Positions 1 through 45,545 of a stretch of 45,545 nucleotides of DNA are shown here, one piece after another. Source of the DNA: an uncultured Actinomycetes bacterium (GTDB lineage Bacteria; Actinomycetota; Acidimicrobiia; Acidimicrobiales; RAAP-2). The position numbers and the translations under genes are program-made. Every line of letters starts with the position of its first letter. Position 1 is the stretch's first letter. The notes beneath the pieces were generated by a model. The model had not been told where the DNA came from, did no database searches, and saw only the letters and a program-made list of their open reading frames with translations. The stretch spans positions 1 to 45,545 of the forward strand of contig CAINHL010000034.1 in NCBI GenBank assembly GCA_903848885.1, read 5' to 3'.

Positions 1-34
1 AAGTGGGCTGCTGCGCCATCATGGGAATCCGGGC

Positions 35-2185
35 TTGACGGCCTTCGTGACGTTGTCGGTAATTCTGTTGCCCGGCATTAGTGCCATGTCTATTTTTGAG
101 ATTAGACCTTCCGCAATCTGGTCTCGCCTCACCGCCGCCGCCGGCCTTGGCATAGTAATTATTTGCACGGTGGGGGCAGTGATTTCCTATCTGGCGCCTT
201 TGTGTGGAATTGAGCGGCCCCTTGCCGCTCTCCCATCCTCGTACACCTTGCTATTCCTTTGTTCGATTGCGGTGTTGATTTCCCAAGGTCGGGGCCGAGA
301 TCCCATGAAGTACTTTTTTCATGGACAGACTGTTTTTGGTGCGCTGAAAATCCTTCCCTTCGCAATCCTTCCCGTGATTGCAGTCCTGGGCGCGGCACGA
401 CTCAACAGCTTCAAAGGAGGGCGCCTTGCAGAGGCATCGCTGACTCTGGATGTCTTGGTAATGGCGGGCGCAATAACATACACCTACTTTCGACGTTCGG
501 CTCGAGCTCCGCTCGGAATTCTCTATATGAGTAGCTTCGCGGTACTCCTCTCAAGCACCTTGAGGGGAGACAGGGTTTTCGGCTGGGATATTCAGAAGGA
601 ATACGGCGTCATGACGCATGCGATTGCCGCAGAAGTATGGCGGGCGCCCACCAACCACGATGCCTATGCGTCCATGCTTAGCCTTACGGCCTTCCCTGCA
701 GTTTTACATTCAGTCGCGGGTCTGTCGGCTTTAAATTTTTGTCGGATTTTGATTCCGAGCTTTTTAGCCCTTATCCCCGTCGTCATGGCTGCACTGGTGT
801 TGGTGCGCGTCCGCTACGCACAAGAAACGAAGCCGCGCATTGAAACGTGGATAGGGATGTTGGTCGGGGTTACCTTCACTGTCGGGTCGCAGGTTTTTCC
901 CGTGGAGATGGCGTCGATAGGTCGCCAGACAATGGCTCTCATCCTCCTTGCTGGGATTTTGTTGGCTTGGTTAGACAGTGAAATCGCAGAGTCAAGAGCG
1001 CGTGCGCTCGCGCTCGTATTTATTATTGCTTTGTCGTTTGTCCACTATTCAACTGCGTACATTTTCATGGCGATTCTGGGTATTGCTTGGCTGAGCACCA
1101 TGGTGCTTCGACGTATTTGGAACTATCGCGAGTTAACCGTTGCACATCAAAAGGGATTAACCGACCACCTGATTTCGTGGGTTACCGTTGCTGCAAGCGC
1201 AACGTCGGCCTTTCTTTGGAACCTCGTCCTAACGAGCAATGATTCGCTGTCGCAACCGAGCTCGTCGGTGGCGAGCAAGGGAGTCGGGTTTGTCAGTTCG
1301 GTGACGCAAGGTGTTGCTTCGCCGTCTGCATACGCAAAAGCCATCATCCAAAAATTTGCAACTGAAAAATGGTTAATAACGCTCCCTGGCTCCAAGAGCT
1401 ACCACCTTGCACCTTCAGTAGCACCTAGTTACAGGGGTGTTCTCCCAATAATTTCTCGACCTTGGCATGACGGGATCTTGCTTATTCACGAGGTGATAGT
1501 ACTTACCGAAGGATTTAGCGTGTTGTTTCTCCTATGGATTATGTGGAAGGGGAGCTCGCGCATCAACCTCGACGCCTTTGGATTGGCCTTTGCGGGTGTG
1601 GTTCTCGGCGGCGTGATGCGCTTCTCCCAAAACCTGGCGTATTTCTACTCACCCGCGCGCTTTGCCTTGATAATTGGCATGTTAACGGTGCTACCAGCAG
1701 CCATCATGATGCACGAGGCGGTGTTGAAGTTTCGCATTCAGACCTTCGTAATTTCCCTAATGATTGCGATTTTGCTTATCACCGATTCGCTGGGAATCGG
1801 CTCCGTCCTCGTCGGTGGAGGTGTGAACGCCTCTGTGTCGAACCGAGGGGAATCGGTTGAGCGGTTTACGGTATCGTCACGCGACTTCGCAACCGCTAAA
1901 TGGCTCGACCAAGTTCCACAGGGTCACCTTGTGCAAGTGGACAGGTACGGCTTTTTGACACTCTTGAGTTCACCGGGCCAGTACAACGTCATTAGTCAAA
2001 TTGTGCCGGGAGCAACAGACCATCAGGCATACATTTTTGCAGACCAAGTAAATATTGTTAACGGACGTGCGAGAGGCTCTATGCCCGGGAATATGGCACT
2101 AAGTACTTTTCGTTTTCCAATCGACTGGTTCAATCACAACTACTCGGTTGTCTTCTCTACCGGTCGGACGCGTGTCTATCACTAG
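35..2185 (+). CDS. Large multi-spanning membrane protein (DUF2206 / glycosyltransferase-C-like integral membrane protein)
   Basis: 716-aa ORF with many hydrophobic segments, an HYSTAY motif, and a soluble C-terminus; lies beside glycosyltransferases. The frame is open to the left edge, so the true start may be upstream of the window. Confidence 0.6.
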   Translation: MTAFVTLSVILLPGISAMSIFEIRPSAIWSRLTAAAGLGIVIICTVGAVISYLAPLCGIERPLAALPSSYTLLFLCSIAVLISQGRGRDPMKYFFHGQTVFGALKILPFAILPVIAVLGAARLNSFKGGRLAEASLTLDVLVMAGAITYTYFRRSARAPLGILYMSSFAVLLSSTLRGDRVFGWDIQKEYGVMTHAIAAEVWRAPTNHDAYASMLSLTAFPAVLHSVAGLSALNFCRILIPSFLALIPVVMAALVLVRVRYAQETKPRIETWIGMLVGVTFTVGSQVFPVEMASIGRQTMALILLAGILLAWLDSEIAESRARALALVFIIALSFVHYSTAYIFMAILGIAWLSTMVLRRIWNYRELTVAHQKGLTDHLISWVTVAASATSAFLWNLVLTSNDSLSQPSSSVASKGVGFVSSVTQGVASPSAYAKAIIQKFATEKWLITLPGSKSYHLAPSVAPSYRGVLPIISRPWHDGILLIHEVIVLTEGFSVLFLLWIMWKGSSRINLDAFGLAFAGVVLGGVMRFSQNLAYFYSPARFALIIGMLTVLPAAIMMHEAVLKFRIQTFVISLMIAILLITDSLGIGSVLVGGGVNASVSNRGESVERFTVSSRDFATAKWLDQVPQGHLVQVDRYGFLTLLSSPGQYNVISQIVPGATDHQAYIFADQVNIVNGRARGSMPGNMALSTFRFPIDWFNHNYSVVFSTGRTRVYH

Positions 2186-2203
2186 CTCATTCGGAGCGAG
2201 GAA

Positions 2204-3265
2204 TTAGATCCGCCTTCGCAGTGCTGTGAAGATGAAAGCAATAACTTGCGAAGACTCATCGACGCAGCGCATCGGTGGAAAGAGGGCGCGATCGCGCCAT
2301 TTTCGTGTCTCTCGCCATGTTTGGGGAAGCCACAACATGTAGATTCCCGTAGGTACGCTCAGCAAACTGAAAAAAGTTGGGAACATCGCCCAGACGGTGA
2401 GAGCAACTCCGCTGAGTAGGAGGGGTCCTGGGCGTACAGAGGGTATTCCGCCATGGGTGAGCCATCGCCGACCGGCTCCACGGCCGTAATAGAACGAACG
2501 CTTCAACGTATTCGAGAGATGGTTGCCATAGTCGTGTTCGACAAGTACGTCGGGAAAACTCCAGATACTCTCGGCACCGAAAGTCTTTCGGATGGCATCA
2601 CACAAAAAGATATCTTCACCCGCGCCACGCATCTCTGGAAAACCACCTATCGCCCTCACCGATTCGATACGTGCGGACAGATTCGCCGCGGGTAGAAAGC
2701 TCACCACACTCTCCGCACGTACTCGAGGTGCGAGGGCATACAACTTCAAGCGAGAGATAAGGCTGAGGGGTTCACCAAAGCGGCGATCAAGAGGCAAGAT
2801 CGTATTGAACACATCGTTGTAACGAGAATTGAGTGATAAAGGTCTCCACGATCGCGTTGGTCCACCCACGACGTGAGTCGCTGAGCTGGAACTGTTCCAT
2901 GCTGCGAGGAGCGCACGAGACCAACCCGCTACCGGTCGGCAATCGTCGTCGATAAATACGATGAACGGACTGAGACATGCATCGATAGCGGACTGTCGAG
3001 CCTGCCAGATGCCAACGTTCCTCCCGAGTGTCAGAACGTCGCAATGAATCGCGAGTTCATCGAGCCCCCGGCGGACTACGTCGAGTGTCCCATCGGTAGA
3101 CCCATCGTCAATAAGGAGAACTGGGAATTGAATTTCTTGATGATGAAGTGCTTGGAGGCATGGAATGATTCGTTCTACCCCGTTGTAAGTACAAATCGCA
3201 ACGGTGATATCCGAGGCAACGACAACGGTGTCGAATGTTGACCCAATTTGGAGATTTTGATCCAC
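2204..3265 (-). CDS. Family 2 glycosyltransferase
   Basis: ITVAICTYNG...LLIDDGSTDGT...FIDDDCRP GT-A motifs. The track ORF starts at 3376, but a GTG at 3265, just after the upstream gene's stop at 3270, avoids a 107-nt overlap. Confidence 0.8.
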   Translation of the reverse strand: MDQNLQIGSTFDTVVVASDITVAICTYNGVERIIPCLQALHHQEIQFPVLLIDDGSTDGTLDVVRRGLDELAIHCDVLTLGRNVGIWQARQSAIDACLSPFIVFIDDDCRPVAGWSRALLAAWNSSSSATHVVGGPTRSWRPLSLNSRYNDVFNTILPLDRRFGEPLSLISRLKLYALAPRVRAESVVSFLPAANLSARIESVRAIGGFPEMRGAGEDIFLCDAIRKTFGAESIWSFPDVLVEHDYGNHLSNTLKRSFYYGRGAGRRWLTHGGIPSVRPGPLLLSGVALTVWAMFPTFFSLLSVPTGIYMLWLPQTWRETRKWRDRALFPPMRCVDESSQVIAFIFTALRRRI

Positions 3266-3269
3266 GGTT

Positions 3270-4610
3270 TTAGGCGAATCGCAAACGGATAGCTCGAAGT
3301 GCGAGCCGATTGATGAGGGAGCCCTTGGACTCCATCCCAACGGCAAGAATCTCTTGATTAATTTCCCGTAAATCAAGTGGAGTCAATATTCCATCGACGC
3401 GTTTCAGGGATTCTTTGCCCAGGACATCATTCGTTTTTAAATCAGATTCGTCGAAGTCGACAACGAGAAGAAATCTCAGTACTCGCGACCAAAATAAGAG
3501 TTTCCGAATCTGAATATCAAAAGTTTCCGCGGAATAAAGAAGAACGAACAAGCGCATGCCGCGTAAACGTCGCACGACAAGACTTAGTGGCGAGAGCCAA
3601 ATAATACCTTCGGAACTATTTCCCGAGGAGACGCACTGCTCGATAATTTCTGCTTCAGCCATCGGGTCATAACCGATAAGTCCAATACGTGATCCAAGGG
3701 GAATGGGGTGCGAGCAAATTTCGTAGAGAAACGCGATTCCCTGAACGAGATGGTCGCGAGCGACCAAATGCCTTTGAAGGGTAGTGCGGTGGCGCACTAT
3801 CCAGGCGAGAACGAGTCCAGCCCATGGTAGCGCGAAGAGAATTTGCCAGGTTGACAAAACAGCTGCCAGCGTGCCCAAGGTATAGGCCATGAGGGCATCC
3901 CATGTGATCAACATGGGGTGACGTCGAAGAAAAGCGATCCGGTTGCCGGATTGATATCGAAAGTTTCTCCCTGCGCCTCGACCCCATCTCCACGAACGCC
4001 TCACGTTGACGTCCGAGTCCCCCCAAGGCATTTCCATCTTTGCTTCGTTTACGACGAAGCATGGTGTCCCCGCAGACATCAGACGTTGTTGAAAATCTAT
4101 GTCTGATCCATAATTGAATCGCTCGTCAAAACCCGAAACCCGTTCAAATGCATCACGAGTGAAGGCGACGTTGGCAGTCGGAGCCGAATTAGCCGTTGAC
4201 CCGGTAGGCAAATCGTTGAATATTCCTAGGGCACCATAAGATGTCGGAATTATTGGGCCGCAAACATAATCCCAACCCTCTACTCGTAAAGCACCAACTA
4301 GGGAGTTCAGCCAACCTGGTGATGGTCGCCCTCCTGCATCGCAGAAGGCTACGATGTCGCAATCGGCCACTCGCACGCCCAAGTTCCGTTGGTTGGGTAT
4401 GGAAGTCGAACGCCAGAACGGCTTCTCGAAATCGATCCATTCCACCCACAGATTTTCTATTCGAATGTAGTCAAGACGCCCTTCAGATGCGTCGACGACA
4501 ACGCATCTCGCGCCAACGTTTTCGCACATCGGTTGAAGGAGCCTGAGGGATTCGGCGATGTTGGCTTCGTCTTTTGATATGAGAACTACAGCGACCGACT
4601 CCGCCCTCAT
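3270..4610 (-). CDS. Family 2 glycosyltransferase with a long C-terminal extension
   Basis: N-terminal GT2-like region (VVLISKDEANIAESL, FDERFNYGSDIDFQQRL), a central hydrophobic stretch, and a C-terminal domain of roughly 170 aa that I do not recognise. Confidence 0.75.
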   Translation of the reverse strand: MRAESVAVVLISKDEANIAESLRLLQPMCENVGARCVVVDASEGRLDYIRIENLWVEWIDFEKPFWRSTSIPNQRNLGVRVADCDIVAFCDAGGRPSPGWLNSLVGALRVEGWDYVCGPIIPTSYGALGIFNDLPTGSTANSAPTANVAFTRDAFERVSGFDERFNYGSDIDFQQRLMSAGTPCFVVNEAKMEMPWGDSDVNVRRSWRWGRGAGRNFRYQSGNRIAFLRRHPMLITWDALMAYTLGTLAAVLSTWQILFALPWAGLVLAWIVRHRTTLQRHLVARDHLVQGIAFLYEICSHPIPLGSRIGLIGYDPMAEAEIIEQCVSSGNSSEGIIWLSPLSLVVRRLRGMRLFVLLYSAETFDIQIRKLLFWSRVLRFLLVVDFDESDLKTNDVLGKESLKRVDGILTPLDLREINQEILAVGMESKGSLINRLALRAIRLRFA

Positions 4611-5353
4611 GCCAGATTGGTGGACATGATGGGAGACAAAGCTCTATTTCTGGCGCCGTAGGAAGTCTGTGGTCGACACCGAACCTTAAGAAGAACAAAG
4701 AGACACCGCACAGCATCTGCTGCCCTAATTTTCTTTCCATCTTCCCTAGATCGGCCAACATAGGAAATTGGCACCTCGTAGGGCCGAAAGCCAGAACGGA
4801 GCATCTCCGCAACCAATTCTGTATCTAATCCGAAACCCGTTTCGCTGATTTTGAAGGAACGCACTAACGGCAATGGAAACAATTTCAGACACGTATGCAT
4901 ATCACTTATCGCGGAGTTGAACATAATATTCGCCATCGAAGTCATCACTACGTTTCCCACGGCGTGCATCAGGCTGGGATGCACCGTTCCAAACTGAGAT
5001 TTCCGACTTCCGAAAACAACCTCTGCTCGACCACGCAGTATGGGCGCAATCAGTCGCTCAATGTCGGAGTGGTCATACTCAAAATCGGCATCAAAAATGA
5101 GAATGTGCGTACCAGAAGCTAGTTCAATCCCAGAGTGGATCGCCCCCCCCTTGCCCTGGTTCTGCTGGTGCCGCAATACCCGAACTCGAGAATCGTTAAT
5201 GGTCTCAATTTGACCAAACGTATCGTCAGTCGAACCGTCGTCGACAACAATTATTTCAAAATCGCACTGAAAATGAAGCTCCAACAGATTCTGGATCACT
5301 TTCGCCACAGAAGCTTCCTCGTTGAAGGCAGGAATAAGAATCGTCAATTTCAT
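4607..5353 (-). CDS. Family 2 glycosyltransferase, dolichyl/polyprenyl-phosphate sugar synthase (DPM1)-like
   Basis: MKLTILIPAFNEEASVAKVIQNLLEL...IIVVDDGSTDDT...NQGKGGAIHSG...DADFEYDHSDI; ATGA overlap with the next gene. Start moved to the internal ATG at 5353. Confidence 0.85.
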   Translation of the reverse strand: MKLTILIPAFNEEASVAKVIQNLLELHFQCDFEIIVVDDGSTDDTFGQIETINDSRVRVLRHQQNQGKGGAIHSGIELASGTHILIFDADFEYDHSDIERLIAPILRGRAEVVFGSRKSQFGTVHPSLMHAVGNVVMTSMANIMFNSAISDMHTCLKLFPLPLVRSFKISETGFGLDTELVAEMLRSGFRPYEVPISYVGRSREDGKKIRAADAVRCLFVLLKVRCRPQTSYGARNRALSPIMSTNLA

Positions 5354-5547
5354 CGCGCAAACACCTTTGCTGTAAGAACCGTACAACAATGACATTATTT
5401 TTGAATGCTCTCGAAGCCTGCGCTAGATATTGCAAAGATAATTTTTGATAATTATTTCTTGATACTAAAATTTAGATGCAGAAATCCGTCAGGCATTATT
5501 CTTTACGTTAGTTCTCCACGATTTTTGGAATTTGTATCCACTAGGTC

Positions 5548-6381
5548 TTGAGGTTATGTTGGCACATCTTGAACGATTCACGTAAGCAAGCGTTGGTGAG
5601 CGCACTTCCGAATGTCCTCGATCGGCTCAGCAGCAGAGCAGGCATCACTCAAAAAGATACTCAAATTCTGACGAATTTTCTCGAAAAATTTGGCTACGTC
5701 AACATAACCTCTTTTCGTCAATTGGCGTGGATGACCCTGCATTGGAAATTTTGCTATCGGCTCTGGCGCTTCGTTAGACCGCTACCGACTCACGTGGTCC
5801 ACTATGAAGGACGCCTGCCGCCCGCTTCGGTCATCCCTGCATTTTCCTGGAGACAACCTGCAGCGCTGCACGGCTTTGCTCGATCATGCGTCCTCCTGCC
5901 AATCAATCGCAGCGACTATTTTCGGGGCCCATCGCGACAAAACCTACGAACCCGCACCTCAGCGGCCACTCGTCTCGGGTACACAACTCGTCCCTTGCTG
6001 AATAATGAAATTGCTGGGGTAGTCGAAGCGATATGTCTCGCCAGAGGGTGGCATGAATTTAGGCAGGAAATTTTCTTGAAAGTGCTATCAGTGGAAGTTG
6101 AAGACGCTTGTGGCGTTGCTACTTTCGATACCGAAGAAGTCCCATGCGCATTCGCGATTGGAACAAGAGCCGGGGATGCGTTTGCTCTGAAGTGGGCTTA
6201 TGGCACTACCAAGGGGCCATCTCGGTGGCAATGCTTCAGTGGTCTGATCGAATATTGCTACGCGGAAGGCTTACGGACAATCATCGAAGACCCGGGTGTG
6301 TTGATTCAACCGAGCCTGTGGGTATTTCAGGACGAATTGGGATTTGTTGATGTGAATCTAAAATTGCAACGAAGAAAATGA
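5548..6381 (+). CDS. Hypothetical protein, possible acyl/aminoacyltransferase (GNAT/Fem-like) fold
   Basis: 277-aa ORF (TTG start in the track; start uncertain). The segment LLPINRSDYFRGPSRQNLRTRTSAATRLGY weakly recalls FemAB/GNAT_6-type proteins. Embedded in the polysaccharide cluster. Confidence 0.5.
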   Translation: MRLCWHILNDSRKQALVSALPNVLDRLSSRAGITQKDTQILTNFLEKFGYVNITSFRQLAWMTLHWKFCYRLWRFVRPLPTHVVHYEGRLPPASVIPAFSWRQPAALHGFARSCVLLPINRSDYFRGPSRQNLRTRTSAATRLGYTTRPLLNNEIAGVVEAICLARGWHEFRQEIFLKVLSVEVEDACGVATFDTEEVPCAFAIGTRAGDAFALKWAYGTTKGPSRWQCFSGLIEYCYAEGLRTIIEDPGVLIQPSLWVFQDELGFVDVNLKLQRRK

Positions 6382-6595
6382 TGGGAGTGGACACCACGGC
6401 TCGCACCAATGAGTTGGTGGAGCGAAAAAAGGAAGAGGCTTTCGGGACGTGGATTAAATTCGAACGGCGTCAGACGGGAGCGGCTTTTTTGAGCTTTGTG
6501 AAAATGCTTTGTCAATCTATGGAGAATACGTTGGGTGTCGACTATATATTTCCATGCAAGCGTTGCCCAACCGCCCTCGGTGCTTGAGCATCCCC

Positions 6596-7510
6596 ATGTC
6601 GGCGTCCATCATTATTCCAGCTCATAACGAAGGTCGGAACATAGCCAATCTCCTGCAATCGCTTTCAGCAGATATTGCTTCCGGTGTGAGGGTGATTTTA
6701 GTTGCAAATGGATGCCGCGACGATACGGCTGTACGGGCACGCACCTTTGAGGGTGTCGAGGTTGTTGAAATCAACGAGGCTTCAAAGATTGCAGCGCTGC
6801 GATTTGGAGATCTTTTGGCAGGAGATGACTTTCCACGACTCTACGTCGACGCTGACATCGTTGTCAGTCCAGGAAGCGTCGCTGCTTTGGTTGGTCAGCT
6901 AGAAAGCGCAACGGCGCGGGCCGTCGCACCCGAAATTTGTTTTGACCAAACGGGCGCGAGCCTCCTTGTTCGTGGATATTACGAGTTTCGACGACGACAC
7001 CCCTTAACGGAACCTTGGCGAGTCACCCACCTTGCTGGACGACGAATTTATGGAACAAATAGAGCCGGCCGTGACCGATTCGGTGTATTTCCTGAATTAA
7101 TTAATGATGATGGTTTTTTTGATCAGCTGTTCTCGAACGTCGAGCGCCGTATCGTCCACGAAGCCAGGGTAACCACGTCACTAAGCAGAACTGTTAGCGG
7201 AGAAATCCGGCGACTCGTGCGAGTGCGTCGCGGAAACATCGAACTCGATGCGTGGTTTCGAGAGACATCAACATCGCGCCCTGATAGAGAGAACATTTCG
7301 GCCCCATCCGGATGCCTGCTTGGACGCATGGCGCGACGGATAGTCCGCAGTGGCCTGGTTCGCGACCCTTCGCCCTTGATCGGTTTTTACGCAATTTGTT
7401 ATGGAGTAATAAGTTGGCGTGTTGCGTGGACAATCCGGAAACAGATTCGTGATGGGGCAAGCGTTGATTGGGGCGCCAAGGTTTTTTCGGGTTCGCTTCC
7501 TCGTGATTAA
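6596..7510 (+). CDS. Family 2 glycosyltransferase
   Basis: MSASIIIPAHNEGRNIANLLQSL...LVANGCRDDT...YVDADIVVSPGSV. Internal ATG at 6596 is the natural start. Confidence 0.85.
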   Translation: MSASIIIPAHNEGRNIANLLQSLSADIASGVRVILVANGCRDDTAVRARTFEGVEVVEINEASKIAALRFGDLLAGDDFPRLYVDADIVVSPGSVAALVGQLESATARAVAPEICFDQTGASLLVRGYYEFRRRHPLTEPWRVTHLAGRRIYGTNRAGRDRFGVFPELINDDGFFDQLFSNVERRIVHEARVTTSLSRTVSGEIRRLVRVRRGNIELDAWFRETSTSRPDRENISAPSGCLLGRMARRIVRSGLVRDPSPLIGFYAICYGVISWRVAWTIRKQIRDGASVDWGAKVFSGSLPRD

Positions 7511-8993
7511 ACACGAGGAACGGCGTCGACCGGTCACGCTTCTCATTGGGCTGGGCGCCCTGCTTACCGCTTCGGTTCTTGGAGCAATCGCGACCCGCCA
7601 AATGGCAATGCATTTCGGTGCCGCTTCGTTCGGGGCTTTGACGTTGGCGTTGTCGTTCGCCGTAACGGTACAAACTCTCACCGAGTTTGGCCAGATCCAG
7701 GTTCTACAGCGGGAGCTTGTGCAAAGTGAACATGACGAGCCTCGACTCCTCAGCATGGCCATTGCATTGCGATTAATAATCATGCTCGGGGCAGTACCGA
7801 CTGCCTTCCTGGTGGGATGGCTTCTCTTTCGCCATACCAACCATGCATACGCCGTGATCGCAGTGATGATTGTTTCGATACCGCTTTCGTCCCTAAGCCA
7901 AGTCTTTTTCAGTTACTACTTGAATCACTTCTGGAATCGCCGACTCGCGCTATATCAGATAGCACAACAGGTACTAGTCCTGACGGGCATCAGCATTTTA
8001 ATTGACTACCACCGCCCCTTGATTGAGTGTGCGGGAGTTATCGTCTGTTCATCAATTATCATTCTGGCTTCGATGGCTCTCGAGGTCCACCGCAAAGTCC
8101 ATCTTCGCCCGAGCATCAATAAGTTCTACGCCTTTTGGTTTCTTCGCGAGGCCGCCCCTGTAGGTCTCTCCACACTCCTCCTCGCGATGTACCAACGGGC
8201 GGACGTCTTACTCTTGGGCGTAGAGGGAACGTCGATACAAGTGGGCCATTACGGAATTGTTATGGCGATTAGTTCTTTCTTCGTCATGGTACCGACAACG
8301 TTGACGAGAAACTTTATGCCACTCATTTCCAGACCTGATCGTGATCACTGGTTAGCCACGCTACGAGACCTGCAGAGCTATTCGTGGGCGCTCGGTTTCG
8401 GATCCGTCGTTGTGATCGAAAGTACTGCACCTTACGTAGTGCACCTATTCGCTGGTTCGGAGTATGTCGCGGCCGTGACCCCTCTGCGGATTCTGTGCGT
8501 GGGACTTTTGGCTAGTTTCATAATTCCGATATTGACATTATTGAGTTTGGCGCGAGGCACGCAGCGTTCCATGGTTCGTCCGACACTTTTGATGTTGATC
8601 GTCAATGTGGTCTTGAATGCGCTCGTAATTCCTCGATATGGAATTGCAGGTTGTGCGTGGGCGACTGTGGCGAGCGAGTTTACTGGGCTAGCGGTGATGA
8701 CGCGTGTGGTGCAACGCGAATTACGCTTACGTCCAAGCCACTATCTCCGCCCACTACCCGCCGCCGCCGCCGCCGCTACTGCACTCGCTGCGGTGTGGCC
8801 CTTTTGGCACTTTCACCCGGCAAGTTTTTTGCAGTTGATCATCTCGCTTGTGGTCGTGGCCGTTGTATTCGGGTCGGTGCTGGCAATGTGTGGGGGTTTT
8901 CCGCGAAGTATCCAAAAGATTGTGCTGCCCGGTCGACGTAGCCGACCTGGAAAGTGGATGAGGTTTGTCATCAGAGACCCCTGGACTCGCTGA
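7503..8993 (+). CDS. Polysaccharide flippase / oligosaccharide export membrane protein (Wzx/MATE-like)
   Basis: About 500-aa polytopic protein (RRPVTLLIGLGALLTASVLGAIATRQMAMHFGAASFGALTLALSFA...) beside glycosyltransferases. GTG at 7503 or ATG at 7452 is more plausible than the track start at 7419. Confidence 0.8.
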   Translation: MIKHEERRRPVTLLIGLGALLTASVLGAIATRQMAMHFGAASFGALTLALSFAVTVQTLTEFGQIQVLQRELVQSEHDEPRLLSMAIALRLIIMLGAVPTAFLVGWLLFRHTNHAYAVIAVMIVSIPLSSLSQVFFSYYLNHFWNRRLALYQIAQQVLVLTGISILIDYHRPLIECAGVIVCSSIIILASMALEVHRKVHLRPSINKFYAFWFLREAAPVGLSTLLLAMYQRADVLLLGVEGTSIQVGHYGIVMAISSFFVMVPTTLTRNFMPLISRPDRDHWLATLRDLQSYSWALGFGSVVVIESTAPYVVHLFAGSEYVAAVTPLRILCVGLLASFIIPILTLLSLARGTQRSMVRPTLLMLIVNVVLNALVIPRYGIAGCAWATVASEFTGLAVMTRVVQRELRLRPSHYLRPLPAAAAAATALAAVWPFWHFHPASFLQLIISLVVVAVVFGSVLAMCGGFPRSIQKIVLPGRRSRPGKWMRFVIRDPWTR

Positions 8994-9144
8994 TGGCACC
9001 GAGAGCTCGTTGGTTAATCCATTTTCTGGGTTGACGGGTGGGGCATCCCGTCGCAGTTCAGCATTGGCATAACATGGAGTTGAAAGTCGGTCTATTTCAA
9101 AGCCACTCGGAAAAATGAGTACAAATTGGGAGCGGACGGGCCTT

Positions 9145-9216
9145 GCTCCCGTAGCTCAGGGGATAGAGCATCGGTTTCCTAAACCGTGAGCGCAGGTTCG
9201 AATCCTGCCGGGGGCA
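9145..9216 (+). tRNA. tRNA-Arg (anticodon CCT)
   Basis: Cloverleaf read by eye: acceptor gctcccg/cgggggc, D-stem gctc/gagc, anticodon loop ttcctaa (CCT at 9178-9180), T-arm gcagg-ttcgaat-cctgc, discriminator A at 9216; no encoded CCA. Confidence 0.93.
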
Positions 9217-9318
9217 CGAAAGGTAGTGGGCGAGTATCTGCATTTCACCCTTGAGTCCTTGCCTAGCAAATCCAAAGTGAATATTTGTCGTGTGACACGC
9301 ACCAGATAAACATACGCC

Positions 9319-9543
9319 ATGTCCAAAAAAAATCCTTCGTGTCCCTTCTGTGGTGCTCCGTGTCGTGAAGTCGTGTTTGGCTTTCCCACACCGGAAACAT
9401 TTAAAAGGGCCGAAAGGGGTGAGGTGGTCCTTGGGGGTTGCCTGATCGGCGATGACGAGCCCGAGTGGTTGTGCACCGGACCCGAGGAACATGCGGTGTA
9501 CGCCGACAATCTAAAAAGTCCCGACACCCTGATTGTCCCTTAG
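9319..9543 (+). CDS. Small conserved zinc-ribbon-like protein
   Basis: 74 aa, MSKKNPSCPFCGAPCREVVFGFPTPETFKRAERGEVVLGGCLIGDDEPEWLC; CPFCG knuckle plus the ERGEVVLGGC pattern of a small conserved family. Confidence 0.65.
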   Translation: MSKKNPSCPFCGAPCREVVFGFPTPETFKRAERGEVVLGGCLIGDDEPEWLCTGPEEHAVYADNLKSPDTLIVP

Positions 9544-9552
9544 TAGTTGTTA

Positions 9553-11001
9553 CTACACGGGTCGGGCAGAGACCTCGTGCAAAACCACTACCACGGGGCC
9601 CGGCGCGATGTTTTCAGGAAGGTCGACTTCCACGGCATCCGCGGCCACACGCGTGACGAGGGGATTCCCCGAAATATCGGTGACGCGGGTGGTGGGGGTG
9701 TCGAGAATGTCGGTGAAGCGCACGGTGGTGGGGTGCCCGTTTACGATCGCGAAAACCGTGGGACCCTTAGCGGTGTAGCGCACTTGTAGGTCACCATTGA
9801 CCGTGGTGCCACAACGGACCCAGGGGCGGGTACCCACTATCGCCTCGGCATTGACCGCGAGCCACTCGCCGAGCCAGGTTAAACGTCGTCGTTGCGGTTC
9901 AGGGATGGCGGCGTCACGACCCGTAGGGCCAACATTGAGCAAAAGGTTTCCGCCCTTGGCCGTAATGTCGGTAATCAGCCAGAGTAATTCTTCGTGGGTG
10001 AGGAAATCTTCCTCACGCGAGTAGGCGTTATAGCCAAAACTCTCGTCCATTCCGCGACAACATTCCCACGGGGTGCGCTGTACGTCGGGGAAACTGACAT
10101 ACTCCGGAGTCCGCGCGTCGAAGTGCGGTGGGGGAGGCGGGATGAGGCCACCATTTTTGCGCATTTCTTTCAAGGTGTAGGAATTAATGAGCTTTTTCCC
10201 GACACGCGTCGTGGCGATCTTCATGAGGGGGCTCCAGGGCAACCAACGATCGTTAACTACCCCGTCGGGGACTTGCTCGTAGTAATAGGCGAAGAGCGGC
10301 CAGAGAGTTTTGGCGCTGTCGGGCCAGGCGATGTCGTTCCACAAGACGCTGGGTTGGTAGCGATCGATCAGTTCTCGAACTTGGGCATTGGCGTAGGCGG
10401 GGAAGTCGCCGCGCGGGATTGCGGCAATCACGTCAGCCATCGAACCGATGGGCCATTGGTTGAAAGTCCAGTCCATGCCAGCGCAGTAATACAGACCAAA
10501 TTTCATTCCGGCTTTGCGAACTGCGGTCGCCATCTCACCGACGATGTCCCGCGAGGAGTGCCAGCCGGGCCGATGTGGATTCTCCACCGCGGTGGGCCAC
10601 AGGCAGTAGCCGTCGGAGTGTTTTGCCACCATGACGACGTAACTCGCCCCGGTGGCTTTGAAAGTGGCCGCCCACTCGTCGGCGTCCCAGTGCTCGAAGC
10701 CCGCTTCGAAAGGTTCCCGAAACTCCTCATATGGCTGATCGCCAAAGTTCTCCTGGTGGAATTTCGCCACGGGGCTGTTGGGGAAACGCAGAGAATTTTG
10801 ATACCACTCGACGTAGGGTGAGAGGGAATACGAATCAGCAATGTCACCTTTTAAATGCGAGGCGAAATCAATGCCAATGGGCGCATACGCCGGCACGGCG
10901 GCCATGGTCCAGTGAATGAAAATCCCCAATTTGGCGTCCTGCCACCACGCAGGAACTCGGTGCTGGCGTAGAGAACGTAATTCTTTCGAGATTTTGGCCA
11001 T
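9553..11001 (-). CDS. Alpha-L-fucosidase (GH29 family)
   Basis: VPAWWQDAKLGIFIHWTMAAVPAYAP, AKHSDGYCLWPT, KFGLYYCAGMDWTF, QPSVLWNDIAWPD (nucleophile-like Asp), GNLLLNVGPTGRDAAIP. ATG at 11001 is preferred to the track start at 11073. No obvious signal peptide. Confidence 0.88.
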   Translation of the reverse strand: MAKISKELRSLRQHRVPAWWQDAKLGIFIHWTMAAVPAYAPIGIDFASHLKGDIADSYSLSPYVEWYQNSLRFPNSPVAKFHQENFGDQPYEEFREPFEAGFEHWDADEWAATFKATGASYVVMVAKHSDGYCLWPTAVENPHRPGWHSSRDIVGEMATAVRKAGMKFGLYYCAGMDWTFNQWPIGSMADVIAAIPRGDFPAYANAQVRELIDRYQPSVLWNDIAWPDSAKTLWPLFAYYYEQVPDGVVNDRWLPWSPLMKIATTRVGKKLINSYTLKEMRKNGGLIPPPPPHFDARTPEYVSFPDVQRTPWECCRGMDESFGYNAYSREEDFLTHEELLWLITDITAKGGNLLLNVGPTGRDAAIPEPQRRRLTWLGEWLAVNAEAIVGTRPWVRCGTTVNGDLQVRYTAKGPTVFAIVNGHPTTVRFTDILDTPTTRVTDISGNPLVTRVAADAVEVDLPENIAPGPVVVVLHEVSARPV

Positions 11002-11152
11002 ATTCCCCCCCAACTGTGACCGAGTGTAGACCCATAGTCCCGCCACCGCCGGTTTCACTGCACGCGCCGCCAAAGGCAGGAGCTCTCTGAAAATCAGGAG
11101 GCCACTGTGCTAAGAGTGATGAAGAGCACCACCGATATCTTCAGGGAGAGCG

Positions 11153-14100
11153 ATGAAGAAATACCTCCGCTTCGTGTCCACCAGCCTCGCCATGAGCACA
11201 CTCATTGTCGGACTCAGCTCGGTCGGCACCGCGAATGCGGTGCCCAAGGGCCCGAATGGTACGACCATCTTCATTTTACGTTCCGGCCTCACGAGCGAGC
11301 AGCGAACAGCAGTGATAAACGAAATTACCCAGCTGGGTGGCTGGGTATCGTCCACACCCACACCCGCCAACTTTGTCGTGGTGAAAGCTTCTGCCGCCAC
11401 CCTCTCCACCATCAGGGCAAATCCATTCGTAAGCCTGGCCGTTCCGAACGGGAAAATTCCCGGACCGAGTGTGCGCAATGTCCTGCCCAGTTTGTCCCAG
11501 CGCAGTCATGCGGCGGTGCGACACGACACCTTGGCCTCGTCACTGTGCGGTACGCAGGCATCGCCGGAATTAGATCCCGAGGCCGTGACCAACATCAACG
11601 CTCCCGCGGCCTGGGCGGCGGGGGCTACCGGCGCCGGCGTGACGGTGGCCTACATGGCGGAGGGGATCGACACGAGCATTGCCGACTTTCAGCGCAATCC
11701 TGCCTACGCGTCCAAAAATTCAGGAGCCCACTCGCCAGTATTTACCGACTACCAAGACTTCACGGGTGACGGAATTTTGTCACCGACGAGTGGCGGTGAG
11801 GCATTCCTCGACGCATCCTCCGTTGGTGCTCAGGGTAATACCGCCTACGACCTCTCCCAATATTCCAGTTTTGTTCCTTCGGGCTGCTACATCAAAGTCG
11901 TCGGCTCCGCACCGGGGGCAAACCTGATGGGACTGAAAGTGTTCGGCGCGAATAATTGGTCCACCAACACGGGCTTCCTTGAGGCCATTCAATACGCCGT
12001 CTCGCACGGGGTGAAGGTTCTCAACGAATCCTTTGGCTCCATGCCTCTGCCCGATCTCACCGCGAACTTGGTGAAGGCAGCCAACGATGCCGCCGTCGCT
12101 GCGGGTGTCACCGTGGTGGTCTCATCGGGTGATGCGGGTTCAAGTAACACCATGGGTTCACCCGCTAGCGATCCCAAGGTGATCGCGGTGGGTGCCAACA
12201 CCACCTATCGCTCCTACGCGCAAACGGGGTATGGGGGCATGACTTATCCGCTCGCCAGTGGTGGCTACGTAAAGAACAACATTTCGCCTCTGTCGTCGGG
12301 CGGAATTGCGCAGTCGGGCGACACGGTAAATCTCGTAGCTCCGGGGGACATGAACTGGGACCTGTGTTCGACCAGCGCTCTCTACGCCGACTGTGGTGGT
12401 GAGCCCCTCGGCCTCTCGGGTGGAACGTCGGAGTCCGCCCCTTTGGTTGCCGGTGCCGCCGCTGACGTGATTCAAGCCTTCCTGGCGGCCCATGGGTTTT
12501 ATCCCACGCCGGCCCAGGTGAAGTCCATTCTGATGAGCACCGCGACCAACCTCAATGCTCCCGTCACGCTGCAAGGGGCGGGTCTCTTGAATGTAGGGGC
12601 GGCGGTGGCCCTGGCGAAAACCTACACGGTGAAGAAGCCCAAGACTGCGGGTGGCATCGTAGTGAGCACTAACGCTCTGAACCTGAGTGGGACTCCCGGA
12701 TCCACCATCTCGAGCAGTGTCAGCGTGACCAATACCTCCAACGTGAGCACCAGCCTGCATCTCGCCAGCGTGCGAGAAGTGCGTGGCACTGTGCAAAGTG
12801 GAACCGTCACTTTGAACCCCGCGGTGGGCTCCACGCAACCCCAATTTCCTATCTGGAGTGGATACCAGGAGATATACCAAACGAAGGACTTTACGGTGAG
12901 CCCGGGAACGACGCGCGAGCAGTTTCAAGCAGACTTTGCCTACAGCGGGCAATCGTCCCTTTTGCACGTGGCCATCTTTGATCCCGCGGGGAATCTGGCG
13001 AGTTATTCCAACAGCCAAGGTCTCGCGGACTACGTAACCATGGATCTCAGTAATCCGACGACGGGTATCTGGAAAGCAGTCTTTTTCACGGTGTACAACG
13101 GTGATGGCCCCACGGATGTAGGCACCTCGGGTCTCGTGCAGTGGCAGGTGACGGCGTACAACAACGTGCCTACCGCCCTGGGGAAGGTAGTGGTCATAAA
13201 GGCCGGAGCCACGACCAAGATCTCGGCATCGCTGACTATGCCCATGGAACCGGGCGATACGTCCTTGGCCCTTGAGGTCATCTCCGCGAGCCGCACAGTC
13301 GTCATTCCCGTGACCGAGCGCACGGCGGTTCCCGTGGTGGCTGGATCCGGCAACTTCTACGGTGTTTTGACCGGTGGTAATGGGCGAGCGGGATCCCCTG
13401 CGCAAATGAATACGTATAAACTCACTATTCCCGCCGGTGCGAACAATCTTGAAGTCGACCTCGAACTAAGTAATTTCGAGGCGGTGGCGAGCAACGGACT
13501 TCCCGGAACCCAAATCGTGGCGATGCTGCTGTCACCCACAGGTCAAGAGTTGTCCTACGACACCAACGTAACTTTTGACAACTATCTCAATGCGTATACG
13601 CTGACCCCCTACGTGAGCCTCTACGCTGCCACCCCCGTGGGAGGTACCTATACCTACGTCGTGGAGTTTGCTAATCCCGTGGTGGCGAGCGCGATCGACT
13701 CCGCCTTTCATGGCCAAGTTCTGCTGAACGGCGTTTCGGTGAGTGGATCGCTCCCCAACAGTGCGAGCACGGTGGTGAGCGCGAGTGCGGGTGGGACATA
13801 CAACATCAACGTAACGAATCGCGGAATGACGCCCTTGAACATCACCGCCGACCCACGGACGGTGGCGAGCGTTAGCTATCAGATCTCCGATCTCTTTGGT
13901 AGTCCGGCCACGCAAACGTTCAATAACTCATGGAGCTACTACGTTCCACCAGGTACCAGTGCCATCACCACCTCGCAGACCTCGACGGCGCCGGCCTCCT
14001 TTGACATGTCGAGTTATATGGGAGACCCGGATCTCAGTCCGCGGGTAGCGATGGCAGGCGTGACGGCAAGCTTCGCGCCGCAGGCGTCGTCACTTAGCTA

Positions 14101-14509
14101 TCGCCCCGTGGGGGGAGTGGCTAGTGGAATGTGGGGCGTTACTCCCGCACCGTTGGGTCCCTTCACTTCGTCAACGAGCAGTGCGACAGCAACCGTCACC
14201 TCGCGTACCTCTATCACCACGCAGGACTTCGACGCCAACGTCACGACGAGTACGGGTGACATGGTGGCGTACTACACGGGTACGGGAGATCCGACCGCGG
14301 GCATTATTGTCCCGCCCGGCGGTACCGTGACCATTACCGTGACCATCAATCCGATTGACCAGGTGGGAACGGTGGAGATGGGTCAGTTGTACATCGACGC
14401 GGCAAACTTGGGGAATAATTTCAACATGCAGGGAAATTACCTGGTCTACGTGGCACCGTTTATTGCTCCGGTCAGCATCCTGCCCTACGCCTACACCGTC
14501 GGCCGCTAG
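11153..14509 (+). CDS. Secreted subtilase-like serine peptidase (divergent S8 / sedolisin-like active site)
   Basis: 1118 aa; Sec signal MKKYLRFVSTSLAMSTLIVGLSSVGTANA; SAPGANLMGLKVFG, VSSGDAGSSNTMGSPASDPKVIAVGA, SGGTSESAPLVAGAA; long beta-rich C-terminal region. Confidence 0.85.
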   Translation: MKKYLRFVSTSLAMSTLIVGLSSVGTANAVPKGPNGTTIFILRSGLTSEQRTAVINEITQLGGWVSSTPTPANFVVVKASAATLSTIRANPFVSLAVPNGKIPGPSVRNVLPSLSQRSHAAVRHDTLASSLCGTQASPELDPEAVTNINAPAAWAAGATGAGVTVAYMAEGIDTSIADFQRNPAYASKNSGAHSPVFTDYQDFTGDGILSPTSGGEAFLDASSVGAQGNTAYDLSQYSSFVPSGCYIKVVGSAPGANLMGLKVFGANNWSTNTGFLEAIQYAVSHGVKVLNESFGSMPLPDLTANLVKAANDAAVAAGVTVVVSSGDAGSSNTMGSPASDPKVIAVGANTTYRSYAQTGYGGMTYPLASGGYVKNNISPLSSGGIAQSGDTVNLVAPGDMNWDLCSTSALYADCGGEPLGLSGGTSESAPLVAGAAADVIQAFLAAHGFYPTPAQVKSILMSTATNLNAPVTLQGAGLLNVGAAVALAKTYTVKKPKTAGGIVVSTNALNLSGTPGSTISSSVSVTNTSNVSTSLHLASVREVRGTVQSGTVTLNPAVGSTQPQFPIWSGYQEIYQTKDFTVSPGTTREQFQADFAYSGQSSLLHVAIFDPAGNLASYSNSQGLADYVTMDLSNPTTGIWKAVFFTVYNGDGPTDVGTSGLVQWQVTAYNNVPTALGKVVVIKAGATTKISASLTMPMEPGDTSLALEVISASRTVVIPVTERTAVPVVAGSGNFYGVLTGGNGRAGSPAQMNTYKLTIPAGANNLEVDLELSNFEAVASNGLPGTQIVAMLLSPTGQELSYDTNVTFDNYLNAYTLTPYVSLYAATPVGGTYTYVVEFANPVVASAIDSAFHGQVLLNGVSVSGSLPNSASTVVSASAGGTYNINVTNRGMTPLNITADPRTVASVSYQISDLFGSPATQTFNNSWSYYVPPGTSAITTSQTSTAPASFDMSSYMGDPDLSPRVAMAGVTASFAPQASSLSYRPVGGVASGMWGVTPAPLGPFTSSTSSATATVTSRTSITTQDFDANVTTSTGDMVAYYTGTGDPTAGIIVPPGGTVTITVTINPIDQVGTVEMGQLYIDAANLGNNFNMQGNYLVYVAPFIAPVSILPYAYTVGR

Positions 14510-14700
14510 CGGAGGAGCCGAAAAGCAAATCTGCTTGATCCCATGCCATCTCGCGGTTTCGCTTTTTAGAGCGCGAAACACTAGGGTTTTCTGGTCGGCT
14601 CGAATTCGCCTTCTGGTCGACCACGCCTCGGGGAGGTTCCCACCTCGCCCGGGGCATCTCTATCCCTCGTCCGTAGCGGAGCCGACGTCAGAATGGAGGG

Positions 14701-14856
14701 GTGAAAACTTCGCCCGTGTCGGACAACTCGGTGGCCCACTGCCCGAACCGCTTCGCTATCTATCCCGAATGCCCACATTGTGACGGGCCCTTGTACCCCG
14801 AACACGCTCACTTCAAATGCCGTAGTTGTGGTTGGCGTGACTCCTGCTGCGACTGA
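14701..14856 (+). CDS. Small (51 aa) Cys-rich zinc-ribbon protein
   Basis: Translated by hand from GTG 14701: MKTSPVSDNSVAHCPNRFAIYPECPHCDGPLYPEHAHFKCRSCGWRDSCCD, stop TGA 14854-14856. CPHC...CRSCGW...CC. Absent from the ORF track; start codon uncertain. Confidence 0.6.
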   Translation: MKTSPVSDNSVAHCPNRFAIYPECPHCDGPLYPEHAHFKCRSCGWRDSCCD

Positions 14857-15009
14857 GCGCCTTAATAATCACCCACGTCGAGGTGCTGTCTCGAAAAATG
14901 AACGAGGCCCATTGATAGTAGTCGCGGTACTGCCCACACGATAGTTGGGAAAGTACGTTCTATCAGGCTTTTTGTCTTGGTCATCGAGCGCGAGTGACGG
15001 GCTCGTTGC

Positions 15010-15064
15010 GGTAACCAAGAATTCATTCAGGGTAGTCCTTGTGGTCACGAAAAGTTAACCCTTA
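15010..15064 (+). promoter_or_regulatory. Candidate PHO-box-like array of 11-nt repeats upstream of pstS
   Basis: Consecutive 11-mers GGTAACCAAGA / ATTCATTCAGG / GTAGTCCTTGT / GGTCACGAAAA / GTTAACCCTTA. Four of five resemble the actinobacterial PhoP direct-repeat unit (G[G/T]TCAYYYR[G/C]G as I recall it), about 110 nt 5' of the pstS ATG. Confidence 0.4.
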
Positions 15065-15171
15065 CTCCGTACTCTTCCCAATGACGAAAGAGTCAAAAGG
15101 TCCAGAAATGTTTCTGCGCCGAACGATGAGTGCGTCACCAACCGAAATAATTCCTACTGGAGGAAAATTAG

Positions 15172-16383
15172 ATGAAAATCAATATTCGAGGTTCGTTCGC
15201 AGTGGTTGTCACCACCGCCGGGCTCTTTGCCTCGTTGTCAATCCCTGCGGGCGCAGCGACGGTCAAGCTTGACCCGATCTTGGCTAGCGACACTCAGCTG
15301 AGCACGACCGCAACGGTCACGTCTGCTGGGTCAACCTTTGACACGCCATTATTTAGCGCTGCCTACCCGATTTACTCTTCTCGCACTCACAACGCCACCG
15401 TTGGAGCGTACGGCGCGGGTGGTTCGGGTGCTGGTCAGACGGCCATCATGTCCAACACGGCTGACTTTGCCGCTTCGGACGTTCCGCTAACTCAGGCGAA
15501 CATTGATGCTGCCACCACCATTTCATCTCGCGGAACTCTCGCCGACTACGTGCAGGTGCCAGTTGCTCTCGGTGGTGTGGCTATTGCTTTCCACAACACT
15601 GCGATCACTACTAACAAGCTCTACAAGGCCAATGGCTTCATCGTGACCTCGGCAATTCTGGCCAAGATCTACACCGGTGCTATTACCAAGTGGAACGACA
15701 GTGCTATCTGTGCGGCCAACGTGAAGTGGGTTGTCAAGAAGGCCTGTGCTCTGCCCAACGCCAACATCACCGTTGTCGGACGCTCAGACTCCTCAGGTAC
15801 GACCTACATCTTCCGTGACTACCTGCACACTGCGCAGCCCTCTATTTTGACCGCCGCTCCTTCGAAGTCAACCTTCGTGACATCCACCAACGGCTTCGTT
15901 GGCGGAAGCGGTAACCAGGGCGTTGCCACTGACTTGGAGAACACCAACAACTCCTTGGGCTACGTGGAATACTCCTACGTGCTGCTGAACAAGTCTCTCG
16001 ATGCCGCACTCGTGGTCAACGCTGCGAACAAGGCTGTAGCGATTAGTCAGGCCGGCATTGCCGCTGCTGCAGCTACCAAGCCTTCGGTTGATTCCACTAA
16101 CTTCTCCATCGTGAACGCCAGTGGCGCTACTTCGTACCCGATCTCTGGTTACAGTTGGGTCATGCTCCGCAAGGCCAGTGCAGCCAGCTCCTTGGCTCAG
16201 GCCCAGTTGACGGTCAAGCTGGTTGACTGGTTGGCCCACAGCGCTCCGGCGAAGTCGGGACTTACCTTCGGACAAGATGTTGCCGCTCAACAGGGCTACG
16301 TTGCCTTGCCGACGGCAGCGCAGAACGTCACCCGTAACGCCTTGAAGACGATCACCTATAACGGTGCTCAGGTCCTCAAGTAA
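15172..16383 (+). CDS. pstS: Phosphate ABC transporter substrate-binding protein
   Basis: Sec signal peptide; AGSTFDTPLFSAAYPIY, GSGAGQTAIMSNTADFAASDVPLT, VVGRSDSSGTTYIF; RBS ggagg upstream; followed by pstCAB. Confidence 0.95.
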   Translation: MKINIRGSFAVVVTTAGLFASLSIPAGAATVKLDPILASDTQLSTTATVTSAGSTFDTPLFSAAYPIYSSRTHNATVGAYGAGGSGAGQTAIMSNTADFAASDVPLTQANIDAATTISSRGTLADYVQVPVALGGVAIAFHNTAITTNKLYKANGFIVTSAILAKIYTGAITKWNDSAICAANVKWVVKKACALPNANITVVGRSDSSGTTYIFRDYLHTAQPSILTAAPSKSTFVTSTNGFVGGSGNQGVATDLENTNNSLGYVEYSYVLLNKSLDAALVVNAANKAVAISQAGIAAAAATKPSVDSTNFSIVNASGATSYPISGYSWVMLRKASAASSLAQAQLTVKLVDWLAHSAPAKSGLTFGQDVAAQQGYVALPTAAQNVTRNALKTITYNGAQVLK

Positions 16384-16411
16384 GTAGTCGAAAGAATCCT
16401 GGATACAGCAG

Positions 16412-17371
16412 ATGATTTCATCAAAATCCGTATCCGGACTTAACGGTCACGACTTCACCCGGGGCGTAATGCCCCGGGTGAAGTCTGGTCGTTTCTATAG
16501 CTATGTCTTGCGCGGCTCGGCAGTGCTCTTTTCTGCCGTTCTCGTTCTTTTTGTGTGGAGCATTATTCGACAATCGTGGCCGGCGTGGTCACACTCGGGA
16601 CTCTCGATTATCACTGGGACCAACTGGGCTCCGGCAGATAGTCAATTCGGGGCGCTTCCGCTGATACTCGCTACCTTGATCACCGCTGGCGTGGCGCTTT
16701 TGTTTGCCGTTCCTATTGGTATCGGTACCGCTCTCACTTTGAACTACATTGTTCCCCCGCGAATCGCGAGCCCTCTGACAGTGCTCGTCGAACTTCTTGC
16801 AGCTGTTCCCTCGGTGGTCTACGGACTCTGGGGCCTCAACGTTTTGGTGCCGTGGATGTCCACGACCATTCAGCCCTGGCTCGCCGGGTTAACGAGTGGT
16901 GGCTGGCCCTTTAGCGGAAACGCCATTGGTCTCGGTCTGGTACTCGCGAGCACAGTACTTTCGATCATGGTTCTCCCGACCATTGTGGCCATTTCACGTG
17001 ACGTGATTGCCGCGGTTCCCCGCGATCTCATTGAAGGAGCACTCTCCTTGGGAGCAACACGGAGTCAGGTCTTGTTAAAAGTAGTAGTCCCCAGTGCAAA
17101 AATTGGCCTGCTCGGCGCAGTATCGCTCGGTGCCGGTCGTGCTTTGGGTGAAACTGTTGCCGTGGCGATGGTTATCGGATCCAGCCCCTCCATGCCACAC
17201 TCGCTGTTCTCCTTGGGTTCCACGCTCGCGTCGACCATTGCCACGCAATTTATTGATTCCTCGCCCCAGCAGCTCGCCGCCCTCGGCGCGCTGGCCATGA
17301 TTTTGATGTTTTTGACAGCGTCCGTGAACGCTATCGCTCGTGCACTAGTGCAGCGCGGCGTGAAGGGTTAA
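16412..17371 (+). CDS. pstC: Phosphate ABC transporter permease PstC
   Basis: Polytopic protein with EGALSLGATRSQVLLKVVVPSAKIGLLGAVSLGAGRALGETVAVAMVIG; pst operon context. Confidence 0.95.
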   Translation: MISSKSVSGLNGHDFTRGVMPRVKSGRFYSYVLRGSAVLFSAVLVLFVWSIIRQSWPAWSHSGLSIITGTNWAPADSQFGALPLILATLITAGVALLFAVPIGIGTALTLNYIVPPRIASPLTVLVELLAAVPSVVYGLWGLNVLVPWMSTTIQPWLAGLTSGGWPFSGNAIGLGLVLASTVLSIMVLPTIVAISRDVIAAVPRDLIEGALSLGATRSQVLLKVVVPSAKIGLLGAVSLGAGRALGETVAVAMVIGSSPSMPHSLFSLGSTLASTIATQFIDSSPQQLAALGALAMILMFLTASVNAIARALVQRGVKG

Positions 17372-17373
17372 CG

Positions 17374-18300
17374 ATGACCGACCTCCTCGCCAAGTTGCCA
17401 CCGGACCCTCTTCTCGAGCGTCGCCGAGTCGTGCAACTTATGTCGCAGAAAACTCAGCGAGCTCGTTCTCTTCGTTCGGGCTTGTTTCTCTCGCTGCTCG
17501 TCTCTGCATTGATGGTTGCCATCATTCCTTTGTTTTTTGTGTGCGCGGCTCTGGTGCAGCGGGGATTCAAAGTGCTGTCGTGGGGATTTCTGACCCAAGT
17601 GCCACAGCAGCCGACTTTGATGCAGCAAGACACCATTGGCGGGGTCGGTAATGCCATTATCGGCTCGCTGGTCGTTGACGGTGTGGCTGCGCTAGTGGCC
17701 GTGCCCCTGGGCATCATTCTCGGCCTGTACCTGTCGGAAACGCAAAGTCGCCCCGCCACTGCGCTGCGCTCGATTACGGAAATAATGACGGGCTTGCCGT
17801 CAATTCTCTTGGGCGTTTTCGCCTATGTGTACCTTGTGCTTAACATGCACGCTTTCACCGGCTTCGCTGGTGCGATGGCTTTGGCGCTACTGATGACTCC
17901 AGTTATTACCAAGGCAGCGGAGACGGCACTTCGAAACGTCCCGCGGACTTTGACAGAAGCTGGCCTCGCGCTGGGTGCTCGCCAGTCCAAGGTGTCGCTG
18001 AAAGTAGTTCTACCTGTGGCCGCGCCGGGAATTATCACTGGCGTCCTGCTCGCCCTGGCTCGCGCCATCGGCGAAACCGCTCCACTTCTGTTGGTGATGG
18101 GCGCCTCCATTCAATACGAATGGAATCCTCTCCACCCCATGTCGGCACTGCCCTTGATGACCTTTAATTACTCGTCAGCCGCATACGACAGCCAGCACGC
18201 CGCCGCGTGGGGTGTTGCCATTGTCTTAGTAGCAATTGTTCTGATTTTGAATGTTATGTCGCGACTAGTCGCGGCGTTTATGCGCAGGGAGCGTCACTAA
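17374..18300 (+). CDS. pstA: Phosphate ABC transporter permease PstA
   Basis: [47 protein letters not shown]; pst operon context. Confidence 0.95.
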
Positions 18301-19139
18301 TGGAGGGAATGAAAATGGAAGATCGAGGCTTGGCAGCCGCGGGTGTGGCGAATCAAGCCGAAACCGGTCCTGCCGTGATGCGCCTGAAGGACGTGTCCGT
18401 GTCCTTCAATGACCGTATGGCCGTGCGTGGCGTCACTTTCGACGTCGTTGCCAACAAGGTGACCTCAATGATTGGGCCATCAGGTTCTGGAAAGACCACT
18501 CTTCTTCGGTCGCTGAATCGTCTGCACGACTTGACCAAGGGCGCCAAAGTCACGGGAGATATTCGATTGGGTGACCTTGACGTCTACGGAGGCGATTTGG
18601 CTACGACCTTGTTGCGTAGTCGCATTGGAATGGTGTTTCAGCGACCCAATCCTTTCCCCACCATGTCGATTTATGACAATGTGGTCTCGGGTTTACGCTT
18701 TAACGGAATTAAGAAGAAGGCGATTCTCGAAGAGGCGGCCGAGTCGGCTCTCATTGCTGCCGCATTATGGGACAGCGTGAAAGATCGGATGAAAGCTCAC
18801 GCCTCAACCTTGTCGGGGGGAGAGCAACAACGTCTGTGCATCGCTCGAGCGTTGGCGGTTGAGCCAGAAGTTCTGCTCATGGACGAACCGACGTCATCAC
18901 TTGACCCAGTGTCTACTCAGCGCATTGAAGAGTTGATGGTGGAATTGAAGAATCGTGTCACCATCGTCATCGTGACCCACAACATGCAACAGGCCGCTCG
19001 CATCTCGGACAATTGCGCGTTTTTATTGATGGCGGAAGACCGATCGGGAGAATTAATCGAATTTGCTTCGACGGAGAAGATTTTCCATAATCCGTCAGAT
19101 GAACGGACCCTCGATTACATCCAGGGTCGATTCGGCTGA
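18300..19139 (+). CDS. pstB: Phosphate ABC transporter ATP-binding protein PstB
   Basis: Walker [10 protein letters not shown], signature LSGGEQQRL, Walker [17 protein letters not shown] at 18300 overlaps the pstA stop (TAATG); the track start at 18207 is too long. Confidence 0.95.
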
Positions 19140-19193
19140 TTCACTTGGCCACGGTGAACGTGGCAAACTACATTTCACTATGAAGGGGGATGT

Positions 19194-20591
19194 ATGGCGA
19201 ACGAATTATGGCGTTTTTCCGCGACGGAATTGGCGTCGAAGATTGCTCAGCGCGAGGTCAGCTCGCGCGAAGTAGTCAGTGACTTTCTCGAAAGAATCGC
19301 CGCTGTGGGTCCCGCGGTCAACGCCGTAGTGGAAACCTTCCCCGAAGCGACTTTGGCGTGGGCTGACGCCGCGGACGCACGCCAACGCTCCGGCGAGTCC
19401 CTCGGAATTTTGCACGGTGTTCCCTTCACGATTAAGACCAATATTGACCAAGAAGGTCGCGCGACGAGCGAGGGAGTGGAGAAGCTCAAGGACTTGATCG
19501 CGCCAAGTGACGCGCCGCCGGTCGAACACATGAAGCGTGCAGGGGCGATACCACTCGGACGAACCAACATGCCCGACTTCGGACTACGCGTCAACACGGA
19601 GTCGTCCCTCTACGGCGCGACACGTAATCCCTTTGACGCCACCCGGACGGCGGGCGGGTCCTCGGGCGGCGAGGCCGCCGCGATTGCCACCGGGCAGAGC
19701 GTGCTGGGTCTTGGCAACGACCTCGGTGGATCGCTCCGAAATCCCGCCTACTGCTGCGGTATTGCTTCGATCAAGCCCAGTTTTGGCCGCGTGCCTACTG
19801 GAAATGCGACGGCACCCTTCGCCCCGCCGATTGGTGGACAGCTTCTCTCGGTGCAAGGCGTACTCGGGCGAACCGTCGCCGATGTGCGACTCGGCTTGGA
19901 GGCCGTGATGGGCTCTCACCGAATGGACCCCGTCTGCGTGGATGCTCCCTTGGTGGGACCGGCGTATCCAAAGCGTATTGCGCTAGTGCCGGAACCTTCC
20001 GGTGGCTCCACCGACCCTGGCGTTGCCGAAGGCGTACGTGCTGCCGGTCGTGCTCTGGCCGATGCGGGTTATGACGTGGTGGAGATTGAACCACCCATGC
20101 TGTTTGAGGCCTATCTCAACTGGTCGGAACACGTGATGCGCGACACGGCACTCCTGCGACCGGTGCTGGATATGTTCATGGGCGACGGAGGTAAAGCTTT
20201 CTTGGACTTCTCCAACGTATGGGATGAGCCACAGACGCCAGAATCCACTTTGGAAATGCACCGTCTGCGTTACACCGTCGGTCGTGCCTGGAGTGGCTTT
20301 CTGACTGACTACGCCGCCATTGTCGGCCCGACCTGGACGCAACCACCTTTCCCCTTGGGTTGGGACGTCGAGTCGCAGGAAAATGCTCTGGCGGTGGCGG
20401 AAATGTTCCGATTTGTGTGTCCGGCGAACCTACTGGGCCTGCCCGCCGCGTCGGTTCCCACGGGAATAACCAACGGACTTCCGGTTGGCGCACAAATCAT
20501 CTCTCGCCGTTTGCGCGAAGACATTACTTTGGACATCGCTGCCGATATCGAAAGGGCATTGGGCACTTTTACTCCCATCGATCCGCGATGA
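19194..20591 (+). CDS. Amidase (amidase signature family)
   Basis: GVPFTIKTNIDQEG...GGSSGGEAAAIATGQSVLGLGNDLGGSLRNPA signature. Confidence 0.92.
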   Translation: MANELWRFSATELASKIAQREVSSREVVSDFLERIAAVGPAVNAVVETFPEATLAWADAADARQRSGESLGILHGVPFTIKTNIDQEGRATSEGVEKLKDLIAPSDAPPVEHMKRAGAIPLGRTNMPDFGLRVNTESSLYGATRNPFDATRTAGGSSGGEAAAIATGQSVLGLGNDLGGSLRNPAYCCGIASIKPSFGRVPTGNATAPFAPPIGGQLLSVQGVLGRTVADVRLGLEAVMGSHRMDPVCVDAPLVGPAYPKRIALVPEPSGGSTDPGVAEGVRAAGRALADAGYDVVEIEPPMLFEAYLNWSEHVMRDTALLRPVLDMFMGDGGKAFLDFSNVWDEPQTPESTLEMHRLRYTVGRAWSGFLTDYAAIVGPTWTQPPFPLGWDVESQENALAVAEMFRFVCPANLLGLPAASVPTGITNGLPVGAQIISRRLREDITLDIAADIERALGTFTPIDPR

Positions 20592-21040
20592 CGGTGGCGA
20601 ATATTCGCCCCATCCGTCGTAGCGATCTGGTGACAGTCATCGACATCCAGGTAGGGGGAAGTTTGCACCCGGACGCCGAAGACCCCACCAAAGTCGATGC
20701 CTATTGGCGAGGTGTGGACGAGACCCGACGCGCGGGAGGGGACGTCTTCGTGGCCGAAGTAGAGCAAGAAGTAGTGGGCTTCTACCAACTGCTGGTCTTT
20801 CGCCATTTTCAACACGCGGGCTCACTCTGCGCGGAGGTGGAGAGCGTCCACGTGCGGGCGTCGGACCGAGGACGTGGCATTGGAAGCGCCATGATGGCTC
20901 ACGCGACCGAGGAAGCGACGCAGCGAAATTGTTACCGTCTGCAGCTCACCAGCAACAACGTCCGCGACGACGCCCACCGCTTCTATCTCAGCAACGGCTT
21001 CACCCAGAGTCACCAAGGATTCAAGAAAGCCCTTAGTTAA
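20588..21040 (+). CDS. GNAT family N-acetyltransferase
   Basis: MTVANIRPIRRSDLVTVIDIQVG...ESVHVRASDRGRGIGSAMMAHATEEA; ATGA overlap with the amidase stop. Confidence 0.9.
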   Translation: MTVANIRPIRRSDLVTVIDIQVGGSLHPDAEDPTKVDAYWRGVDETRRAGGDVFVAEVEQEVVGFYQLLVFRHFQHAGSLCAEVESVHVRASDRGRGIGSAMMAHATEEATQRNCYRLQLTSNNVRDDAHRFYLSNGFTQSHQGFKKALS

Positions 21041-21521
21041 TTTCTCGGAGGCTTCCGTCGTTCACGTCAAAGACGAAGCCACGGATCTCCGTTCCCTTGA
21101 CGAAGGGACTCTCCACCAAGGTCGCGACGGTGCGACGCACGTCGACGTCCACGTCGGAATAGGCCCCGAAGCGAAAGGGCGGTCGCAGCCCTAGCTCAGC
21201 CTCGACCTCTCGGGCTAAGGCCTCTTCTTCGAAGGTCTCCAGACCACAACGTGTGTGGTGGATGACCATCACGGATTCCGTGCCCAGCAGGCGCTGGGAC
21301 AAGAGCAGAGACCTGATGGCGTCGTCGGTGGCGAGACCGCCGGCGTTACGGATGAGGTGCGCTTCTCCTAGGTGTAAGCCGAGGGCGCCGAAAAGGTCGA
21401 GACGAGAGTCCATGCAGGTTAAAACCGCCAGATGGCGTTGGGGGGCGGTGGGAAGGTCGACGTGTCCGTGTTGGTCGCGGTAGATCTGATTATGCCCCAG
21501 TACATCATCAATGACACTCAT
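21033..21521 (-). CDS. Beta-class carbonic anhydrase
   Basis: TCMDSRLDLFGALGLHLGEAHLIRNAGG and VMVIHHTRCGLETF carry the Cys/Asp-Arg/His/Cys zinc-site motifs. ATG at 21521. Confidence 0.9.
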   Translation of the reverse strand: MSVIDDVLGHNQIYRDQHGHVDLPTAPQRHLAVLTCMDSRLDLFGALGLHLGEAHLIRNAGGLATDDAIRSLLLSQRLLGTESVMVIHHTRCGLETFEEEALAREVEAELGLRPPFRFGAYSDVDVDVRRTVATLVESPFVKGTEIRGFVFDVNDGSLREIN

Positions 21522-21567
21522 GGCACTGAGCCTAGAGGGAGTGGGTACGCTTTTGGACGGAGGCCTT

Positions 21568-21918
21568 ATGGAACACATTCATGAAGTACGCGAGGAACTT
21601 CGCGGCCCCGCCAAAGCCTTGCGCGAAGAAATTCCGGAAGTGATGCGGGCCTTTGGTGGGCTCAGCGCAGCGGCGATGGTCGAAGGCGAATTAAGTGTGG
21701 CCACCAAGGAACTGATCGCCTTGGCCATTGCCATCACTCGAGAGTGTGATGGTTGCGTCGCGGCACACGCACGCGGTGCTGCCCGTGTGGGAGTGACCCG
21801 CCGACAAGTCGCCGAAATGGCGGGAGTGGCCATCTTGATGAATGGTGGTCCGGGCACCGTGTGGGGACCTCGCGCCCTCGCGGCTTTTGACCAGGTTCTC
21901 GCGGAGCGCGATTCCTAG
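21568..21918 (+). CDS. Carboxymuconolactone decarboxylase / AhpD-like alkylhydroperoxidase family protein
   Basis: ELIALAIAITRECDGCVAAHARGAARVGVTRRQVAEMAGVAILMNGGP; CxxC followed by AxxH motif. Confidence 0.9.
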   Translation: MEHIHEVREELRGPAKALREEIPEVMRAFGGLSAAAMVEGELSVATKELIALAIAITRECDGCVAAHARGAARVGVTRRQVAEMAGVAILMNGGPGTVWGPRALAAFDQVLAERDS

Positions 21919-22781
21919 AGTCGTCGAAGAGTGACGGGCCAGGCCCTCTCGGCGACGACCACGTTGGTTTCGCTGGCCACCAAGAACAGGTGCGCTCCGA
22001 GGTTGATCCAAAAGACCAGCCCCAGCACTACGGCGAAGAAACCGTAAATTTGACTGGCGTGCTGGAGCTTGTGTCCTAAAAGGTAACCGCTCAGTGCGGA
22101 AAGAATCGTCCAACCGAGGGCTCCTACGACGGTCCCCGGGAGCAGGTTGCGGAGACCGGTTCCGCGGGGCGCGAGAAATCGCAATACCGCGAGGTAGCCG
22201 ACGGCATTAATCAGAAATGCGACGACCAATACCACTGCGCGACCGATGATGGGCTCACCGCCAAAGAAACTGTTACTGAAAGTGGAGACGCCGGTAGCCG
22301 CGGAGGACAGCAAAAGAACCAGGCCCAGGGTGGTAAATATCTTGAGGCCAATACGAAGACGCTCCACGAGGCCGGGCCACTGTTCGAGGGGTCGTCGCCA
22401 AACCGTGAAGGCTGCCATCTGTAAGGCGTTCGTGACCCCAAAAGCTCCTGCCAGAATACCGAAAATGGATATGTATCCCGCCGCGACGTTCCCTCGAGCA
22501 ATGGCGTGCAGATTCTGCTTCAACGTGCCACCGATGATGGGGAATTGCGCCAAAGCTGAGTTCACTAGAGCGTGATTGAGATTGGTTCCTTGAAGAAAGA
22601 GCCCCGCAATCGTCACCAAGAGCAAGAGTAAGGGAAATACCGAGAGAAAGCCGTAGAAGGTGACCAGGGCCGCCAAGCGGGTATCGAGGTTCTCGCGGTA
22701 ACGCTGAACGACGGCCACGGGAAACGCCAACCAGACGTGTGCGTGCTGGTACGTGTCGAAGCGTTCTAGCCAGCGTTTCAC
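21915..22781 (-). CDS. YihY/BrkB family integral membrane protein
   Basis: LDTRLAALVTFYGFLSVFPLLLLLVTIAGLFLQG...LPGTVVGALGWTILSALSGYLLGHKLQHASQIYGFFAVVLGLVFWINLGAHLFLVASE. GTG at 22781 gives a GTGA overlap with the P450 stop. Confidence 0.85.
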   Translation of the reverse strand: MKRWLERFDTYQHAHVWLAFPVAVVQRYRENLDTRLAALVTFYGFLSVFPLLLLLVTIAGLFLQGTNLNHALVNSALAQFPIIGGTLKQNLHAIARGNVAAGYISIFGILAGAFGVTNALQMAAFTVWRRPLEQWPGLVERLRIGLKIFTTLGLVLLLSSAATGVSTFSNSFFGGEPIIGRAVVLVVAFLINAVGYLAVLRFLAPRGTGLRNLLPGTVVGALGWTILSALSGYLLGHKLQHASQIYGFFAVVLGLVFWINLGAHLFLVASETNVVVAERAWPVTLRRL

Positions 22782-24055
22782 GCGTCGAAGCTGTAACTCA
22801 GGCGCTTGATGCCATTGACGAAACTCGACCGCAATTGGGCGGGCTCGCTGGTGGTGTGGATACCGGGGAAGCGCGACAGCAACTCGCGATAGACCACGGT
22901 GATCTCCCGGCGCGCGAGGTGAGCACCCAGGCAAAAGTGGGGGCCGGGGGCTCCGAATCCGTAGTGATCGTTCGGAGTGCGGCGAACGTCAAATTTGTAG
23001 GGGTCGACGAAGGCGTCGGCATCCTTGTTCGCCGAGTTGTAAAAGAGAAGGACCTTGTCACCGGCGGCGAGTTCTTGTCCACTCAAGACGTAGTCGGTAG
23101 CCAAGGTTCGACGCATCCAGGTGACGGGAGACGCCCAACGCACGATTTCGTCGGTTGCCGTTTTGGCGTGTGTGTCGTAGTCGTCAATGAGAATCTGCTT
23201 TTGGTCGGGGTAGTGAGTGAAGGTGTGAAGACCGTGCGCGATTGCCGTGCGAGTGGTTTCGTTTCCCGCGGTCACCAAGAGAACGAAGAAAGACGCCAGC
23301 TCTTGCTGGGTGAGCTTCTCATCTTCAATTTCGGCGTTCACGAGGGCACTGGTGATGTCGTCAATGGGGTTTTCGATGCGGTATTTACCGAGTTCTTCCA
23401 TTAAGCCGGTGAGTGTCGCGCCGGCTTCGAGAGTGGCGAGAATTGGGTCGGTACCCGCGGGGATGATGTCAGGGTCACCCATGCACAAAATGATGTTGGA
23501 AGCATCGAGGGCGGTTTGGTATTCGCTCGGTGGCACGCCCATCATGTCGCAGATGATTTGAATAGGAAAGGGAGCGGCGATGTCTTTGACGAAGTCGCCC
23601 GTTCCCTGCGTGAGGGCGCGTTCGATGACTTCGTGTGCCACGCGCTCAATGGAGTCTTCTACCGCACGCACATTGCGCGGATTAAAGGCGTTAGAGACAA
23701 TGCGGCGAAGTCGGGCGTGCTTCGGGTTGTCGGTAGAAATCATGCCGCTGAAATATTCCACCATTTCGGAAGGGAGATCCATGGTCGAGACCGCTCCCGG
23801 ACCGGAGAGGAAGACTTCGGGATGGCGGCTGGCCTCGGCGACGTCGCGGTGCTTGGTGAGGGCGTACCAACCTGGCCCCAGCGGGAGCTCAATGGCGGTG
23901 GTGCCGGGCTCGGGGCCGGTTTCTTTAAAGAAGGGAATGGGACGCTCGTTGCGCAAGGTGAGAAAACCACCTTCGCGCTGGTCGTAGGGAAGCTCCCAAA
24001 AGGCGAGATCCGAAAGATTGATTTGGTCAACGGGAAGGCTTTGCACGGGCTTCAT
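22778..24055 (-). CDS. Cytochrome P450
   Basis: Heme-Cys motif FGAPGPHFCLGAHLAR; I-helix AGNETTRTA; K-helix EIVRW. Internal ATG at 24055 preferred. Confidence 0.93.
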   Translation of the reverse strand: MKPVQSLPVDQINLSDLAFWELPYDQREGGFLTLRNERPIPFFKETGPEPGTTAIELPLGPGWYALTKHRDVAEASRHPEVFLSGPGAVSTMDLPSEMVEYFSGMISTDNPKHARLRRIVSNAFNPRNVRAVEDSIERVAHEVIERALTQGTGDFVKDIAAPFPIQIICDMMGVPPSEYQTALDASNIILCMGDPDIIPAGTDPILATLEAGATLTGLMEELGKYRIENPIDDITSALVNAEIEDEKLTQQELASFFVLLVTAGNETTRTAIAHGLHTFTHYPDQKQILIDDYDTHAKTATDEIVRWASPVTWMRRTLATDYVLSGQELAAGDKVLLFYNSANKDADAFVDPYKFDVRRTPNDHYGFGAPGPHFCLGAHLARREITVVYRELLSRFPGIHTTSEPAQLRSSFVNGIKRLSYSFDA

Positions 24056-24121
24056 GTTGGTAAATCGTAGTGAGTAGAACGGGTGGGGCACGGTGACGCT
24101 GCCACAGGGCAGAATGGAGGA

Positions 24122-24457
24122 ATGGAAACCACGCTGACAGACCCCGAGCGCGCGAGTCGCCTCTCCGCCCTTATGGCTCTGTTGGAGTTGATGCGCCCCT
24201 CCATTCAGGCCGACGGTGGCGATTTGGTCCTGATTCGTGCCGACGTGGAGGCCGGAGTAGTAGAGGTTCAGCTACAGGGGGCATGTTCGTCGTGCGCGAT
24301 TTCATCCTCGACTCTGTCGGGGGGCGTGGAACGTATTCTCAAAGGTCGTCTGGATTGGGTGACGGAAGTGATTGGCGGCGTCGATGAATCGGCCGATATG
24401 GGTGAATCCGTTTCCCTGGGTACCGGGGGCTACGTACCGCGTCATCACGCGCTTTAA
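24122..24457 (+). CDS. NifU-like (C-terminal Fe-S scaffold) domain protein
   Basis: LLELMRPSIQADGGDLVLIRADVEAGVVEVQLQGACSSCAISSSTLSGGVERIL; CxxC. Confidence 0.88.
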   Translation: METTLTDPERASRLSALMALLELMRPSIQADGGDLVLIRADVEAGVVEVQLQGACSSCAISSSTLSGGVERILKGRLDWVTEVIGGVDESADMGESVSLGTGGYVPRHHAL

Positions 24458-24492
24458 AGTGATCGATTTCGTCGCCACGCGAGGGTGAACCA

Positions 24493-25737
24493 GTGAGCGC
24501 CGTGCGGGATTTTCGATCGAAGACTTTCGCCGCGTTGCAGGTCCGTAATTTTCGACTGTATTTTTTCGGACAGCTGGTGTCGGTCTCGGGCACGTGGATG
24601 CAGTCGGTGGCGCAGGGCTGGTTGATATTGCAGCTCACGGATTCGGCCGTGGACTTAGGAACATCGATTGCACTCCAGTACCTACCGATGTTGTTCTTTG
24701 CTTCCTACGGCGGACTTGTAGCGGACCGATTACCTAAGCGCCGGATTCTGTATGTCACGCAAGCCAGCGCGGGGGTTCTAGCCGTCATTCTGGGCCTCAT
24801 GGTCACTACTCATCACGCCACGGTGATCGCGGTCTACGTACTCTCGTTTCTTTTAGGAGTGGTGAACCTTTTTGATATGCCGGCTCGGCAAGCCTTCGTC
24901 CAGCAAATGGTGGGGAAGGAACTCATCGCCAACGCGGTCAGTTTGAACAGTGTGCTGATGAACGCGGGTCGCTTGGTGGGTCCGGCGATTTCGGCCGGAG
25001 TGATTGCGCTCTTCGGTACCGCCTCGTGTTTCTACGTCAACGCAGCTAGTTATGCAGCGGTGATTGTGGCTCTGTGGCTGATGAACGAGGAAGATTTTGC
25101 TCCCATGAGAAACGTGGTGCGATCCAAGGGGCAATTACGCCTGGGTCTTCGTTACGCCTGGGGCACTCCCTTGATTCGTCGAGTGTTGGTCGCGGTGGCG
25201 TTGGTGGGAACCTTCGCGTTTAACTTCACCACGACCTTGCCCCTGTTGAGTCGCCATAGTTTTCACGAACACTCTGCGGGTGCGTATTCCGTTCTTCTCA
25301 GTGCGATGGGGCTGGGAGCGGTAATGGGTGGCCTTTATATTGCACACCGTTCACGACCGAACATGGGCCTGCTCACGACCGAGGGGATTCTCTTTGGTCT
25401 CTCCATGACGGGCGTGGCCTTCTCCCCGAATGTCGCCTGCGCCGCCATCTTCCTCGTGTGTACCGGAGCCTTTTCCATCTCTTTTGTTTCGACCGCCAAC
25501 GCGATCTTGCAACTCAACTCGGCCGAACAGATGCGTGGGCGAGTGATGAGTCTGCACGGAACGGCATTCTTGGGTTCCACCCCGATTGGGGCGCCCCTCA
25601 TCGGTTGGATTATTTCGCAGTCCAACGCGCGAGTGGGAATATTCGTCGGCGCCATGGTCGCCCTGGGTACGGGCCTGATGTTGCTGCGGGCACTCGCTAA
25701 GGAACGTCAGCACGGCGCCACGCCGGCGCCCAACTAA
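24493..25737 (+). CDS. MFS transporter (EntS-like)
   Basis: FAALQVRNFRLYFFGQLVSVSGTWMQSVAQGWLILQLT...YGGLVADRLPKRRIL; polytopic. Confidence 0.88.
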   Translation: MSAVRDFRSKTFAALQVRNFRLYFFGQLVSVSGTWMQSVAQGWLILQLTDSAVDLGTSIALQYLPMLFFASYGGLVADRLPKRRILYVTQASAGVLAVILGLMVTTHHATVIAVYVLSFLLGVVNLFDMPARQAFVQQMVGKELIANAVSLNSVLMNAGRLVGPAISAGVIALFGTASCFYVNAASYAAVIVALWLMNEEDFAPMRNVVRSKGQLRLGLRYAWGTPLIRRVLVAVALVGTFAFNFTTTLPLLSRHSFHEHSAGAYSVLLSAMGLGAVMGGLYIAHRSRPNMGLLTTEGILFGLSMTGVAFSPNVACAAIFLVCTGAFSISFVSTANAILQLNSAEQMRGRVMSLHGTAFLGSTPIGAPLIGWIISQSNARVGIFVGAMVALGTGLMLLRALAKERQHGATPAPN

Positions 25738-26972
25738 GCCTTAGAGACCTTGGGCTCCTTCGGCAGGCCGAGGGCACGCTCCGAGACAATGTTGCGCTGG
25801 ATTTCCGCCGCGCCTCCCCAGATTGTTTCTGAACGACTGAAGAAGAACCCTGCCTGAAGATCAGACACGGGGTAGTCGCTGCGACCACGTGAGGCCTGAA
25901 CCCCCGGAACCGAACCTTCGTTATCGCCGGTTCCGCTGAGGATTTGGCCATCCATGCCCAAGATGTCGAGGGCCAGGTTCATGGTGTCCCGGTGCATTTC
26001 CGACCAGAACATCTTGTTGCAGGCACCGAGCATGGCGGTGTGGTGCGTGTCATTGAGCGAATCGGTGAGTGAGCGGTAGCCATTGATCTCAATAATCTTG
26101 ATCTTTTCCCACGCGCGCACGAGTGCGTCACGGGTGATGCGGTCGTGACTCGATCCCTTCTGCTGGGCGACGCTCACAATGTGCTCCCATTCCTTGAGGA
26201 ATCGACGGTAGCCCGTAGTCGAGCTGCTACCACGTTCAAAGCCGAGAGTAGTCATGGCGACTTTCCAGCCGTTGTTGAGTCCACCGACCACGTTGCCCTT
26301 TGGGCAACGTGCGTTGTCGAAGAAAACCTCGTTGAATTCTGCGGAGCCGTCAACCTGCACGATGGGTCGTACTTCGATACCGGGCTGGTGCATGGGTACC
26401 AAGAGGTAGGAGATGCCGGCATGCTGCGGGGCATCGGGGTCGGTCCGTACCAGGAGGAATACGTAGTCGGCATGTTGTGCTTGCGTGGTCCACACCTTCT
26501 GGCCATTGATGACCCACTCGTCACCATCCAGTACGGCGGAGGTCTTCAAGCTCGCGAGGTCGGAACCCGAGTTCGGCTCACTGAATCCTTGGCACCACGC
26601 AATTTCGCCCTTCAAGATACCGGGGATGAATTCCTGCTTCTGCTCTTCGGTTCCCCATTGCAGAATGGTCGGCCCCACGAGGGTGTCGCCGAAGAAGTCG
26701 GCCCGCATGGGCGCACCCGCCTTGGCGAACTCTTCGTTCAATACGACCTGCTCAATCAGCGACAGACCTTTGCCACCGTATTCCTGCGGCCAACCCGCGC
26801 AGATCCAACCACCCTCGAAGAGCTTGCTGGTCCACGTGGCGTTGAAGGCTTTGCGCTCATCTTCGGTCATCGAGAAGTTGTCGTCGAACCAGCCCTGGGG
26901 GAGGTTCTGTTCGAGCCAGCCGCGAATCACGGGGCGAAAGGCTTCGGCTTCGGTGGGGTAGTTGAGATCCAT
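25734..26972 (-). CDS. Acyl-CoA dehydrogenase
   Basis: AWCQGFSEPNSGSDLASLKTSAVLDGDEWVINGQKVWTTQAQHADY; ETIWGGAAEIQRNIVSERALGLP. Confidence 0.95.
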   Translation of the reverse strand: MDLNYPTEAEAFRPVIRGWLEQNLPQGWFDDNFSMTEDERKAFNATWTSKLFEGGWICAGWPQEYGGKGLSLIEQVVLNEEFAKAGAPMRADFFGDTLVGPTILQWGTEEQKQEFIPGILKGEIAWCQGFSEPNSGSDLASLKTSAVLDGDEWVINGQKVWTTQAQHADYVFLLVRTDPDAPQHAGISYLLVPMHQPGIEVRPIVQVDGSAEFNEVFFDNARCPKGNVVGGLNNGWKVAMTTLGFERGSSSTTGYRRFLKEWEHIVSVAQQKGSSHDRITRDALVRAWEKIKIIEINGYRSLTDSLNDTHHTAMLGACNKMFWSEMHRDTMNLALDILGMDGQILSGTGDNEGSVPGVQASRGRSDYPVSDLQAGFFFSRSETIWGGAAEIQRNIVSERALGLPKEPKVSKA

Positions 26973-27009
26973 ACCTCGGAGATTAGTAGGGTTTTTTGCC
27001 TATGGATAA

Positions 27010-27025
27010 CGGGCACTTGTGCCCG
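27010..27025. promoter_or_regulatory. Intergenic perfect inverted repeat CGGGCAC-tt-GTGCCCG (candidate operator)
   Basis: 7-bp arms with a 2-nt spacer, between the divergent acyl-CoA dehydrogenase and GT4 genes. Confidence 0.4.
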
Positions 27026-27078
27026 AGTGGTGATGTGGGGGAGAATAGAACTCCCCTGTTCCGTGCCGAAAGAAGCCC

Positions 27079-28452
27079 GTGTCGACCCCTCTCTCCGTCT
27101 CCCTTGCCGACATGCGTGAATCGTGGCGTCGCTCACGGGACATTACCGTTCCGCCGGCCATCGCGTCCCGTCCCGCTGCCGCGGGCAAGTACCGGGTGGC
27201 CTTTTTGATTTATCGGGGAAATCCGACCTGCGGTGGCCAGGGCGTCTACACCCGCCACCTCACCCGGGAACTAGTTCGGCTAGGTCACAGTGTTGAGGTT
27301 TTCGCGGGTCAGCCCTGGCCGGAACTCGATGAAGGGGTCGGCTTCACCCCCGTACCGGGGCTTGATCTCTACCGTAATCCCGACCCCTTTCGCATTCCGG
27401 CCTGGCGAGAATTTCGTACCTGGGCCGACTGGACGGAATTTTTGATCATGCTGGCCGCTGGTTTCGGTGAACCGCTCGCCTTCTCGCGTCGTATTCGTCC
27501 CATCTTGAACGCTCGGCGTTCTGAGTTTGATCTCATTCACGACAATCAGTGTCTCGGGACCGGAATTTTGCAGCTGTCGAAAAAAGATGGATGGCCCATG
27601 CTGCAAACCCTGCACCACCCCATCACGGTGGACCGCCGTATTGCTTTGGAACACGCCGAGAATGCCTACCGACGCTTCACGCAACGTCGCTGGTTCGGCT
27701 TCTTGCGCATGCAGGTACGCGTGGCCAAGCAGATGCCCCACGTGTTGACCGTCTCATCGAACTCCAAGGTAGATATCAACGCCCAAATGAAAGTGCCACT
27801 GCACCGAATGACCGTCGTTCCCGTAGGCGTGGATCACGAAGTGTTCCGTCCGTACACCGATACCGTCAAGAAGCAGGGCCGTCTCATGGTGACGACCTCC
27901 TCGGATGTCCCTATGAAGGGCTTGGTGCCACTGCTGGAAGCGGTGGCCAAACTCCGCACCGAGCGCGACATCGATTTGGTCGTCATTGGCAAGCCCAAGG
28001 CCAATGGTCGAGTGGCCCAGACGATGGAACGCCTCGGACTGAATGACATCGTCCAGACCATCACCGGCGTGAGCGACGAAGAACTTGCCCGACTCTACGG
28101 CGAGGCGCAGGTTGCCGTCGTGCCGAGTCTCTACGAAGGCTTCTCCCTTCCCGCAATTGAAGCGATGAGTTGCGGTGTTCCCATCGTGGCCACTACCGGT
28201 GGCGCATTGCCGGAAGTTGTCGGTCGTAGTGGAGAAACGGGGCTGCTCGTAGAGCCCAACAATCCTGATGCCTTAGTCGAAGCCATTCGCCGACTTTTGG
28301 ACGACGGAGAATTACGCGAACGACTCGGCGCCGCCGGTCGCGAGCGCGTGATGCAACGCTTCACCTGGGAAGTAACGGCCCGGGGGACGGCTGCGTGTTA
28401 CGACGCCATTATGAATAATCAACCTATGCCCGAGTCTGTGAGTTTTGAATAA
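27079..28452 (+). CDS. Family 4 glycosyltransferase
   Basis: CGGQGVYTRHLTRELVRLGHSVEVFAG...VPSLYEGFSLPAIEAMSCGVPIVATTGGALPEVVG. Confidence 0.93.
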   Translation: MSTPLSVSLADMRESWRRSRDITVPPAIASRPAAAGKYRVAFLIYRGNPTCGGQGVYTRHLTRELVRLGHSVEVFAGQPWPELDEGVGFTPVPGLDLYRNPDPFRIPAWREFRTWADWTEFLIMLAAGFGEPLAFSRRIRPILNARRSEFDLIHDNQCLGTGILQLSKKDGWPMLQTLHHPITVDRRIALEHAENAYRRFTQRRWFGFLRMQVRVAKQMPHVLTVSSNSKVDINAQMKVPLHRMTVVPVGVDHEVFRPYTDTVKKQGRLMVTTSSDVPMKGLVPLLEAVAKLRTERDIDLVVIGKPKANGRVAQTMERLGLNDIVQTITGVSDEELARLYGEAQVAVVPSLYEGFSLPAIEAMSCGVPIVATTGGALPEVVGRSGETGLLVEPNNPDALVEAIRRLLDDGELRERLGAAGRERVMQRFTWEVTARGTAACYDAIMNNQPMPESVSFE

Positions 28453-29177
28453 TGTTGACTGCTAATTACGACATCTTGGGGCTGAAGCCGCAGGACAAGA
28501 TTTTGGACCTCGGCTGTGGCTTTGGTCGTCACGCCTTCGAAGCAGCACGCCGTGGGGCCAATGTGGTTGCGCTGGATGCGGGACTCGATGAAGTTGAAGG
28601 CGTACTAGCGACCTTTGCCGCCATGGCCGAAGCGGGCGAACTGTCGTCGGACGAACTCTCCACCTGTGCCATTCAGGGCGACGCCCTGCACCTACCCTTT
28701 GCCGACGGCACCTTCGACCGCGTTATCTGTTCGGAAGTGCTCGAGCACATTCCCGACGACGTGGCTGCCATGCGTGAATTGGCTCGTGCCCTGCGTCCTG
28801 GTGGCACCATGGCCATCACTATCCCGCGCTACGGTCCGGAAATCATCAACTGGGCCTTGTCGGATGCCTATCACAATGTTCCCGGTGGCCACGTACGCAT
28901 CTACCGCCGCCGCCAGATTGAAGGTCGCCTCCAGTCCACCGGACTCGAAGTAACCGGCCACCATTACGCCCACGGACTGCACTCACCGTATTGGTGGCTG
29001 AAGTGCTTGGTGGGAACCACGAACGACAAGAATTTCTTCGTCCGGAGCTATCACCGCCTCTTGGTGTGGGACATCGTCAAGGGTCCTCGACTCACTCGCT
29101 TCCTCGAGCGTGTTCTCTCGCCGCTCATCGGAAAGTCGCTCATCATTTACTTGCGCAAGCCTGCGGTAGCGCTTTGA
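28452..29177 (+). CDS. Class I SAM-dependent methyltransferase
   Basis: ILDLGCGFGRHAFEAARRGANVVALDAG...FDRVICSEVLEHIPDDVAAMRELARALRPGG; TAATG overlap with the GT4 gene. Confidence 0.93.
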   Translation: MLTANYDILGLKPQDKILDLGCGFGRHAFEAARRGANVVALDAGLDEVEGVLATFAAMAEAGELSSDELSTCAIQGDALHLPFADGTFDRVICSEVLEHIPDDVAAMRELARALRPGGTMAITIPRYGPEIINWALSDAYHNVPGGHVRIYRRRQIEGRLQSTGLEVTGHHYAHGLHSPYWWLKCLVGTTNDKNFFVRSYHRLLVWDIVKGPRLTRFLERVLSPLIGKSLIIYLRKPAVAL

Positions 29178-30262
29178 ATCGCATCGATACCCTGCCGGGA
29201 GTACCGGGAGTATTGACGGCTGCGGAGATCGACCGCACCTCGCAGTATTTGTCCGACCTGCAGCGACCCAGTGGACAAATACCGTGGTTCATCGGGGGAC
29301 ATACCGACGCGTGGAATCACGTGGAGGCCGCCATGGCTCTGACCGCGACCGGCCGCGTCGAAGAGTCGCGGGCCGCCTTTCGCTGGTTGGCCACGACGCA
29401 GCAGGGTGACGGGAGTTGGTTCAACTACTACCTCGGTGCCACCGTTAAGAGCGCGCGTCTCGACACCAACGTGTGCGCCTACATCGCCACCGGCATGTAT
29501 CACTATTTGCTGATCACTGAGGACGTGGATTTCACGCGTGAGATGTGGCCCGTGGTGGAGCGCGCCATTGAATTTGTTTTACGTTGGCAATTGCCGGACG
29601 GCACCATTCGCTGGTCGCTGGATTCGTCGGGACATCCCGAGACCTACGCCTTATTGACGGGTTCCTCGTCAATCTTCCACGCGATTCGTTGCGCGGTCGC
29701 TCTCGCCGAGCGTCTCGACGAAACCCGTCCCGCATGGGAATTAGCGGCTGGTCGACTCGGTCACGTGATTGCACACCACCGTGGTGCCTTTGCCCCCAAG
29801 AACGAATTCGCCATGGACTGGTACTACCCAGTTCTCGCCGGGGCCATGAGCCATGAAGCTTCCGAGCGCCGTCTCCGCGAGTACTGGGACACTTTCATCA
29901 TGCCCGGACATGGCGTGCGCTGCGTTTCTACTAACGACTGGGTGACGGCTGCCGAAACTGCCGAATGCGTGATGGCGCTGGACGCCGTGGGCTGGACCAG
30001 CCACGCGCTCGATCTTCTCTCCTATACCCGTCGCCACCGTCGTGACGACGGAAGCTACTTCACCGGCATCGCGTACCCCGAGCACGTCACTTTCCCGCAC
30101 CAAGAAACCTCCTGCTACACCGGCGCGGCGATTATTTTGGCGGCTGATGCCCTTACCTCGCACTCACCGGCTGCGGGGCTTTTTCGTGACGAAAATCTTC
30201 CCCGCGTGGTCGATGTGGCCGAACCGGGATGCCGTCTGGGTGGCTGCGGTACTCTCCGCTAG
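29174..30262 (+). CDS. Prenyltransferase/squalene-cyclase-like alpha-toroid protein
   Basis: LNRIDTLPGVPGVLTAAEIDRTSQYLSDLQRPSGQIPWFIGGHTDAWNHVEAAMALTATG...; TTG at 29174 overlaps the TGA of the upstream gene (start uncertain; the track starts at 28991). Confidence 0.7.
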   Translation: MNRIDTLPGVPGVLTAAEIDRTSQYLSDLQRPSGQIPWFIGGHTDAWNHVEAAMALTATGRVEESRAAFRWLATTQQGDGSWFNYYLGATVKSARLDTNVCAYIATGMYHYLLITEDVDFTREMWPVVERAIEFVLRWQLPDGTIRWSLDSSGHPETYALLTGSSSIFHAIRCAVALAERLDETRPAWELAAGRLGHVIAHHRGAFAPKNEFAMDWYYPVLAGAMSHEASERRLREYWDTFIMPGHGVRCVSTNDWVTAAETAECVMALDAVGWTSHALDLLSYTRRHRRDDGSYFTGIAYPEHVTFPHQETSCYTGAAIILAADALTSHSPAAGLFRDENLPRVVDVAEPGCRLGGCGTLR

Positions 30263-31755
30263 TCGAGAAAAGTAAGGCAGCCGTCCGAGAAGGAAGCGCT
30301 GGCGAGATCGTCGCGCTCACTCCAGAAGTCCAAACTCATTCTCCACGGCTCGTGACTTCCCGATCGCGGCATGAGGTGTCGTGAGCGCTCGGCATAACCA
30401 GGGTTGAACTCTTTGGGATCCATAAAGGGGCTGACCTCCATGGACTCGTCGACGGAACGTAGCTGCGGCAGAACGACTGCGTGGTGGTGATCTTTCATGT
30501 AGGACAAAAGTCGCGTCACGTATTGGTTCACCAGGTCGGCACGCATGGTCCAACTCACCCGCAGGGCACCAAAGGTCCACGCCAAGTTCGGTAGGTTGGC
30601 GAACATGACGCCGCGGTAGGTCACGGCGTTCGAAAAGTCCACGGTCGCGCCGTCCACGCTAAAAGCTACGTCGCCCATTACCGACAGATTGAATCCCGTG
30701 GCGCTAATGACAACGTCCGCCTCGATGACCTGGCCGTCGTGGGTCCGAATACTGGTCTCACTAAAGGAATCGATGGTATCGGTCACCATGGTGACCTTGC
30801 CGTCGCTGATCTTTTGGAAGAGGTCACCGTCAAGAATGCGAGCGATGCGTTGTTCGTACGGTGCGTGTCGTGGGGTGAAGTGAGTGGCCACGTCGTAGCC
30901 CTCGGGAAGTTGGGCGGCTACTTGGTTGATCATCACCGATTTGGAGATATCGGGATGGAGCAACTGCACGTCGGTCAGATTCTTCATTTCCGCCATGGCC
31001 TTGCGGCGAATAATTTCGTGAATCCACTCGTCGGGGATCTGGAGTTCGCGCAGTTGGTCGGCGAGAGGGTCCAGGTTGGGGCTCTTGAAGAAATACGCGG
31101 GGGAGCGCTGAATCACGGTCACGTGCTCGCACCGGTCGGCGATGGCTGGCACCAAGGTGGCCATGGTGGCCCCCGAGCCGATCACGACCACCTTCTTGTC
31201 CCTTAAATCAATATCGTCGGGCCAGTTTTGAGGATGAACCACCTGACCCGTAAAGGACGAGAGGCCCGCCCACTCGGGGACGTAGCCTGACTCGTGGCGG
31301 TAATAGCCATGACACGACCACAAGAAGTTAGCGGTCACGGTGAAGGAGCTCTCGTCGACGAGATTGATGCCCGAAACGGTCCAGCGTTGATCGTCGGACG
31401 ACCACGCAGCGCTGTCGACACGTCGACCATAAAAGAAGGAATCACCGAGCGAAAACTCCTCAATCGTCTCGCCGAGATAATTTAAAATATCGCTGCCGTC
31501 CGCGTAGGGAACGCCACGCCAGGGCTTGAACGGAAAGCCCAAGGTGTAGACCTCGGTGTCCGACCGGACTCCGGGGTAGGTGTGAATGAGCCAGGTTCCG
31601 CCGAAACTCTCGTGCGCGTCGAGAACGGCGAAAGTGAGATCGGGGCAAACATTTTTCAGGTGATACGCCGCGTCAATTCCCGAAATTCCCGCTCCGATAA
31701 CCAGAACATCGAGATGGGGCGCAAGGGCGGTCGTGGAATGTGATGGCGCACTCAT
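30259..31755 (-). CDS. Flavin-containing monooxygenase, type I Baeyer-Villiger-like
   Basis: DVLVIGAGISGIDAAYHL (Rossmann GxGxxG); FTGQVVHPQNWP matches FxGxxxHxxxW[P/D]; VVVIGSGATMATLVP. ATG at 31755 preferred. Confidence 0.9.
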   Translation of the reverse strand: MSAPSHSTTALAPHLDVLVIGAGISGIDAAYHLKNVCPDLTFAVLDAHESFGGTWLIHTYPGVRSDTEVYTLGFPFKPWRGVPYADGSDILNYLGETIEEFSLGDSFFYGRRVDSAAWSSDDQRWTVSGINLVDESSFTVTANFLWSCHGYYRHESGYVPEWAGLSSFTGQVVHPQNWPDDIDLRDKKVVVIGSGATMATLVPAIADRCEHVTVIQRSPAYFFKSPNLDPLADQLRELQIPDEWIHEIIRRKAMAEMKNLTDVQLLHPDISKSVMINQVAAQLPEGYDVATHFTPRHAPYEQRIARILDGDLFQKISDGKVTMVTDTIDSFSETSIRTHDGQVIEADVVISATGFNLSVMGDVAFSVDGATVDFSNAVTYRGVMFANLPNLAWTFGALRVSWTMRADLVNQYVTRLLSYMKDHHHAVVLPQLRSVDESMEVSPFMDPKEFNPGYAERSRHLMPRSGSHEPWRMSLDFWSERDDLASASFSDGCLTFLD

Positions 31756-31801
31756 AAGTGCTCGCAAGCCTAACCACCCGCACGGGCGACGAGGCGTGAA
31801 T

Positions 31802-32434
31802 CTAGAGGGCGCGCAGGACGCGCAAGCTGCCTTCGGCGAGGACGTCGATAAATCGTCCCGACTCGAGGCAGGCACAATAGATCTCGTAGGGCGGTCGACC
31901 ACCGTCGGCAGGATTTTCGAAGACGTCGTGGATGGCAAGCAGGCCGCCAGCCGTCACTTTCGGTGTCCACGCGTAATAATCCGCCCACGCGACGTCGTGG
32001 CCGTGACCACCATCAATGAAAAGGAAGTCCAGCGGTTGTTGAAAATGCTCGGCCACGAGCAGGGAGTGTCCTACCAGACCGATCACCGTGGACTCCAATG
32101 TGGCCATCGCTACCGTACGCTGCCAGAAAGGCAGCGTGTTGAGTCGCTGATCGAAGGGATCAATCAGCGACTCATCGAAGTGTTCCCAACCTGATTGGTT
32201 CTCTTCACTGCCGTGATGGTGGTCCAGAGAATAGAGAACACTCTGCGATTCTTCGGCCGCTGCCCCGAGGTAGACGGCTGACTTCCCACACCACGCACCC
32301 ACTTCGAGCCAAGTGCCACGAGGGCGTTCTCGGCCGTGGTCGCGGGCTGCGGAGTAGAGCGCCAAGCCCTCGTTATCGGGCATGAAGCCCTTGACACTAC
32401 GGGCCAAGTTAATGAGTTCGTCGGAACGAGACAC
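31802..32434 (-). CDS. Class I SAM-dependent methyltransferase (Methyltransf_24-like)
   Basis: GTWLEVGAWCGKSAVYLGAAA...LDFLFIDGGHGHDVAWADYYAWTPKVTAGGLLAIHDVF; TAGTG overlap with the preceding gene. Confidence 0.85.
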   Translation of the reverse strand: MSRSDELINLARSVKGFMPDNEGLALYSAARDHGRERPRGTWLEVGAWCGKSAVYLGAAAEESQSVLYSLDHHHGSEENQSGWEHFDESLIDPFDQRLNTLPFWQRTVAMATLESTVIGLVGHSLLVAEHFQQPLDFLFIDGGHGHDVAWADYYAWTPKVTAGGLLAIHDVFENPADGGRPPYEIYCACLESGRFIDVLAEGSLRVLRAL

Positions 32435-33021
32435 TACAAGAGGCTAATCAAACTAAAGATGGCGAAGCCCATGAAAATGATTCCGCCAATGATGCGAAGT
32501 TTGGCCAAGGGAACGTAACGGGTAAGGAAACTTCCCGAAAAAGAGCCCACCGCAATCACCGCGCTCAAGGCGAGCGACGATGCAATGAAAATAATCAGAC
32601 CCTGACCGGGCATTTTCATGGCGAAGTTGGCGGCTTGAATTTGCGTGAGATCGCCAAACTCACCGATGAAGAGAACGGCAAAGGCTGCGCTAGCTTCGCG
32701 GGTGAAGCTGCCCGTTTTCATGTGACTCGCCTCTTCCTCGCCACCTTTCTCCTCTGCTTTTTCGGGAACCAGCAAGAGATAGAGAGCGCCAGCAAAGAAA
32801 AGAACTGTGACCACAATGTCGCGGGGGGTATGTGGAATGTTTTGCATCAGTCGCCCGGCGATGACGGCGAGCCCCATGTGCAGCGTGAGCGCGAGCGTTC
32901 CGCCGATCCATACGGGTAACGGGCGAGTCTTGGCCGCCATAATGATGGCTGCGAAAGTGGTTTTGTCGGGCAGCTCCAGTACAAACATCAGACCGAAAAT
33001 CCATGCAAAAGTGGCAAGCAT
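32434..33021 (-). CDS. TMEM165/GDT1 (UPF0016) family cation transporter
   Basis: Two half-repeats with ELPDKTTFAAIIMAAKTRPLPVWIGGTLALTLHMG and FIGEFGDLTQIQAANFAM; TAATG overlap with upstream M1 peptidase. Confidence 0.88.
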   Translation of the reverse strand: MLATFAWIFGLMFVLELPDKTTFAAIIMAAKTRPLPVWIGGTLALTLHMGLAVIAGRLMQNIPHTPRDIVVTVLFFAGALYLLLVPEKAEEKGGEEEASHMKTGSFTREASAAFAVLFIGEFGDLTQIQAANFAMKMPGQGLIIFIASSLALSAVIAVGSFSGSFLTRYVPLAKLRIIGGIIFMGFAIFSLISLL

Positions 33022-35525
33022 TATTTAGAAATCTCCTTTTGCAGTGATTGGGCAAAACGAAGGCCGACGGAAAGCTTCTCTCGGTACTGGTCAATTGTAC
33101 GTTGCATGCCTTCCACGGGATGGTTGGCGAGGAAATTTTTTGCCGACTGCGCCAGAACCGCATCACGGTAAAATGTGGTAATTCCGCTGACCATGCCGGC
33201 ATGCTGAAGGTTGGGCAAGACGCTAAGAAACTCGTTCCAATTATCCATCAAAAATTCCCAGGCCACGTGACCGTGACTCCGATTGGTGAGGACCTGCGCG
33301 ATAACGCGTCCGGCATTCTGGGTCCGTATTTCACCGACGCACATTCCCGCTACCCGCGCGACGTAATCGGCTTCGTCAAAAGAAGCCAAGGCGGACAGGT
33401 AGCGGATCTCTTCCTGCGGAGTCGCTGCTTGGCGGTAACGCAGCAGACAAGTATCGAAGTCCTTGGGTCGAGGTGAACTGGCGACCACCGCTAGCAGGCT
33501 CGCGGCAATGTCACCGGACAACTCGTTGGCGTCGAACTGTCGTCGTGCTTCGGTGATGACGGTTTGATTGCGTCCGAGAGTGCCGAGGACCTGAATGATG
33601 GAGGCGCGCATCTCGGCCGCCATCTCGCCTTCGCCGCTGCGGCGTTCAAAACCCAGACGGTCCATTTGGGGTTGGTAGAGCTCGTGGACGATCTCACGCA
33701 AAGTCTCGTGATAACTTTCCGGGCTCGCACGAAAGGCTGCGTACATAGCCAAATTGACGTTGCTCCACGCGGCAGGTTCATTGGCGTCCTTCAAACCGTG
33801 GGCCACAGCGAGGAAGTCATTCCAGGAAATCTGGCTGGCGAAGAGGGAGGCCCACGCGTCAGCTACCAAAACCGTTCGCTCGATTTCGGTAAAATCCGAG
33901 AGGCGCTGGGAGACCCGTAACATATCGCTGCGCTCGTAGCGAGAGCGGAAAACGCCTGAGCCACCGGCGTTAATGATGAGGTTCTCTCCCTCCACCGTGC
34001 AGGGGGTACCGTCCAGAACACGGGTGGTCGTTTCGCCACCATCGAGAGAACGCGTGGCGACTGGTACGAGCCAGCTCTTCCCGATGGCGCTGGCGCCGGT
34101 GGCAGCTCCATAGGCGAAGGGTTGTTGGGTGACCACGCCGTGGGCGAAGGTCACCAGTGGGTGACCACCCTGGAGAATGAAGGTGTTCATAACTTCGGCC
34201 ACGTTCTGCCCCGAGATTTCTTCGAGGGCCCGCCATAAATCACCGGTCACCGCGTTGGCGTAACTGTGACGGCGTAGGTAGAGACGGATACCGTCGCGAA
34301 AGACCGTGGCGCCCAACCATTGCTCCAGCATGCGAAGAACCGATCCACCTTTTTCGTAGGTAAGAAGGTCGAACATTCCCAGAGCTTCGGCAGGTGAGGT
34401 CACCGTGTATTCAATGGCTCGCGTGGAGTGAAGCCCATCGACCTGGAGGGCGGCGTCACGCGACGTGGCGAAATCCACCCAACGATTCCAATCGGGTCGG
34501 TAGGCGTCAGTACAGAGCACCTCCATGAAGGTGGCGAAGGCTTCGTTGAGCCAAATTCCTTCCCACCACTCCATCGTGACCAAGTCGCCAAACCACATGT
34601 GGGCAATTTCGTGCGCCACTACTTGGGCCACGCGAGAAATTTCCGCTAAGGACGAGTTGGCGGGGTCCACAAGTAGGGCGGTTTCACGAAAGAGGACGCA
34701 GCCGACGTTTTCCATTGCACCCCACGCGAAGTCGGGGACCGCTACCAAATCCAGCTTGTCACCGGGATAGGGGATATCGAAGTAGTCCGAGAAGAAATTC
34801 AAGGAAAAGACGGCAACTTCGTGGGCCAAATTCGCTAAGTGTCCCTTGCCCACGGGCGAGATCACGCGCACCGGCACGCCGAGAGTTTCGATCACGGGAG
34901 TCTCTTCGAAGGCACCCACGGCGAAGGCCACCAAATAGGTGGACATCTTCATGGTCCGCGTAAAGACCACTCGTCGCCAGCCATCACTTTGAATTTCCTC
35001 GTTGGCGATCGGGGAGTTGGCGTAGGCCCGTTGATCCGCTGGGACAATCAAGGTGACGTCAAAGGTGGCCTTGCACGCCGGCTCGTCCCACGAGGGGAAC
35101 ATGCGTCGGGCCTCGGTCGGAGCGGCCTGAGTGACGGCCATCTGATGAACCGTCCCGTCGGTCGCGACGTGCTGGGAAAGGTAAAAGCCCACTAATTTGT
35201 CGTTCAGAACACCGAGATAGTTGATAGTGAGCTCAGCCGGTCCGAGCGGCAGCGAGGAGTCAAAGACAAAGGTGGCGCGCTCAAACTCGGAATCGAGCTC
35301 CACCCGCGGGTGGTGGGTGGCGCCGGATGAGTCGGTGAGCACGTAGTCGTGGAGAACAAGGTCCACCACGTTGAGCGAAATATGGTCGACGGACTCCACC
35401 ACGTCCAACGTGATGGCGACGCGACCATCAAACTCGGCCTCGTCGACGCGCGGACGCAGTTCGAGGGCGTAACGAGACGGCACAACAGTCGTCGCGAGTC
35501 GGTAGGGATTGGTTGTTTCGGTCAC
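33021..35525 (-). CDS. M1 family aminopeptidase
   Basis: GAMENVG and HEIAHMWFGDLVTMEWWEGIWLNEAFATFME (HExxH-x18-E). Confidence 0.95.
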   Translation of the reverse strand: MTETTNPYRLATTVVPSRYALELRPRVDEAEFDGRVAITLDVVESVDHISLNVVDLVLHDYVLTDSSGATHHPRVELDSEFERATFVFDSSLPLGPAELTINYLGVLNDKLVGFYLSQHVATDGTVHQMAVTQAAPTEARRMFPSWDEPACKATFDVTLIVPADQRAYANSPIANEEIQSDGWRRVVFTRTMKMSTYLVAFAVGAFEETPVIETLGVPVRVISPVGKGHLANLAHEVAVFSLNFFSDYFDIPYPGDKLDLVAVPDFAWGAMENVGCVLFRETALLVDPANSSLAEISRVAQVVAHEIAHMWFGDLVTMEWWEGIWLNEAFATFMEVLCTDAYRPDWNRWVDFATSRDAALQVDGLHSTRAIEYTVTSPAEALGMFDLLTYEKGGSVLRMLEQWLGATVFRDGIRLYLRRHSYANAVTGDLWRALEEISGQNVAEVMNTFILQGGHPLVTFAHGVVTQQPFAYGAATGASAIGKSWLVPVATRSLDGGETTTRVLDGTPCTVEGENLIINAGGSGVFRSRYERSDMLRVSQRLSDFTEIERTVLVADAWASLFASQISWNDFLAVAHGLKDANEPAAWSNVNLAMYAAFRASPESYHETLREIVHELYQPQMDRLGFERRSGEGEMAAEMRASIIQVLGTLGRNQTVITEARRQFDANELSGDIAASLLAVVASSPRPKDFDTCLLRYRQAATPQEEIRYLSALASFDEADYVARVAGMCVGEIRTQNAGRVIAQVLTNRSHGHVAWEFLMDNWNEFLSVLPNLQHAGMVSGITTFYRDAVLAQSAKNFLANHPVEGMQRTIDQYREKLSVGLRFAQSLQKEISK

Positions 35526-35555
35526 GTCGTCGAGGCTATCGCCCCGTGCCGCTCC

Positions 35556-38087
35556 TTAGAGAGCGACGTTGTCGAGTGTGTTGGTCAAGCTGTCACGCAC
35601 GCGCGTGGCTAACGCCGCACCGCGATCGAGTCGGTCAAGCATCTGCAACATGGTTTGGTTACTGAACTTGAGTGGATGATCGGTGTGGAAGGTCCGTACT
35701 GCGGCGTCGAGGTTTGCCTTCCCATAGAGAGTGGGTACCCCCATCAAGGTTCGAACGTGCATGTCCGGCGGGAAGAAGTCAGTGATCTTCTCCCAGTCGT
35801 TGGTGACCTGGCGCCACATGGTCTCGCCGTGTTCACGATTGGCAATCATCGAACCAATCACGAAGGGAGCGTCTTGACCGCGATACTCAGTAAAGCAACG
35901 CTCGTAGACGTCCTTCAAAGTAGCTAAGTCGGGTGACTGGATGGGAGCAAACAAGTAACGCTGTTCTTCTTGTGGCGTGTCGGCGGACAAGCGTCGGGCG
36001 TTGAACTCTTCGAAGCTACCTGGTCGGTTTTGCCGTGCGGTGATGCTGACGATGGGTCCCGCCAGGTCGCCGACATCTTGGTGGTTGTCGAAGCGACGCA
36101 GGGCCTCGGCAATGACGGCCTCGTCGTTGCCGTAGTTGCCCAACATGTCGATCACCATCGAGCGAAGTTCTCCCGCCTGGTCACTTTCGCCGTCGATGGG
36201 GTCCCATCCGAGGCGGGCGAGGACCGGCTGGTACACGCGACGTACCGCTCCCGCGAGAGCTTCGCGACCATTCGCGTCAACGATGCGGTCCGCGGTTTGC
36301 AAGGCCGTACCGATGACCTGCCAGGAGGAGGGCTCGTCAAGATTCACGAGACCCGCACCCAAGGTGAGAAGTCCACCAATGGTGGCGCCGCCCACGTAGA
36401 TCGACGCCCACGTGTCGGAGAGCAAGACGGCCCGCTCCAATTCGGTCAGGTCACCCATGCGCGCGGCGATGGCGTGTAATTCGGCATCGGCGTAGGCGGT
36501 GCGGTAAAAGCCAGAACCACCGGCATTGACGACCACGGTCCCACTGGTGGTGGCCAGGGGCGCACTCGGGCTGTCCAGCAACTGCTTGGTAATGGCCTCA
36601 CTGCCAATTTCGCGCGACAGCACGGGAACCAAGAACGACTCTCCGATGGCCGAGTTCTCCTGTGGGGGTAGATACGAGAAAGGTGCCTGGCTGATGGTGC
36701 CGTTCGCCACGGTGATCAAGGGGTGACCACCTTGGAGAATCCAGGTATTCATGATCTTTCCCACGGGCTGACCGGATGCTTCTTCCAAAGCGTTCCAGAG
36801 GTCTTGCGTCACGGTATTGCCGTAGGCGTGCTTCTTGAGGTACGCACGGATGCCGTTGCGGAAGGTTTCCCCACCGAGGTATTGCTCCAACATGCGCAAT
36901 ACGGCGCTGCCCTTGACGTAGGTCAGGACGTCGAACATTCCGCGGCAGTCATCTGGTGAGACCACTTCGTATTCGATAGCCCGCGTGGAGTGGAGACCGT
37001 CGACGTTGAAAGCCATGTCGCGAGCGGGGTTTTCGCCCACCCAGGTCTTCCACTGTGGCCGGAAGTGATCGGTGCACAGACTTTCCATGAAGGTGGCGAA
37101 GGCTTCGTTGAGCCAAATGCCTTCCCACCAGTCCATGGTCACGAGGTCACCGAACCACATGTGGGCAATTTCGTGGTTCACCACAGTGGCCACGCGCTGG
37201 ACTTCCACTGTTGACGACGTCGCGGGGTTCACCAGAAGGGCGGTGTCCCGGAAGGTGACCAGCCCGAGGTTCTCCATGGCGCCGGCAGCGAAGTCGGGGA
37301 TGGCGATGAGGTCGAGCTTGTCGCCGGGGTAGGGAATATCGAAGTAATCAATGAAGAATTCCAGTGAGTGGATGGCCGTTTCCATACCGATTTCGGTGAG
37401 GTGCCCCTTACCAATGGGATAGATAATGCTGACGGGGACACCGCGAACGTCAACGATCGCGGACTGTTCGAAGGGTCCGACCACGAAGGCCACTAGGTAC
37501 GTGGACATCTTCATGGTGCGGCCGAAAGTAACGCTGCGCAGACCATTGCCCAAATCCACGTCGGAAACGACGGGGGAGTTGGAGTAGGCGGCGAGGTGGC
37601 TGGGCACGGTCAGGGTGATGTCGTAGGTGGCTTTGTACGCCGGGTCGTCCCAGCACGGGAAGGCGCGTCGAGCATCGTGCGATTCGAATTGAGTAGTGGC
37701 CAGGGCGTGGGTCACGCCGGCGTCATCTTGGTAACTCGAGCGATAGAAACCATGCAACTTGTCGTTGAGGATTCCTTCGAAGGACAGTTCGAGGGTTCCG
37801 CTACCGGTGGGAAGGGCCTGGGCGAAGTGAAAAGTGGCGGTTTGGAAATCGTCGCTGAACACCGGATCGGTGGAGTGATAGGCCGTGCCGTTGATGGTGA
37901 GAGTGGCGGGGCTCACCGTGAGCTCGAGGGCGTTCACCGCGAAACTCTCAACGGAGGAGAGCACGTCGACATCAATTTCGACGGTTCCCTTGAAGGTCTC
38001 GGCTTCGAGGTTCGGGGTCATAAAGAGCCGGTAGTTGCTCGGAACAACGGTGCGTGGCAGACGGTAAGGATTCGGGGTGGTGGTCAT
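35556..38087 (-). CDS. M1 family aminopeptidase (tandem paralogue)
   Basis: GAMENLG and HEIAHMWFGDLVTMDWWEGIWLNEAFATFME. ATG at 38087 preferred. Confidence 0.95.
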   Translation of the reverse strand: MTTTPNPYRLPRTVVPSNYRLFMTPNLEAETFKGTVEIDVDVLSSVESFAVNALELTVSPATLTINGTAYHSTDPVFSDDFQTATFHFAQALPTGSGTLELSFEGILNDKLHGFYRSSYQDDAGVTHALATTQFESHDARRAFPCWDDPAYKATYDITLTVPSHLAAYSNSPVVSDVDLGNGLRSVTFGRTMKMSTYLVAFVVGPFEQSAIVDVRGVPVSIIYPIGKGHLTEIGMETAIHSLEFFIDYFDIPYPGDKLDLIAIPDFAAGAMENLGLVTFRDTALLVNPATSSTVEVQRVATVVNHEIAHMWFGDLVTMDWWEGIWLNEAFATFMESLCTDHFRPQWKTWVGENPARDMAFNVDGLHSTRAIEYEVVSPDDCRGMFDVLTYVKGSAVLRMLEQYLGGETFRNGIRAYLKKHAYGNTVTQDLWNALEEASGQPVGKIMNTWILQGGHPLITVANGTISQAPFSYLPPQENSAIGESFLVPVLSREIGSEAITKQLLDSPSAPLATTSGTVVVNAGGSGFYRTAYADAELHAIAARMGDLTELERAVLLSDTWASIYVGGATIGGLLTLGAGLVNLDEPSSWQVIGTALQTADRIVDANGREALAGAVRRVYQPVLARLGWDPIDGESDQAGELRSMVIDMLGNYGNDEAVIAEALRRFDNHQDVGDLAGPIVSITARQNRPGSFEEFNARRLSADTPQEEQRYLFAPIQSPDLATLKDVYERCFTEYRGQDAPFVIGSMIANREHGETMWRQVTNDWEKITDFFPPDMHVRTLMGVPTLYGKANLDAAVRTFHTDHPLKFSNQTMLQMLDRLDRGAALATRVRDSLTNTLDNVAL

Positions 38088-38126
38088 AGACGACAAGACT
38101 AGAAGAAATTGTCTAACCTGTCGCCC

Positions 38127-39164
38127 GTGAGCCAACTACCTACTCCCGTCTCGCTTCGTGTCAAGCCCGGTCCTGGACGACTGGCCGTCACGGGTATCGG
38201 CAACGCCCTGTTGGACGTCATTGTCCGCGACCACGACAACCTGCACGCTCGCTTGGGTTTGACCAAGGGCGCCATGAATCTGGTGGACCTCAACCGCGCT
38301 CACGAGATCTATGACGGGATGGGTCCCACCGTGCAAGTCTCTGGTGGGTCGGTGGCTAACACCATCGCGGGAGTCGCCTCGTTGGGGGGGACGTCCGCCT
38401 TTCTCGGGAAGGTAGGCGCCGATGAATTCGGCGACGTCTTCGCCCACGATCTTCGCAGCTTGGGTGTGGAACTGGGTTTGGCCCGGTCCACGCAGAGTGA
38501 TATTCAAACGGGACGCTGTCACGTTTTCGTGACGGACGACGCGCAGCGAACCATGGCTACCTATTTGGGTGCGGCCAATCAGTTCCAACCCGACGACGTG
38601 GATACCAGTCTGATTGAGCGCAGCGAAATCGTGTACATCGAGGGCTACCTCTTCGATCTCCCGCCGGCTAAAGAAGCTATTCGACGCATCGTGGAAGTGG
38701 CGCACGACTGCGACACTTTGGTGGCCTTGTCATTGTCGGACAGTTTCTGCGTCGAGCGTCACCACCAGGACTTCTTGAAACTGGTGAGCGACGATGTGGA
38801 CGTTCTTTTGTCGAATGAAGGCGAAATTCGTGCCTTGTTCGGTACCTCATCTTTAGAGTCCGCTTTCGCGGCAGTTGACGAACTGGGTGTTCTCACCGTG
38901 GTCACCTGTGGGCCCGCTGGAGCGCAGGTGGGTTCCGTCTCGGGTGTGGTGAGTGTGCCCGCCGCGGACGTGGAGGTGGTGGTGGATCAAAACGGAGCCG
39001 GTGACCTTTTCGCGGCCGGATTCTTATTCGCACTCGCTCTGGGGGCGGACCCCGTAGAAGCGACGGAGTTGGGTTCGATGTGTGCGGGGGAAATTATCAC
39101 GCACCTCGGTGCACGACCCGAAGCCAATCTCGAAGAGATGGCGATGGAGTTTGGGCTTCTCTAA
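38127..39164 (+). CDS. PfkB family carbohydrate kinase (adenosine-kinase-like)
   Basis: AVTGIGNALLDVIV, GGSVANTIAGVASLGGTSAFLGKVGADEFG, DQNGAGDLFAAGFLFALALG. GTG 38127 or TTG 38109 start. Confidence 0.9.
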   Translation: MSQLPTPVSLRVKPGPGRLAVTGIGNALLDVIVRDHDNLHARLGLTKGAMNLVDLNRAHEIYDGMGPTVQVSGGSVANTIAGVASLGGTSAFLGKVGADEFGDVFAHDLRSLGVELGLARSTQSDIQTGRCHVFVTDDAQRTMATYLGAANQFQPDDVDTSLIERSEIVYIEGYLFDLPPAKEAIRRIVEVAHDCDTLVALSLSDSFCVERHHQDFLKLVSDDVDVLLSNEGEIRALFGTSSLESAFAAVDELGVLTVVTCGPAGAQVGSVSGVVSVPAADVEVVVDQNGAGDLFAAGFLFALALGADPVEATELGSMCAGEIITHLGARPEANLEEMAMEFGLL

Positions 39165-39991
39165 AGTCCCTGGGCGTCGAGTTGGGCATCCAAAATTTTG
39201 GTGCGTCGTGTCTCTTCACGCACCCAGTAGGTGGCCACCGGAATGCAGGCCAACAACATCAGCGCGTCGCCACCAATCCACATAATGGAACCTCCGAGGT
39301 GTATGGAATCCATAATCACGCTGCGAGATCCCATGACGTTGTAGCTCGGAAAAGGATTGAAATTGGTCATGTTGAGAGCCAAGCCGGTAATCGTGTCGAC
39401 GGGTACGGCCACCATGACGTACATCAATCGCAGGCCCGGGTTCAAAGAGCAATCTTCTTCGATGGCGAAGGCTTGACGGAAAAAGAGGTACCCCACGAGG
39501 AGAAAGAGAATCTGCTCTGAATGGTGCACCCATTCGTTATTCATCATGACGTTAAAAAAGCTCGTGAGGTGCGTGGCGGGAATGATGGCGGCATAAATGA
39601 TGAAGGCGGCGAGAGGGCTGAGCAGAGCTGTAGCGGGAGCCGAATCGAGGAAACGTCGTAGCCACCCAGGCCCGCGGTGGCGAACGAGATCTAAGGGCGC
39701 GGCGTAGGCCAGGAGGGGAGCGGCCACCATGATGAGCAGGAGGTGCTGAATCATGTGGTCGGAGAACATGGCCATGTCGTAAAAGCCGATGACCGACTGG
39801 GTGGCCAAGAAAGTGACCACGAGACCACCCGTCCAGCACGCGTATCGAACTTTCGGCCAGACTTCGCGACGAGCCAGCCCGAAGTACAGAACTTGTCCGA
39901 CAACCAATAGCAGGCAGGGCCACCAGTTCAAGTGCCACAGATTCAGGTGATGCCACGAAAAGGGCGGTGGGGCGTGCATCATTGACGGCAT
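39161..39991 (-). CDS. CtaG-like cytochrome c oxidase assembly membrane protein
   Basis: MAMFSDHMIQHLLLIMVAAPLLAYAAPL...WVHHSEQILFLLVGYLFFRQAF; caa3_CtaG-type His-rich TM segments. Confidence 0.82.
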   Translation of the reverse strand: MPSMMHAPPPFSWHHLNLWHLNWWPCLLLVVGQVLYFGLARREVWPKVRYACWTGGLVVTFLATQSVIGFYDMAMFSDHMIQHLLLIMVAAPLLAYAAPLDLVRHRGPGWLRRFLDSAPATALLSPLAAFIIYAAIIPATHLTSFFNVMMNNEWVHHSEQILFLLVGYLFFRQAFAIEEDCSLNPGLRLMYVMVAVPVDTITGLALNMTNFNPFPSYNVMGSRSVIMDSIHLGGSIMWIGGDALMLLACIPVATYWVREETRRTKILDAQLDAQGL

Positions 39992-40031
39992 TGCCAACGA
40001 GCCTATGGCAGAAGGATTGGTCACTAGGCTG

Positions 40032-40409
40032 ATGTCCGTGTCCAAATGGTTCTCACCACGCGCCATCGTGATTCATCTACTCCTCCTGGCGTGGCTGGGT
40101 GGCTGTATCGCAGCGTCAATCTGGCAAGTGGGTCGGGCCATCCAAGGTAATTCGCTCAGCTTTTTGTACTCCATCGAGTGGCCGCTCTTCACGGTTCTGG
40201 GAATTCTCGGCTGGTGGGCCTTGCTCCACCTCGACACCATCAGCGACAATCAGATCAAGGCCCGCGCCGATTTTGAAGCGCTGCAACGGCAACGAGCGGC
40301 GGAAGAGCGTGCACGAGCAGCCACGGAAACCGATCCGGAGGTAGCGGCGTACAACGCGCACCTCGAACGAATCTCGCAAGGTCCAAAAAAGAAAATGTGG
40401 GGTCACTAA
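40032..40409 (+). CDS. Small conserved-type membrane protein of unknown function
   Basis: MSVSKWFSPRAIVIHLLLLAWLGGCIAASIWQVGRAI...IEWPLFTVLGILGWWALLHLDT, two TM segments plus a charged tail. Confidence 0.65.
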   Translation: MSVSKWFSPRAIVIHLLLLAWLGGCIAASIWQVGRAIQGNSLSFLYSIEWPLFTVLGILGWWALLHLDTISDNQIKARADFEALQRQRAAEERARAATETDPEVAAYNAHLERISQGPKKKMWGH

Positions 40410-40718
40410 ATGGAAAAGGCCTATACCTGGTATCACCGGCTCTCGCTCGCCGTGGGAACGACTCTGATGATTTTTGTTTTCGTGGCGATTCCTCTTCGCT
40501 ACTTTGCTCATATCCACTGGCCGGACATGATTATCGCCCCACTCCATGGGTACCTCTACCTCGGCTACCTTGCCGCGGCAATGAACTTCTGCTTCAAATT
40601 CAAGGTGAAGTTGCTCGACGCGGTATTGCTCGTCCTGGTCGGCCTCGTACCCGGATTGGTCTTTGTGATGGATCGCCGAATTTTTCGTCATTACGTGAGC
40701 GAACTGGGTATTCAATGA
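40410..40718 (+). CDS. DUF3817-like small membrane protein
   Basis: 102 aa: GTTLMIFVFVAIPLRYFAHIHWPDMIIAPLHGYLYLGYLAAAMNFCFKFK. Confidence 0.75.
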   Translation: MEKAYTWYHRLSLAVGTTLMIFVFVAIPLRYFAHIHWPDMIIAPLHGYLYLGYLAAAMNFCFKFKVKLLDAVLLVLVGLVPGLVFVMDRRIFRHYVSELGIQ

Positions 40719-41584
40719 GCGCTCGTAACCCATGGTTAGAACGGCGGGTGGTGAATTTCGCCCACCAAGGTGGATCATTTGAAGGTCCTTCGTCGACCCT
40801 CTTTGCGATTGGTCAAGCACTCGCCCGAGGCGCTAACGCCATCGAACTGGACATTCACGCCACCAAAGACCGCCAGATTGTGGTGTGTCACGATGAAACC
40901 GTGGACCGCACCACCAACTCGGTAGGTGAAATCTGTAACTTCACGTTGGCGGAGTTGCGTGAAATGGATAATGCCTATTGGTTCATTGAGGGCGCGGCCG
41001 TTACGCCTGGTCGCGACGCGTCGGAGTATCCCTATCGAGGACGAGCTGCTCAGGACCGCCGTTTTGGTATCGCCACTCTCGAAGAAGTTGCGAATGCCTT
41101 TCCGGGCGTGGTGTTGAACATGGATATCAAGCGAACGGCGCCCGAGGTGGAGCCGTACGAAGAACTTCTCTATCGTGAATTGTGTCGGCTCGAACGCCAA
41201 CAGACCGTCATCGTGGCGTCCTTCAGCGATGAGGCGATCGGTGCATTCCGCGCTCTAGCTCCTGATGTCTTGACCTCAGCGGCTACCCAAGAGACGGCCG
41301 CTTTCTATTTTGCCGTCCGTGAGGGAAGCACGCCACCGGAATCACCTGCCTGCGCCCTGCAAGTGCCTGCCAGCTACGGCGAGATTGAGTTAGTAACGGA
41401 ATCCTTCGTTGCGGCCGCTCACAGTGCTGGCATGGCGGTTCACGTGTGGACTATCAACGATAAAACCGAGATGGAGCGACTTATAGATCTCGGGGTAGAC
41501 GGAATCATCAGTGACATACCGTCGACCGTAGCCGAGGTAGTGAAACAACGAAAGTGTGCGTGGAGCGGACGACTGGAGGGCTGA
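40715..41584 (+). CDS. Glycerophosphodiester phosphodiesterase
   Basis: VVNFAHQGGSFEGPSSTLFAIGQALARGANAIELDIHATKDRQIVVCHDETVDRTTN...HVWTINDKTEMERLIDLGVDGIISDIP. ATGA overlap with the preceding gene. Confidence 0.93.
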   Translation: MSARNPWLERRVVNFAHQGGSFEGPSSTLFAIGQALARGANAIELDIHATKDRQIVVCHDETVDRTTNSVGEICNFTLAELREMDNAYWFIEGAAVTPGRDASEYPYRGRAAQDRRFGIATLEEVANAFPGVVLNMDIKRTAPEVEPYEELLYRELCRLERQQTVIVASFSDEAIGAFRALAPDVLTSAATQETAAFYFAVREGSTPPESPACALQVPASYGEIELVTESFVAAAHSAGMAVHVWTINDKTEMERLIDLGVDGIISDIPSTVAEVVKQRKCAWSGRLEG

Positions 41585-41588
41585 GCCC

Positions 41589-41672
41589 TTAGCCGCGACC
41601 GCAGTTCGGCTTCTTACCGTGGTTGGCTTTTTTCTTGGCGCGTAACTTGCGCTTCACGGTCCGCTTTGACAT
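41589..41672 (-). CDS. 27-aa basic peptide, bL37-like 50S ribosomal protein
   Basis: Hand translation of the reverse strand: MSKRTVKRKLRAKKKANHGKKPNCGRG. Basic, with an ANHGKKPN motif resembling mycobacterial bL37 (recalled as ending in AANHGKRPN). Absent from the ORF track because of length. Confidence 0.7.
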   Translation of the reverse strand: MSKRTVKRKLRAKKKANHGKKPNCGRG

Positions 41673-41725
41673 AGGTGACAATGTTAGTGGGAAAGTATCA
41701 CGTAATGCCAAACGAAGGAGTTGAC

Positions 41726-42577
41726 GTGGAAAACAGCGGTGAACTCATTCTCGTGGCTACCCCTATTGGGAATCTTTCGGACGCCAGTCTGCGCATGATT
41801 GAGACCCTCAAAGAAGCCGACGTCGTCTACTGCGAAGACACCCGTCATTCGCGCACCCTGCTGCGCGCTCACCAGATCTCGGCCGCGGGACGTCTGGAAT
41901 CACTGCACGAACACAACGAAGTGGCCCTCTGCGACGTGGTGATCGAACGAGTTCGACGGGGAGAACGAGTGGCCCTCATTACCGACGCGGGGACCCCTGG
42001 CGTGAGTGACCCTGGTTACAAAGTCACCGCCGCGGTGGCCGCGGCGGGCCTACGGGTGACCACAATTCCCGGACCATCGGCCGTGATCGCCGCGCTCAGC
42101 GTGAGTGGTCTGCCGACCGATCGCTTCGTGATGGAGGGCTTCATACCACGCAAAGCCTCCGAGCGAGATGAGCTGTGGGCTCGACTCACCCTCGAGCCCA
42201 GAACCATCATCATGTTCGAATCACCCCAACGTATCGGGAGCTCTCTGATCTCGATGGCACAGGCGTGGGGTGATCGGCGCGTGGTGGTAGCCCGTGAATT
42301 AACCAAGATGCATGAAGAGGTGGTCCGAGGAACTGTCAGCGAACTCGCGCGCCGCTTTTCCGAACAGGACACGCGTGGCGAAATCGTGGTGGTGCTCGAA
42401 GGGGCGGCGGATCGTCCGGCAGCCGATGACGAGACATTGCGCAGTGCTCTTCGCGACGAGTTGGGGAGCGGGCGCTCCTTGCGTGATGCCGCTCGCTCGG
42501 TCGCGGAGTTGTACGAAGTGGCCAACCGGAGGGCCTACGACCTTGCCTTGGAAATTCGCTCGTCGAAGGACGTCTAA
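41726..42577 (+). CDS. rsmI: 16S rRNA (cytidine(1402)-2'-O)-methyltransferase
   Basis: GELILVATPIGNLSDASLRMIETLKEADVVYCEDTRHSRTLL; LITDAGTPGVSDPGY; FVMEGFIPRK. GTG 41726 preceded by aaggag. Confidence 0.93.
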   Translation: MENSGELILVATPIGNLSDASLRMIETLKEADVVYCEDTRHSRTLLRAHQISAAGRLESLHEHNEVALCDVVIERVRRGERVALITDAGTPGVSDPGYKVTAAVAAAGLRVTTIPGPSAVIAALSVSGLPTDRFVMEGFIPRKASERDELWARLTLEPRTIIMFESPQRIGSSLISMAQAWGDRRVVVARELTKMHEEVVRGTVSELARRFSEQDTRGEIVVVLEGAADRPAADDETLRSALRDELGSGRSLRDAARSVAELYEVANRRAYDLALEIRSSKDV

Positions 42578-42594
42578 GTAACTAGCCTGATGGG

Positions 42595-44121
42595 GTGGCT
42601 CGCTTCTACATCACCACTCCTATCTATTACGCCAACGATGCCCCGCACGTCGGGAGCGCCTATTCAACGGTGAATGCAGATGCCCTGGCGCGCTGGCACC
42701 GCTTGAACGGTGACCAGGTGAAATTTGTAACCGGCACCGACGAACACGGACAGAAAGTGGCCGACGCCGCTGCCGCACGCGGGGTGTCACCCTTAGAGTG
42801 GACCACTTCGACCTCGCAGCGTTTTCGTGACGCGTGGGACGAAATCGGCATTAGCTATGACGACTTCATTCGCACGACCGAACCACGGCACCGGGACACC
42901 GTCCAGAAATTCTTGTCCACGATTTACGACAATGGCTACATCTTCAAAGACGTCTATTCCGGTTTATATTGCGTGAGTTGTGAGGACTACTTCACCGAGG
43001 AAGCCAGTAATCAGGGCAACTGCCCGATTCATCACAAGGCCTTGACGCACATGGAAGAAGAAAACTGGTTCTTCCGTCTCAGCGCCTTCGAGGAACGCCT
43101 CCTGACCTATTACGAAGAACACCCGGGCTTCGTTACCCCCGCGACCAAGCGCAACGAAGCACTGGCGTTTATTCGCGGTGGTTTGAAGGACATTTCCATC
43201 ACGCGTTCCTCCATTCAGTGGGGAGTCGAAGTTCCCTGGGACCCGAAGCACGTCTTTTACGTGTGGTACGACGCACTGATCAATTACCTCACCGCCCTGG
43301 GTTACGGGCGTGAGGGTGACGAGACTGCGGAGTGGTGGCCTCATTCGCACCACCTCATTGGCAAGGAAATCATTCGCTTTCACTGCGTGTGGTGGCCCGC
43401 GATGTGCATGGCGGCGGGTATGGAGCCACCCTCGCACGTCCAAGTACACGGCTGGCTGTTAATCGGTGGACAAAAGTTGGGTAAATCCATGGCCCACGAC
43501 GGTGGACTGAAGTTGACCGATATCGCACCGGTCACTTTGACCGACCAATACGGCGTTGACCCCATTCGCTACTACCTGGTTCGCGACACGGCGCTGGGTA
43601 ACGACGGTGAGTTTTCCCTCGAGGGAATCGTCGCGCGGTACAACACCGATTTGGCGAACAATCTCGGCAACCTCGTGGCGCGGGTGGCCACCGTGGTGGG
43701 TTCGAAGTGCGGGGGAGTGAGCCCGGCCCCTTCACCGGCAAGTTCGCTCGCGGGGGACGCGAGTGAAGCCGTAGCCACCGCTACGGCTGCGTGGCAGAAC
43801 TTTGCGCCTCACGCGGCTCTCGAAGCTACGTGGAAACTCATTGGCGCGGCGAATGCCTACCTCGAAACCTGGGCACCGTGGAAGATGGAAGCCGGTCCCG
43901 AGGTCGACATCGTCATGGGCGACGCGTTGGAAGTCATTCGTCACGTGGTCATCATGATTTCTCCGGTAATGCCCAGCACGGCAGCTGAAATTTGGCGGCG
44001 TATTGGTTTGACGGAAATTGACGGGGCTCGTTGGTCGGACTTGGGTTGGGGCCGCTATCCAAAAGGTCGCGACGTGGTGAAGGGGGATCCACTCTTTCCG
44101 AGAATTTCGAGTGACTCGTGA
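42595..44121 (+). CDS. metG: Methionyl-tRNA synthetase
   Basis: FYITTPIYYANDAPHVGSAYSTVNADALARWHRL...FVTGTDEHGQKV; KLGKSMA (KMSKS-like). Confidence 0.96.
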   Translation: MARFYITTPIYYANDAPHVGSAYSTVNADALARWHRLNGDQVKFVTGTDEHGQKVADAAAARGVSPLEWTTSTSQRFRDAWDEIGISYDDFIRTTEPRHRDTVQKFLSTIYDNGYIFKDVYSGLYCVSCEDYFTEEASNQGNCPIHHKALTHMEEENWFFRLSAFEERLLTYYEEHPGFVTPATKRNEALAFIRGGLKDISITRSSIQWGVEVPWDPKHVFYVWYDALINYLTALGYGREGDETAEWWPHSHHLIGKEIIRFHCVWWPAMCMAAGMEPPSHVQVHGWLLIGGQKLGKSMAHDGGLKLTDIAPVTLTDQYGVDPIRYYLVRDTALGNDGEFSLEGIVARYNTDLANNLGNLVARVATVVGSKCGGVSPAPSPASSLAGDASEAVATATAAWQNFAPHAALEATWKLIGAANAYLETWAPWKMEAGPEVDIVMGDALEVIRHVVIMISPVMPSTAAEIWRRIGLTEIDGARWSDLGWGRYPKGRDVVKGDPLFPRISSDS

Positions 44122-44909
44122 GGGGCTGGACCGACGCGCACGCCCATTTGCAAGATCGCTATCTCGGGGACCCCGCCGCATCCGCTGACGTAGCAGCCAC
44201 CTTGGAACGAGCTCTTGCCGCGGGCGTGGATCGGGTCGTGGTGGTCGGCTGTGACCTCGTCACGAGTCACGAAGCCCTCGCTCTTGCGAGTGATCTCAGC
44301 GGAGCGGTCGAAATCTATGCCACGGTGGGCCTCCACCCGCACGACGCCGTGCAAGCAATAGAGCCCATTTTGGAATTAGCCCGCATTGGGCACCCGTCGC
44401 TCGTTGGTATTGGGGAATGCGGACTGGACTATTACTACGAGCATTCCCCCCGAGCGACGCAACGCCAGGCCTTCGCCACGCAGATTTCCCTGGCAAAGGA
44501 GCTGGACCTCGCTCTGGTTATCCACGCCCGTGACGCCTGGGAGGACCTCTGGGCGGTGATGGAGAGCGAAGGTATCCCTGAGCGGACGGTGATTCACTGT
44601 TTCACCGGTGGTGCCGCCGAAGCCGAGCGCTGTCTGGAGATCGGTGCCGATATCTCCATTTCGGGGGTGGTCACCTTCAAAAACGCCACCAATGTGCGTG
44701 AAGCGCTCGCTCATATTCCGCTGTCGCGCCTACATGTCGAAACGGACAGCCCCTTTTTGGCACCCGTGCCGCACCGGGGAGCGACCAACGAGCCGGCCTG
44801 GGTCAGCGTGGTGGGTGACTTCGTGGCGCGGACGCTCGAAATGGACGTGGAGGTCCTCCGCCGAACCACGGTGGAAAACACGGCGCGGTTGTTTCGGCTA
44901 CCCGCTTAA
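44118..44909 (+). CDS. tatD: TatD family metal-dependent hydrolase
   Basis: WTDAHAHLQDRY...GLHPHD...GIGECGLDYYYEHSPRATQRQAFATQISLAKELDLALVIHARDAW...HVETDSPFLAP. GTG at 44118 overlaps the metG stop. Confidence 0.93.
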   Translation: MRGWTDAHAHLQDRYLGDPAASADVAATLERALAAGVDRVVVVGCDLVTSHEALALASDLSGAVEIYATVGLHPHDAVQAIEPILELARIGHPSLVGIGECGLDYYYEHSPRATQRQAFATQISLAKELDLALVIHARDAWEDLWAVMESEGIPERTVIHCFTGGAAEAERCLEIGADISISGVVTFKNATNVREALAHIPLSRLHVETDSPFLAPVPHRGATNEPAWVSVVGDFVARTLEMDVEVLRRTTVENTARLFRLPA

Positions 44910-44982
44910 AAACTTCTTTTATCAGGTAATTTAGTTTCCCCTTTCCCTCCATTTGCCCTCTCGGGGTATCCCGCCTAGCGTT

Positions 44983-45545
44983 GTGAGCGGCCCCGACCCC
45001 GTCGTGGAGCAGTCCCCGGAGAAGGGTGGAGTTCTGAGGACACAACAATTCCAAAGCTGGCGCCGACTGTTTTTGGTCGCCGTAATGGCCGTGACCCCAC
45101 TCGTCGTGTTGGCGGTGACGCGTCAGGCAGACGCCGCCCCACGGCAGAAATCAGTCGCTGCTCCGGTGATGCACCGCACCACGACCACCATCACCCCATT
45201 CGTTGAGGTTCCTCGACCCGTCACGACCGTTCCGGTACGGGCGAATGCCCTCCGTCCGCGGAGTGTTCCGGTCCGCCCTGTCGTGGTTCACCACCCACTC
45301 CCCGTCCGCAAGCCTCCGACGCCGCCGGTCACCACCCCGCCGGTCACCACCCCTCCTGTGACTACCCCACCCGTGACGACCCCACCAACGACCGCGGCGC
45401 CCCGCCCGCACCGCACTGGCCGGGCCACGTGGTACAGCCGACGACCTGGCCTGTGTGCCGTGTCCTATCTGCCGCGGGGAACGCGTATTTGGGTCCGCGA
45501 TCTCGCCACGGGGGCGACCATCACCTGCGTGGTTAATGACACCGA
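44983..45545 (+). CDS. Secreted/anchored Pro-Thr-rich protein with RlpA-like (double-psi beta-barrel) domain, truncated by the window edge
   Basis: Hand translation from GTG 44983: ...WRRLFLVAVMAVTPLVVLAVTRQADAAP...PPVTTPPVTTPPVTTPPVTTPPTT...HRTGRATWYSRRPGLCAVSYLPRGTRIWVRDLATGATITCVVNDT. Not in the ORF track because no stop occurs in the window. Confidence 0.8.
   Translation, partial: MSGPDPVVEQSPEKGGVLRTQQFQSWRRLFLVAVMAVTPLVVLAVTRQADAAPRQKSVAAPVMHRTTTTITPFVEVPRPVTTVPVRANALRPRSVPVRPVVVHHPLPVRKPPTPPVTTPPVTTPPVTTPPVTTPPTTAAPRPHRTGRATWYSRRPGLCAVSYLPRGTRIWVRDLATGATITCVVNDT
45322..45381 (+). repeat. Four tandem 15-bp units encoding PPVTT
   Basis: CCGCCGGTCACCACC / CCGCCGGTCACCACC / CCTCCTGTGACTACC / CCACCCGTGACGACC. 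Peptide identical, later units synonymous-diverged. Confidence 0.9.

Follow-up and report, generated by a model that had tools for sequence, protein, structure and literature searches.

Can a protein with the architecture of an S8 subtilase that lacks the Asp and His of the S8 triad still act as a protease, and by what chemistry? The question is raised by an open reading frame (ORF) of 1118 amino acids at positions 11153–14509 of the window, the whole 45,545-nucleotide stretch of DNA analysed here; the ORF and all features described within it lie on the plus strand. PF00082 is the only Pfam family to match the ORF above its cut-off (E 8.1e-28), and the whole frame was read as a predicted secreted subtilase-fold protein. 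By direct reading, an RBS-like AGGGAG (11143–11148, plus strand) lies 5' of the ATG, and the N-terminus is signal-peptide-like as judged by eye, without a predictor (residues 1–29, MKKYLRFVSTSLAMSTLIVGLSSVGTANA; 11153–11239). Approximately residues 35–105 (11255–11467) would form an I9-type propeptide. The catalytic domain covers residues 128–493 (11534–12631), as delimited by PF00082, which was matched in 14 of 14 members of the family checked, and by alignments and AlphaFold2 models. The remaining C-terminal region (residues 494–1118; 12632–14506) is probably beta-rich or Ig-like on the basis of weak, sub-threshold fn3/Ig-like Pfam matches. One relative from the same genus (G009) aligns with residues 66–1117, the C-terminal region included.

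The original prediction held that this protein lacks the S8 Asp motif and the HGT His motif and carries a sedolisin-like constellation instead. Reading the translation bore this out: both S8 motifs are absent from the ORF, the motifs VTVAYMAEGIDTS, GGEAFLDASSVGAQGNTAYD, SSGDAG and SGGTSESAP are all present as described, and the numbering of E216, D220, D327 and S426 from the ATG at 11153 is exact. Compared with S8 subtilases such as subtilisin BPN', pro-subtilisin E and Tk-subtilisin (PF00082), the protein and its relatives do not have the Asp-His-Ser triad and oxyanion Asn, instead having Ala for Asp32, Glu for His64 and Asp for Asn155, with only the Ser kept; a new Asp occupies the position of Val68, and the loop past the His helix is longer. 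In S53 enzymes, the base and acid lie on one helix as Glu-x3-Asp and the oxyanion Asn is replaced by Asp (PMC11593635; PMC6278154). Judged from sequence, all 17 aligned members have this Ser-Glu-Asp arrangement with Glu-x3-Asp and an oxyanion Asp, and by the structural definition of PMC11593635 the predicted active site qualifies as S53-type. We consider it likely that the protein combines S8 architecture with such a site and acts as a secreted endopeptidase that degrades extracellular protein, probably preferring acid pH.

Evidence for this reading comes from conservation. The family alignment contains 17 rows with pairwise identities of 38–93% (median 50%), and every one of the 17 keeps E216, D220, D327 and S426, a check that the original prediction had proposed for homologues; the full S53 catalytic constellation in an S8-type protein thus extends to relatives from several actinobacterial families. 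The position of the lost S8 Asp32 (A169-E170 in the window protein; 11657–11662) is Ala in 15 of the 17 rows, whereas the other two have Glu and Pro, respectively; the position just after it, 170, is Asp or Glu in every row. Among the 366 positions of the catalytic domain, seven acidic residues are invariant (D173, D202, E216, D220, D233, E292 and D327), and three of these coincide exactly with S53 catalytic positions. The probability that three preset positions would all fall among seven invariant acids of 366 by random placement is p ~4e-6, which, together with the invariance itself, argues that the E216/D220/D327 pattern is more than chance.

These data also bear on whether the protein is an enzyme at all. 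The loss of both canonical S8 residues, and a Pfam match weaker than the top-scoring S8 proteins in the class achieve, would suit a pseudoprotease, that is, an S8 protein without its Asp and His that now has a binding or scaffold role. We regard this as unlikely because a dead enzyme would let its catalytic residues and propeptide drift, whereas S426, D327, E216 and D220 have stayed invariant across sequences that share a median identity of only 50%, and the propeptide is retained. Its retention fits an active enzyme that undergoes maturation.

To place the conserved residues in three dimensions, we relied on two AlphaFold2 models of moderate confidence, one of the window protein (mean pLDDT 70.7, pTM 0.79; the oxyanion loop is poorly confident) and one headed by a Kutzneria relative (mean pLDDT 66.0). 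In the first, E216 and D220 (residues 182 and 186 in model numbering) lie on a helix of residues 181–191, of which E216 is the second residue; the second model contains the same E216/D220 helix. As modelled, this helix opens at the E216 position, as does the His64 helix of subtilisin. Profile alignment with hhalign matches the family segment DASSIAAQG to VAGIIAA in the His helix of S8, which puts D220 at the Val68 position and, because it lies four residues before D220 on the same helix, E216 at the His64 position. The alignment leaves a two-residue gap between E216 and D220, with which the continuous helix of the models disagrees. The Ser helix spans model residues 391–413, with S426 (392) as its second residue. 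The original prediction supposed that E216 and D220 lie near S426; in the models the first two appear to lie on the counterpart of the subtilisin His64 helix and the third begins the Ser helix, and we infer that E216, D220 and S426 contact one another.

The models also speak to the idea that a distant His or Asp restores an ordinary S8 triad, an outcome that would contradict the original prediction and for which we searched without finding a suitable residue. The invariance of H447, the only invariant His of the catalytic domain, makes it the natural candidate, but this residue lies 21 positions past S426 and, in the model, ends the Ser helix that S426 begins (residue 413), ~30 Å from S426 as estimated at 1.5 Å per residue along the shared helix. 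Across the 17 rows, no His of the catalytic domain N-terminal to S426 is invariant. We rejected this explanation, which we regard as extremely unlikely.

Under the S53-type reading, Ser426 (12428–12430, in GGTSESAP) would act as the nucleophile, Glu216 (11798–11800) at the His64 position as the general base and Asp220 (11810–11812), four residues and one helix turn further on, as the acid in place of Asp32. Asp327 (12131–12133, in SSGDAG) would take the place of Asn155 in the oxyanion hole; its alignment column is Asn in S8 and Asp in S53. The predicted product is a secreted endopeptidase with an I9-type propeptide, a subtilisin-like core and a long beta-rich C-terminal part. An acid pH optimum is probable, and catalysis and a nutritional role are both predicted.

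A variant of this mechanism would retain an active carboxyl-type serine protease and change its proton relay, with Asp/Glu170, Glu292, Asp202 or Asp233 replacing or joining Asp220. The acidic character of position 170 and the invariance of E292, D202 and D233 leave room for such a relay. E292 (12026–12028, in NESFG) stands immediately before the Ser that is conserved in the substrate-binding SxG strand (family motif NES[FLA]G), at a position that is non-acidic in the aligned S8 and S53 rows. There is also a parallel in kumamolisin, which uses an additional Glu32. However, E216 and D220 are spaced precisely as in S53 and lie on the expected helix, so that a further residue is unneeded, and we consider a different relay quite improbable.

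Given an S53-type active site, the protein might simply be an ordinary S53 sedolisin that Pfam labels as S8. It has the complete set of four S53 catalytic residues, and its Ser motif, GGTSxSAP, is S53-like; with sedolisin, kumamolisin and TPP1, the family has in common the Glu-x3-Asp helix, the SGDxG oxyanion Asp and the GGTS serine. Nearly everything outside the active site points the other way. PF05922 (I9) passed its threshold in five of the six relatives of full length, and although the Pfam search did not report it for the window protein's own sequence, the AlphaFold2 model of that protein matches pro-subtilisin E end to end in Foldseek. Sequence and fold comparisons with the PDB both give subtilisins as the best matches, with pro-subtilisin E first, and the top Foldseek hits listed are subtilases throughout. 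The S53 propeptide domain PF09286 (Pro-kuma_activ) is absent from the window protein and six relatives by Pfam search. The C-terminal calcium-site motifs of S53, DIT.G.N and G[WY]D..TGLG.P, occur in 0/17 family members, whereas each of 18 true S53 proteins carries one or more of them. In hhalign, the family profile scores 203 against S8 of the class, 218 against the nearest S8 group and 105, about half, against S53. In the trees, the family and S53 form separate clades. The family has in common with S8 subtilases the core fold, the I9-type propeptide, the GTSxSAP nucleophile and a C-terminal LxxTAxDLGxPxxxxGxGL segment, and, in contrast to sedolisins, its C-terminal end and loops are S8-like. 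A point against the S53-type reading of the active site itself is that the two E-x3-D motifs do not superpose when the family and S53 profiles are aligned, because the loops after the helix differ in length. On the basis of the propeptide, the calcium motifs and the profile scores, we rejected a mislabelled sedolisin, a very unlikely explanation.

The protein is therefore not a member of S53, as it is S8-like in its PF00082 match, I9 propeptide, PDB matches, profile score and C-terminal end and has neither the S53 propeptide nor the S53 calcium site. Rather, it belongs to a small actinobacterial subfamily that combines S8 architecture with an S53-type active site, and that is apparently uncharacterised so far: our literature search found no paper describing the family. 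The CDD entry cd05562 ('Peptidases_S53_like'), which by its name presumably comprises subtilase-like domains with S53 features, may already cover it; the same search found no mention of this identifier. Among canonical S8 proteins, the group that profile scores put nearest to the family consists of subtilases with WSG or WSATR repeats. These S8 subtilases, from other genomes of the phylum, end in long tandem repeats of the type (WSGxTWSG)n, (WSGAG)n or (WSATR)n (L100–L104, L005 and L006).

What is new here is the combination of a known fold and a known chemistry that are treated as separate in the structural literature we found, in which S8 and S53 share a fold and yet are discrete families without forms between them. 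A protein with an S8 propeptide and core and an S53 active site either links S8 and S53 or indicates that the switch occurred twice. To distinguish these, we masked the catalytic columns and built a tree from six blocks aligned without gaps, as a full-length alignment misaligned the E-x3-D motifs. In this tree, the family, S53 and S8 each fall on one side of a branch. The bipartition of S8 from the family plus S53 has a support of 43/86, and trees constrained to join the family to one or the other of two S8 groups could not be rejected (p-AU 0.44 and 0.58). The trees thus allow both shared descent with S53 and convergence within S8. The original prediction had suggested that the protein might be intermediate to S53-type chemistry; this status was not established, as the trees agree with descent from a shared S53-like ancestor as well as with a separate origin within S8. 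That the site of Ser-Glu-Asp and oxyanion Asp arose a second time, inside S8 and independently of sedolisins, is a possibility that we hold only tentatively. If true, it would represent a natural experiment in which four substitutions, two of which share a helix, turned a subtilisin into an acid protease. With this family, mutagenesis can test how a His-based triad gives way to a carboxyl-based one, and the family would be a natural starting point for acid-active subtilisins.

To assess how widespread the subfamily is, we scanned GTDB genomes with patterns specific to the window's protein sequence and found at least 13 family loci, all of them actinobacterial among the matches listed; with patterns so specific, the scan may have passed over members outside Actinomycetota. 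The hosts were Kutzneria (five loci in four genomes), Actinomadura, Amycolatopsis, Rugosimonospora, Catenulispora and metagenome-assembled genomes. Genome searches added three members in the window's genus (G009, G025 and G553), one in its family (G226) and another in a distant genome of the same phylum (G152), and one member is encoded on the megaplasmid pSCAT of Streptantibioticus cattleyicolor. In a sample of 397 genomes of the phylum, matches were found in the window's own genome and in 2 of the 396 others. The family is thus real but sparse, and the earlier suggestion that the clade may be broad holds for the several actinobacterial families represented but not for the frequency with which it occurs.

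The genus to which the window belongs is rich in true S53 proteins, which were found in 35 of its 37 genomes compared with 5 of 24 genomes elsewhere in the order. Strong PF00082 matches in 61 genomes of the genus came only from the present family, in four genomes, and one other protein, and most of the weaker matches that we read bear S53 motifs; in the class, 40 of 60 genomes had strong S8 matches. In archaea, the presence of S53 accompanies acidophily and that of S8 runs against it (PMC6411800). Given the abundance of S53, the near lack of other S8 proteins and this archaeal trend, it is reasonable to suppose that the genus occupies an acid niche. The window protein is the one S8-type enzyme found in its own genome, and that this enzyme would be of the carboxyl type fits such a niche. 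Isoelectric points did not clearly separate the family from S8 proteins. Several of the hosts (Kutzneria, Actinomadura) are not known as acidophiles.

Several further observations concern the genomes and the locus. The window's genome also encodes a true S53 protein on contig 88 (10331–10705), with PF09286, EPNLD, ASGDSG and GGTSIGSP. The sole strong S8 match outside the family among the 61 genus genomes (L105; G545:C36:3526-4569) is a protein of 843 amino acids without a signal peptide by eye, perhaps an intracellular or defence-type subtilase. No conserved gene neighbourhood was seen by eye in eight relatives. In the window, an alpha-L-fucosidase gene lies upstream of the protease ORF (9553–11073, minus strand), and genes for a phosphate-type ABC transporter, comprising a PstS-like PBP_like_2 protein, two BPD_transp_1 permeases and an ABC ATPase, lie directly downstream (15172–19139).
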